Origin: Paracyclopina nana
Taxonomy: Eukaryota; Arthropoda; Copepoda; Cyclopoida; Cyclopettidae
Direction: 5' to 3'
NCBI GenBank assembly: GCA_019096065.1
Contig: JAGUCH010000006.1
Span: 1,756,001 to 1,820,000, forward strand
DNA: 64,000 nt
In this document: in pieces, positions 1 through 64,000 of the stretch
How the letters are laid out: each line of letters opens with the position of its first letter
Position numbering within the stretch: position 1 is the first letter of the stretch
Position numbers and translations under genes: made by a program
Notes under the pieces: generated by a model
Databases searched by the model: none
What the model was told of the DNA's origin: nothing
The model's input: the letters and a program-made list of their open reading frames with translations, nothing else

Positions 1-3000
1 ATGCTAACAAGCATATTCACACATTAGTACAAGTAATTGGGGGAGTTTTGGGATAATTAATGAGGTGCTGCATCGCTATTTTAAAAGCTATGTTTAAAAA
101 GTCTTGGCATTGATTTGATCTGACATAATAATCCTCTGTTGAGCTACTTAAATTTTGCAGCTTACGAACTATGATTAAAACTACTTATTGCGCATTGACT
201 TTTCAATTTTTAGTGTTACATAACTCTGGCCATATTTTTTGCACTAAGATACCGTGTATAAAATGACTTCTGGAGGCAGATTATTGCAAAAGCAGGTTTA
301 TCCAGATTAATTCAATAATGATACTATTTTCATGTTTCTCCATTATTATGGCGCTGGAAAAGGCAACCTTTTCATGGTCTAATTGTCCAATAAACCACAT
401 ATCGAGTGCAATCAATTCTTTTTGCCGGACCAAGCTTTTATCTAATTACCTCCATATCAACATTTTGGGCCTCTTTTTCTGTCCGGCTCAAAATCTGCGG
501 GCTGGGTTGGCTCCTCAAACCAAGTGACATTTTAAGATCTATTTTCAAATAAAGTCTAGCATTGCAATAAACATTACAACAGCTAGAAGCTTTTAAAGAA
601 GAGGCCATTTTCCTTTTTAGAGTCAAAGATGAAAAAAATGTCTGGAGAGGAAAAATGCAAAATTTGAAAAAAAATTACAAATATTCGAGCTTCCGTTGTT
701 TTGCAAGGTCATGAAAACTCCAGGCAGTGATTGTAATTTGTCAGCAGCATTAAAACCAGACAGAGAAAATCACGACAAATGGCTCATATTCCACTAATCC
801 AAGCTGGTAATTACAATTAATTGTACCAACACCACTGCCGTATGTGACATGTTATTGCAATAAAAATACCTACTATATGACTCAGTCCATTTCTGAAATT
901 AATTATCACATTTTTCTTCACCATGACTTTTATCATTTTTACATGATGGTTTGTTGGCAACACTGGAAGGCTAATGATTTCTAGTCAGTCACACTATGCA
1001 AATAAGCAAAAAAAGAATTACTATTTGGTAGCCTCAGTAGCTTTTCAACACGAGGGTATTATATAGCTAATGCAAACCCTAAATCACTTGACTTTTGCAA
1101 GAAATTGCGCGAGGAGTGGTGATAGGGGCTAGAAGCTTATGAACATAAAGTTTATATTCACGGTCGTATTTCAACCCAAGTGCTGCTCTTTTTATCCTGT
1201 CATGAAAACGTGCGCAAAATGTCATGAATGTTAAGCAAAAATCAAAGCCTCGTACTAGGTAGGGTCAAAATTGTTGATCTCATGATGCACCCCGCAATTC
1301 AACCGAGATTTTGCGCGCGACAACTTTTTTTGCAATGAAGTCTTGACTTGAGGAGTCAGGGCCGCCAACAAACTACAACAGCATTTTCGTGTATGTTTTG
1401 CCATTGTAGCTGCATGAAAATTTTGAGCATGAGAAAATAAGACGAGAAGGTCAAAAGACATTTGCTTCTGCTTCTTCTTCAACAATCGCGTCCTTGCTTG
1501 TACAGAAATCAAAAGTTGTCACGTTTTCAAATTCCTCAATGATGCAAGTTTATCTCCGGTTTGGGCATTCTTGTTTTTATCATCAAGGCGAATATAAGCA
1601 AAGATTAGCCAGAATATTAAGCATTTCTCCAACAACGCCAAGATTAATAATATTGCAGCACAGCCAAAATTGTTTACCAACTCTGCTCACATTATGCGCG
1701 CGCGCAAAGGAAGTTATTTTGAGTGCATTTTACGCATCGAAGAAACTTGAGCGCAATAAAATCACTTGAGGGATGTGGCAGCTTACGAGTTATGCAATGA
1801 AATAGTAGGTATGGACGGCAAACAAAAAACCCGAGTAAGTGGCACTTTTGATGGAAAACCGAAGGTCACGCGGGCCCAAAACTGCCACTATAAAGGTACT
1901 CTTAAATAAACACTGAATGCAAGTAGCCAGCTTATTAAATACCTACTACAGTGCTGCTCCTTGAGAAGAATGATGGGCCTTTCCACCTTGAAGAAAATTG
2001 CAACCGCTCGCGCCATTGTCAATGCCTAATGAGCCACTCATAAAGACAACGCGCTTGAGGTTGACAGTTTATGTGAGCATAGCTCAATTCTCACGAATAT
2101 CGTATTTACTACGGACGTTCTCGTTTCGCAGATAAAAATCGCGTCACCCTGCCAAGAAATATAAAGCAGTAATGGACATGGCGGGCAAAAAAAGAAATTC
2201 CAGCTCGCGTGACCATTTCGCAACGATGTGCACTTGGAAATGCCAATCTGAGCTTATTGAGTTATGGTGGTACTTTTATTGAAATGATATGCAACGATAC
2301 TACACTGTCACGTAACTCCCATTGGCCGAGACGTGGCCGAGAAACTTGATGGTCTTTATCTGGCAATGACATCAAGAAAACGGGGGCCTTATGCAAATTC
2401 GATTTCAAGGTCAATTTAGTAGCTGAGAGATTAACTGTGAGGCGGCCAGTGGTTTTTATATACTGCTGCACACAGCAAGGGGAGGTTGACGAGATCATGC
2501 CTGTTGCTGTTGACCTTGTTTTATGATCTGTGGCCTCCTCATGAATGAATATCATATGATATGTGGGTGGTCGAAATGACAGAGGAAACAAATTGCATTC
2601 GTAGTGCACATCACAAGATATGCTCCATTTTTATTAGAAATTCAAATAGTGCAAGCAATCTCATTTATACAGCTAGCTATCATCGAAATGTAAGCATTTC
2701 TTCTATTTGTGCTGGATAAAGAAAGGCCCATCTCGTGACCACTTTCATGACCGAGGAATGATCAAGAGAAATTGAATTATCTTGGCTATCCTTCAGAACA
2801 ATGGGTTGAGCTTATACATGCTATACGTGTGATGTAAATTGGGAGCGTCAAGAAAAAGTGCGAGCAAATATCTTAAAATGGCTACTGCTGAAAGAAACAG
2901 ATCGATTTTCAAGAGAACTCATAAGAAATATTCACTCAAATATTTGCGCTGAATTCAATATAATTAATAAAGATAATTCCTACTATAATCAGCTTTAGCC

Positions 3001-3211
3001 ATTTCAGCAAGATAAGACCTTATCAAAAATATCAAAAATTGAAAGCTCCTTTGAGTTTTGCCTGAATTTTCCCGACTCGGTCTTGAGTTTAACTAGTTGA
3101 CAGGCGTGACTGAACTCCTCTACTTTATGGGACTATTTTGCCTTCAAAAAGTGTGCTTCAAACATAAACAATCAGCAAAGCTTGTGAGATTATTTGAACT
3201 TATGTCATATG
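1..3211. other. gene-poor noncoding region
   Basis: I see no frame on either strand with recognisable protein similarity or a plausible multi-exon model. The sequence is AT-rich with scattered short GCGCGC islands, for example near 1309 and 1693. A perfect FTZ-F1/ERR-type monomer site, TCAAGGTCA, lies at 2405-2413. No tRNA-like B-box with matching stems was noticed. Confidence 0.6.
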
Positions 3212-3612
3212 CAATAGGTGGATCCCACAACATTAGGTAGCTAAGCTTAAGCAAAAGCAAAGTAACTTTGATAGCGAATTTCTCAGCAACTTCTCAACTG
3301 ATTCGAACCAAAATTGGTAGGATTCATCAGAGTTGCATTATAATTGTTGATGCCTAATTCAGTCCAAATCCGAGGTCACATTCAAAAGATTGGTTTTTAG
3401 CAAAGCAAAGCTGGGTTAAGCAAAGGGAAATTGGGTACCACTTAGCAGCCTCGGATTTGCACTATATTTGACATCAACAATTGTAAGGCAACTCTGATGA
3501 ATCCTACCAATTTTGGTTCGAATCAGATGAGAAGTTGCTGAGAAATATGTAATCAAAGTTACCTTGCTTTTGCTTAAGCTTAGCTGGCTATGTTGTGGGA
3601 TCCACCTAATGT
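3212..3612. repeat. large imperfect inverted repeat
   Basis: The left arm (about 3212-3376) and right arm (about 3449-3612) are reverse complements over roughly 160 bp with a handful of mismatches, separated by about 72 bp. Shared landmarks at the arm ends are GGTGGATCCCACAACAT and, nearer the loop, CAAATCCGAGG. A transcript across it would fold into a long hairpin. No transposase frame is present and I could not define a convincing target-site duplication. It could be a foldback/MITE-like element or a local inverted duplication. Confidence 0.85.
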
Positions 3613-3907
3613 GTAGCAATTTTCTCCAGCCGATCAGGGATCTAACTTTTGCTGAGGCGGTAGGAACAATTATTCAAGGTGGCTGAAGTAGGTATATAGC
3701 CGCCGCAAAAAAAGGCCAGCTTAGCTTTCTTTTTGGCCGAAAGGCTTTATGGAAAGCAAGCAAACCTGCATCTTGTTGCCCTGTTAAAAGATCAGTTCCT
3801 GTCAGGGCACAATCAAGGTCACGGTGGAAAGAGATCTACTAATCCCTTCGATCTATCTAGCCTTTTCAAGACAGCAGAGAAAATTGGGAAGAACCAACAT
3901 AAGCTTT

Positions 3908-3913
3908 TTTATT
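3908..3913 (-). terminator. poly(A) signal for PEX14
   Basis: AATAAA on the minus strand begins 26 nt past the PEX14 stop codon, the expected position for a short 3' UTR. Confidence 0.6.
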
Positions 3914-3938
3914 AATAGCTTGAAAAGTTTTGCCTTTT

Positions 3939-5549
3939 TCAATTTGAGCTAACATTTTCATCAGTATGCTCATGGTTACTGTTCGGAACCAGATCAGGTT
4001 CGGTAAGAGGGAGCGATTTTTCCACTGTGGGGTCACTTGTTTCTTCTCCATTTTGCAAGGGATCTTGTTGCTTAAACTGCCATTCTGGCAACGTGTATGT
4101 GCTTGAGCTTGGTGCAGCCACTAATGGGTGACTAGGAAATCTGGAACTATTAAAATAACCCAAATTATATGGCCGTAAAATTAGCATCATATAAATATAG
4201 TATGTAAAGCCTTGCGTTCCTAAATAGCCCATAAAATAGACATGGAGTCAGCTAGGCAGAGGGGAGCTTCTAAACAGATTTAAAGTGCTCTTCGTTTCTT
4301 CATAAAATTCCTTTTAATTTTACCAAGGGCAAAATGTTAAACCGCTGCCTCCACAAAAAAAGAAAATTAGGGGGTCATAATCTGTAGAGAACATGAATCC
4401 CTGAATCGCCCATCTATGCATCAACATGTGTTTCACATTTACGGAAAACGCACATTTGGCAGTAATTGCTCATCTAGCAAGCCAAAAAGTTTTGTTTTTG
4501 ACCTCAACTCATTATTGAACTTGGTCATGGACCTTCAGTATTTTCTAAGCTGAGTCACTTAGTCATCACAGTCAAGGCAATAATTATAAATTAACTTCAG
4601 TTGCTAACAGCAATAGATGCTTGAAATAATAGCTTGAGGAGATGAAATTAAAAAATGAACTCAGAAACTAAGAGCAAAAAATAAACCTCAGTTTCAGAGA
4701 GCAATGTACACAGTTTTACTTGCTGAGAACAAAGTTACACTCTGCAAATCAGCTGTTGAGAGAAAAATGTTGTCTGCGATCGGATTGCTGAATAAAATAC
4801 TGAGCTACAATTTGGAAGCTAATTACGGAGCTTTAAAACTCTTACGTGCTGAGTAAAAGTCCCTTCAGAGAAATAATCTCAGATTTGATGTCTTGGCTCT
4901 CCTTTCTTCCGTTGTTGTTGTCTTCAATAGCCTCTGATTTGCACAGTATTCTCTCTAAAATCAGCTTCTGGTCAGCCAAGGCAACTTCCAGGCTTGCGAT
5001 TGAGCTCGTTAACCTATCCAAAGTTAGGCTCAGTTTGTTTTTCTCTTCATCTCTCCCTTCATTATAAAGCCAAGGGCGAATAAAATTCTGGAATAAGCTG
5101 GGATTAGTTCCACTCTAATTTGGAGTGAGCTTTTTTAAACCTTCCAAACATAGGCAAGTCCATATGCAGCTCCTCCAAAAACAACAATCAAGTTGGCCAA
5201 GTCTTTAACGCTAGACAGCCAATTTCCGCGGTTTCGAGCTTGGTACAGGCCCACAGTTGTCCCAGGTGTCAAAGGCATGGGAAACTCTTGATTTTGATTG
5301 ATTCCAGCTTTCGCGCAAGCCTCGTCAATTTGAACATCAGTCAAACCTTTCGACTTCAGGAAGGCTCTTTTTTGGCTCAGAGGACTAGCTGCTATTCTGG
5401 GATTGATCAAAAACTTGACAGCGTTTTCAACCTTTTGGTAAAAGAGGCAAATACTTGTAGTTTGCCGCTTTAAATAATGCAGCATATCAATTGCTTACCA
5501 GCTCTTGGCTGTTTGGAGCCTCAGCTTTAGTTTCCTCAGTTTCACTCAT
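3939..5549 (-). CDS. PEX14: peroxisomal membrane docking protein PEX14
   Basis: PEX14 docks the cargo receptors PEX5 and PEX7 at the peroxisomal membrane for matrix protein import. The model has four exons on the minus strand: 5549-5499, 5431-5141, 5087-4846 and 4140-3939. It gives 261 aa and closes in frame. Exon 2 encodes the conserved N-terminal PEX5-binding helical domain (NPRIAASPLSQKRAFLKSKG, about residues 23-42, then the LTDVQIDEA helix) and a hydrophobic segment near residues 93-114. Exon 3 encodes a coiled coil ending in SEIISLKGLLL, a family signature. Exon 4 begins with a short FPSHP-type motif and has an acidic tail. The first two introns are 67 and 53 bp; the third is about 705 bp. 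The donor of intron 2 (AAG|GTTTAA) is weak, and the exon 4 acceptor could shift by 6 nt without changing frame. The protein is shorter than the mammalian one (about 377 aa), mostly because of a reduced C-terminal tail. Confidence 0.9.
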
Positions 5550-8500
5550 TTTTAGTTCTTGCTCCTTGAGAGCTGCAGCTGATTTCAGGAGCAAGAGATA
5601 GTTTTGAAAGATAAGGAAAACAGGTTGGCTAGCTGATTTGACTCTAAAGGCACCTCTTCAATGTACTTTTTATGTGTAATTTTTGCTGATTTTTCTCATT
5701 CATTTTGAAAAAAATATGAATGTCTGTATGAAAAGGCATTATGAATGAGGCACGCAAATTGTGGCTGACAGTCTGCTAGTTTACTCATAAAAGCTCGTGA
5801 AATTTTTGGATTTTCCTTATTCATAATGATGAATTTTGTGAGCTTCTAGCTGCAAAGTTAAAATGTCATCTAATTTTAAAGAACCTATTATAAAATTCAA
5901 ATCCATTGAAATTAGTGGTATCGTTTCCTCATTTGATTTCAAAATGAAACTTTTCCATCAATTATAAAAAATCTCTTCGCAGCTAGAATACTACGTTGCT
6001 GCGTGCACACTGGTTCATAACAGTTAAGAGACATTTTTCAGTGGCTTGAGTGCACTTGAACCTCTTCTGGGAGTCGTTACTCTAATAGCTGCTGGACCCT
6101 GAAAAGCTAATTCATGGTTGTGTGCATTGTTGGAAATCTTGCATTCTCGGAGTGACAAGGAAAGCTGAATCCGCCTAATTGGATGGGTGGCTTTACAGAC
6201 TTATCTAATCTCGGTTAAACCGCTCGCGTTCAATCGCTGGTGTACCAAAAATCCTGGGGATTTTGGCATAGCTATTATCGCTGAAGGGAGGATTGGCCAG
6301 CCACCTCTTCCACGCTTAGCAGCACTACCTAGCTTTTGTAGTGATTAGCCAAGACATTTTATTGCCGGCCCTCCCAAGTTCCTCTTCTTTTCGAGTCTTC
6401 AGTCAAGAGCCTTGAACCGTGATGTGTTTCTCGGTGGGTCAGCAAACTTTTTTGACGTGCTTTTATGATGATGAACGATTGTTTCACGACGATGGACTAT
6501 TTGGAAAATGCACTCATCAGTACATATTCCGGGGAAAAGATGGTCTTTTTTACGTCTCGAGGCCGGCCGCGCGAGCGCATTAAATATAGAAAAAAACATA
6601 CACGCATTTGATGGTGAGGACTTCTGGCTTCTACCAGTATAATGGTGGGTCATTTACCACGGAGCCCTGGGGTGTATGAAATTAATTGCGGTTATTGCTG
6701 GATCGTGTTTTTTACGCTCATAATTATGGTCGCACGCAGAGACACAATCAGCCAGGAAGAAGAGCAAATATGGGTAACCTTTTTAAAGCCGCTTGACTCA
6801 CCCTTATAAGGATATGCATACTGGGCAATAAAATTGCAGTTTCGCATAATTCCTGCTTTTCGCGTTGTGCGAGCTTTTTGGGCATATGATCCCCACCGTG
6901 CACAGGCAACGCGCAAGCTTCTTGATGCCTGGGGAAAATCCAAGTCTACCTAATTAGCATGATTATCAGCAATAGTATGCTACCAAATCCACGGTCTTTG
7001 GGTATCCTTGAGATGCCGCGCGAGGAATTCGATCTAGATGACACCAGGGCGCGAGATTACAATGGCCCAATTTGCTGGTCATTTTTCAGAGCGCACATAT
7101 AATATGTAATCTTGTCGCGCGTATGATGACGCAAATTTAGCCATCTCATTACGGGCCTTTTCACGAGGTACGCGCGTAGCAGCAAGTGCATGGTTGGTGC
7201 AGCTAAGCCGATTTTTGACAATGCTGGCCATGATGACGACAATAACGCAGGAATGCGAGTTTTCAAAGGAGCATTTTTGGGCACTTGGCCAGGCAAATGA
7301 GCGAAAGAGTCCCGTTCCTTGCAGGAGGAGAAGACACACGAAGGTCAGTTTCAGGTTGGGCATTTTTTCCGCACTTACACACTCACACACACGGGCCAAC
7401 TATATAGTATGATAATAGTGCGCGCGAGCTCGCGACGTTTGCTGAATAAGCTGGCAAAAGTACACATTTGCCAAAAAGGTCTTTTGCTTCCTAGCTTGTT
7501 GTCAACACCCTGAGCATGCTTGATTGAGCCCCAGAATAAGACCCTTCGTGAGTGTGATGGAACAGTTGGACCCGACCCGATTGACACCTACAAGTGCTAT
7601 ACATATACCATATACGCCAATATGCTAGATGGTTCCGCATGTTTGTCGCACCTTCGCAATTTCCTTCAAAACCACGCGTTCCCTATGCCGCAATTGCCGT
7701 TTGAGTGGGAAACAAAATATCTTTTTTGCCCGAAGAGAATATATTGTAGCAGTAAAATCATGTACGTCACTTTTTGCTGCTTTACACGTACCCTCTTGTC
7801 ACCGCTTTGATGGACACGCGGAGCTTGCAAAGATCGAATTCAGATTTGTTGTTGCCTCCTCCTCTGGGTCGTGAAACCCAAGCGGGGCCTTCAAGGTCAG
7901 ACTGGGCCGAGTGCCAAATTGCCCATAAAAAGGGTGCCCTGAGCAATCCACTCAAGAATCTGTATGTGACTTTTCATGATAAATGGTGTCCCGATCCCTC
8001 TTCTTCTGCCTTTAAAACGCGTCGCCATCACGAAGATCATCTCCAGCCTTGAATCATGTCGGCCATTGACACATCTTTTATTACACGTGAGCTTTTAACT
8101 CTAATAGTAAATAAGCATTGCTTTCGGCGGCCGGCCAATGCCGAGCATATTACGTGAGCCAAAATTCGCAAAGCTGTGCTACGTACTACATTCAGTCTGG
8201 CCTTGAAATCTTCTTTCATTAGCAGCAGATCAAGCATGTCTGTTCATTACCATTAAGCCTCAATGCCAATCAAGACAATATCTGCGCGCGAAGCGTTGTT
8301 GATGAATTGAAAACCTCTTTTAAAGAAATCTTTTCGTCGTCTTTGCGTGACCTTGACCCTGGATCTTGGCTTAACAGTTCATTTGAGCCGGGGCAGATTG
8401 TGTCAGAAGAGGTGTAATATTCATCGACTATGAAGATGGATTTGCGGTTCTACGGTCGTTCGTAGATGCTATCTGGACATGAAGCTTCTTCTTTGTCTGT

Positions 8501-10238
8501 AGCCAGAGGGGCACGCGGATCTCCTTATGCTGGAATGCTGCGCAAGTGAGACATTTATGCCAGATTAATCGAAAGGAGATGCAAATGGATGACATCACCT
8601 TGGCACGACGACGACGACGACGCGCACTCACTTCCGCCTCCAAGGAAAAGCCGACAAACGTCAATCTCAATTCAACGTTTCAAGCGTTTTTTAATCCATG
8701 ACACCCTTCAACATATACAAAAGAAACGCGCCTTTCAAAGGATATTGAGCTACTAGAACACGAGTCGTTGCCTTTAGAAATACTTCTGCGCACTACAGCT
8801 CAACAATTCATCTCAAAAAAGCATAGGTGTAACAAAGACCGTTCGTCAACGACTGCAGCCAATTTATTATGGCCATGTATTCCCAAAATATTATGAGTAT
8901 AACGTCAAAAATGGCCATATACGAACGAAGCTGTTATACTGACTCATTATGGTACTTGCTCATGACATACATACAAAATGGGAATCTTCATCGACAATTC
9001 CACATAACCCTCGTCGGTCTTCTACACAAACTGCAAAGCAGGCCTATAAAGCCTGATTAAAATAAATTACAATGGCTGAACTATGAAAAACCCAGCAACT
9101 TTTAATTGGAATGCCACAATCTATTATGTTATCCAAGATATAGCCGTCCAGCCTAGATATGGCCCAGACTGAGATTAATAGTTATGCTCGTCCTGGTTGC
9201 TTCTTCCTTGATTTGCTATAACCATCAATTGGAGCTACTTGAGTTTGACGGGACATTATTATCCTGTTGTTATTACCCACGACCCACGAGCCATCCGCGT
9301 CTGTCAGCAACAAATCATTACGACAGTTATATGATCATCATCATCATATGAGGATCATTCTAATTTTTGGTTCACCGATTCCGATTGACGGACGACCAAG
9401 ACCCAAATTTGCCATTTCAGGAAGCAACAGTCTGGAAAGCTTGATCTTCTTCTTCTTCATCATCATCCAATTATTGAAAATCATGCCACGATCGATGGAA
9501 TAATAATAGAGGTTACAGGAAGAAGAGACCGAACGACTCACGACCTGAATTCACTACAGCACTGCAGTCATTAAATTCCATTTAAGATTTGCAACAACGT
9601 GAACGTTTCTGGATAGTTTCTAAAAACCAGCCTGACCTTCCACTGCATATTTGGAAAATTTGTCATGCTTTATAATCACCATTTACTTTTCCACATGGCT
9701 CTGTGCATTTCTGCACATTTACCATATGGGTGTATGATGGTGACCCATGTTTACTCGTACAGGATACAAAAGCATTATTGGTTGCTAAATAGTTTCCAGT
9801 TTTGGCAAGAAGTCATTTTTGAAACACTTCCAACTCAATAATCATTATTTGGGTTTTTTTGCTTAATTGCTTTTTTGGCAGCATGTATAATTTTGGTTTG
9901 CGCGTTCTAGATTGATTTTTGTTTTCCTGGTCCTTCCTTTTTTGCCAACTGCAATAAGTAACTCAAGAGGTTGGAGTGTACTACATTGCCTTTTCTGAAC
10001 TAGAAACTCTAGCAATAGAGTTTGGGTTGGCCAGATAAAAAAAGGTCGCTGGTCGCTTTCTTGCATCACAAGAGATGCAGACAAATGCATGACCCCACCT
10101 TTAAGATGCAAAAATCCTCCGCAATTCTGCTTCAACATTCCTTTCAAGGCGTAACGGTGGTTTTCTAATTGAAGGATAGACAGATATCATCTAGTTAGTT
10201 TATAGCTTGAGTACAATTGCTGTACAACCACTTTGGCT
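5550..10238. other. long noncoding region upstream of the cuticle gene
   Basis: No gene is supported on either strand. Short GCGCGC clusters recur (about 6567, 7015, 7109, 7160, 7421 and 8282). Perfect TCAAGGTCA nuclear-receptor-type sites occur at 7891-7899 and, inverted, at 8348-8356. A short CGA triplet run lies near 8606. This may be regulatory DNA for the CPAP1-like gene downstream, but that is inference. Confidence 0.5.
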
Positions 10239-10271
10239 TATTTAAGAATAATTTGGCCGCTAATCAGCACC
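10239..10271 (+). promoter_or_regulatory. candidate TATA/initiator promoter
   Basis: TATTTAAG at 10239-10246 lies 27 nt before the A of a TCAGCA initiator-like site at 10264-10269. The spacing suits an arthropod core promoter. The following leader is A-rich with repeated AAACAAA units, as is common in arthropod 5' UTRs. No transcript evidence is available. Confidence 0.4.
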
Positions 10272-10372
10272 ATACACGGGCAGCGACGAACGAAATCAAA
10301 ACAAACAAAAGTAAACAAAACAAAACCAGTGCGAAAGTGAGAGCGTGGGGCCTTCATCAGGACATCTTGAAA
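10266..10372 (+). other. putative noncoding first exon of the CPAP1-like gene
   Basis: This stretch runs from the candidate initiator to a strong donor, GAAA|GTAAGC, at 10372/10373. It has no long frame. A possible partner acceptor, CTTATAGCAG, ends just before the TCAAAG that precedes the ATG at 13604. That would give a roughly 3.2-kb leader intron. The link is inferred only from splice-site consensus and position. Confidence 0.35.
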
Positions 10373-13300
10373 GTAAGCGAATTTTAGGACTTAATCATAA
10401 TTTTTAAGGATACTTTTTTTTGCGCACGGGAACGTCGTCAGGATCGGGGAAAAATGGCGCGCTGTGCTTGTGAAACAATGTGATATTTGTTCACGCCGAA
10501 ATGGTCAGCGACTGTCCACTTTACATAGGCAAAATATTCCATATAGGCATAAAGTCAGCTTAATGAAGCCAAATTATGCAAAGTGCACCTTAATGAGATT
10601 CATGCCTAGCTTTTGGCTATTCACGGACCTCATTTTTCGACCCACTTAGAATGCATCTTGCTAAACACTTTGGCCTTTAAAAAAGCTTTGTTTTCCCCTC
10701 TCTTGAAATTATTCCATGTTGTTCTGCATAACTGAAACTGAAGGGCCTAGTAGAGGACCCATGATTGATGTAGTAGAAAATTGAGAGGACAATGCAGCAA
10801 AGTTTCGAGATGATTGCTGATAAAAGTTTGCAAATTAATCTCTTTTGGCAGCTTTTGCACAAAGTCATCACCAGCTAGATGGCGGTCAATTTTGCCATGT
10901 ACATTGTATCTAAGAAGTAGTTGTTGTAACAATCATGCTGTGTATTATGCGTCGAGAGAAAAAAAGTTGGCACCTCATCCCCCTTGTTTGGTGGGCCTGT
11001 ATCATGAAGATGTTCAACAACAATGATATGGCAAGGAAGTCTGATCTGAAATTGGGCCGGATTGCATTACAAAGCAGTGGGAGCGGTAATTTGTTCAGTT
11101 TTCAATTTCAACTCTAAGTAAGGAAGGAAGAGGCTGCTGCTGCTGCCTTCCATAATAAAGAACTCCTTTTTGATCGAATCTTATAGATAGGGATGGGTGT
11201 GTGGGTACCAAACAATCTCGAATTTTTAGTCATCAATAAATCTTTCAATAAAGGTTTTTAGTACTATATAGGTAGGGATAAAAGATTGTTCATGCTTTTT
11301 TGGCACCAGAATTTCTGGCTGATGCAATCGGGAGCATTAGTAGCAACATGATACTATTTTATGCAGGCGCTCCATAAATAGTGAGAGGAACCTTCTTCCG
11401 TCTGGGAGGCCAGCCAAAATGGTAGCTCGGCTATAACAAGCCTAGTTTCTTTGCAAGTTGTGGACAAAGGCAGCATCCTTCTTCTTCTGCTTGCATTGAT
11501 CCCACCAGAAAGGCACAGGGAACAATGAATGCTAATTTGTAGGCGTTTTGTTGGAATCACCTACTGGGCTTTAGATAGGCTCCTCAAGAGTTGTCGCTGA
11601 ACAATGAGGAACAGAGAAGATCCATAATGAGCTTCGCCACAGCACAAATAGACAAAGGGGTGTTTAAGCCTAGGATTCCATAATTCAATTACACCCATAT
11701 TAGGATGTCCTGGGGGGCTCCATCATGACTAGGCAAGATAGCCAACTAATGAGGAAGTAAAAACTCCCTTCGGTGACCCATAATTCCAGCAAAGCTGGAA
11801 GGGATATTTGATGCTCAAAAAGACCTTGTTTTTCCCCATAAAATGACCATGAGAGCTCATCATCAACTGCCAGCCAGCACCGACAAAAGTGCAAAATCAC
11901 ATTAATTTTTGCCCAAGGCAAATATCACACTTGGCTAACATTCTAGAATTCAATATATGTACACCTTGATTTTTTTGCACGAAATTTTGACAGTTGGTAA
12001 AAATCAGTGAGGTAGCCATATACGCGTGCCAAGCGAGATTGATGCAGTTAATTGCATACTCTCTTTGCATGAGGTTAATCCATAATCGTAGAGTGTGTAA
12101 GGTCATCTCTCATATCCAGGAATAAAGCAATATATCTAGTCCTAGTTGCTACTGCAGTTCTAGATTCTATCCCAGATAATTATGGGGGCTCCAGCTTGCC
12201 GGCTTGCCAAAAGGAGTAACTTTGCTCAAGGATTGAAGGATGGACGCGACTGCTGGCATATAGACTTCCCATTTGTAATTATTCCTCTACCTCCTTGAAA
12301 TTGAAACTCGAAAAGTGCTGATTTTATCGTCGCATGGATTTTATATCTGCCAATCTGATGATACGGTTACCAGCCAGCTTTTCAGCTCAAGATCGAGCGA
12401 TTGATATTTGATGCGTCAAGTTGCTCGTGGAGCGAGCGTTGGCAGGTTTTTAAGCGTTTTTAATAGGTGTGGAATAAGTTAGGTTCGATACGGATCCATC
12501 TTGTGCCTGATTTGCAAAGAGCCTATCATGCCAACAGAGGAAGTTGTTCTTCACAGAAAACTCCATGAATGATGAGTAAAATCAAAAAGAGGCATTTCAA
12601 TGCCAACCGAGAGCCCAGCTGTATATACACATGATTTCGCATGGCGCCATAGCACAAATCATCTACGAAAGAAGGTCCGCATTGCATTGGTGGAAAAAAC
12701 AACCTCAGAAGCAACTGCTATATTTTTCGCCAATCAATTATGTGATTTGCAGACCCCATAATTAAACGGGTCTCGCACACGCGTCGACCTCACGCTTTTT
12801 TAAGTGGCTTCACAGCCATAAATCAGTTCAGGCCACAGTTTGAATATCCGGCATCTCGAGCAGCTAGCATTCACTTTTGGCGATGCTAAAGCAAAAAGAG
12901 AAGTTGGTTGTCTGCGTTCATCATTTATCGCAAAGCAAGTCTGCCTACCGGCGGTTTGCACACGTCACTGCTCAATGCAAACGCCGTAGCATTCAATTCT
13001 TCATGATTTTTTTTCTGACCACATGCACTTTGAAGATTTTTATCTGAGGATCGAGGATGCTCAAAGGCACACTGGTGGCTTCAGAAGCTCACGAGTAGTG
13101 TGTGTGTGTACTATAAAGTGGCTAAATATTGAAAATGCAGCATATAAATAGGCATATTACGCGCGCGAGTGCATATGCACAATAATAACAACACACGCAT
13201 GCAATTTGCAATTTTCGCCAAACCACTGCAAGCTCAAATTGCTGCATGAAAATGAGCAATACGTTTTGCCAGGTAAATTCTGAAGTAATGAGCCAGACAG

Positions 13301-13603
13301 TCAAAATCTGATTTGGTCTCTCATGACTACGATTTGCATCTGTGAAGGAAAAGAGGAGTGGGGCTCGTTCGTCGTCGCGTAAAAAAAAGATGCGTCGCCG
13401 CGCCACATGGACGCGACCGAAACCCCGTGCGAACTTGGAAACGCACTTTGATGCGTCAGAATGCATCAGTTCGCGTACAAAACTTGCGCGAGCCAGAAAC
13501 CAGCTCAAACGTTGTATACGAGGGGTGCATGCACCTTGACCGAATTCAAAACCAATTTTATTTGGGCTGTCCTAGAAGAACCATGCTCTTATAGCAGTCA
13601 AAG
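10373..13603. other. probable leader intron or upstream region
   Basis: No coding sequence is supported. The region includes a short GT dinucleotide run near 13096-13109 followed by TATAAAG, and a GCGCGC cluster near 13161. It is either the leader intron of the CPAP1-like gene or its upstream flank. Confidence 0.4.
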
Positions 13604-16600
13604 ATGAATCTTCTCTACTTCGGTTTGGGTAAGCTACACATCTTTTTTGCAAGCATTTTCCTTATAGTGCTTCCCCGCACGTTTTATGGCATCTCAGTCA
13701 GCTCTTTTTTAAAGCACGAGTACGAATGGCATGCAAAGAATCATCGCACTTCTTTCAAGTTTTCACATCATTCTCTTACAGCCTTCCTGGCCATGGTGGC
13801 CAATTCCATCAAACTTAGCAGCGCCCAATTGACCTCGTACCGAGATACGGACGAAGATCTGATGGCCGACGCCAGTGATCCTGCCATGTCCATGTCTCCT
13901 ATTGATATGCTAATAATGGCCGTCCCTGGCAAACCAGGGGAGGACTACCCTATCCTGGCCGAGGTGCCTGAAACGGCATTCACTTGCGAAGGTCGAACTG
14001 AGGGTGGCTACTATGCCGATGTGGAGGCCGGCTGCCAGCCTTTCCACGTGTGTGCCAATGACGGTGGCAGCCTCAACAAATTCTCATTTTTGTGCCCCAA
14101 CGGCACCCTGTTCAGCCAGGAGATCTTCACCTGCGAATGGTGGTTCAATGTCGATTGCACGGCTTCCGAATCGTTCTACAGCCTTAACGATGACAGATTG
14201 GCATTATCCTCGGCCTCCGCGGCCTCTGCTGACCTCCAGAACTACAACACGAAAGCACCGGCCGCTAATTACAACAACAATGGACCTAAGCCTAGTTCCA
14301 TCAAACCACAAATTCAGCAGCAGCCTGCAACTAAAGTCCAGGCAAAGGCCCCGGCGCAAACTACGGTGAAATCCTTGCCGCCCTTGCCAACTGCTCGGCC
14401 CACTGCAACCTCGTATCAGCCGAGCTACGATGATGATGACTACGAAAATTATGATTATGAGGCTCCTGTGGACAATGGATCTGCCAGACAGCCCCAAGCC
14501 CCCAACAGTCTGTATGGTGCCCCACCACCAGTGCCAAGCTATGCAAATGAGCCAGCAGCAGCAGCTCCGCCAACAGACTATGGAGTGCCCAAATCGGAGC
14601 CAATTGGTCAAGGATATGGCGTATCTTCTTCTTCTTATGGATCTCCGCCACCCGAGCCTACGAGCGCTGCTCAGCCCGTCTCCACTAATTATGGAGTTCC
14701 ACAGGCTGCTCCAATCGCTACTAATTATGGAGTTCCTGCCGCAGATCCCTTGGACAACAATTATGACTATGAGGCACCCCAGCAGCCCCCGACTGGGTAT
14801 GGGGTTCCCCAGGCTGCACCGGTCGGACCTTCAGCGGCTCCAGCTTTGAATGCGTACGATGATGATTATGAGGATTACGAGCAGCCCGCGCCAACTCCAA
14901 CTGGATACGGAGCCCCCAAAGAGTACGATGATGCTTATTATGATGATCAGCAACCAAGCACTGCTTATGGAGGACCACCCGATGCTGCACGAGCTCCAAC
15001 GACCAGCTATGGAGTTCCGCTTGCGGATCCCATCGCGCCCAATCAGCCGAGCTACGATTACAACAATGGCGGTCAGCAACAGGATAATCCTGGAGGAGGA
15101 GGAGATTACTATGATGAATATGACCAAGACAACAAGGCAGAAGAAGTTGCGCCCACTGCCAGTTATGGAGCATCCTCAACCGCGGCTCTGCCAGTTTCTA
15201 CCAGTTACGGAGTCCCCTCAGCTGAGCCCATCTCAACCGGATATGGCGTACCAAGCGCTGAGCCCATTTCCACTGGATATGGAGTTCCGAGCGCTGAGCC
15301 CATTTCCACTTCGTATGGTGTGCCTAGCGCCGCAGTTTTGGGAGACTACGAAGATAATTATGAGTATGAGGACTCCGACTCCGCTCCCATTATGACCAAA
15401 TATGGAGCACCCGTGACTGATGAATATAGCGATGCAAGACCCAACCAGGAAGATTACCAAGATCCGCAACCCTTGGGACCAACTGCGGCTTATGACTCAG
15501 CCGCAATCAGTACCAGTTATGGAGTACCGCAAGATGAGCCAATTGGACAAGATGAATTGTCACCCACCTATGGGTCGCCCGAGGCATCTGCTCCCATTAG
15601 CTCAACTTATGGCGTGCCACGTGACGAACCCCTAGGATTGACATCGGCTGCGCCTTTATCCACGAGCTACGGTTCACCCAGGGCAGAGCCAGTTACCAAT
15701 TATCAGCAACCTACCCCTTCTGTGGCTCCTTCAAATTCCTATGACTATGCCAACACTTATGATGATGATTACGAGCAGGCTCCAGATTATGTGGAGCCCA
15801 ACGCGCCAGAAACTGGCTATGGATCTCCAAGTGCTCAGCCATTGGCTTCGTCGCCAATTGTGCAAGGATATGGTGCTCCAGCTGCTGAACCTATCGGCAA
15901 TGATTATGGAGCACCAAGCGCGAGCCCCGTGAATTCTGGTTATGGAGCTCCATCCTCTGACCCCATTGGTCAAGATTATGGAGCACCAATTGCAAGCCCT
16001 GTGAATACTGGCTTTGGTGCACCATCAGCTGATCCCATTGGTCAAGACTATGGCGCTCCTGCAGCTGCTCCTATTGATACTGGTTATGGAGCCCCAGTTT
16101 CTGACCCTCTTGGCAACTCCTACGGAGCTCCTCAAGCTCAAGCTTTAGATACGGGCTACGGAGCTCCATCAGCTGAGCCGCTCGGCAACAATTACGGAGC
16201 TCCGGCTGCTGAGCCACTTGACAACAATTATGGAGCTCCAGCAGCTGAGCCACTTGACAACAATTATGGAGCTCCAGCAGCTGAGCCTTTAGACAACAAT
16301 TATGGAGCTCCAGCAGCTGAGCCTTTAGACACAAGCTATGGAATTCCAGCCGCTGAGCCACTTGACAACAATTATGGAGCTCCTGCTGCTGAGCCTTTAG
16401 ACACCAGCTACGGAGCTCCCAAAGCTCAGCCATTGAGCCCAGGTTATGGAGCACCCCAAGCTGCTCCAGTCAACTCTGGCAATGGAGCCCCCACAAATAA
16501 TAATTATAATTCCCCTGATAGCTTTAGTGCACCAGTAAGCAATTCTTACAGCTCTTCTTCCCAAGCTCTTAGTCAATCCTATGGGGCTCCTCAAGCTGCG

Positions 16601-16888
16601 CCACTGAGCGAATCCTACGGGGCTCCCCAAGCTGCCCCAATCAGTAGCCCCTCAGAGAGCTACGGAGCCCCTCAAGCCGATCCCTTATCTCAGAGCTACG
16701 GTGCGCCCAAAGCTGCCCCCCTGTCAAGCTATACATCCTCTGGAGCCCACAACATACCTCCTCCACCCCCAGTCCCGGTGAGACAATCCCGCAACCACCA
16801 ACAATTCAACCTTAGGCGAGGCCCCAACCGAAGGCCGCTTCGCCAAATCATCCCGTTGTGGACCAGGCCGAAACGTTTTCTCGGCTAG
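13604..16888 (+). CDS. CPAP1-like chitin-binding cuticle protein with long GYGAP/GYGVP repeat tail
   Basis: This is a secreted structural protein expected to bind chitin in cuticle. Exon 1 (13604-13628) and exon 2 (13782-16888) splice to 1043 aa. Splicing joins MNLLYFGL to AFLAMVANSIKLSSA, forming a good signal peptide. One CBM_14/peritrophin-type domain spans about residues 75-135 with six cysteines in the order CEG, CQ, VC, LCPNG, TC, DC. It is preceded by the family motif VPGKPGEDYPI. From about residue 170 to the end the protein is low complexity: repeated Y-G-[AV]-P-x-A-x-P units, acidic Tyr/Asp patches, then a proline run and a basic C-terminus. The 153-bp intron is a multiple of three and has no in-frame stop, so an unspliced message stays open. 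Repeat tails of this kind are seen in elastic or disordered cuticle proteins. The exact orthologue is not identified. Confidence 0.9.
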   Translation: MNLLYFGLGKLHIFFASIFLIVLPRTFYGISVSSFLKHEYEWHAKNHRTSFKFSHHSLTAFLAMVANSIKLSSAQLTSYRDTDEDLMADASDPAMSMSPIDMLIMAVPGKPGEDYPILAEVPETAFTCEGRTEGGYYADVEAGCQPFHVCANDGGSLNKFSFLCPNGTLFSQEIFTCEWWFNVDCTASESFYSLNDDRLALSSASAASADLQNYNTKAPAANYNNNGPKPSSIKPQIQQQPATKVQAKAPAQTTVKSLPPLPTARPTATSYQPSYDDDDYENYDYEAPVDNGSARQPQAPNSLYGAPPPVPSYANEPAAAAPPTDYGVPKSEPIGQGYGVSSSSYGSPPPEPTSAAQPVSTNYGVPQAAPIATNYGVPAADPLDNNYDYEAPQQPPTGYGVPQAAPVGPSAAPALNAYDDDYEDYEQPAPTPTGYGAPKEYDDAYYDDQQPSTAYGGPPDAARAPTTSYGVPLADPIAPNQPSYDYNNGGQQQDNPGGGGDYYDEYDQDNKAEEVAPTASYGASSTAALPVSTSYGVPSAEPISTGYGVPSAEPISTGYGVPSAEPISTSYGVPSAAVLGDYEDNYEYEDSDSAPIMTKYGAPVTDEYSDARPNQEDYQDPQPLGPTAAYDSAAISTSYGVPQDEPIGQDELSPTYGSPEASAPISSTYGVPRDEPLGLTSAAPLSTSYGSPRAEPVTNYQQPTPSVAPSNSYDYANTYDDDYEQAPDYVEPNAPETGYGSPSAQPLASSPIVQGYGAPAAEPIGNDYGAPSASPVNSGYGAPSSDPIGQDYGAPIASPVNTGFGAPSADPIGQDYGAPAAAPIDTGYGAPVSDPLGNSYGAPQAQALDTGYGAPSAEPLGNNYGAPAAEPLDNNYGAPAAEPLDNNYGAPAAEPLDNNYGAPAAEPLDTSYGIPAAEPLDNNYGAPAAEPLDTSYGAPKAQPLSPGYGAPQAAPVNSGNGAPTNNNYNSPDSFSAPVSNSYSSSSQALSQSYGAPQAAPLSESYGAPQAAPISSPSESYGAPQADPLSQSYGAPKAAPLSSYTSSGAHNIPPPPPVPVRQSRNHQQFNLRRGPNRRPLRQIIPLWTRPKRFLG
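16120..16430 (+). repeat. tandem 36-bp coding repeat (12-residue YGAPAAEPLDNN unit)
   Basis: Within the CPAP1-like tail about eight near-identical 36-bp units encode YGAPAAEPLDNN or the variant ending LDTS. The third-position identity is high, with GGAGCTCCAGCAGCTGAGCC recurring almost unchanged. This points to recent unit duplication rather than old convergence. Copy number is likely polymorphic and hard to assemble. Confidence 0.85.
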
Positions 16889-17078
16889 TTTGCATAACCG
16901 GGACAACTATGAGCAACATTGACTTAGGACATTATTATTTACTTTCGCGCGATTTTCTGCTACAATTTACGCTACCACAAGGGCATACGAGAAGTGTGAT
17001 TTCCCATGAGTTGTCAATAAGGCACCGCTCATGTTATTTATGGACTGTAACTATTTATGTTCTTCTTGATGACCAAAC

Positions 17079-17088
17079 AATAAATAAA
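17079..17088 (+). terminator. poly(A) signals of the CPAP1-like gene
   Basis: Two overlapping AATAAA hexamers (17079-17084 and 17083-17088) are followed by an A run, about 190 nt after the stop codon. Confidence 0.7.
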
Positions 17089-17105
17089 GGAAAAAAAAAC
17101 TTTGC

Positions 17106-20100
17106 TGAAATACTACTATATGAATGATTAATGATCATTCATCTGTACTGCAGCTAGGTAGGTGGTGATGCGAAAGTGTGGGCAAGGCCCATCATCATTG
17201 CTGAGATTAGATGCAAGCTTAGGGGTCACGAGTGCCGCGCATTATGAAGACAATGATTAACGAAACGAAATTATTGCAAAAATCCTGGCACCGTAACCGA
17301 AAAATATGGCTTTATTCATTGATGCAAATCAGCGCGCGGCGCACTGCACAGCTCCGTTATCACATTTTTTTGGCCAAGAAACCAAACTTTTTCTCAACTG
17401 CTAATGCATGAATATGTAAAAAATCGTGAGCATGAGGAAAACTAAAATAATCACGATTATGGATTATTGATATGATGTATCAAGTAGCAGGGGAAAGAAA
17501 CATGCTTGGAGAAATGTGTGTATAATGATGATGACCTTGGACAACTTTAATATCTTAAATGACACATAATTTATCAGCACCATCATCAGGAAACCTTTTC
17601 CTATCCCATCAATATCGGAGAGTGATTTTTCAATGGTATTGCGCTCAGATAGCCATCAAGGGTTAACGCAGGGTGAAAACAAACGCATTACTAGGTGCAC
17701 TTCCAGATATGTCCGGAAAGGAACATTCTTGGCTCGTGTTTTTATTGTCAGTGCAGTGGTGATAGCAAGTTGTTCCATAACAAGAGAATAGTATAAGTAC
17801 TTCTTACACGTTTTTGAGTGTCATTTGTTGCTCTGAAAGGTCAAGGAATAAGTGGGTTCATAAGCCCGATGAATGAATGGCCGAATCTTCTTCTATTTTG
17901 GGAGCTGTTTCTTCCTGATTGCAGGAATGATCGCTAACGAGATCCATGAATGATGACACTGCAATTGCCTTTTGCCTTCAAATGACCTGCTGCAACGATC
18001 CACATCGATTAGGCAGTCATCATAAATGTATTTATCAAAAAATTCCCACTTTGCAAAATCCAAAATTGTTCCGGTCAGGTGCGGTATATGCCATATAGCT
18101 GTATAGCGAAATGCATCTGAAAAGATTGATCGGCTGAATTGGGAATTTAGCGAATTGCAGCATAAAAAGCTGACAGCAATCATTCAGAGAGTGCTTTTCG
18201 TTATTTTACTCATAATGAGGCAGGAAAGATTCTTCCCTAATGATCTTGCGCATTACCGTCATTACTCAAGATGCTGGTAAATTGATTGAATGCTCAGGTT
18301 ACATAAGGCCCTCATGTAATTCTATTGGACTTTCCGACCTTCTTTCCATTGCGAGTGATGGTAGTTACCGCAATTTCGTTTGTAGCAACTCCATCCTGAA
18401 TGCTGCTACTAGCTTGAATTTTTGATGGATCTGTAAAAGCTCAGTGATTCCAAAATAGCACGATGAGCTCACTCGGACACATCAAAGAGGTTTGATGTTT
18501 GCTAGCTTAATTGCTTTTGTATTTGCTCTGCTTCTTCTCAGCGATTTTGCAAAGCAGGAAAATTACGCTCCAAAATAGCTGTAACTATGTGAAATTATTT
18601 TTCGTTCCGCTCCTTTTCTAATTGCAATTGTCACTAAAATAGGCAAAGATGTAACTTACTCCATTATTTTTAATCAGGTTTTGCTTTGCTGATTGCCATA
18701 TAGGTCAAGTTACGACGACAACATTTTGAAAGTCTCGCATTAGAGCGCAATGTTTGCATTAAATTCACGCAACCTTTACGAGTCATAAGATTTTGCGCAT
18801 TCAATAGCGCAATTTTGTTACCTTGTCATCATAAAGTACTCGTGTCATCCTTAGCACGTGTGCATTTTTCTTGAGTTCTTCAGATAAAGTACACTACTGT
18901 AAAAATAAAAAGCCATGATAGAAAATGGCCTTGTCCGGGGGCTTGTTGATGGGGTCACCGTTTTTAGAGCCCAATAAATTGGGCACAACAGCGCCTCACT
19001 CTGGGGCGCTGAAAATTTCCATGACAAACCGTAGTGCATTTTAAAAGCCACTAAATATCATAAATGTGATGCTTTTGATGGTGTCCTCTTCTTCAAGGTA
19101 GCTCAGTTGTGCATCAATATATATAGACTACTTTGAATTTGATTGCATTGCAAAAACTGCATTTATTGCCTAGGTTAAGAGCCCAATAAATTGCAAAAGA
19201 AGCTGGCAAACTTCCCGATTACTTTTCTTTACGCGCGGCGCGAATTATCACTTGCGATATTAGAATTGCCTTCTCAGCGAGAATCCTAATAAATTGAAAC
19301 CTACGCAAAAAATGAGGAAGAGTGCTTATATATGCGTGTTTCTATTAACTAAGTACCGCGGCCTTGCATCCCATAGTAGCTAATGTCTTCAAAGAAGAGG
19401 ATGAGTTCTTGTATCGGGTAAATATTAATAACCGCACGACGATCATAAAACTCCGGCATATCCGCGCTCTGCATGCTATCGTGTCACTTTAATACGGTGC
19501 AATTGCGTGTGTTGTCCAAGATCTTTGGTTTCTCAACGAAAAGCAAATTAAAAATCTGGCGCTTGTTGCCAAAACCACACAAATGTGCCTTTCTGGTCAG
19601 AGCAAATCGCTGATTATGGCTGCTTATTCGGTCAATGCGCCAAAGCGGAAGAAGAATTCGCTTTGAGGGTTCGTCGTAAAGAAGAAGTCACCCTGCTGAT
19701 GAGCGAACATTGGTCGAGCTAGCCACCATTTGTCTTCGAACGGGTTCATCATAGTCATCCATAACTGGGAGGCAAATAACGATGCATCACATGGTGCTTG
19801 ACTCTATAGCCATTTCATGGTCATGGGGGTGTTCTTTTGTGAGCTGGAGACGGCGGAAAAATGCGACAGGCATCCATATGAAAAAATGCTACGCGCGACG
19901 GCGGCTTTTCTTTAATAATGGCTGTGCTGCACCACTCAATGTGCTGTGTGCTGACAAATATCCGTGGCCGAGTAAGCAACAATATCCTCTTTTGTATACC
20001 CACGCGTTTTATTTGTATATTCATGGGCTTGATGTCTGGGTCATGGGTTTATGTAGCATCGTGTTTTGTTCTCGCGCGAGGAATGGTTATAGTATGATAT

Positions 20101-23100
20101 TCTATAATAAAAATATGGGATGCAAGATGCACTTGACCATAAAGTGTTTTTTAAGGATATCAATCCGCTGCTTGCGCGTACGTAGTATTTTTCGAGAGAC
20201 GGCTCGTAATTGTAGGCTTTGGAAGATCATCCGCTCGTATCATCCCAAAATCTTCACCTATGTTTAATCTCGCTATATATGTATAAAAAAAAACGTCATA
20301 ATTGCTGTGGAAATAGGGTCAGCATTATGCAGTACATGGTGTGGAGATTCCTGGCAGCTCAGTCGGTAAATACCATTTCCTTATGCTTATTTATGTATTA
20401 ATATTTCCAAGAAGCAAGCTACACTCCTCTCTCACTTCTACTACCACTATTTGAAGGTATTTGAACTAGAGTCAAGGCTGCAGCAGCTAGCTAGCTAGCT
20501 AGCGAGTGTTTTCGCCCATCTCATTTGTATTCTTTGGACATCTTTTATTAAGCTCGAGAGATGAGAGCCGTTAGATATCATTGTAACCTCTCCAAAAAGC
20601 AAGACTGCAGGGTGCAAGAAGGCTACCGCGCTGCTGTCAATTTGACATTCTCGACTTTGACCCCCAAAATTGGCTTTTCACTCTGAGCGTTTATAGAAAA
20701 ACGCCTCCTCGTGGCATCTGAAAAAATTCCCTTTATTATTTTATTATGACGTACGGCAGCCAGCTGTTTTCCCTCGTGAAGAAATACTTTTTGGCTCGTT
20801 TTCTTACGCGTTTGCCAACTCCGTTCATGACTCAATGTTGGTGATTTTTTATGCTCGCCCTTTATTGGCACTTCGCCGTCACGATCCTACATACTATATG
20901 TATTTCTTGCCATCGCTATTGGGGATCTTTGTGGGCATCCTCTGGTGAGTCACGAGGACGTGGTTGAACAAGAGAGGTCGAGCTGCTAGGCAAGGCCGAC
21001 ACAAATCAATTACTTTGGGCTTGATTAACTCATTACCATTTCGCCGACGATCGGCTTCTATATATATACGTGAGTAGCCAAGTGCGATGAAAATGATCGA
21101 AGGACGAGAATTAAAGGTTACGCGAATGGCCGTACACGGGCAAATTGATCTTTACTATTTCTCATAAGCATTTTTATTGCCTCGCCAAGATGAGCATAGC
21201 TGCGACGTGTGAATTTTACGCTCATTGTTATCATGGAGTCCTACACGAGGAGGCTTAGTACAACTTGATTTGAAGGCTTTTTCGATGCATTTTTTCGTTC
21301 CCTTACGACCTTGCACTATGCGCGAAATGGGCTTTAAGAAAATCAATCCACTTACGAAAATGCCTGCTTAAAAAGCTATTTTTTGAATTTTTTTGAACTG
21401 CATTTTTTTCGTGATTTTCTCCTCGTGTTTGGTTTTGCAGCAGCAGCAGCGCAAGCTTGCTGTAAAAAGATGCCAATTACCTGCTTAGTAGGGACGCCTT
21501 TTGCAAAAAAAGTTTATGCCATTCACGTAGACTTTTCTGCACATTGTGACTGATGATCCTTCCAAGTATCGCCCATATCTTTACACACCAGGGATTAGGC
21601 TCATCAGTAAAAGTCCACAAATCAAGGATGATGCCATCGTCGGGATGCCTGTCCCGTTAAAGCAAATTCATGAAAAAAATCAGAAAGATCAATCTGTGCA
21701 CGTATAGTACATAGTATTAGCATTTTTTGTGCATATACCCAGTCAACCAAGAAGGGTGCTCGATCACAAATTCGTTTATCATCTCAAATATTAATCTGGT
21801 GTATTTGTTTTTTTTGGCAGCCAATTGAAATGTATAGCAGACTTCATAACTCGTGATGATGACGAGTTGACAAATGGCCTACAATTTAGCCTGTCTTGTC
21901 ATCCGTCTCGCTGCTACAAATTTGAACAACTCATTCTTGTAATCATGACGTCGTGGGTAGAGGTGGTCCAAATCTTGGCCGCGCAAAAAAATGCAGCCAA
22001 TACCAGTGCCACGTTATTGTTGTAAGTAAGTAGTACATCCTTACAGGCCACAATGCAACAAATACCAGAAGCGTCATAAATCTCCTCGTAAGTGTCATCA
22101 TCCTTGGGATATCGATCATTTAAACCTTCTTTTCTCTATGCCACCACCACTAGCTGGCTTGTTTGCAAACTCATCCTCAATTGAGGTTTTTGCTCGTAAA
22201 GTCATCCATCATCACCTGCTTATTTACACTCGCAAGAAAAGAACTTTCAATGGCGTATAAGGGTAATGGATGGCGGAGCACTCTGTCATCATATTCATTC
22301 TTATTAAGACTTCAACGTCGCGCGTCAGTGTATAAATGACGGCTGACAAATCGGACATTTTGATTCTGCGTACCTAGTATGACCGGCTTGCTAACTTAGA
22401 TATTTTACCTGGAAGATGAGCCGAAATTGAAGGTCAGACTCATCATCTTCCACTTATGTCAAGCCAGCTCCTTTGAGCCTCTTCCATGGCTGTTCCGGGT
22501 CAAGAAGTTTTTCTCATTCCCAGGCTCGTTGCTCCACAGTGAGGAGCAAAGGTGAAAGTCAACGATTTTCAATTATGACGCATTGATTACACCCAATGCA
22601 TTCAGTCGATGAATCAGCATATCATTCTCCTGATATACTGGTAAATTTATTTATGTCCACTGTGCACTTTTGGGATAATAATACGGGATGATGGTAGTCC
22701 AATTACCAGGATCTCAGCAAGGGGTTTGTTATATTGTGCAAAGATTTTAATGCAAGGTCAACGAGCATAAAAGGGCCATTTTTTGACTGTTTGCCAATTT
22801 GTATGCACAAACTGGTCTTTTATAAGAAGGATCCCTTTCACATACTATAGTCTGCCACATGGCATTGAGGAAACTCGTAAACTTGCTCACAAAGTGTTTT
22901 TCTCCTTCAACATTCAATATATAGCTATATGACGGGGATGTGCCTTTGCATTCCTTAATGTAGGCTCTGTTGTGAGAATTCTTTATATGGTCCAGTCTCA
23001 TAATATGCTTATATTGCCAACGCATGCCCCAACAAGATGATGGTTTCAGCCTTTTGCTCACTGCAGATGCTTTTAAAGCAATTTGCTGTGCCTTGAGGAT

Positions 23101-26100
23101 GATTCTAAAGAAATTCCTACCAGCCATTTGTGGTGTGTATGTATATAGTGCGAGAGACGTCCTCAAGAGCTCAGCATGAGTCCATCATCATTCGTTTTTC
23201 AAGTCGAAAATGGTCTGGCTGCTTTTGTGGGTCACGTGGTTAAGTGAAAAATGGCCCTGAGTTGTTGTATGTGTAGCATAGTATACGAATGTGGCTTTGC
23301 ATGACTGATGAGCAAAGGGGATACAAATGAGCGCATATTTGGTTGACATTCCAGATGCCATTTTTTCGAGGTCTGCTGGCCCCCATATAAAATTGCGAAG
23401 AAGAAGTCGAGCTATGGTACTCGGCGTGACCAATGCGCAAATGTTGTTTGTAAAACCAGCTTGATCACGACTATTTTGTGTGGCACATTACATCAAACTG
23501 TGAGAATGGCGACGCGCGACCCAGTCGAGCTCAACTTACATCCGGATTCAGAAACACAAAAGGTGACATCAACGCCCGGCGGCAACAAAACACCAACAAT
23601 AACACTAGGCAAAAATCGGTCGTGCGAACTTCTTCGACACAATGCTCAAATTTGACCTTTTTCCGTCGTCTTCAATATATGTCACAGTTCGAGGAAACAT
23701 TCTATGTACTACTCTACGGGATTGTTTTTCACGCCTGATAAAGATATAAAAGTATCATGCGCTCATTTAATTGCTGCAATGATTATAAATCCATTAATCT
23801 TTGACCAGTTATCTGTAAATTATCGATCCAGTTTTCTGTCATTAAAAGCGGTGCCTTTTTGTATGAAGGCCTGGCTAATGAGGAGCATGTGACTTTGCAA
23901 GCATGATTTGCCGCGCGCAGTCGCAGACAACAATGAGCTTTGGTCGCGGTTTTTTGGTCCATTAGGCCAAAGTCGTTGTTTGGTGCTTGGGGATGATGAC
24001 ACCAAAAATTCGATTAACATTCGCCTTGGAATTCAATCGTCGTGTCAAGCATAGCTTATACATTACTGGCGTTCATACTCTGCTGCACTTCCTTCAATAG
24101 GAGAAGAAGCTCGGGTTTTTTTTACAGATACGGGAAAAAAAGAGGACAGAACAAGCTTTTTCACGCTTGTATCTTGTGATGGTTCGACAAAGGCTTCTTT
24201 GTACTTGCTGGGTATGATCATGCGCATGGCTGACAAGAGCGCATGACTTGGCGTTCTAATGATATGCAACATTTTTGATCATAATAACGCGCGTCATTAG
24301 AGGTCATCGGGATTTTCATCGTAATACTGCGTATGGCCAATGAATGCACTTCCGCTGTTGCTAATCGTGAATTTCGACTTCACGATCTTTCTTCTTACTC
24401 GTTGCCTCATTTTAAATCCCATCATCAACCGTTGTCACGAATTGCATTTTCTCAGGCAAACAACGCATCTGCAGCCATGCACAGTGGGAATATCACGAGA
24501 GAATCTGTAGCTGGAGAGGAATGCAGATATTTTTCCCGTCGTGAGCCCATCGTCACTTTTTAGGAGATGATGAGCATCAGTCCGTCATTAGTAAATGAGG
24601 GCACCGTGAGAGCTGATTAGGCTAATTTACGACCACGACTCATTTCTCAGGAACTGGCAATTATTAAAAACGCCATACAGTGCGATAATAATGTACACTA
24701 CTAGAGATGAGCTAGCCACATTTGAAGATGAGTTGGCAGAAACCCTGAACTATGAAAATGGATTTTTCTCGATACTTGCACTTATATAGCAGTAGAGTTC
24801 CTGGTTATTCAATGAGGATGAGTATTAGAAGCAATATCAATTGTGGCACCTCACACATCACGCGAGGTCAAATACGGCAACAACAGAGGAATGTCACGCC
24901 ACTATTATCGTCATCATCATCATTCAATGACTAGTCACAATAATAGTACAATACCACTGCTATAATATGTTGAGATCATCACAAATTTGCAATAACAACT
25001 GAAAAAATGGTCAGAAAATGGAAGATCATGGTGACGTTGTACGTATTCGACTATGGATCATTTAGCTTTTGATATGCAACTGTTGAATGCTTTCTGGTAA
25101 TGTCTAATATTATGAATGATCGATTCTTCGTAGATATGTCATTTTACAGTATATGTCATCATGCTGCTTTAGCTGCTCGTGGCAAATTTGCACTCGAGGC
25201 TCTATCTAAAGCATCCATCTTGCGCCCATACCTTCCTACTTTCAATTTGCGAAATATGTATTTGACCTCGGAGGTCAAAAAGCCAACAGGTAAGCAAGGT
25301 GCAATTAGCGTCAACACGTGCAGCAGATTTTGCATTTTTGCAGCAATGCAGTTTTCGTACCGCGAGGCACATACCACATAATATCAGGTTCGATCATTCA
25401 GGTTTTTTTTGCTCAATTTGACCTTGGCCATAATTCAATTGCATCTTTCCGAACACTCTACGTGGAATTAGTGCCACACACGGCGGCGGGGAAAACGTCC
25501 AGAAACTGATCTTCCGGGTACATTTCAATGGAGTTGCAGCAAGTTATAGAAGTCGTGAGAACAATGAAATTGTCAACAAGAGAAAGAGGGCCATCGGAAA
25601 TTCCAGCAGGCTCTCGCATCGCTCAAAAAAGTCTATTGAATGTCGAAACTGACGTTTTTTGACACTCAAATCAGCCTTGACATCATCAATGCCCCCCAAC
25701 ATTTTGTTGAGGAAAAAGAAGGGAGATTATAAGTGATTATTCTGCGACACTTTTCCCAAGCTGCAGTTGCCAAAAATGTCGGCTTTCTCGAGCAGATTTC
25801 AAGAAGCGAATGATTTTTCTCGTCTACTTTCGCCTCTCGTGCTTTGCATAGGTCAGGTTAAAAAAATTATAAATCACTCCGGACGGCTTGGGAAAATTGC
25901 AAAGCATTCCTGAGGTGAGCAATTGAGGGCGTAGTTTTATGACATCAAGTTTCAGTGTCTGTAGTAAATCATCCTTCTCAGCTAGTTCAGCTTATGGAGT
26001 TCAAACACCCTGTCAATAATAAGGAGTAGAAATAAGATCGCCGTGCTTCGACTTGAGCCAATTCGAAAGGGGAATGCAATAACGAGAGCTTTTCCTATAT

Positions 26101-26900
26101 ATGCAGTCGCCTTGTGTATGTAGCAGTAATTTTAAGCTTTTTGGCAAGTGGCCGCTCGTCTAGGCTGCACTACAGCAGAGCTTTTCGTATAGTAGCTCGG
26201 GTCAGTCCTGCAGGGTCTTACGGAAAAACGCACAATACTTCATTATGCTACGCGTTTACACTAATGGCCATATTGTGGTTTTGTGGTTGAAGATAAAATC
26301 TGTAATACGCGTGATTTTCCTTTGAAACGAAGATGTACGCGCGCGTCGCTCAGAATTATAAATCGGTAATTCAGCTAGAGGCAAAGCTATATATTTTCCA
26401 GAAGAAAAGGAAGCTCGAGCCTAAATCACATTTTCTTACGCACTTGAATTACAGGCATGAATTATCCGATATGTGTGCACTTCCTTCGTAGAAATGCTCT
26501 TTGTTTAAATAGTCATAATTAGGGTCGCAAAGTGCACATCAGCAACAACAAAAAAGACCCTGCAGCTTAATGCTTCATAATTTGCTTTCCCGAAAGAAGA
26601 AGTGCGAGAGGTCTCGAATTTTAGTAGGAAGTTATTGCTCTCACCGAGTGGGTGCACGATCATCGCATATTGTTCCTCTTGGATTAAGCAGTTTCTGAGG
26701 TCTTGGAATATTGTTGCGGGCACCACCCATAAACTCGCACCAGAGTGTGGTAGTAGAAGAAGAAACAACTCTTCTTCCTTTGTTTATTATTGAACTTCCT
26801 CCAGGTGCACTTTGTGTTGCTCCCCCCACGAGTAGACCTTGAGGTCGATCCATTCAAAACTCACTACATCATCATTGCCGACACCACCAGGCAATTTCGC
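17106..26900. other. long gene-poor region between the cuticle gene and MICAL
   Basis: About 9.8 kb without a supportable gene on either strand. The region is AT-rich with GCGCGC islands (about 17330, 19230, 19880, 20075, 23910 and 26330), several AAGGTCA half sites, an AGCT tetranucleotide run, and a 16-bp direct repeat AGAGCCCAATAAATTG at 18966-18981 and 19178-19193. Small noncoding exons of MICAL could lie here unseen. Confidence 0.5.
20485..20503. repeat. AGCT tetranucleotide microsatellite
   Basis: Nearly five perfect AGCT units in a row. It is a short simple repeat with no assigned role. Confidence 0.9.
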
Positions 26901-26950
26901 CTACTACATCAATAAGCACTGCATATAGGTATATACAGTACTAGAAGAAG

Positions 26951-29405
26951 ATGCCCGTCAGTTTTATGCCAAGGAGGCCAAAGTCTCCATCGGGACCCAA
27001 GCCCACAGATGATGCCATCAACTCTTTTGTGGAGTTTTTCGAGGCCGATGACTTGGTCACCGCCATTGAGGCCTTCGAACGCAGCTGCAGCCAAGTTGAC
27101 CTCGTGCCCTATGGGCCCATTCAGGATTTCTACGTCAAGTACAAAATTGCCCTGAAAGAGCATGTGCCCTACAAGTACCGTGAAATTTGGAAGATCCTCG
27201 ACAAGAAGATTGGCCAGAAACCCTTTCAGGGCGCTGTGGCCGAGAAGAGCAACGTGCTTGTCATAGGTGCGGGTCCTTGCGGCCTTCGCACCGCCATCGA
27301 GACGCAAATGATGGGAGCCAACACGATAGTGATTGAAAGGCGAGCAGGCTTCACCAGGAACAACGTGCTCAAGCTGTGGAAGTTCCTCATTGAAGATTTG
27401 AAGTCGCTCGGCGCGAAGAAACTTTATGGCATGTTCTGCGCGGGCAACATCAACCACGTGGGCATTAAAACGCTGCAGTTGATGCTGTCCAAGATTGTCC
27501 TGTTCCTCGGTGTCAGAATTGTCACGCCTTGCTCGTTTGTCGAGCTCATCGAGCCTGATGATCTTGGCAACGGGTGGAAAGCAAAGGTGGAGCCACCCAA
27601 TGAGCTGCTCAAGAATTTCGAGCTCAAGATGCTCGTGGTGGCGGCTGGCAAAAAAGTGCCCATCGAAGGCTTCGATCGACGTAGCTTGGATGCCAAATTG
27701 GCCATCGCCATCACGGCCAATTTTGTGAATGGGCACACGTCCGAGGAGGCCGAGGTCAGGCAAATAAGCGGCATCGCAAAGCAGTTCCACCAAGTAATTA
27801 ATTTATATACTACATAATTATGGCATGCATGCATGAGTCACGAGAAATTCCAGGACTTCTTCAAAGGCATGACTGAGGAGGTTGGCATTGACCTGGAGAA
27901 CATTGTCTACTACCGAGGAGACACACACTATTTCGTCATGACGGCCTTGAAGAACTGCTTGATCCAGCGTGGGGTCATCAAAGAGGACACCGATGACCGC
28001 AGTGCCCTTTTGGCACCACCTAATATCGATCGCGATAAATTACACCAGTTTGCCATCGACGCGGCGCAATATGCTACAGGTTTCAACGATGCCATAAGAT
28101 GATGAGATCTTTCAAAAAAAATTATCGACCTTTCCAGGCCACTTTTCGACCAAGTTGCCAACCACTGAGTGGGCTTTGGATGGCAGAGGCAAGCCAGATT
28201 GCGCCATTTTCGATTTTACCAATCTCTACTCCGCCAGAAATGCAAGCAGAGTCAAAGTGAAGAAGGGACGCCAATTGCTGATGGCTATAGTGGGAGACAG
28301 CCTGCTCGAGCCCTTTTGGCCTGAAGGTATACTAGAATAAAGATTATAAAATATTTGCACATGCAAGTTTTTTAGGGCTCCAACAAGTGCACTTTCAAAT
28401 ATAATATATAATTCATTTCGTTGGCGATTCGCGTTATAGTGCATGAAATAACAAAGCTCGCATGATAATTATTACACATATTCATGCCGCGCGTTTTTTG
28501 AAGCTGCGAGATGAGCAATTAAAAATACACTACTGCATGCCTTAATTGTGAGGCTTCGAAAAGAGATATCCCCTTTCATTAGCATTGAAACATAAGACGA
28601 ACTTTTGTGCATCTTGCGCCACTCGATCTCGAAGCTGAAAATTGGCAGTAGCTACGAGCCATTAAATGATGCTTATTTGGCCTCGACCATCCAAAACAGT
28701 ATATCCAAAATTGCTCATTGTTTCATCGGGGGACACTAATTGGCTGGATGAGACCAATGCACTCGCTTTATGCGTCAAGTAATGTGATCTCTTCTTGCCT
28801 TGAAGCTTCTGCTAGCTGCTACGAATTTGCATCAGTAGACAGGCTATAACACAATTGTATCCTTGTTAGGCACGGGATGCGCCCGAGGCTTTCTGAGCTG
28901 CATGGACGCAGCCTGGATGTTCCGCAGATGGGTCTCAGCAAGAGTCAACCCGCTCGAAATTCTGAGTGAACGGGAAAATATCTACAGGTACAAGTCACAA
29001 TGATTAACCAGTTCTTACCATTAATTTCTTTTTTTAAATAGGCTGCTGAGTCAAACAACAGATGGCAGCGGTGGTAACCTCAAGGATAACCACAAGCAAT
29101 TCACCACCGACCCCAATACTCGTTACCGATCCATCCCGTCCAAGATCGACCACGATCACATCTTGCCACTGTACGAGACAGACTCCCCCGAGGAGCTGGA
29201 GTTCCTCAAGGAGAAGTTTGTGAAGAGGCAATATTATGCGAGGGATGAGCACAGGACTATCCTTAAGAGGCTTCGCAAAGGCGTCACCAAACAGGCTCGG
29301 AAAATGCTCGTACCCATCAGAGCTGTTCAGGCCTTTCGCAGGCAACAGTCAAGTGCCCAGCCTCAAAATCCTGAGCTACAACGACAAGCATCATCTCCAA
29401 TGTAG
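26951..29405 (+). CDS. MICAL: MICAL-type F-actin monooxygenase, oxidoreductase domain only
   Basis: MICAL enzymes are FAD/NADPH monooxygenases that oxidise actin methionines and disassemble filaments downstream of semaphorin-plexin signalling. Five exons (26951-27793, 27854-28079, 28138-28326, 28870-28987, 29042-29405) give 579 aa in frame. The dinucleotide-binding motif GAGPCG is at about residues 106-111. The MICAL signatures VLKLWKF, LGAKKLYG, ITANFVNGHT, GIDLENIVYYRGDTHYFVMT and [20 protein letters not shown] follow in order. The sequence ends about 90 residues after the conserved DPNTRY motif with a Lys/Arg-rich tail and a TAG, followed by AATAAA 58 nt on. The calponin-homology, LIM and C-terminal Rab-binding domains of canonical MICALs are absent, and I find no such exons in the next 2.4 kb. 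An in-frame TAG at 26942-26944 supports the start. It may be a paralogue or a short isoform. Confidence 0.92.
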
Positions 29406-29462
29406 CTATAATGATCACTTTTTGGCAGTGTTGCCAAAAACGAGGCATCCTATAAAACAAGG

Positions 29463-29468
29463 AATAAA
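29463..29468 (+). terminator. poly(A) signal of the MICAL-type gene
   Basis: AATAAA lies 58 nt downstream of the TAG stop, consistent with the gene ending here. Further AATAAA motifs lie near 29732 and 29766. Confidence 0.55.
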
Positions 29469-31884
29469 ATCAGGAAGTTGTGAAATTGATGGAGGTGAAA
29501 TTTTCGTATCAATCATTGCGGACACCGCAGATCAAGGTGGAATGAGTTCATTATGTTGTAAGCCATGTCGTTGATACAATTGCGGTTGTTGTCAATCCAA
29601 TTACTGAATTATTATTACTGACCATGACGCACAATTTTACAAGTTCGCGTGCTTTTCATCGTCATAGTGAACAAAGTGTGCCAAAATGCATGTGCAAATC
29701 TCACATATCCATCTTGTGACACATTGTGAGATCGAAATAAATTCGTACGGTAATTTGCTTTGTCCCAATAAATTATATACATGCCAAAGTAGTGTCCGAT
29801 TTGCAAATGCAAAGATTTTGCCAATCATGCACCACTTTTTTAAGCCACTTCTTTTGTGCCAAAAGTAACAGATGTTGCCAAATGGACGTCATGTGCAGCT
29901 AAACGGATGCAAAAGTTGGCGAGAAGAAAACCTTGATTTTCGCTGGTTGCAGGGTCAAGTCAATGCCACATAAAATTCGCACGCTTGCTGCTTCTTCCCC
30001 ATTTCGATGCCACAAAAGGGTTTTCTGCTTAACTATGGATCTAGCCCGGCGCATCATCCATGGCCAGAGCTGTGCAAGGTCAGCCGCGAAGAATGATGAT
30101 AATTTTCGAGCAAAAACCAAACTTATTATTCGTAGCCTTGATGCAATAATAATACGCGCGCAATGAGTTGTACAAAAGACCCCAAAAACTCCTGAAAGTT
30201 TCACCCACATGCTGGGCTGTAGCATGTGTACATATCACGAAAAAGATGCAGGAAATGTTGACTTTTTTTAGCATGTACCTCTTTATGCATGTATATACAT
30301 ATATGATGTTGCACTTCGAGTATGCAAGTAATGATTTTTTATGGCTTGTCACATATCACATTGCGTGGAATAGTCATCATCACAAAAGCTAGGGTGGTTT
30401 ATTTCACTTTCTAGCTTTTTGCTCAGCTAGCTGCTCACAATTTTTCCACCTTTCCACGAGGTTTTGCTTTGGGCCCCGGAAAATGACTGGTTGCTTTTCG
30501 CAATAATTTGTTTTCAAGGGATGATGACTGTAAAAGTCACACCAGGCCCTGAGACCTTTTTGTTTGAATTTTGTATTATAATAGTTTCCTTATGAAACAC
30601 TGCCATAAATAGAGCATATCGCGCCAGGGGTCGGCTCAGAAAATAGAGAGGAAATTGAAAACGAGCATTATGCCCATGCGATGATGATGTGCACATGCGT
30701 TACAGTATTAAAGAAATATTTATTGGTGGGTGTAGAAAAAACCCGGATACGGACCAACTATACTGCAATTACCAATTAGATTGCCACATGTAATTTTTAC
30801 ATGAGTCAGGAGCGCCCTGTGAATTTCTCACCGCAATAAGAGAATTATAACAACAAGAAAAGTGTCAAAATGTTTCGGCCAACGCATTCATTTCGATACA
30901 GGAAATCGAGTTTTTGATTGGCAACGCCACATCGATTATAGCTCATATGCGGAGATTCGACTTTATATGAAGACGAGCCATGCGCGTACATTTTCATATA
31001 GGCATCGCGCGTTGGCATTTAATTTTGACCCCAGGCATATATATTCGTAAGTGCAGAAGAAAAAAATGCCATCATTTGCATTTCTTCAATTTAACCATTA
31101 AGCTACCAAGCCAAATATGCCGGGTTCAAAAGTATTTGAAATATATTTGGAGAAAAAACCCTGCCTAATTGCAGATCGTTTTAAAAGCTTTAATGACCAG
31201 CCAGGAGTTATACGCATAATAATAATAACCTTTGCTCAGGCTAAGTGCTCAAGATGAGGAAGGTTCTTACTTCACTTTTCCGGTTGATGGTGGATCAGGA
31301 ATCAGAAAACAGGATGAAGGTGGCTGCAGCAACAACCTGGATATGGACGACATCCTTAATGACGCTCATGCCTAATCGCAATTGGGCCTAGCGCTAAAAA
31401 ACGAGTGACCTTTTCCTGATTGACAAACGCGACGGGGCATTCAAGGGGACCTTTCAAAGGTCACGATCGGATGAAATAAGGCCGAAATGAGCAAGAGAAA
31501 TCCTAAACACTGATTGATGGCTAAGGTCATCTCCCATCAATGCTCACTCAAGTCACAACGGGAGCCTTTACCCATAAATAGCGTTTTCCACGCGCGAGTA
31601 TAGAACAACTATTGTGCCATTATATACATCAATGCCATTGATTTTGTGATTAGATCAAAGAGGCAGCATCAGAGGTGTTGTTGCTCATGATCATGGAAAA
31701 GTCGTGTGCATTGACATTTCCCAATGAAACGTGCGCGATGCAATCATCTTCGTATGTATAGTCAAACGGCCGGGCATCGCGCAACTCGCGAGTTTCCGGA
31801 CGCCGACATCGACGTCTGCGTCGCGTACGAGCCTCGAAAAAATGATGGGGGGCTACAGCCGAAGCAGGCCCACGTGCACATACC
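29469..31884. other. noncoding region between MICAL and the second CPAP1 gene
   Basis: No coding exon was recognised; in particular nothing resembles a CH or LIM domain. The region is AT-rich with GCGCGC clusters near 30155 and 31595 and AAGGTCA half sites near 30076, 31456 and 31533. Confidence 0.5.
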
Positions 31885-31919
31885 TATAAAGGCCGAGTCG
31901 CATCTTCGTCTCATCAGTC
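31885..31919 (+). promoter_or_regulatory. TATA box plus initiator of the CPAP1 gene
   Basis: TATAAA at 31885-31890 precedes a TCAGTC initiator at 31914-31919. The distance from the first T of TATA to the presumed +1 A (31916) is 31 nt, the textbook spacing. The ATG follows 37 nt later, giving a short leader. Confidence 0.75.
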
Positions 31920-31952
31920 GACTCCAACCCGTCCTACCAACACAAGATCAAA

Positions 31953-32866
31953 ATGAAGCAATTCATTTGCGTCCTAGGTGCGAAACTTGTTCTTAAGTGC
32001 GACGACCATACTCACACTGTTCTATATGGGACATACAGTGGTGACCTCTCGATCAGTGCTGCTACGCCTTCAAGATTCAAGACTCCCTTGCATATTCCTT
32101 TTTGACAATCTTATAACAACCGACTGCACAACTTCCCATTAACCCTTATCATCCCCCCGACCGAGGAGTATCCTTACTTATTTTTACGTTTCAGTCATCG
32201 CCGCCGTTGCCGTCTACGCTCAGCGCAGACCCCAGCAACAGCAACGCCGCCAGGGTCGTCAGCAGGGTGGTGCACAGCCCGGCTACGGAGCACCTCCTCC
32301 AGAGCCCGCTCAGCCCTCGTATGGCCAACCTCAGGCTGATGCCTCTTCCCTGTCGGAGGCTACCCATGACCACTCCGGATTGGACTGGCTGCTCAACTCG
32401 GTGCCTGGAACTCCTGGAGAAGATTACCCCATCTACGCCGAGGTCCCAGAGACTGGCTTCGCCTGCGAAGGACTCGTAGAAGGAGGTGATGCCCTACTAT
32501 TAATTAACCAATAAATTATGATACATAAATATAATTTGGTTAGGCTACTATGCTGACCCTGACACCGAATGCCAAGCTTTCCATGTTTGCACCGCCAACG
32601 GACAGGGCGGACTTACCACCTACTCCTTCTTGTGCCCCAACGGCACCATCTTCAACCAGGGCTACTTCATTTGCGACTGGTGGTTCAACTTTGACTGTGC
32701 TGAGGCCGAAGGTCTCTATGGTCTCAACGACAAGGTCGCCGCTGAACGTGAGGCTGCCAGCCAACCTCAGGCTTCAGCCTCTGACGCTCTTCCCTCCTAC
32801 GAAGACGCACCTTTGAGTGGCTATGGAGCTGAACAGCGTCAAGCCAGGAGAAGGTTCAACAACTAA
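31953..32866 (+). CDS. CPAP1 cuticular protein analogous to peritrophin
   Basis: This is a secreted chitin-binding cuticle protein of 212 aa, encoded by exons 31953-31977, 32195-32485 and 32544-32866. The first intron interrupts the signal peptide, giving MKQFICVLVIAAVAVYAQ after splicing. A Gln/Arg-rich stretch and a short GYGAPPPEP segment follow. The conserved VPGTPGEDYPIYAEVPET motif then leads into a single CBM_14 domain (about residues 97-157) with the six expected cysteines and aromatic WWFNFDC ending. The C-terminus is short and polar. It is clearly paralogous to the large repeat-tailed protein at 13.6-16.9 kb: same strand, same 25-nt first coding exon, same phase-1 signal-peptide intron, nearly identical domain framework. 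The 58-bp intron splitting EGG/YYAD inside the domain is absent from the larger paralogue. Confidence 0.92.
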
Positions 32867-33319
32867 AAAATCCATCCTCCAACATCATCTCCTTTATCAT
32901 TATTTGTTGTTAAGCCCCGCTTTTCCATAATATTTTCTACACCCACGCTTCCCCATCCCGACCTTCTCCCCAGAACACCCAAAAACGAAAAAAATCCTTT
33001 GAACCTTGATGACCCAAACCCACTATTTGAGCTGCTTGATGATAATCACCCCAACAACCCTCCTGTGATCCTTATTTGAGTCCTACGTGTCTTTCCCTCC
33101 TGACCCTCACACCCTTTTCCTACTACCACCTTCTGCTTTGGACTTCGGCTTTAAGGGACGGAGACTTCCAAATACTTTTTCACCTTCACGATGAATATTA
33201 CCGAGTTGCCATATTTCTGTTTTATTGCTGCTAACAAGTTGAGAATCGAGGGATTTTGTCTAATGATGTGGAGTTTTTCGATCTCTGTGCAATCAAGACG
33301 CTGTATTTATTGATTTGCC

Positions 33320-33325
33320 AATAAA
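33320..33325 (+). terminator. poly(A) signal of the CPAP1 gene
   Basis: AATAAA about 450 nt after the stop codon; no earlier AATAAA hexamer was seen in the intervening C/T-rich 3' UTR. Confidence 0.65.
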
Positions 33326-34379
33326 GCAGACAAAAAACCTTACTATTTAGCCTTCTAGACGCGCAATTAAGGAAAAAAACTTGCAAAATCGCAGGAGTCA
33401 ATTCTCATAGGGCTGTAAGCTAGAAATGGAATTACATTAATTTCTGCAGCCAATTTTGATGAATATAATTATTAAATGGGGTCTGATTACCATCATAGCT
33501 AGATGTCATTTGATGTCAAACAAAAGTTGTATCGTTTAAGTAGGCAAAATTGGTTTTCATCATGGAAATTGTTTGAGACTAATTTTCATTTTAAAGCTGA
33601 ATTTCAACCTTTTCTATCAATTCTCACGAATTTGAGCTATTTTCATGGCTAAGAAGGTCTCCAAAAAAGAAGCTGAAAATTGGTAGCAAAATGAGAACTT
33701 ATCGAAATTTCACATGTGCGTGAAAACGGCTTTTTGAACCACCGTGACCCATTATTTTGCCTGCATTCGAAAAAAGAAACAACGCTCACTTTTCTACCAC
33801 AGACTGATGGATCATGATGTATTTTATTTTGGATGCTGTCGTTCTCTGAACTATTTTTTTTCGAAGATAATTTAGGAGGGTTTGAATCATCGCTTTTTTC
33901 TCTTCATCATTGTTGTAGAACTTTACAGGTATCAGAATTTCGTTTCTCAGTTCGCATTTAAAATTTTACAAAATAATGACATGAAAAAAATATCGCTCGC
34001 CGATGATGCTGTGTGTGTGTGTTGGTGGTACGAAAAAACGAAGAAATCTTATTATTATTGTTGTAGCTGTAGTTGTTATTGGCCTTTTTTTCGCGTAGTT
34101 GTTGGACCACTGAGAGTACAAAGTAGCAATAGTAGTAGTTAATGAGTAAAGGGGAGACATCTGTGATGCGAGAGACGTCTCTAAATTCGATGCTAACCGA
34201 GGAGAGCATTCATTTTAGTAGCAATAAGGGGCCGGGAGGGCTGATCAAAAAGCAAGAAAAATATATACCGAAGAAATTATCGTAGTAAAAGTATTTGATG
34301 TGTTTTGGTCACACAAGAATTCCTTGTTCTTGGCATGTCATGGGACACAATTAGATTTTCGATTCCACTGCTACTACTT
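33326..34379. other. noncoding region between convergent CPAP1 and PP1 genes
   Basis: No gene is supported. It contains a GT run near 34012 and triplet-rich low-complexity DNA near 34040-34140. The part nearest 34380 should be the PP1 3' UTR; a minus-strand AATAAA near 33825 is a distant candidate signal. Confidence 0.5.
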
Positions 34380-35737
<1,358 letters not shown>

Positions 35738-35922
35738 TTTGATGCCTTGTCAAAAGACCTTGGGCTGAGTCAAATCAAAGGTCAAGGACCTTGAAACGAA
35801 ATTAGAACTATGGAAACTTGGGGATGGACGAGATTCAGGCGGATTTTTTGAAAATCCACCTCCGCAAATCCCTCCTTTTAAGCTGACTTCTCTCAAAATG
35901 GCCGAAACCGTTGAAGGAGCTG

Positions 35923-35934
35923 TGACGTCACGTG
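35923..35934 (-). promoter_or_regulatory. overlapping CRE and E-box near the PP1 5' end
   Basis: TGACGTCACGTG combines a palindromic CRE (35923-35930) with a CACGTG E-box (35929-35934), about 190 bp upstream of the PP1 coding start. A YY1-like AAAATGGCCG element is adjacent at about 35896. Clustered sites of this kind typify housekeeping promoters. The PP1/ZNHIT3 pair is divergent, so the region could serve both. Confidence 0.5.
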
Positions 35935-36732
35935 GGCCCCAGAATCTGCAAATGAAAAGCAAAATAAAAAATACTTTGCCATGTATTTAACCAAATATCT
36001 TTAGATACGCATAACAAGCGTAGTTGGCTCCTAATTTAAAGGAATATATTTTAGGAAAACAAGCATTAAAAAGGAGAGAAAATCAAGCCTAATTGTCACA
36101 ATGACATTTTGGTGGTTGCAGCCCAGGCTGCCCGATTTTCCGCCAAGCCGACCTTAAATTCCCTTCACCTGAGAGCGAGAAGCAACGAATCGAATATGTT
36201 CCTTTTTATTTGCCGTTGCAAACGTTCTTAAAACAAAACTTTGGATTATTTTTCTTTGCTTAAGTATTTTTGAATTATTTTTTTCTCTTTTTGGGGTGAA
36301 CTTCTGTCTACAAAGTTAAATGTCACGGGAATTTTGATATAGTTGATGCCTTAAAATTTGTTGCTCGGCTACCTAGACAGGCCCGGTGAAGATGGTAAAC
36401 ATTGTAAAATTTTAGGGCATATTTTCTGACAATGATAAGGCGTTTTGACTGAAAAATCACCTTAGTTTTGCTTTGTTTCTTTCGCGACTTTTCAACTCGT
36501 TGTTATTGTTGTCATTTCATTTGGCAAAATTACATATCAATCACAGTTTCCATCATTTTTCCAGTTGACTTTTGTTGATTGACCGGTTGCTAACTCAGAA
36601 AAGTAAACAAAAGAAGAAAAAAAACGAGTTTTCGACGTAGTGTGTTGTTGACTTGCTGTTTTTCTTCCATTACACAAATTTATCGAGTGCGTAATGCAGC
36701 GTGCAGAGTCAGCCGCATGATTTCCGATAAAA

Positions 36733-37406
36733 ATGGTAATTTGTGTGGTGTGCTCTGAAAACGAGCATAAATACAAGTGCCCAAAGTGCTTGATTTTGTA
36801 GTAAGTATTGCTCAAATGTTACTCACACGTGTCCTGCTATGTGACTGCAATTTGTTCCCTTATTGATCATTAACGTTTGATGACTGAATGGAGCTCACGT
36901 TTTTACGGGCTTATCATGATTACAACGTTTCGTCACCACTTTTGTTCTAAGCGTTTTACATAGTACTCTGCTTAGTGATAATTTTCGCACTTTTTTTCCT
37001 CTTTAGCTGTTCTGTCATCTGCTTTAAAGCTCACACCTGCAAAGAGCTTGAAGAGCAAGGCTTTGTGATTGATGCCACACCAGATGTCAAGGCTGAATCT
37101 AAGCCGTATTTGCTCGAGATCCCTGATGAATTCATAGTTCCCGACCACATATTGGAAAATCTTCAACATTCCGAAGAGCTAAAGAATTTGCTTCGCAATC
37201 ATCATCTGAGAGATTTCCTCAAGTTTGCTCACGAAACCTACAACCCTCATGGCTTCATGAAATTGGCTATGAATGAGCCGTTGTTCGTGGAATTTGCTGA
37301 TGCCTGCTTGAAAGTGCTGCATCCTGACAAAAATCAGAAAGAGGACCTCACTGATGAGCAAATCCTTCAACACATTTCTCAAGCAATAACAGAAAATTCT
37401 GAATAG
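36733..37406 (+). CDS. ZNHIT3: zinc finger HIT domain protein ZNHIT3
   Basis: ZNHIT3 works with NUFIP and the R2TP machinery in box C/D snoRNP assembly. Exons 36733-36800 and 37007-37406 give 155 aa, matching the human protein length. The N-terminus is a zf-HIT domain: CVVC, then CPKC, then YCSVIC and HTC, with the YCS tyrosine codon split by the intron. The remainder is a helical region (VPDHILENLQHSEELKNLL) and a conserved C-terminal part with VLHPDKNQKEDL. The stop lies 8 nt before the start of the PRELI gene, and the intergenic sequence itself contains AATAAA. This implies either a shared transcript or 3' processing inside the next coding region. Confidence 0.88.
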
Positions 37407-37412
37407 AATAAA
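37407..37412 (+). promoter_or_regulatory. AATAAA hexamer inside the 8-nt ZNHIT3/PRELI gap
   Basis: The hexamer directly abuts the ZNHIT3 TAG and ends 2 nt before the PRELI ATG. If used as a poly(A) signal, cleavage would fall within the PRELI coding region. It may instead be fortuitous. Confidence 0.4.
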
Positions 37413-37414
37413 CA

Positions 37415-37999
37415 ATGGCTAAGTATTGGAGCACTACACACAATCATGCTTTCACCTGGGACCAAGTTGCATCCGCCTATTGGAAAAGATACCCTAATCC
37501 CAACAGTCAGCATGTGTTCAGTGAAGATATGCTTTCAACATCTGTTGATGAAAATGGCATTCTTCGGACCAAGAGGCTCATTGTGAAAACAAATAAATTG
37601 CCTTCTTGGGGAGAACATCTTTTTAACACTCGAAGAGTTTGGTTGATCGAAGAGACGATTGTTGACCCCAAAGCAAAAACATTTTGTGTCTACACTAGAA
37701 ACATCAATTTGAGAAGGTTCATGGGAACAACTGAAAGAGCCACCTACACTCCCAAAGCGACCAGGCTTTGTCAAGCTCTCAAGGAAGTTTGGATTGAATC
37801 CGACATTTACGGGCTTAGAAGTGCAATTAAATCGTTTGGCGTTGACAGATTCAAGAAAAACTGCGTTAAAGCGTCAGAAGGCTTTGATTGGGTGCTAAAG
37901 CGAACGTATGGAAATCAATCAACTACTAAGCCAAAAACGCCTTTATCCAAGCAGGAATCTGTGCTGAAGTCGTCCTCAACCGCCAAGCTAAATCAGTGA
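37415..37999 (+). CDS. PRELID1: PRELI-domain mitochondrial lipid-transfer protein
   Basis: PRELI/MSF1 proteins pair with TRIAP1/Mdm35 in the mitochondrial intermembrane space and carry phosphatidic acid or a related phospholipid between membranes, supporting cardiolipin synthesis. The single-exon frame encodes 194 aa. The PRELI domain covers about residues 1-170: MAKYWSTT, WDQVASAYWKRYPNPNSQHV, RLIVKTNKLPSWG, TRNINLRRFM, and the final FGVDRFKKNCVKASEGFDWVL helix. An in-frame TAA just upstream fixes the ATG, which sits in a CAATGG context. Similarity points to the PRELID1/preli branch rather than slowmo, but I cannot run a tree. It starts 8 nt after ZNHIT3. Confidence 0.88.
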   Translation: MAKYWSTTHNHAFTWDQVASAYWKRYPNPNSQHVFSEDMLSTSVDENGILRTKRLIVKTNKLPSWGEHLFNTRRVWLIEETIVDPKAKTFCVYTRNINLRRFMGTTERATYTPKATRLCQALKEVWIESDIYGLRSAIKSFGVDRFKKNCVKASEGFDWVLKRTYGNQSTTKPKTPLSKQESVLKSSSTAKLNQ

Positions 38000-38061
38000 T
38001 TGTTGACATGGTTGTGATACACATTTGTTCTTTTTTGTGTTGTAAAATCATATCTCTATAC

Positions 38062-38067
38062 AATAAA
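38062..38067 (+). terminator. poly(A) signal after PRELI
   Basis: AATAAA about 63 nt after the PRELI stop, suited to the end of a ZNHIT3-PRELI transcript. The remaining 450 bp before OXLD1 shows no other feature. Confidence 0.65.
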
Positions 38068-38503
38068 GATTACATTGATATAGTCCGTACTTTTTCCCAA
38101 GAAGCCCAAATTGCCCGAATTGTGCCGAAATGTAGGGCAATTGAGATAAAAACTAAGTAGAACAGAAAAGCTGTCCTAATTCCCTAGTTGAACACCTGCA
38201 CGTAGATTAGAAGAAGAGCCAGCTCTTTTTCAAGATGATAGCGACTAAATAGCGACTTTCGCTATTAAATTCGTTCATGCACCAGTGCCATCTTGTGGCC
38301 GTAAGGTTATTAGGCAACCCATTTCATGTATTTTAAGTGCGATTGGCTCGTCAAATTGCCCTAAGCCAATGGGAGGGCTTTATTCGATGTCAGCTGATGC
38401 AAAATGTAAAGTGTAAACAAAGCCAAGCTGCACAAAAGAATGACAAACGTCAAACTTCTATGAAAGTTTTTCATCTTTCGAGCTGAGCTATCGAAATTTA
38501 GAG

Positions 38504-38530
38504 ATGTTACGTAAAAGTGAATGGCCTTGA
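38504..38530 (+). promoter_or_regulatory. short upstream ORF overlapping the OXLD1 start
   Basis: An 8-codon frame starting ATGTTACGT begins 17 nt before the OXLD1 ATG in another frame and terminates inside its first codons. If it lies in the leader it would compete for initiation. Confidence 0.35.
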
Positions 38531-38893
38531 ATGCTAGGAGTATGTTAAAGCCTCAAGTGACCCTTTTGCTAAGAAGTTGTTTTGTTCAAGGAGGACTGCA
38601 ACGCTTTTGCACAAATGGGTGAGTACAAAGGGAATGTGATATTTTATCCACTATGCCTCATCAACTTTTTTGGCCTTTGAAGCAGCTTGCCACCAGATGC
38701 ACCAACAACGTGCTGCATGTCAGGCTGTGCAAACTGCGTCTGGCTCGACTATGCAGATGAAATGGCTGCATTCTACCAGAAGAAAGGAGAATCCGTGCCA
38801 AGAGAAAAGCTACTTCAAGAGGTGGAGAGCCAAATATCAGACCCCATGATAAAAGCATTCATTCTGCTAGAACTCAAGTCCAAATTGAATTAA
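38521..38893 (+). CDS. OXLD1: oxidoreductase-like domain protein (OXLD1-like)
   Basis: A small mitochondrial protein of 101 aa from exons 38521-38618 and 38686-38893. The N-terminus (MALNARSMLKPQVTLLLRSC) is basic and acid-poor like a mitochondrial presequence. Exon 2 carries the Oxidored-like signature: Pro-rich lead, CCMSGCANCVWLDYADEM, then an amphipathic helix ending in an EVESQISDPMIKAFILLELK segment. The molecular function of the family is poorly known; human OXLD1 is mitochondrial. Splicing at GG|GTGAGT and GCAG|C keeps frame. The ULK kinase gene is convergent, ending about 1 kb downstream. Confidence 0.82.
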
Positions 38894-39882
38894 GACTTAT
38901 TGACACATGATTTTTGATTGTATTTATTGATTCTTTAACAAGCTTTACAAACTGAAAGTATGGTAAGAGAAGAATGAATAATTGATCGAATTATGTCGTA
39001 CGTGTGTGCGTTAATTCAGAGTCGCGTGTATCATTAATTGTGAACGTGTGGCTGATTGGGTCACGTTGATTGACGCGACGACAACGGCACTGAATTTTAA
39101 AATCTTCCTAGGAGGATATTTACAAGATGAACTCAACTAAGACTTCATCGGCAGCTAATACAACACACTCACTCGCAAACTACTGACAGACACGCAGATT
39201 TATCAGGGAGGGACATAATCATATATAGCTTGGAAAAGTTTTGTTACATCAGAATGAATCTTGCACTCAATTTGCAGAGAAGTGTACTAACGGATGATGA
39301 GTTAATATAAAAAGAGCAAGCGATAAGTTGGGTGTTACTAGAGAGCAACAAAACTATTGCTACTAGCAATTGCTGCTGATAAAAATACTGCAATGTTCCC
39401 ATTTTATACAGAAGCCTCAGATACACTTAAGCTTGCGAAGCAGTCTGCTCACAATCTTCTTTCTGGGATCAGACTAGTTACTTTGAAACAACATTGATTA
39501 TTTCCACGAGAAAATGCTTTATATTTTTTTTTTGTCGGGTGGGCGAAGAATTTTATTTGATTTTTTTGTCGTTATTTCTTTTTTCATGATAGGGTTTCCG
39601 ATTTATACGAATCGCATAATGAAAGAACCAATCAGGGTAGGACTAATTTTGTCTCACAACTAACACTTCTGTAGCGAAGCAAACAAAAAGTAAACAAGGT
39701 AAGAAATGACTCGCACAAGCCGATTGAGAGCTACTTTGGCTTCGTTGTTTGTCTGCTCCCACATTTAAATTTGTGTGTTTGGGCAGTGAGAATAACAGAA
39801 AACGGATGAATTTATGTACCAGCATGACAAAGGCGCATGGGTAAAACTTCGCTGTTTGAATAATAAAACTCCTCATTGATCA
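38894..39882. other. 3' regions of convergent OXLD1 and ULK genes
   Basis: No coding sequence is supported. A minus-strand AATAAA at 39552-39557 would give ULK a 3' UTR of about 330 nt. The rest is AT-rich without a recognisable feature. Confidence 0.5.
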
Positions 39883-42800
39883 CTAGTAGGAGGCTGTTTC
39901 GTAAGCTTGCACGTATCCCTGTTGTTCCAAAATGTGCAGACGTTTTTCTACTGCATCCTTGTAGTGTGCCAAGGATTTCTTGTCCTCTTCATTCTGGGTT
40001 TGGAATTGAAGCGCATGCAAAAGAACATGTGCCCCATGATACCTCTGCAAGTTAAATAGAACGCCGTTTCACAATCAAGCTCGACTTTACAAGAACAATT
40101 TCCTTTACCTGAAAGCATTCTTCAGGGTTTCCAAAGAGCTCATCTAAAGCTGCCGCTTGGCATTGCTCTATGGCATAATTGTAGAGAATTTTGTCAGCAG
40201 TGTAGGCCGTGCTATTGGGCTCGAGGCCACTTTCGGCAAGCAAATTCTCAGAGTTCAACATCTTTGTCATAGAGATGCAATGGCGAAATCTTTCATTAAG
40301 CGTTGCAAGAACTGAAAAAGTAAGCAGATGGTGAGTTTTAACAAACTACTTCTCATATTATGTGGGAACGTACTATTTTTCACGGATGTAGACGGCTTAA
40401 GCTTCTTTGCCTTAAGTTCTGCTCGAGACAAGTCCAACGTCTGTGAGAGAATGTGAAGGCAACGCATATAGAGCAAAAGCTGTTGAAGTCGTCTGTGCAG
40501 GGCTGAATTCGGGTCTAACTCTCCTTGTTGGTTCTTCCTGATCACGGATACAGTCTCATCGATAGCAGAGAGTGGAGCTGCTTTATTGCGAGCCACTTCG
40601 ATAATCTTGTCGACCAAGACCGAAATGTACTTCAACTTGGCCAAGATTTCGTTATGCTCTGGAGCCATGAGTGTCTCTTCGGACAATGCTGGTGGTGGCA
40701 TTGCGAGGAATGCAGCCGTCGGGGCCGAGTTCTCCTTTCCTAACGAGGCCAACGAGTGTCCACGACGGGACAAATTCCCCCATGAGCCTGAAATAGAACA
40801 CAATTAATACACGCCCATATTACAAAATCAACAACAAACATGACATACTGGAGCGGTCAAAGCCACCGTAGTTCAGGACAACATTCCTTCCTGACACAAG
40901 TTGAAGTTCAGCACTGCGACGATTGCCAGGGCCTCCGTCGAACCCGGATAAGTTTTCTGGGACAGTGAAAGCCCTTTGAGCCAAAGTCTGGCTGGTATTT
41001 TCCCATTGCATCAAAGCTTTGGAGTCTCCTCCTTCAGCTCCCAAGGGATTATTAAGGTCTAAGCCCATTTTGTTCGGCGAGCCCTGAATTGGAGACAGAG
41101 CAGGAATATTTCCCGCTGATGACGGTATGTTGGATCCCATGGACCTTCTTGAAGGCGACATGGTTGGCACAGCTTTGCCGAAACCTGGGCCTCCTCCAGT
41201 AGCTGGACTATTGGGTGAGATCTGCCACTGAGCATTGGGAGGAGGAGTTCCGCAAGAGCTGCTCGAACTGGTGCGCCGACGGTGACCAAACCCAGTAGTT
41301 GTTGGTGGGGTGCCACCCAATGTAAATTGCACGTTAGGAGGTGATAGCTGGCAAATATCAGGAATGGGCGGGGCAGACATTTTCCTGGATCGATGATCCA
41401 GCAGGGTTTTGGATGGTGATTTGGGGCTTGTCAATGGGCTAAATCTGGCATGCTTGCGCACCTCAGCAGGGCTCTGATCAAAGCGATGCTCCCCTTTAGT
41501 TGCCGCGATCCTGTCTTCTGGCAGTGGACCCAAAGTTGAGCCTCCGGACGCCGAACTGATGCCAGACATGGCAGAAACGGAATCTCCACTTCGGCTTCTC
41601 GATCTTACAAGGCTTTGCTGAATCTGTTGGTAGGCAGCTTTTTGTGTTGGGACTGGGATTGGTTCACTGGTGGGTCCAATCTGCATGGGAAGGTTACTTG
41701 GCCTAGTGGTAACATGAGCACCACTGACGGTGTGCCTGCGACCTCCCGCAGTAAGACTTGGCCGATCCTTGGTACCCATGGTCTTTCGGCTTTCCGCTGC
41801 ATCCATTGTCAAATGAGCTGGAACCATGACGAAATCTTCATTTTCTGCGGCATCAGGACTCGAGCCAGAGCCAGACTCACGTTTGACGACTCTCACTGGA
41901 GCTGATCCGACAGTTATTGGAGGCGATGCAGAGAATCCGGCTGTAATGGGAGATTGATGTTGTACTGACGTAATACAGAGTCATACTATGTAATTGTAAC
42001 TTACTCATTGCCACTGGAGACGGAGGCAGTGCTCCAGGAACTGACTGTCCAGGAGCTGAATTGCGCGGAGTGGTGGAATTGGACACCGGGGTCGATGGAA
42101 CATTGACAGGCTTTGAAGCTGCTGGAGTTGCAGGAATTGCTTTGGTGACGGTAGGAGGTAGCGGAGGGGCTGCAGGAGCCTCAGGTCGGATAAACGGATG
42201 ATTGAAGAAGGTGTCAAAGTCAATGCGATCCCTCGCGTCTCGTTTTAGTAATCCGAAGAGCAAGTTTGTCAGTTCTGGAGAGGTTCCATTGGGAATTCTG
42301 CAAAAAGAGGCCAAAGTTAAAGCAGTTGTTGCAACTCAATTTACTAGCACACCGAACAGAAAAAGTGACGTAGAGAGGAAAGCTGACTGGTCTTCAAAAG
42401 AAAATTTTGGCAAAAGCAACGGAAGTTCACGCAAGACCTAATGTGAAGAAGAGCTTTCTCAAAAACAAGCTCATTTAATTTCCACTGAAAAATCACTTCG
42501 AGGCCGCTCCTGGCTTTTTCCGTGTGGCGTAAAAAAACGAGAACGGACACTGAAAAGCGTCCATGATAACTACACTGAAATTGATGCGAATTCTTGCCTG
42601 GGTGAGAGATTTGCGTTCTTCTCGTAAAAATGCTTGAGGGCCTGCGGCGTTTGTGCTTGGAATGGAGCTTTCCCAGTCAGGCATTGAAAGACAATGGTGC
42701 CCAAGCTCCACAAGTCTGCTTTGGAGTTGTACTGCAGCGACATGATCACCTCAGGCGCCATGTACATGGGAGATCCGCAAAGTGTGGCAGCCATCACTCC

Positions 42801-45800
42801 ATCTTGCAGAAATCGAGCGAAACCGAAATCCGCGATCTTTAGGATGATGTCTTGAGGATGAGGATTTTTCGTCTTTCCCTCGTGGCTGAGCAGAATATTT
42901 TGCGGCTTCAGGTCCCGGTGCACTATATCTTTGCTAACCATAGCTTTCATTGCACCAGCTAGAAATAACATCATACATTAGGTCCATTGAGTGCATTTGA
43001 CAGACATGACGGCGCCTAGTGATAGCAGCACGAGGCCGAGACGTGATTTTCACAATGATGTCACCCAGTGCATGCTGGACAAACAAAGTCTATCTGAGTT
43101 AGTGGAACTTAAAGGAAATTTTCAGAAAATCTGAACTTTATAGCAGGTCATTTACGACCCGCATGCGAAGCGTTCGGACCTCATGATCATAGTCGAGCAA
43201 TAAACGTGCTCTAGATTTTGCAACATCACTCCAGTCGGCCTGGATGATGCTTTAAAAACTGCGCAGCGAAGCAGCTTGCTACAGCTGCGAGCATAAGCAG
43301 GGAGTGGTTGCTGGGCAAAAAGTTTGCATAACAGTCAGCGAGAGAGGCCCACTTTGCAGGCCGTCACGATGATGTGTCACCATCGCAGCATGAATTTATA
43401 TGTTGGGAATTATAAAAATGCACCGTTCTGCCTCTAGCAATATATAGCTAGAATTTCAGAGCTGTGACCAACATCCCAAAATTGCTCATATCTCGAACAG
43501 AAATGCTTTGACGAGTGGGCGGCGTGTTGTAAACAAATGGTTCAACAGCCAATTGTATAATCGGGAGTTTTTTCAATCATTCGAAGCGGCCTTGGAATCA
43601 TCTTCTACTACTTGCAATATTTTCGGATATATGCCAAGCATCATCAGCTGATATCAAAAACAGGATTCAACCAGACTGACGGGCGGCTCAGACCGAGTGT
43701 TGCAAAACTTTGGGGCCTCCTCGCTGCAGACCCATAAATAATAGATGTAATGACTTACCTAGCTGACGCAAAAACAGGCGAATGGTGTCTTCACTCAGAG
43801 TTCCTTTGGCTGAAAGAGAAACGTGATGGTTATTTATGGCAGCTGGTAACGACTACAAAAATCAAATCAACTCGAGCCCCAGGAGGACCTTTTTCATCGC
43901 ATGACGAAGCTACCTCAATAATTATGGATGTAACTGCATTGTGGGCCGAAAACTGCATTTTCAACGCAAGGACTAGCCCTGCAGTTAGTAACACAAAAGT
44001 TTCGATGGCCCCTGCGGAAATTGCCTCTAGCGTGAGTTAATAAACTTTTGGTGGGAGGCCTTAGAAACCATTTGTAATTGCTTCTTTAAAGCTGTCAGAC
44101 AAAGCAGACAGGTACAGAGAGAAGAAAGGTTCAACTGCTATATCATGGCATGGAGCGAGTACTAAAAAAGGTGCAATGAACTCTCTCCCTCCTCTCGGCT
44201 TGTATCCAACTCGGAATTGACAGTGCACCGCTTTTACGAGAATTATTGCATTAAAGAGCTGAAAATGTCCTCACCATTAAGATAGTCGGCCAGGTCGCCT
44301 CCATTGCAAAACTGAAAAGGTAAAGAGGAAAACACATAAAAAGGTGCTCAATAAAATGGCTGGTTTTTAAGTGGTTCAGCCCCAAAAAAGAAGGTCATTG
44401 TACTACGCGGCTTGGGCTATTTTTTTCCTGCTCTTAGAACATTGAACTGGCCCGTCAAGTGCTAGTGTAGTGGAATTCATTGAGTTGGCTCAAATCACGC
44501 AGGCAGCTCGTGGTCTACGTAAAACGCGCAGCTGAGTCTATATCTTATAGCAGTACAAAGGACCTCGGATTTAACTGCGTAATATGGACTCGCGATTCGA
44601 GTTTCAGTCACATATGCTTATTCAATAACTAACAAAATTAGCCCAAACCTAAATCCTGAACCGAAACAATGACACAGGTTTGTTTTAAGGAAGCTTGAAA
44701 AACACTCGTTTGTGAGTGCGTATGTTTGTAATTTCAGGCGCAAAATCTTCAATCTCCAAGTTACATAAACACATCATAAGCAAAAAAAAAATCGAGGACA
44801 CCTTGTTTTGCTTGCGCAGCGGAATATAAAAAAAAACGACCGCGCAGAGCGAAGCTTCAAATTTGGGTCAGATTATCTGTGCACGTCAATCGAACCGCAA
44901 AAGGCTAAAATGTGTGACGGGCATGTGCATTTTTTTGGAGCTGCTTTTGGCATATACCTTTTTTCCTGCTACACTTTTTTATCGCGATGAGAAAGCTTCC
45001 TTGTGATATTTCTAGTTTTGAATGCACCCAAACGATAAGCCTTAAAGAACGTATGCGAAGAGCTTTCTTTTTCCAAGGACAAAATGCAAAGTTCATAAAT
45101 ATCGTACTCATAGCGATCGCACTTTCAGCATAAAGTATAATGTTACATACCTCCATGACAAGGTAGACATGATTTGGAGTTTCCTGTAATGGAGAAAGAG
45201 AAGAAGAGATTAATCAACGTGCATAAGTAAACAAAGCAGAGAGCATCATTGCTACTACGCAAAAGCAGCAAATATTTTAGACACTAGAGCTTTCGAGAAA
45301 AAGCGCACATCTGTTTATAGGATGGGCCATCACCTTTTCATAGCACCTCACCTAGCTCCTAAAATTGCTTTGCACAAGTCTTCTTTGTAGGAGCCAAAAA
45401 ACAGTCAACAAAGAATTGCACAGTCAGCTGGTGTGCTTCGCTCCATATTTACTTATGCTCATATTAGTAGGTCATCATCAATGCCTAACTTTTTGCTACT
45501 CCACTTTCAAGCGGGAAAATCTTAAGGCAGCTTTTTTGTCTTTTTATTCTGTCAGCAGTAGGAGATTAGAGCGCACAGAAATTCAATGCCACCGCCAACA
45601 AGATCTAAAAAAGGCAAACGCACTTCACTGCTTAGCACAGGAGCGTTTTATGGATGACAAAGTGTGAACAGTTGTTCAGCAATGGAAAGAGCGGAAGTTT
45701 AGTTAGTCAACCGAATCGTTTGACTGCAACATTAGCCTTTTTTTTTAAAAAAAAAAATCATTAGCTGCGTGATTTCCTTCCTATTTTAGGTCAAAATGCT

Positions 45801-47865
45801 AATTGCTAAAGGGAAAACCTACCAATGCTTCGGGAAAAGAAATAAGGTCATCATCGATCGCTTTTCATCTTTGTCAGCAAGTACGATGACGACGAACTTC
45901 ATGGCTTGTGATTACTAATTGATCGTTTTTTCACATATTGTCCACCTACGTTGCTATACCTAATTCACAAGAACGCATTTTCAAAAAGGCTGCTGCTAGA
46001 AAAATCCCGAAATTCACATAATTTACTCCTACAACAATAGATGTGTTTTCTGGCAAACGTATAGTGGTGTGCTCTGCATCAATTTTACTATTTTTTTAAA
46101 GCGAAAAACCTTGAACACAAAGCATCAACTAAGCTGCTGATTCCACAGAAAAAACGCAATAAGTGCAATCCTTGCAAGTAGTATGTGATTTAATTTTGCA
46201 GGAAGTCAATGCCACCATAAACGTTAAGGGCTGTGCATATTGACATTCACTCCTCAAGAGAGAAAAACGATGGAAAAATGTATCAAGTTCAAGGCAGGCC
46301 ACTATCTATCGATTCATTCAGAGTTTATGCAGGGAAGAACGTTGGAAAGAAAATATTACGAGCGAAAGGCCCTAATCTACCACGTGATCTCATTACCAGG
46401 GAATTACAATAAAGCTGACTTACCTTGCAATCCAGCAGGGCCACCACATTGTCATGTTGTAATATGGTCAATTCCTGCAAAAAATAAGGCGGAATTTATG
46501 AGCGTCAAATAGGCAATCAATGACGTCGCACGTTGAGTGCATGTCAAATATAGGCCAACGAACGACGTAAAAAGGTTTCGGTTAAATTAGGCAAAAGAGA
46601 GGAGAAAGCAATTGCGTACCTTTAGAATTTTTATTTCCTTCCCGAGGAGATTCTGAGATTTGGCCAAGTTCTTCTTGGTGATTGCCTTAATGGCAACAAC
46701 TTGGTTGGGCCTCTGTGGAAGATAAGAGAGAAAAGCATTAGGTTACAATTTCTTCTCGAGGGATCGATCGGTTTCCTATGGCTGTTTTTTCCCCTGACAA
46801 AGGGGTTTCTCCGCTGCAGCGAACTGCATCGATCGAGCTGTTACTAAGGCTTTATTTGTGAACTGCATGGGGCTTTCCAGAGAATCCTTTCATGTAGGTG
46901 AGTCAAAGATTGTTATTTTGGCCAGCAACGTGACTGGCCATGATGAAATTTTGCAACACTACCAAAAATCAATTTGGGCAAGTGTTTTTCACAACAATCC
47001 CCTTTGTGGCTCCTGGCAACAACGGGAGAAGCTCAGCGTGGTGCGTAATTCTAACCCTGGCAGCTAACGTAAAAACAAAGAGGAGGTCTCACTGCTTTCA
47101 TGCAAGCTTTGTACACAATGGAGAACGACCCATGGCCGATGATCTCCTGAGTATGCGGCACGATGTCCACCATGGTTGCTAGTTTGACAATGTTCACAGC
47201 CTGGTCAAGTATCACAGAACAGGAAAGGCTTTCTTGGCCTCTTGACTGTTGGGTCTTTTCATTACTACACGCGCTCCTATTATGACTGAGAGGTGCGTGG
47301 GCCTTTGCAACAATAACGAAACTGATGCGAGTGCGGTTGGTCAATGGAGTGAACTAGCACCTGGCCGAGTGTCTGACTGTCTTTGAGCTGTCGTCGTGCA
47401 GGAGCAGCAGCTAGCGCGAGCTCGCGCACCCCGAATAACACAAAGCCAAGTGCGTCGTCCGACAATCTCACGGCTACATCCGCTACGTACGGCGACGATA
47501 TTGAGCTCGCAGAGAAAGCCGAAAACAATAATTATGATGAAATTCCAATCTGCTACTGCGCAAACTAAACAGCAGCTAGCATCTGTGCCAAGCATGGCTG
47601 TGCGTTGTCGCACCGATGCAGTTGACACGCGCGTTAGCAAAAACGTCATTTCAAAGCGGCTTTTGCCGACGCAATTACACCAGGACAAGTTGAGGCAAAC
47701 AACGAAGCTAAAGCACACTAGATCGATACCAAAGCGACATGAGTCATGCGTGTTTACGGTCAGAAAAGCACTCACCATTTTGACCCGTCCACGGTAGACC
47801 ACGGCGAAGGCTCCATGGCCGATCAGCTCCTTGGAGTTGTACTCGTAGATGCCGATGGACTCCAT
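39883..47865 (-). CDS. ULK: ULK/Atg1 autophagy-initiating protein kinase
   Basis: ULK1/2 (Atg1) starts autophagosome formation with Atg13, FIP200 and Atg101. Twelve minus-strand exons: 47865-47776, 46712-46620, 46474-46424, 45183-45151, 44311-44275, 43809-43759, 42958-42598, 42297-42005, 41940-40849, 40787-40374, 40311-40109, 40044-39883. They give 959 aa in frame, between fly Atg1 and human ULK1. The kinase domain is at the N-terminus: [10 protein letters not shown] glycine loop (about 15-24), Lys39 in [12 protein letters not shown] (132-139), DFGFAR from 162, and [11 protein letters not shown] Ser/Pro-rich linker of several hundred residues follows, with many SP sites. Then comes the helical C-terminal (MIT-like) domain that binds Atg13, including [20 protein letters not shown] and LNERFRHCI. 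Intron 7 appears to use a GC donor (AG|GCAAGA). A second possible first exon lies at 47173-47093. Confidence 0.93.
47093..47173 (-). CDS. ULK: alternative first coding exon of ULK
   Basis: This 27-codon frame begins [20 protein letters not shown] and ends YKACMKA before a GTGAGA donor. It is a second version of the kinase glycine-rich loop, parallel to [16 protein letters not shown] in the 47865-47776 exon. It ends in phase 0, so it can splice to the same next exon (starting RPNQVVAIK) and give a 956-aa kinase. It lies between the first exon and the shared second exon. Both copies have an initiator ATG, so alternative promoters are the simplest reading. Mutually exclusive splicing would also work if an acceptor upstream of this exon is used. 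No other gene is present that the exon could belong to. Confidence 0.75.
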
Positions 47866-49104
47866 GATGCGAACAACTGGATGAATATAAGGGTGAAACT
47901 GAATTTAGGTCAAGCAATGGTGGTTCTTTTCGGCTGCGGCCATCAGAGCTTCTTCGTCCCGAATGCTCTGAATAATGGAACGTCGTTCGACTGTGCTCCT
48001 CTCTAGCGCACAACCAACATTTATTTTTAGATATTTGGCTTTCTTTCCTCTCGCTCCACAATTGGAAAGTCCCGCTACTCTTCCGTTTCTAATCTCACTT
48101 TGATGACAAGCAAAATGTTACAGGCTTCGTTTGGTCGTCAGGCAAAGCAGTGGAATCTTCGTCGTCGTTTTTCTGGATGAATTTTCAGGCTTGTCGTCGA
48201 CTAAGGGCCGTTTAGTTTTTCTTGAAAGGCAAATGGCGATGACCCTCACCAGTCGACTAGTGTTTTTTGACTGCTGATGAGCGACAAAAACTACGACTCG
48301 AGCAAAGAAGGGATCTGAAAAATAGTCCTCAAATAAGTCTTCCAGGGAATTGAAAAGCTCCAACAGCATGCTATTTTCGCAGCGTTTACCTGATCTTTAA
48401 CCTGCCTTCATTTCGCGAATTTATAATCACGCGCTGCGATTTGACGGAAAAAAAGATATTCGTGAAGTCCCTCACAATTACAAAATGCGGAATAATTCCT
48501 TCTGCTCAGCTGTGATCAATGCGAAAAGGAGAGAAGGGCTAAAGAAGTTTAACTTTTTTTGGTCTTGTTATCGTTACCTATTTATTATGAAAATGCAACG
48601 CAAAGTAAGATCTATCTAGCTGGAGTAGGATTCAAATTGATTCGGAATAATTTATGAACAGGCAGTGGCTAAAAATAAATTTGTTGTCGTTTTCTTTGGC
48701 CTTTTCTTTGTTTTCACATCTAAAAGTGGACCTGGCTCGACGCTCAGCCTGAGTTCGACGGGAAACGGCTCTACAATTATGAGGCAAGCATCATATTATT
48801 TCGGACATGACAGCGAAAAAAGCCTAGTTCCATAGTTCCAGAAAATATTCATAGTCTAAACAAGAATTAAAACTCATTATTTTACCAACTTGACCTGTTT
48901 CCAGATTATATTTCATTTTCATGTAACTCAAGAAGAAGACTTAGTTTGCGATCCACCATTCCAAATCTGCTTTGAAAACATCGGTCGAAAACTGGCAAAA
49001 CATTTCGTGGCTCTTTTGAATTTTTACGAAAATCGCTGAGAATCAAGTGCATCCTAGAATTTCTCGCGTAGAAGTGTCGGCCTTTCGGTTGGAAATCTTC
49101 AGCC
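47866..49104. other. divergent upstream region of ULK and RPB11
   Basis: No gene is supported. The first part should hold the ULK 5' UTR; a possible leader-intron acceptor (CATCCAG|TTG) lies 12 nt upstream of the ULK ATG. The rest is AT-rich and serves as the shared 5' flank for the divergent pair. Confidence 0.5.
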
Positions 49105-49523
49105 ATGAACGCACCGCCGACATTCGAGTCATTTTTGCTGTTTGACGGCGAAAAAAAGATCACCAAGGAGCAAGACACCAAAGTTCCCAATGCTTCCATT
49201 TTCACCATCAACAAGGCAAGATTTTTTGTTGTGACCGCTTCTCATCTGCGTTTTATAATAATTATTTGCATCAATAGGAGGACCACACCCTCGGTAATAT
49301 GATTCGTTGTCAACTCTTGAAAGATCCCAACGTGCTGTTCGCCGGCTACAAAAATCCCCATCCTCTGGAGCACAAAATCATCTTGAGAATTCAAACCACC
49401 TCCGATTACACGCCACAAGACGCTCTGCGTAACGCCATCACTGATTTGATTTCCGAATTGTCCTTGTTCGAGGAGCGTTTCAAGGAGTCCGTGAGGGAGA
49501 AGCAAGAAGGAGGATACGAGTAA
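49105..49523 (+). CDS. POLR2J: RNA polymerase II subunit RPB11
   Basis: RPB11 pairs with RPB3 as the alpha-like heterodimer that nucleates Pol II assembly. Exons 49105-49215 and 49278-49523 give 118 aa, against 117 in human. Recognisable segments are [47 protein letters not shown], and [18 protein letters not shown]. The 62-bp intron has a GC donor (AAG|GCAAGA) and an AG acceptor; no GT option keeps the conserved INK|EDHTLGN junction. The stop is only 15 nt before the RPA12 start and no poly(A) hexamer lies in the gap. Confidence 0.95.
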
Positions 49524-49538
49524 AAAAGAAGTGCGATC

Positions 49539-49898
49539 ATGGAGTCCGCGTTTACAACCGAGGCTGCATTTTGCTCTGCTTGTGGAGCGTTATTACCAAG
49601 CCTTCCTGAAACAGGAAATTCAGTCGTTTGTGTTGCGTGCAAATATTCGGCTCCCATTGAATCGTTTGCCGGACGAGAGACTTCATACACAGTGATTTTC
49701 AATAAGCGTGAAAACACGACACGAAGAGCTGCTGGCGATGACGATGAAGAAGATGGGCCAACCATCGAAAGAAAATGCCCCAAATGTGGCCATGACAAAA
49801 TGTCCTATGCTGCTCTCCAACTCAGATCAGCTGATGAGGGTCAGACTGTATTCTTCACCTGCTTGAAGTGCAAGTTCAAAGAGAGTGAAAACTCATAA
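49539..49898 (+). CDS. POLR1H: RNA polymerase I subunit RPA12
   Basis: RPA12 is the Pol I subunit with a TFIIS-like zinc ribbon that supports transcript cleavage and termination. It is a single-exon 119-aa frame. The N-terminal zinc ribbon uses C12/C15 and C31/C34. An acidic linker (DDDEED) follows. The C-terminal ribbon uses C80/C83 and C108/C111, with the invariant acidic Asp-Glu pair at 99-100 within RSADEGQTVFFTC. The length is close to human (126 aa). It sits 15 nt after RPB11 and its TAA is 4 nt before the next ATG. I see no promoter of its own and no AATAAA within it, so a shared transcript is likely. Confidence 0.95.
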   Translation: MESAFTTEAAFCSACGALLPSLPETGNSVVCVACKYSAPIESFAGRETSYTVIFNKRENTTRRAAGDDDEEDGPTIERKCPKCGHDKMSYAALQLRSADEGQTVFFTCLKCKFKESENS

Positions 49899-49902
49899 GA
49901 CA

Positions 49903-51045
49903 ATGGGCTCATCGAGTGAGAGTTGGTGCAGACTTTGCACCACCTACTTGAACAATGACAATAATGTAACCTTATTTGACAAAGAAACGCCCCACATCGT
50001 GGTGGAGAAGCTGAGGCAATTCGTCAATTTGCCTGTAAGTCCACATGACAACCTTCCTCAAAAAGTGTGCCACAGCTGCGTCGTCAATCTCGACTTTTGC
50101 ATCCAATTCGTCGATCGATGTAGACGAGTCGCAGATCTGTTGCTGAGTGGTTCAAATCAAGACAATATCCATTCGCAATTGGCCTACCATTATCCCTATC
50201 TCTATGGCTCGTTGCAAAATACAGAGGCCAACTCGCAGACTGTTCCATTTCAACCTGGAGCCTTTTTTGGGCCCTCACAAAACATTCTCGAGTGCACGCC
50301 GACCGATGGGGAAAAAGTGGCCACAAATGACTCCAATAAGGTGGCCATGTTTCGCCATGATGTCAATGTGGATAACATGGTCGTAGAAGTGGAGCCCAAT
50401 GCAATCCTCACCCGTCCGAAGCTGCCAGCTCGGCCAAAAGTGGCTGAGAATGTAAATATGGACAAGAAATCGATCAAGGTCCGGAAGATATTGCCCAAAA
50501 ACTCGAGAAGCTCGGCCATGATCACGAACGCTCCTGACTTGCAAATCACCATACCGAATCCGAATGCAGTGAAAACGAGCAATCAAGAAGGCCAATACAT
50601 GATTCCTGTCACTCTCATTACTCCGTGTAAAACATGTAATGCGCAAATCAAAGCCTCCAGTGTGCAAGACATTCGCAATCACGTGTGCTCGAAAAAAGAC
50701 AAGAATGTTTTGTGCTCGGTAGAAGGCTGCGACAAAAAGTTTTTTTCGCAATTTACCCTGCGATACCATTTGAGGCATTACCACAAAATCGGCCAAATCT
50801 CCAACAAGGGGACGAAAACGAGTTCAGTTGAAAGGGGAGAAGTCACTCCAAACAATGCCAGTCCGCAGAAGAAATTTGTTTGTTCATGGCCCGAGTGTAC
50901 GAAGTCATATCGAGCGGAATCTTACTTAATAGAACACCACCGAAAGCACACTGGGGACAAGCCTTTCACGTGCTCCAACTGTGGCAAGGGATTTTCGCGA
51001 GTTCTCGATGTGAAGAAACACGAATTGCTTAAAGTATGCCATTAA
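49903..51045 (+). CDS. ZAD-domain C2H2 zinc-finger protein
   Basis: A probable DNA-binding transcription factor of 380 aa, encoded without introns. The N-terminal ZAD uses paired cysteines C9/C12 (WCRLC) and C56/C59 (VCHSC), with the VVEKLRQF and DFCIQFVDRCR helices expected for dimerisation. A long basic, low-complexity linker follows. The C-terminus has a CKTC-type motif, two clear C2H2 fingers (CSVEGC...HLRHYH and CSWPEC...HHRKH), a TGDKPF linker, and a final finger CSNCGKGFSRVLDVKKH ending in C or H at the very terminus. ZAD zinc fingers are typical of arthropods and evolve quickly, so no specific orthologue is named. The ATG is 4 nt after the RPA12 stop, in a GACAATGG context. Confidence 0.9.
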   Translation: MGSSSESWCRLCTTYLNNDNNVTLFDKETPHIVVEKLRQFVNLPVSPHDNLPQKVCHSCVVNLDFCIQFVDRCRRVADLLLSGSNQDNIHSQLAYHYPYLYGSLQNTEANSQTVPFQPGAFFGPSQNILECTPTDGEKVATNDSNKVAMFRHDVNVDNMVVEVEPNAILTRPKLPARPKVAENVNMDKKSIKVRKILPKNSRSSAMITNAPDLQITIPNPNAVKTSNQEGQYMIPVTLITPCKTCNAQIKASSVQDIRNHVCSKKDKNVLCSVEGCDKKFFSQFTLRYHLRHYHKIGQISNKGTKTSSVERGEVTPNNASPQKKFVCSWPECTKSYRAESYLIEHHRKHTGDKPFTCSNCGKGFSRVLDVKKHELLKVCH

Positions 51046-51050
51046 ATAAA
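51045..51050 (+). terminator. poly(A) signal closing the RPB11-RPA12-ZAD cluster
   Basis: AATAAA overlaps the last base of the ZAD gene TAA. It is the only AATAAA on this strand between the RPB11 start and this point, which favours one shared 3' end. Confidence 0.65.
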
Positions 51051-51123
51051 CTTCTTTTGCACTCTGTGGTCATTCTGAGTTATGGCTACTACATGTATTT
51101 TGCTGCACATGGTTTAAGGCAAG

Positions 51124-51614
51124 TTAAGAAGATTTCTTGGACACAATGAGGGGGCCAACATTGTCTCCAGTCACCTCATTGTGTTTATTGTGGGATCCAT
51201 CACAGTATGGGAACTTTGAGCTCTTCCAGCATCGGCAGAAAACACCCTGGAAGAACAATGAATTTTAGGATTATGGGCGATTAAATAATTGGTCCCTACC
51301 CTGTCGCCCATATCCTCGATGTCAATGGAATCCACAACTTTGGGGCTGTCCTTCTTGATGCAGTCATTGACTTGGGCAGGCTTGAATCCAGGAACCTTCT
51401 TCAGCTTGTCCTGAAGACAAGGACCAACGCCAGGGGCTGCCAAGAGGCCTTGAAGAGTCAAGTAGGACAGTCCACCCACAGCAGCTCCAAATGGGATTAA
51501 ACGGACCCAATCGCCAATGCCAAGGGAAAACCAGCCAAAAAACGAGTTGGGAATGGGTAAGTCCTTCAAATAGTTGGGCAGAGAAACACGAACGACGGTT
51601 GACACGGTCTCCAT
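51124..51614 (-). CDS. CISD2: CDGSH iron-sulfur domain protein CISD2-like
   Basis: CISD1/2 proteins (mitoNEET/NAF-1) are membrane-anchored 2Fe-2S proteins of mitochondria and ER involved in iron, redox and calcium homeostasis. Exons 51614-51300 and 51246-51124 give 145 aa in frame; the intron is 53 bp. The N-terminus has [12 protein letters not shown], as in CISD2, and a transmembrane segment near residues 36-60 ([19 protein letters not shown]). The cluster motif is complete: [16 protein letters not shown], the C-x-C-x(9)-C-D-G-S-H pattern, followed by [16 protein letters not shown]. The N-terminal layout favours CISD2 over CISD1. The stop faces the ZAD gene stop only 78 bp away, and a hAT-like element sits 115 bp upstream of its start. 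Confidence 0.93.
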
Positions 51615-51720
51615 GGTGAGCAGTTAAGCTTGAAATGCGATGAATAAGTATAGAAAATATTTCTTGTTGTTGTCAGCTAGTGTGTTATATATCTTCCTGT
51701 GTCTGTAGTGCAATCCAGTA

Positions 51721-51728
51721 CGTAGATG
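51721..51728. repeat. left 8-bp target-site duplication
   Basis: CGTAGATG abuts the left terminal inverted repeat and is repeated exactly at 52287-52294. Confidence 0.9.
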
Positions 51729-52286
51729 CAGAGTTATCAACGGATTTTTAGGCTTCCGACCACCTTTTTGGCCAAAAACGACCACTTTTGCAACCACCAT
51801 TTTTCAGGCTATTTCAAAAACGACCACTTTTCCGACCACCTACACAAAAACGGCCAAAACTCACACAATTTATGCATAAAATGTCCTTTTTTTATCTGCA
51901 AAGTCTTTTTGAGCAATGTTTGCTGTAAAAAATATGTCACTTAGGAAAATGTTTACAAGAAATCAGAATTTTTTTTTGATGTCGCATCTCTGAGCAAAAA
52001 AGTAGCCTTACTCATGAGAAGCTGTTTCTCATCTAATTTCATATTTCTATTGAGACCAATCTTATTTGCTAAGTTTATATATTTTAGATTACTTCCCAAA
52101 GGAAAAAATGTGCAATTTTAAATTGGAATTTTGGTCCTTTTTTGTCTAAAAGTGCCTATTTTTAGCTAGTTTTGGTCAGTTTCAAAAACGACCACTTTTC
52201 CGACCACCGACCACCAATTTTTTTTCCGACCAAAGTCAGTCAAAAACGACCACTTTGGTCGTTTCCGACCACCGTTGATAACTCTG
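51729..52286. mobile_element. nonautonomous hAT-like transposon (MITE), 558 bp
   Basis: Perfect 15-bp terminal inverted repeats, CAGAGTTATCAACGG at 51729-51743 and its complement at 52272-52286, are flanked by identical 8-bp duplications. An 8-bp duplication and CAGxG-type termini are hAT superfamily features. No transposase frame is present. The subterminal zones carry nine copies of CGACCAC, all in the same orientation: four at 51757-51839 and five at 52189-52272. None occurs in the AT-rich centre. These may be transposase-binding sites. Intact ends and exact duplications suggest a fairly recent insertion. Confidence 0.92.
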
Positions 52287-52294
52287 CGTAGATG
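52287..52294. repeat. right 8-bp target-site duplication
   Basis: Exact copy of CGTAGATG, directly following the right terminal inverted repeat. Confidence 0.9.
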
Positions 52295-53538
52295 TTCAAG
52301 CGTAGAATGCCCTGAGCCAATGAGAAGTGCTCAGGAAAAATGGAGTCGCATTTGAAACGAAGCGGGAATAGCTATCTATACATTGTAACTGTACGTAACC
52401 TATTTGCTAGAGCTATTACCGTTTCAGTTTTAGCTTATGTTGTATTGAGAAGAAATAAAATACATTTTGTAGAGAAAAGTGAGGAAAAGTCACGTATTCC
52501 TACCTAGAAAGGAAGTGTATTGATGCAGATTTCTATGAGGAACTGCACAAAATTGCTGTTTTTTTCCAAATTTTGTACTGTATGGGCTCAAAAGGAGATT
52601 TGCATTTATGTTGAACTACATTTTAAATTAACAAATTGCAGATTTTTGCTTTGTCTGACCTGAAAACAGCGAAATTCAACGTAACATCATTATTTGCCTT
52701 TTTACGTAGTTTGCAAAATATTTATTCATTGCCCTAAGACTTTTAATTTAGATCAGTTAACACAATTCTGATTACTAATTATTCTATGTACATCCGCAAA
52801 AAGAGCAGCCCTACATCAAAGTTTTTGCACATTACAATGAATACTTTGTTTTATGTCTTTTGGCAATCTTTCATGTTCTTATTGTTATAAGCATCGTACT
52901 TTGACTTTTACATTTAGATAAATATTTCGTAGTATACCATTGGGTGTTCTTTTATTTTCTTGATGCTGCCAATAGATAGCTCTTATCAATTTAGCGAGAG
53001 ATAAGATAAAAATGGAGGGAAAACACAAGCATATACGTGGGAAAAGTGCCCGGAGAGTGCAAAAGTTTTTCATAGCACAAGGAAAGCAACAAACTATCCC
53101 TCAAGATTATTTCCTCGTGAAATCTGTGCATATGGATGTGCTCATAAAAAAACGAGATTGCTCTGACGAAAAATTTTGTGATGAAAAAACGCACCTAAGT
53201 TTGAATAAAATCGACGATTAATCCGCTGAAATCCGGAGTAGGCCTTCGTACTGAAATATCAATGATGTCAGGGCCACAATTTCATGAGAGTGATTATTAT
53301 TTAGCCATTGAAATAAGTTATCAATGGCTACTAGAAGTTTGCATAGGACAATACGTAACGGTCACTGTCGCTATTTGGGTCTGTGGTGAAGCAGTTTGTA
53401 TTTGCGTAGAACGTGATATGTAGCATTTCTCATATCCTCATATGGCAGCAGATTAGATAAACATCATTTTCACACAGGGGAGCATCACATTTTTGTCGTT
53501 ACTGTTCGGATGCGCGCAGTACAACTTGAGTCGTCACA
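52295..53538. other. AT-rich region upstream of the ZIP gene
   Basis: No recognised gene. A basic 69-codon frame beginning with an ATG at 53012 has no visible domain or splice partners and I do not call it. The last 100 bp should be the ZIP 5' UTR and promoter. Confidence 0.5.
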
Positions 53539-54909
53539 ATGGATCCGACTCCAGTGAAGCTAATTTGTGCGGCCCTTATTTTCATTTTGAGTGTCGTCTT
53601 CGGATTCCTGCCGTTGGTGCTTTCTCGCAAATTTCCACTATTGTCCCACACCGATCCAAATTACAATAAAAAAGCCAGACGTAATGTGGCCAATGCATTT
53701 TTGCTCAATTTTGGTGGTGGAGTGTTGCTGGCAAATTGCTTCTGTCATTGGCTTCCGGAAGTCAGAGAGGGTAGGCAATACGAAAATTAGACTGTAATAA
53801 TAGCGCATAGCTTTTGTTGCTTTTATGCTTGCAGCCATAGAGGCAAAGGATATAGAGACTTTTGTGCCCCTCGCAGAAGTTATTACCTGTGCAGGCTTTT
53901 TTTTCGTCTGCTTTTTGGAAGAGCTCATCCATCATTGCATCCATCCGCGCAAGAAGAAGGAAAAACACAGAGGAAAAAATGAATCTCCGGAAGAAGAAGA
54001 AGCTGACGGAAAAGAATTTGAGAAGTATGACATTCGGCTGAAAGAAGCGGCTCATCACGAGGCCAACAAAGTTGAACATGAACAGGTCGCATTTGAGGTG
54101 AGTGACACAGCAGTAGAAGACGACAGCAGTGGAGAAAGGACAAAGTCGTTATTAAGGACAGCCTTCGTGGTCAGTGCATTGTCGTTTCACAGTGTCATCG
54201 AAGGATTGGCACTAACCATGGAAGAGGACACGTCCGGAGTTTGGATCAATTTTGCTGCGATTGCCATGCACAAGTTCGTGATTGCCTTCTCCTTGGGAGT
54301 TGAGCTGGTCTCGTCCAAGGTAGGAAAAAGCAACCATTCCTGCTAGAGGAAAACGAATTGTTATATGACTTTCTGTTATATGGACTATTTTTTTTGCACA
54401 GGCCACGAGAGGGCAATTTTTGGTCTCTATCGCCATATTTTCCTTGGCTCCTGTCATCGGGGTGGGCATAGGGATTGCATTGTCTGAATACAAGGCCGGA
54501 GAGGAAGCCTTTGATGAACTACCCTTAGATGTTATTCAAGGTAATTTTCATATTGAAGTCTAATGTATAATTTTATGTACAGCTTTCTTTTTCTTGTTGC
54601 AGCCATCGCTATTGGAACCGTTTTGTACGTCGTGTTTTTTGAGATTTTTCCAAAGGCCAAAGAAATTGGTGGGACTGGCTTCCAGCAAGTGATTTCCATG
54701 ACTGTGGGATTTGGAGCTTTTTTGCCATCACTAATGTTCCGTAAGAGGCATTTGAACACATAAATCACGACCGAGCGTATATACTACTATAAACTGCATT
54801 TTCTCATCGTTTAGATACGCATCACCACGATGATGAACACGGGTCACATTCCAACGAAACTTGTCATGACCAGCTGAATAGCACACAAGTTCCTTACTTT
54901 ACGGCATGA
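53539..54909 (+). CDS. SLC39A: ZIP family zinc transporter (SLC39A1/2/3-like)
   Basis: ZIP transporters move zinc or related divalent metals into the cytosol. Five exons (53539-53770, 53835-54319, 54402-54540, 54603-54740, 54815-54909) give 362 aa in frame with introns of 62-82 bp. The N-terminus is a membrane helix without a cleavable signal, as in the ZIP I/II subfamilies. The transport signature is intact: FHSVIEGLAL in helix 4 and HKFVIAFSLGVEL in helix 5. A long charged loop with HH and HEQ histidines lies between helices 3 and 4. The hydrophobic plan fits eight membrane segments, but the model ends unusually for the subfamily: after the last predicted helix there is a roughly 31-residue His/Asp-rich tail (THHHDDEHGSH) instead of a short extracellular end. 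The last exon rests on a TTTAG acceptor. A variant ATTAAA at 54969 may be the poly(A) signal. Confidence 0.9.
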
Positions 54910-55166
54910 TTGATATTCATTATGATGTAATAGTGCACCTATTTAGAAAAGCAGCGAATATGCGCAAAATTAAAGACGCTCACAATGTAGCATAGAATAT
55001 ACAAAACGAAGCCCCGAGCAAAAACTGTCAGACTTTTTTGCGTGACCTTATATCACTTTTGTCATGTCAAGGTGCTATACTGCTGCAGTGGGACACGACC
55101 ACCGAAGCAATATACCCTATACTATTTCAGTCAATCCTGAGCCTCAGAACACTAGACTCGTTAATA

Positions 55167-55584
55167 ATGGACGAAACTAACAGAGGAATCAAAAGATCCT
55201 CCAGCCATCTTGATATGGAAGAGCTCCCTGGTGACTCTGAGGCAAAAAGGGATCCCAAAATCAAGCCATCTCATTTTGAAGTGGGTGCTAGCTATTTCTG
55301 GTCATCTCAGGCCGACAAGCAAAGTAATGCTAATTTTAAACTAGGTGTTGGCTCTCTTGAGGCGAGTTATGCTCGCCACAGCCCACAAAAGGACCCAATC
55401 TGAGATTGAAAGGGCTGCAGAGTTAACCAGGGTGGAAAGAGAGCCGAGTACATTTCCTTCACGAGACCTTCACCACCAACAGCGTGAGACGACAGAAAGT
55501 TACACAAGTTCCTCTTTTGACGAGCATGAAGTCCTGGAAGAAGAGTGCTCGGATGCAGAGGAAGTGTTTGAAAAAGACTGCTAG
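55167..55584 (+). CDS. small unrecognised protein, exon structure ambiguous
   Basis: The ATG at 55167 opens a frame that can be read two ways. Unspliced, it gives 78 aa and stops at 55403. With a 65-bp intron (55281-55344; donor GAA|GTGGGT within the frame at 55281, acceptor AAACTAG) it continues in phase 0 to a TAG at 55582-55584 and encodes about 117 aa. The spliced product has a Ser-rich acidic N-terminus, a hydrophobic/basic helix (VLALLRRVMLATAHKR), then an acidic Ser/Glu-rich tail ending in EECSDAEEVFEKDC. I favour the spliced form because the intron length matches those nearby and the downstream frame has biased, protein-like composition. An initiator-like TCAGTC lies at 55127-55132. 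No family is recognised; this may be a small regulatory protein. Confidence 0.45.
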
Positions 55585-57727
55585 ATGGAAAAGATACTGC
55601 TGTGGAAGTATTCGATCTTGGGAAGAAGAATTGTCGAGGAAGAGCCTCTTCATTAGGCGTATAGAAGCTAATGCGAAAAACCGCGCTTAATCCGTGTTAA
55701 TCAATCCTTTCTGGCTCTTCTTCTTCGGGAGCGGCTGATGCGCTTTTACGAGCATAAATATAATAGTTAGAGCTATACAGAGCGCGACCACAAAGAACAA
55801 AGAAGGGCTTCTTGTTGTGCGTAAAATTTAGAGAATTTTTTATTTCATTCATATCTCATGCCAACTATAGGCATCAGGGCCGTCAGCCAAAGAGAATATT
55901 TATCTACAAAGATCATCCAATTTTCTTATGATTGCTCCTTGAAAGCTCGCGAAGCTACTTTCAGAAATTCTTTATTTCTCCGCGAAGAAGTAGTGGTATC
56001 CGCATGTATCCAAATCCAGCAAAGCAATATTCGGTCCGCTTTGAGAAATAAAACTGCTACAAAAACGAAGGTATAGCCACTTCAGTTACGACTAGTCTTT
56101 ATTGCTTTCAGAATCTTAGCAGCCTCGGCTTCTTTGCTTAGTTAGGTCCATCAAGAAGTTGAAGCAAGCTGATGATGAAAGGAAAACAAAGAATCGAAGG
56201 AACAAGCAAGCCCTTGTAGAATACAGAATCCCACTTTGCTGTTTTGGACACTTTATTTCGTGCTAGATTAATTTTTTTAAATCCTTCTAGGCTACAAAAA
56301 ACTTGCCTTTATCCCTTGGGCTATTTTATATGAGAAACTCGGAATAATCTTCTAAAGAGCCAATTAATGGCACCATGTTTGTTTGCCTCGCACATCACAA
56401 AGTGGTTTTTTTATTAAGATGGAAAAATGTTGGAAAGTTGGCAGTCTTCATTTCCACGGGGAAAGGTTTTTAAGGAGACTCTGAGAACGACTCGAAAGTG
56501 TTCTTTAACTGATGTATAAGGTGACTTTTTCTCTGCACACAATGCTACGTAAGCTAGTTTGTGCACTGGCCACAAAAATTGGCTGAATTTTGATGGAGAG
56601 GACTTGTGCGACGCCTTCGTTGGAGAATTTTCCCATTGAATTCTTTGTGGAAGATACTACCACTTCCTTACTCCCGAGCTTTCATCTCTCTAGATTTATC
56701 TTTTTTAAAGCACGGAGAGAGCCTTTGAATGTCGTCAGCAAAAGAAAAGATGAAAGGAAATATGAAGGCATTCTATTGCGATTTAGTATCACTTCATTCA
56801 CTTTGCCACGCTTATTGGTGGGAATATACGGATTCAAAATACGATTATGGGCTCTCTCCATTCGCCATGCACCTGAAGAAATGAAATAGGAGTGAAATTT
56901 TTTTAGCAGACTTTTTATTCGAAAGTAGTGGATTAAAAGGAGAACAGTTAATTTTACATAGAGTGGTTGATACAACACCTAAAGAGAATAACATTCATTC
57001 ACATTGAGTATACAATGTTAGATATACTACAATTAATGCAAGCTTGTGTAATCTCTCATATTGACGCCGAAATGGTTTTTCCCTTAATATTTCTAGTTGT
57101 GAATTGGTAGCAGTATATTTGAGTAGTGGGCTCACCTAAAGTTTGACCCGAAATCTTGCAAAATCATATAGTAGTAGTGGGCAAAAGTTGGCTGCAAACG
57201 TACTCCAAGTACGCGACAAATGGTAGTAAGTTATCTTGTTGCTTTCACAGACAAACGCGCGACTTGCTGCTGCACACGCGAGAAGAAAAGTTTTTGCGCA
57301 ACTCCTCCACGCGAGCAGCTCTCTAACGACTAAAGTTGTTTCCAAACTTGAATGGCAGATGGATCCACGAAAGATCTTTTTTCGGCTTGCCACATGACCG
57401 TCGTCGCAGTAAACGATTTTTTTGCTGCTCAAGAGGCCAAAAATTAACTACTATATACGGGCAACTTTGGATGAGCTCTTGTCTTCCCCTAGCTATGTGC
57501 AGCAGGAAATTATCCATATTGAGTGGGGCTGGTGCTAATTGCAACTTATGTTGCGCGCTAGTGGCTAATTCAGCCTTACAATAGTATTGTTATAAAGAGG
57601 GACGAGTAGTAGTATAGTAGTACAGTTATAGTATATATATCTATAGTGTATAAGTGCTGCTTTCAAATTTGAATATCGCGGCTGATTTGCTATTGCAGAA
57701 AAATTGCAACTATCAGCCTCGAACCAT
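55585..57727. other. noncoding region between two unrecognised genes
   Basis: No gene is supported. An AATAAA near 56046 could end the small gene at 55.2 kb. The segment nearest 57728 should hold the 3' UTR of the minus-strand gene. Confidence 0.5.
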
Positions 57728-60700
57728 TTAGGTCGACATTTGCACGCTCATCATGAGGTTGCAAAAAGGGCAATCAATATTTTCGCAACCGCATTGCACT
57801 GTCGAGTTGTTGGGTGCATTCATTGAGTTGACCACCAAATTGGCACCACCGCCTGAGCCATAAAGGGTATCTACTTCAAGATGACCTGATCGAATTTCCC
57901 CTGTGGTTGGGGCAACCACCCTGGAAATCTCGTTGGGATGGCGCGTTTGGCGTTTACGGCGAGAATCGCCCATTTGTTGCTGCTGATGCTGCACATGCGA
58001 GCCCCCCGCTGCATACTGCTGCTGTTGCTGTTGTTGTTGCTGCTGCAAAAGCTGTTGCTCGTAATTCATGGCTTCACGGTGGTGTCTCCTGCCTGAGCCA
58101 CCTCTTCGACCATTGTGGTTTTCGCCTCCAGCCTGAAAAATCATTAATCAAAATAATCGTTTAAATCCTTAGCAAAATAAAAACAGCAAAACTCTGTGAA
58201 TGCAAAGTAGTCAGTACAACAGTACGTCTTGTTGAAGTTCGATGTATTCATGTTTTTATTTGAGGAAATAGCTATTTTCTCGAGAGCCTTCTATTTGATG
58301 CAGAGGAATTAAAGAAGGCCGATTTTATGACAGCTTTTGCAGCGAGCAGATATCCTCATATTATTTTCTGCAATTTCATCTTATTTTTGCGATATGTTGG
58401 ATCAGCTTTCGCATGATCTGCGGTTTATTGCGAGCATTCGATTACAAGGGATATATTTTCGGTATCGGGGAAAGTGCAACTAGTGCCACTGTTGAATATG
58501 CATGTAGTGGCAGTGGAACATTTCAGAGGATTTTCTCCCTTTTATTTGGATATGACTTTCCCTAAGCCTAATAAACGATGTAACATCATATGGAAACACA
58601 TGAGAGATATTCGTATTCTTTTTGCAGCTCCTCTGGGTCTCTGAGTGCTTGAGAAGAAAGGACAAGGTCCCGAAGGAACTTATGGCTTAGAGGAGGCCTG
58701 AATTCAAAACCAATTGTGTGCCCCCTTTGATCCAACTGAGTTTAAAAGTAGGCTCAAGTTTGGTCACGATTTCAGCGAGAGTGGTTTTTCTTGTAACACG
58801 ATTTCATCACACTAGCCCGCACCAATGAATGCTGTTACAAGTACACACCACTTGCAAATGGAGTAAAAGCTTTTGTCTCCTTCTCATAATCATGCATACT
58901 GCAGGCGTACCAGACCAGAAAGACCTCAGGGTCAATATCGCTAAAAGTTATTGGAAAATAGCTGCTCAAGGAAAATGCTAGTATCACATGAAAGGTGGGT
59001 GGGAAGCTTGAATGAAAAAGGCCATAGAATGCTCCATTTCTTTGCTGTTATGAAAGGCGGCTTCCAAAATCGCCATGTAGAAAATAACCAGCAAACCATG
59101 TAGTATACCACAGCATTGTCTGTGCAAGGCAAACAAAGAAAAAAGAGATAAAGCTAGCTTCTTTAGCTTCTAAACGCTCTGTCAAGGAGAAGTATAGTTG
59201 AGTATATATGCTGTCATCTCCAAATACTTCCATGTCAGCTGTCATGTGATTTCTATTATTAAAACTATGCGTCTCATATCCAGCTGAGGAACTTTAGCTT
59301 TCTTTGTGTATATCCATGAAGCAGCTAATATCGGAAGCAGCTGGGGCTGTTTGGTGGTTGCTGGCAGTAACCTCATCTACACCTAAGATTAATAGTCTGA
59401 TAAAAGTCCAACTTTATTTGCTTGGCTATAAACCAGGCCCAGCTTACTGCGTTGCTGAATGAGCGTGGCACTGGCAGAAGAGTATGTTACAATTTGCTAC
59501 TTGTTTCCTTGGAAGCAAAGCAGTATTATGCACCTCGGCTGGTTGTTGCAAGAAAGTAAACAAAAGAAGGAGCTCGCTTTCACGCAAGAGCACCTCCACT
59601 TTTCTTCTCGAGTTCTCCAGATTCTAACTAACTTCATATATATGCTACTGAAGTAGCGTACCTTAGTCAAGCAGCAAAAGTCACCATTGAGTGTATTGGA
59701 CCTCGTTTCAGCTACTTCCAACTTCTAGCTTAATAAATACTGACGTATCCCCATTCTGGTTCGTTGAAGTGATCTTCCTTAGGGATACTAATTGAGCAAA
59801 GCTCTCTATTAGCATGAAAAATAAATAAAATAAAGAAGCTGATGAGCGCAGCAGTCCTTTGAAAGTTGTTCTTACGTATCCTGACCTAGAATACTGCTGC
59901 GTGGAGCTGGGAAAGATAAAATCATTCGATTACCTTAGAGCAAATGAGCTCCAACAACAATGAAAACGTGTAGCTCCATACATGTAGATTGTCCTGGATA
60001 GCTATACTGCCAACTACTTATTTTTGTATTGTGTTCACATATAATAGTATTAATCAGAAATCACAAACAATCTTTGTTTTGTGCGTTTTTGTGCATTAGC
60101 GTAAGCAAGCTATACGTGCATGTATCGCGCGTAGCGATAATAAAAGGCTTTTCACCTTTCATTATTTACAAGTTTTCGCTCACAAAAACTTCTGGTCAAA
60201 AGAAAGCTTTCCCAAAGTTCCATTCGCTCCCCTTCAGATTCGATAATCAGGAAAACAAACATCCTAGCTCATTTTTTGTGTACTTGTGCCTTTTGTTAAG
60301 CCCTATTCTTTGCCTGATAAAATTACTCAATTGATATAGAAGGTAATGAAATGCCAAGCGCAGTTTTTAAATAGAAGGGGCTCAAATATTGTTAAAGTGC
60401 TTTTTCTCATGGTGCCAACCTTTTTCGTGACCAAATCCAATAGGCTGGACAAAGAAAACTATTGCATAGTACGCATACGGCTGGCTTCTAATCACATATG
60501 CGCTTGTAAGTTTCTCTGTATCGCTGTTGCTGATAATTCTAGGGCCTGATTTTTAGACGCAGGCTAGAACAAAATAATTAATGGTCCTTTGTACACGCGG
60601 ATGAATGTCAATCAACGCCGCTAGGCAAACAATCAAACTGATTTAGAACCCATATAATAACCTTTGACGATCATTAACGAAGTTTTACTAGAAGAACTAC

Positions 60701-63199
60701 TTTGAGCAACTTCCTATTGAATAATTCAGGGTTTGAACTACCGGCAGCTATTTTGAGCTCTTTTGGGCTTGCTTCCATTTATTATAGGCACTACATGCAA
60801 GCAGTTTTTTTTACAAAAAAAAAATATTCCAGCATAACCAGAAGCTGGATGGCTGGGTAATTGCGTATGATAATTTATGTGGCAGAGCCTCCTCCTTGTC
60901 TACCTACTTTTTGCCACTACTGCCATCTGTGGGCTGAAAGCCTGCCAATTACAATTTTTAAAGAGAAATTGCTACCTAGTGCATTTCTCTGAATGACTGA
61001 AAATGACTGGCAAGCTTAAGTGTAAGGAAACAGGATATTGAAAGCTGTCAGGCACTTCCTGATGATGAAAAAACTTAAAGTTGTGAGTGGATGTAGTATA
61101 TGTAGAATACTCTCGCGCAGACAAACTTTTCATATGCCAGCCTGAGTTGGTCTAAAAAAATCCTGGCGGTTTTTGGCCAAATCTGATGCTTTCTCCATAT
61201 CCCAGCGTGATCCTGCTCTATTATAAAAGTCGTCGACTGTGATCAATTTCATGCTCAATTAGGCCTTCCCCAGCCAGGAACACCAACACTGCTGCTATAG
61301 TTGCATTTGATGGATACCTCGTTCATTGGATTACAGCAGTAACGAGTGAGTCGTGATCAATTTGGGGCCTGATTCAAAAAGATTTGTGTGAACACTTCTG
61401 CAGTAACTATTAACTAGAGCATTCACCGTTCTCTGAATCAGTCAGCAAGCAAATTAAAACATAACTGCCTTGTCGGCTAAAACTTCATAAGGGCTCTCCA
61501 TTTTTGTCAAACTATTGGCATACTCTTTTAATGTTAGAAGATCTTTAAGCGGGGCTACAGCGTGCTCTAGAAAATCTCAGTTTAACATGTGTGGCATTTA
61601 TTTGGCTCTCTGTGTGTATATGCAGGGTGTAGAAAAGAGATAGGAAAGGAAAGAATGGGCGAAACACCTAATTTGTCACAATATAGCATACTCTGAATAT
61701 AGACCATGCGTAATACCGTCAGTCCTGTAGATATTTAAGCACTTCCTATCATATCAAGTGTTTTAGATGTCTACAGAAAAGTCTGTATGGGCTCTCTTGC
61801 AGGTGGAATGCACCATTATTGTTTTCCCATGAAACTGCCACTCACAATTATAACTATTAGAGATTTTACCAACATTAATTGTATTCTTAGCATGTTATCT
61901 TTATTCCAATACAGAGCCTGTGTACAAAATGAGCGTAAAATGCACAGAAGTAGACGAATGGTTCTTTTCTATCATTCAATGTCAATATGTGTAATTATAA
62001 AGAAATCATCAGTCTTGTTAATCGATTCGTCTATATATGAATCTCTAAAATATTTGTGAATCTATTTTTAGAGCCTGGCACATTGAGTAATATTTACGAT
62101 CTTAGGACATTCATCTGCCAAAGAACGAATTCAGATTTCAATAAGTCATTTCCCCTCTTTTTTAACCCGAGAGATTTATCGGACTTTTTCAAGGCCATGG
62201 CGAGGCCGCTTTTCACAATGTGATCCGGATAGGCAAACAATCTTTCTCGATCAAGCAGAGGTCCCATTAATTATAGGGGTAAATGACCCAGCCCACTGCG
62301 CATACCTAATTTTTCAGCTCCTTTAAAACTATACATGTTGAACGAATTCATCCTCAGAGTTGCATTTTTTCATTGATTTTACGACTACCATTTTCAACCA
62401 AAAGAAGATGCTTCTTCCTCTTTGAGTAGTGCAAAAGTTGGTTATTATGGCAACTTCTTAGCTCTCTGAGCACAAAACGTCGTCGTCGCTCTTTCAAAGA
62501 ATGCAGAAATTCTACTCAAAAGTTTCCACGGAAATGGCAATAATTGAAAAGTGGTCTATTTTAGGAGAGCTGTCACCAAGCACAATTATGCAGTATATCA
62601 TAGGCACACACATCAGGCCCGTGTGTAAGTGGTACACAAAATATTCAAGCACAGTTATTGAAGGCTGCTTTCACATATTTTCTTAACGTCATTTCCGACA
62701 TGACATGTCATGGCACTTATCAGTGGAGCTTTGTATATTCAGAATATCATGAAATGTCATTCGTCAGATTTTTCCTACTCAGATTTCATTTATCAGGTCT
62801 TTTCAGGCAATCAATCTATGAAAAGGATGGTTGATCAATGGTCAATCAAGCCAATTGCAGCCTAGCTGCAGTAAAAGTACCAAAATAAGTATACTATATG
62901 TATGTAAAAAGGAGAATCAATTTGCTTTTTAACAGAGAAAAAAACGATATCTTCGTTTTGAGATGAATGTCATCAAGTTTGCAATAAAGCAATTAATTCA
63001 CCCCGAGTTTGGCAAGTTTCATGCCTGGTTAAAGTTTAATCAGGGCAAGCTCAAAGGCTTAATTAAAATGTGTTTGCAAAATCAAGCTGAATTCAGAAAA
63101 AAACATTAGAATTTTTAGGGTTCTTACTTCTGCCATCATGTGCTCGTAATTTCTCTGGTTTAGCTGCCACTCGGCATCTGTGGTTGCTGTGTTGGACAT
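57728..63199 (-). CDS. unrecognised polyQ protein with a Cys-rich C-terminus, two visible exons
   Basis: The terminal exon 58132-57728 starts at a good TTTTTCAG acceptor and encodes 134 residues. It has a Gly/Arg/His-rich start, a run of ten glutamines after LL, a basic SRRKRQTRHP segment, and a C-terminus with CGCENIDCPFCNLMM. The spacing CxC-x4-CPFC could bind zinc. A plausible first exon, 63199-63128, encodes MSNTATTDAEWQLNQRNYEH then MMAE and ends at a strong GAA|GTAAGA donor. Both junctions are phase 0, giving 158 aa across a roughly 5-kb intron. Intermediate exons cannot be excluded. The two exons are linked only by strand, phase and splice sites. I do not recognise the family. Confidence 0.5.
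58133..63127. other. probable 5-kb intron without visible genes
   Basis: No coding exon was recognised on either strand in this AT-rich stretch. It is interpreted as the intron of the minus-strand Cys-rich gene, though it could instead separate two genes. Confidence 0.4.
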
Positions 63200-63948
63200 G
63201 GTTTCGGGTAATATGGTCAAGAAGAGCAACAGAAAATCGGTCCTGTTCGTGCAGAGAGGCTGAGCTGACTATTGAAGTAGCGAAACCTGGACGAGGCCTC
63301 CAAGAGGATGAAAGCGGGGCAAAGAGGCCCGACGAGTTGCGCTGCTCCTGCTACTTCGGAGGCTCGTTCTCTGGCCTCGTTTCCTTCATACAAGCTAATG
63401 ACCAATTTTTATACTTGCTAAGCATGTATACCACTCAGAGCAAAGCCTTTCAAATTCGAGCAAAGAATGGAAGAATTTTTTTTTTATGAAACTCACATAG
63501 TTATAACTAAGAATATAGCATTGAATAAAGAGCCAAGGCTTTGTAAATGAGTGGGATTAAGGCTTCAATCAGACATTTTTCGTGTCTGGCACGAATGTCA
63601 GGAGAGACCACCTGGGGGGATTTTTTTGCGGTAAGAAGTACTTTTTTGGTAGGTTAATCACGCGACTTTCACTTTAAATTAGAGGAAACTCAGACGTAAG
63701 AGAAGTAAGGCCTAACATCATCTGGCACGCAACAAAAGAAGGGGCAATTTCAGATTGCTGTCAAAGGATCACTTGGCACAACAGCCAAGGCCCATATAAC
63801 GCCTAACTGCTTATTAACACCATTAAAAGTGAGTTAATTAAAATGTGCTTACCTTTTCAAAACCTCATTTCCTTGCTTCAAGGTCCATTTACGCACAGAT
63901 CATGTACTCCATGCCATAATCCTCATAACGTTGGAACGTGCTCGAAAA
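63200..63948. other. divergent upstream region
   Basis: It lies between the presumed 5' end of the minus-strand Cys-rich gene and the plus-strand start at 63949. No gene is visible; promoters of both are expected here. Confidence 0.4.
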
Positions 63949-64000
63949 ATGTCTAGTGAAAAGGAGAATAAGCCTATTGTCATGTGAGTTGTGACAATCC
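63949..64000 (+). CDS. first exon of a gene running out of the window
   Basis: ATG at 63949 opens MSSEKENKPIV and reaches a strong CAT|GTGAGT donor at 63983/63984, after which the frame hits TGA. The pattern fits a short first coding exon whose gene continues beyond the window. Eleven residues are too few to name it. Confidence 0.4.

Follow-up and report, generated by a model that had tools for sequence, protein, structure and literature searches.

The question raised by this locus is whether a single autophagy kinase gene can carry two versions of its ATP-binding loop, each on a start exon of its own. The window, that is, the whole stretch of DNA analysed, comprises 64,000 nt of a contig of the copepod Paracyclopina nana (JAGUCH010000006.1, positions 1,756,001 to 1,820,000, forward strand), and all coordinates refer to it. 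A ULK/Atg1 gene lies on the minus strand, spanning approximately 47865 to 39900. A preliminary description placed two ATG exons at its 5' end, 47865-47776 and 47173-47093, both joining in phase 0 to the VAIK exon that begins at 46712; these coordinates, the reading frames and the GT donors are confirmed here. The gene is organized as follows:

47776..47865, minus strand: exon 1a, the canonical first coding exon (90 nt, 30 residues, phase 0, ATG start, loop GHGAFAVVY)
47866..47876, minus strand: candidate 5' UTR portion of exon 1a, requiring an acceptor before 47876 (rank 5/164)
47093..47173, minus strand: exon 1b, putative tandem copy of the first coding exon (81 nt, 27 residues, phase 0, ATG start, loop GHGSFSIVY)
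47174..47200, minus strand: possible in-phase extension of exon 1b, requiring a weak acceptor before 47200 (rank 16/164)
46620..46712, minus strand: exon 2, common to both forms (31 residues, carries the VAIK lysine)
46424..46474, minus strand: exon 3, common to both forms (spliced translation)
45151..45183, minus strand: exon 4, common to both forms (spliced translation)
44275..44311, minus strand: exon 5, common to both forms (spliced translation)
43759..43809, minus strand: exon 6, common to both forms (spliced translation)
42598..42958, minus strand: exon 7, common to both forms, followed by an apparent GC-AG intron
42150..42297, minus strand: exon 8, partial, end of the kinase domain; the boundary at 42150 is an arbitrary cut
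39883..40695, minus strand: C-terminal region with ATG1-like MIT domains; approximate span, junctions provisional

Either start exon, joined to exons 2-8 (exon 8 partial), gives an uninterrupted kinase domain. The spliced translation of both forms contains the glycine-rich loop and the catalytic motifs VAIK, HRD and DFG. Exons 1a and 1b are adjacent, homologous and of equal phase, as is characteristic of tandem duplicated exons. A scan of the minus strand of 46713-49100 for G-x-G-x-[FYW] revealed no third loop exon.

Judged by its sequence matches, the gene is ULK1/2-Atg1. Specifically, when the 1b form of the kinase was compared with the sequences of solved structures, every match at E <= 1e-60 (8 distinct sequences) was ULK1 or ULK2, with a top score of 372.5 bits. 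The C-terminal region, queried as a translation hand-joined from three reading frames, matches PF21127 (MIT2) at 9.8e-11 and 42.3 bits, above the cut-off of 27.6, and PF12063 (MIT1) at 19.6 bits, below the cut-off of 22.5; thus, one of the two tandem MIT domains is recognized. The 108-residue C-terminal piece by itself was assigned to no family. A search of the copepod's own genome with the 1b N-lobe, in which 20 candidates were scored, recovered exons 2, 1b and 3 of the ULK gene; elsewhere, matches were weak, with a best E of 0.002 and identities of 35 to 50 per cent or lower. Exon 1a is missing among the 20 scored candidates, indicating that this search was not exhaustive; among these candidates we see one apparent ULK1/2 locus. 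The 78-residue N-lobe with exon 1a was also searched for in viral contigs (36 pattern stretches, none confirmed) and in prokaryote contigs (251 stretches, none confirmed); these sets are silent on conservation.

Exon 1b fits the kinase fold as well as exon 1a does in one family model and nearly as well in another. Pfam PF00069 scores 227.6 bits with 1b, 225.4 bits with 1a and 207.9 bits with neither, and PF07714 scores 156.4 bits with 1a, 153.7 bits with 1b and 137.7 bits with neither. Exon 1a with exons 2-3 aligns to ULK2 from query residue 1 (85.5 bits). The top solved-structure matches of exon 1b with exons 2-3 are likewise ULK1/ULK2, with exons 2-3 supplying most of the score. The 1b N-lobe is nevertheless less ULK-like than the 1a N-lobe (64.1 vs 85.5 bits at best), which counts against it, and on its own, exon 1b (27 residues) matches no solved structure at E 10 or below.

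The two loops are rare and, as protein, resemble each other more than they resemble the other loops compared. The best other ungapped match of the 18-residue core of 1a in the six frames of the window is 1b, with a BLOSUM score of 57 (runner-up 28). The pattern G-H-G-x-F-x-x-V-Y, restricted to NSN at the fourth codon and NTN at the seventh, occurs at 2 places in the 92-Mb genome, namely exons 1a and 1b, and its reversal at 0. The looser pattern G-x-G-x-F-x-[NTN]-V-Y occurs at 18 places genome-wide and its reversed control at 6, so some of the 18 are due to chance; among these 18 places, a histidine between the glycines is found only in 1a and 1b. Within the loop the two exons differ by conservative changes (A/S twice, V/I, R/K), and after the loop by less conservative ones (G/A, R/C, V/M, M/A); their starts also differ.

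For a comparison of loops, 15 of the 18 loose-pattern places were taken, with C2:6333143, C4:8774096 and C5:2330032 omitted by eye. Of the 14 loops set against 1b, that of 1a scores highest as protein, at 42 (next 37). Over the 27 bases of loop DNA, 1b is identical to 1a at 20/27 positions and to other kinases at up to 19, which gives no separation and counts against the duplication reading. Capture of 1b from another kinase is considered less likely; protein scores favour 1a, but DNA identity does not discriminate. Both exons encode the histidine, end in one splice phase and belong to one gene, which speaks for a tandem copy of the ULK start exon and against such capture.

The manner in which the exons have diverged bears on whether 1b has been kept for its protein. 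In the core, 9/18 residues are identical (also 9 over 27 codons), and codon positions 1 and 2 are alike at 25/36 sites, compared with 8/18 for position 3. The NG86 estimates are dN 0.44, dS 1.05 and omega 0.42 for the core, and dN 0.61, dS 1.17 and omega 0.52 over 27 codons; they were used in place of a maximum-likelihood dS near 26, which was discarded as unusable. By itself, the NG86 omega would not exclude that one of the copies is neutral. When 1a was copied neutrally to a distance of 0.5 per site, at which third-position divergence is matched, 0.9 per cent of 20,000 runs were as similar as observed and 0.015 per cent combined every feature. With 0.2 per site, these shares rose to 49 and 4 per cent, but third positions were then too alike, with 8/18 or fewer in 0.3 per cent of 300 runs.

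Because exon 1b was noticed for being intact, the simulation was also conditioned on intactness. Specifically, 250,000 neutral copies were generated at distances from 0 to 1.2 and filtered for an ATG, an open frame, G-x-G-x-F/Y-x-x-V, a GT donor and a similarity of 57 or more. Intact copies numbered 13,308, and third positions were alike in 8/18 or fewer in 14 of them, figures that hold for 18 codons, an ungapped alignment and a simple model with 1a standing in for the ancestor. A loop that is kept while third positions diverge is thus rare among neutral relics, which suggests protein-level selection after the duplication and speaks for such selection on both exons. On the best reading, exon 1b stems from an old tandem duplication of the first coding exon and would have been retained by selection. 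The earlier proposal that two homologous start exons would give one ULK kinase two N-lobes has the support of the sequence, the family scores and the neutral-decay test.

The splice sites and the sequence upstream bear on how one exon would be chosen over the other. Sites in 46500-49100 (136 GTs, 164 AGs) were ranked with a generic self-made matrix. The donor of exon 1a (ATG/GTGAGT) ranks 1/136 and the exon 2 acceptor at 46712 ranks 1/164, whereas the donor of exon 1b (GCA/GTGAGA) is moderate, ranking 9/136, which counts against use of 1b. An in-frame stop lies 14 codons upstream of the 1a ATG. Both exons open with their own ATG. In the unspliced leader, a short upstream ORF of 16 residues (47262-47212, minus strand) lies ahead of the 1b ATG; as predicted from the sequence, it might lower the translation of 1b if splicing does not remove it.

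Initiator-like TCAGTY motifs precede the ATG of 1b by 150 and 114 nt and that of 1a by 35 nt (47323, 47287 and 47900, minus strand); neither strand of 46500-49200 has any other. The motif was calibrated on 40/143 Ras-family matches, picked for a match start at profile position 1 or 2 and not comprising all such matches; 6 of these, in which no ATG lay before a stop, were set aside, and for the remaining 34 the start was placed at the nearest in-frame ATG. No enrichment was observed before these 34 starts of the genome (3 sense hits vs 3.2 expected; antisense hits in 2 genes), and the motifs were accordingly dropped as promoter evidence.

We propose, with a probability of about 0.6, that a tandem-duplicated and selected ULK start exon gives one kinase two ATP loops, with transcription starting upstream leading to 1a and transcription starting between the exons leading to 1b. 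Specifically, an ancient tandem duplication would have doubled the first coding exon of the ULK1/2-Atg1 gene. Of the two copies, the upstream one (1a) would have kept the canonical ULK sequence, and the downstream one (1b) would have diverged under protein-level selection. In transcripts starting upstream, 1a would be spliced to 46712; in those starting between the exons, 1b would be spliced to the same acceptor. The product would be one kinase with two alternative N-terminal β1 strands and ATP loops, the two forms probably being employed in different tissues or conditions. We infer that 1b is transcribed, that it has a promoter of its own and that the two forms differ in activity or regulation. 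The weak acceptor before 1b fits 1b as a first exon and favours separate promoters, which would be our first choice for the mode by which 1b is selected.

The interpretation in the preliminary description is thus upheld in part: two homologous start exons are supported, but first-exon choice is a candidate mode, and 1b could instead be spliced behind a leader shared with 1a. The two exons would then be alternatives downstream of a common non-coding leader, each with its own ATG, and splicing rather than promoter choice would decide between them. The 50 codons inspected before the 1b ATG are free of in-frame stops and an in-phase AG acceptor lies 27 nt upstream of that ATG, which together make such a leader possible; acceptor-like sites precede both 1a (47876, rank 5/164) and 1b (47200, rank 16/164), and well-scoring donors lie further upstream at 48250, 48390 and 48099 (ranks 2, 4 and 5 of 136). 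However, the 1b acceptor is weak, and because the 27-nt extension is in phase 0, joint inclusion of 1a and 1b would leave the frame intact, so exclusion of one exon by the other is not enforced. We regard this arrangement as unlikely, though ahead of the two alternatives that follow. The moderate 1b donor and the possible upstream ORF would also suit an unused relic of exon duplication, preserved by chance or with its regulation only recently disabled. We find this improbable, in that start, frame, loop residues and donor are all intact despite the third-position divergence, a combination matched by only 14/13,308 comparable neutral relics. Least probable of all, in our estimate, is that the 1b form has low or no catalysis and holds back the autophagy initiation complex, as a decoy or a brake. 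In its favour, 1a and 1b differ most ahead of the loop, where 1b is not ULK-like: its alignment with ULK1/2 begins only at residue 8 or 9. Against it, G-x-G-x-F-x-x-V is retained and the PF00069 score is not below that of 1a.

Head-to-head with the ULK gene lies an operon-like array on the plus strand (49105-51045), with intergenic gaps of 15 and 4 nt:

stop at 49521-49523, plus strand: RPB11, first of the array
49539-49898, plus strand: RPA12-like Pol I subunit, second of the array
49903-51045, plus strand: zf-AD/C2H2 protein, third of the array

By its layout, the array looks like a polycistronic transcript uniting Pol II and Pol I subunits; promoters within the upstream coding sequences of the array are possible. 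Given the usual distribution of the zf-AD domain, the zinc-finger gene suggests an arthropod source. Among the donors inspected, two belong to apparent GC-AG introns, one in the ULK gene after exon 7 (42597-42298, minus strand) and the other, of 62 nt, in RPB11 (49216-49277, plus strand). Both have the identical donor start AG/GCAAGA, and the conserved reading frame is kept in both.

Both components of the proposed arrangement have precedents. In Fyn, tandem duplicated exons swap the N-terminal part of the kinase, including the ATP-binding site (PMC9741552, PMC5339870). Fyn (FynB/FynT) resembles the present case in having tandem homologous exons in one kinase gene that exchange part of the ATP site, and differs in being a tyrosine kinase with mutually exclusive exons that span the SH2-kinase linker. 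In the ULK gene, by contrast, both exons carry their own start codons, the encoded kinase is of the Ser/Thr type, and the use of 1b is putative. Clustered protocadherins and chelicerate sDscam have tandem start exons, each with its own promoter, that are spliced to shared exons (PMC4835542). These 5' cassettes are likewise tandem homologous start exons joining common downstream exons; sDscam has many copies that vary Ig domains, whereas the ULK gene has two copies that vary a catalytic loop, with a putative promoter.

ULK1, ULK2 and Atg1 share with the present gene the kinase domain, the GHGAFAVV loop of 1a and the C-terminal MIT2 domain; the second ATP-loop exon sets it apart from these kinases as described in the literature searched. 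Searches combined ULK/Atg1 with isoforms, alternative promoters or alternative first exons; among the titles and abstracts listed, which in one case were the best 20 of 216, none describes a second ATP-loop exon. Their scope lay outside most subscription journals and outside genome annotation records, and the latter may already predict such an isoform. ATG1 isoforms are said to exist in insects, with differences unspecified (PMC10335856), a predicted 'ULK2 isoform X2' is named in a leafhopper, again with the difference unspecified (PMC12453401), and 'isoform' denotes ULK1 vs ULK2 in PMC4277463; the words 'isoform' and 'splice' are absent from the main text of PMC4979118. Thus, exchange of ATP-site exons and tandem start exons are each known, and neither was found for ULK in the literature searched. 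The novelty suggested in the preliminary description is accordingly to be narrowed to ULK, for which these searches gave no report; exchange of an exon with the ATP-binding region of a kinase is already known for Fyn (PMC9741552).

What such an arrangement would mean can be stated conditionally. We put forward, tentatively and with less confidence than the proposal itself, that this metazoan autophagy-initiating kinase has two ATP-loop versions, selected by promoter and under separate regulation. A single gene could then adjust nucleotide handling by Atg1, or regulation of its loop, to tissue or condition. The two serines in the loop of 1b, absent in 1a, come to mind in this respect; that they are phosphorylation sites is speculation. 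In human, ULK1 and ULK2 are separate genes. If the proposal is true, a second ATP-loop exon would be another route to two autophagy kinases, here from one gene. It would also provide a natural experiment on roles of the Atg1 glycine-rich loop beyond ATP binding and, beside Fyn, a further case in which a catalytic element is exchanged via exon choice.
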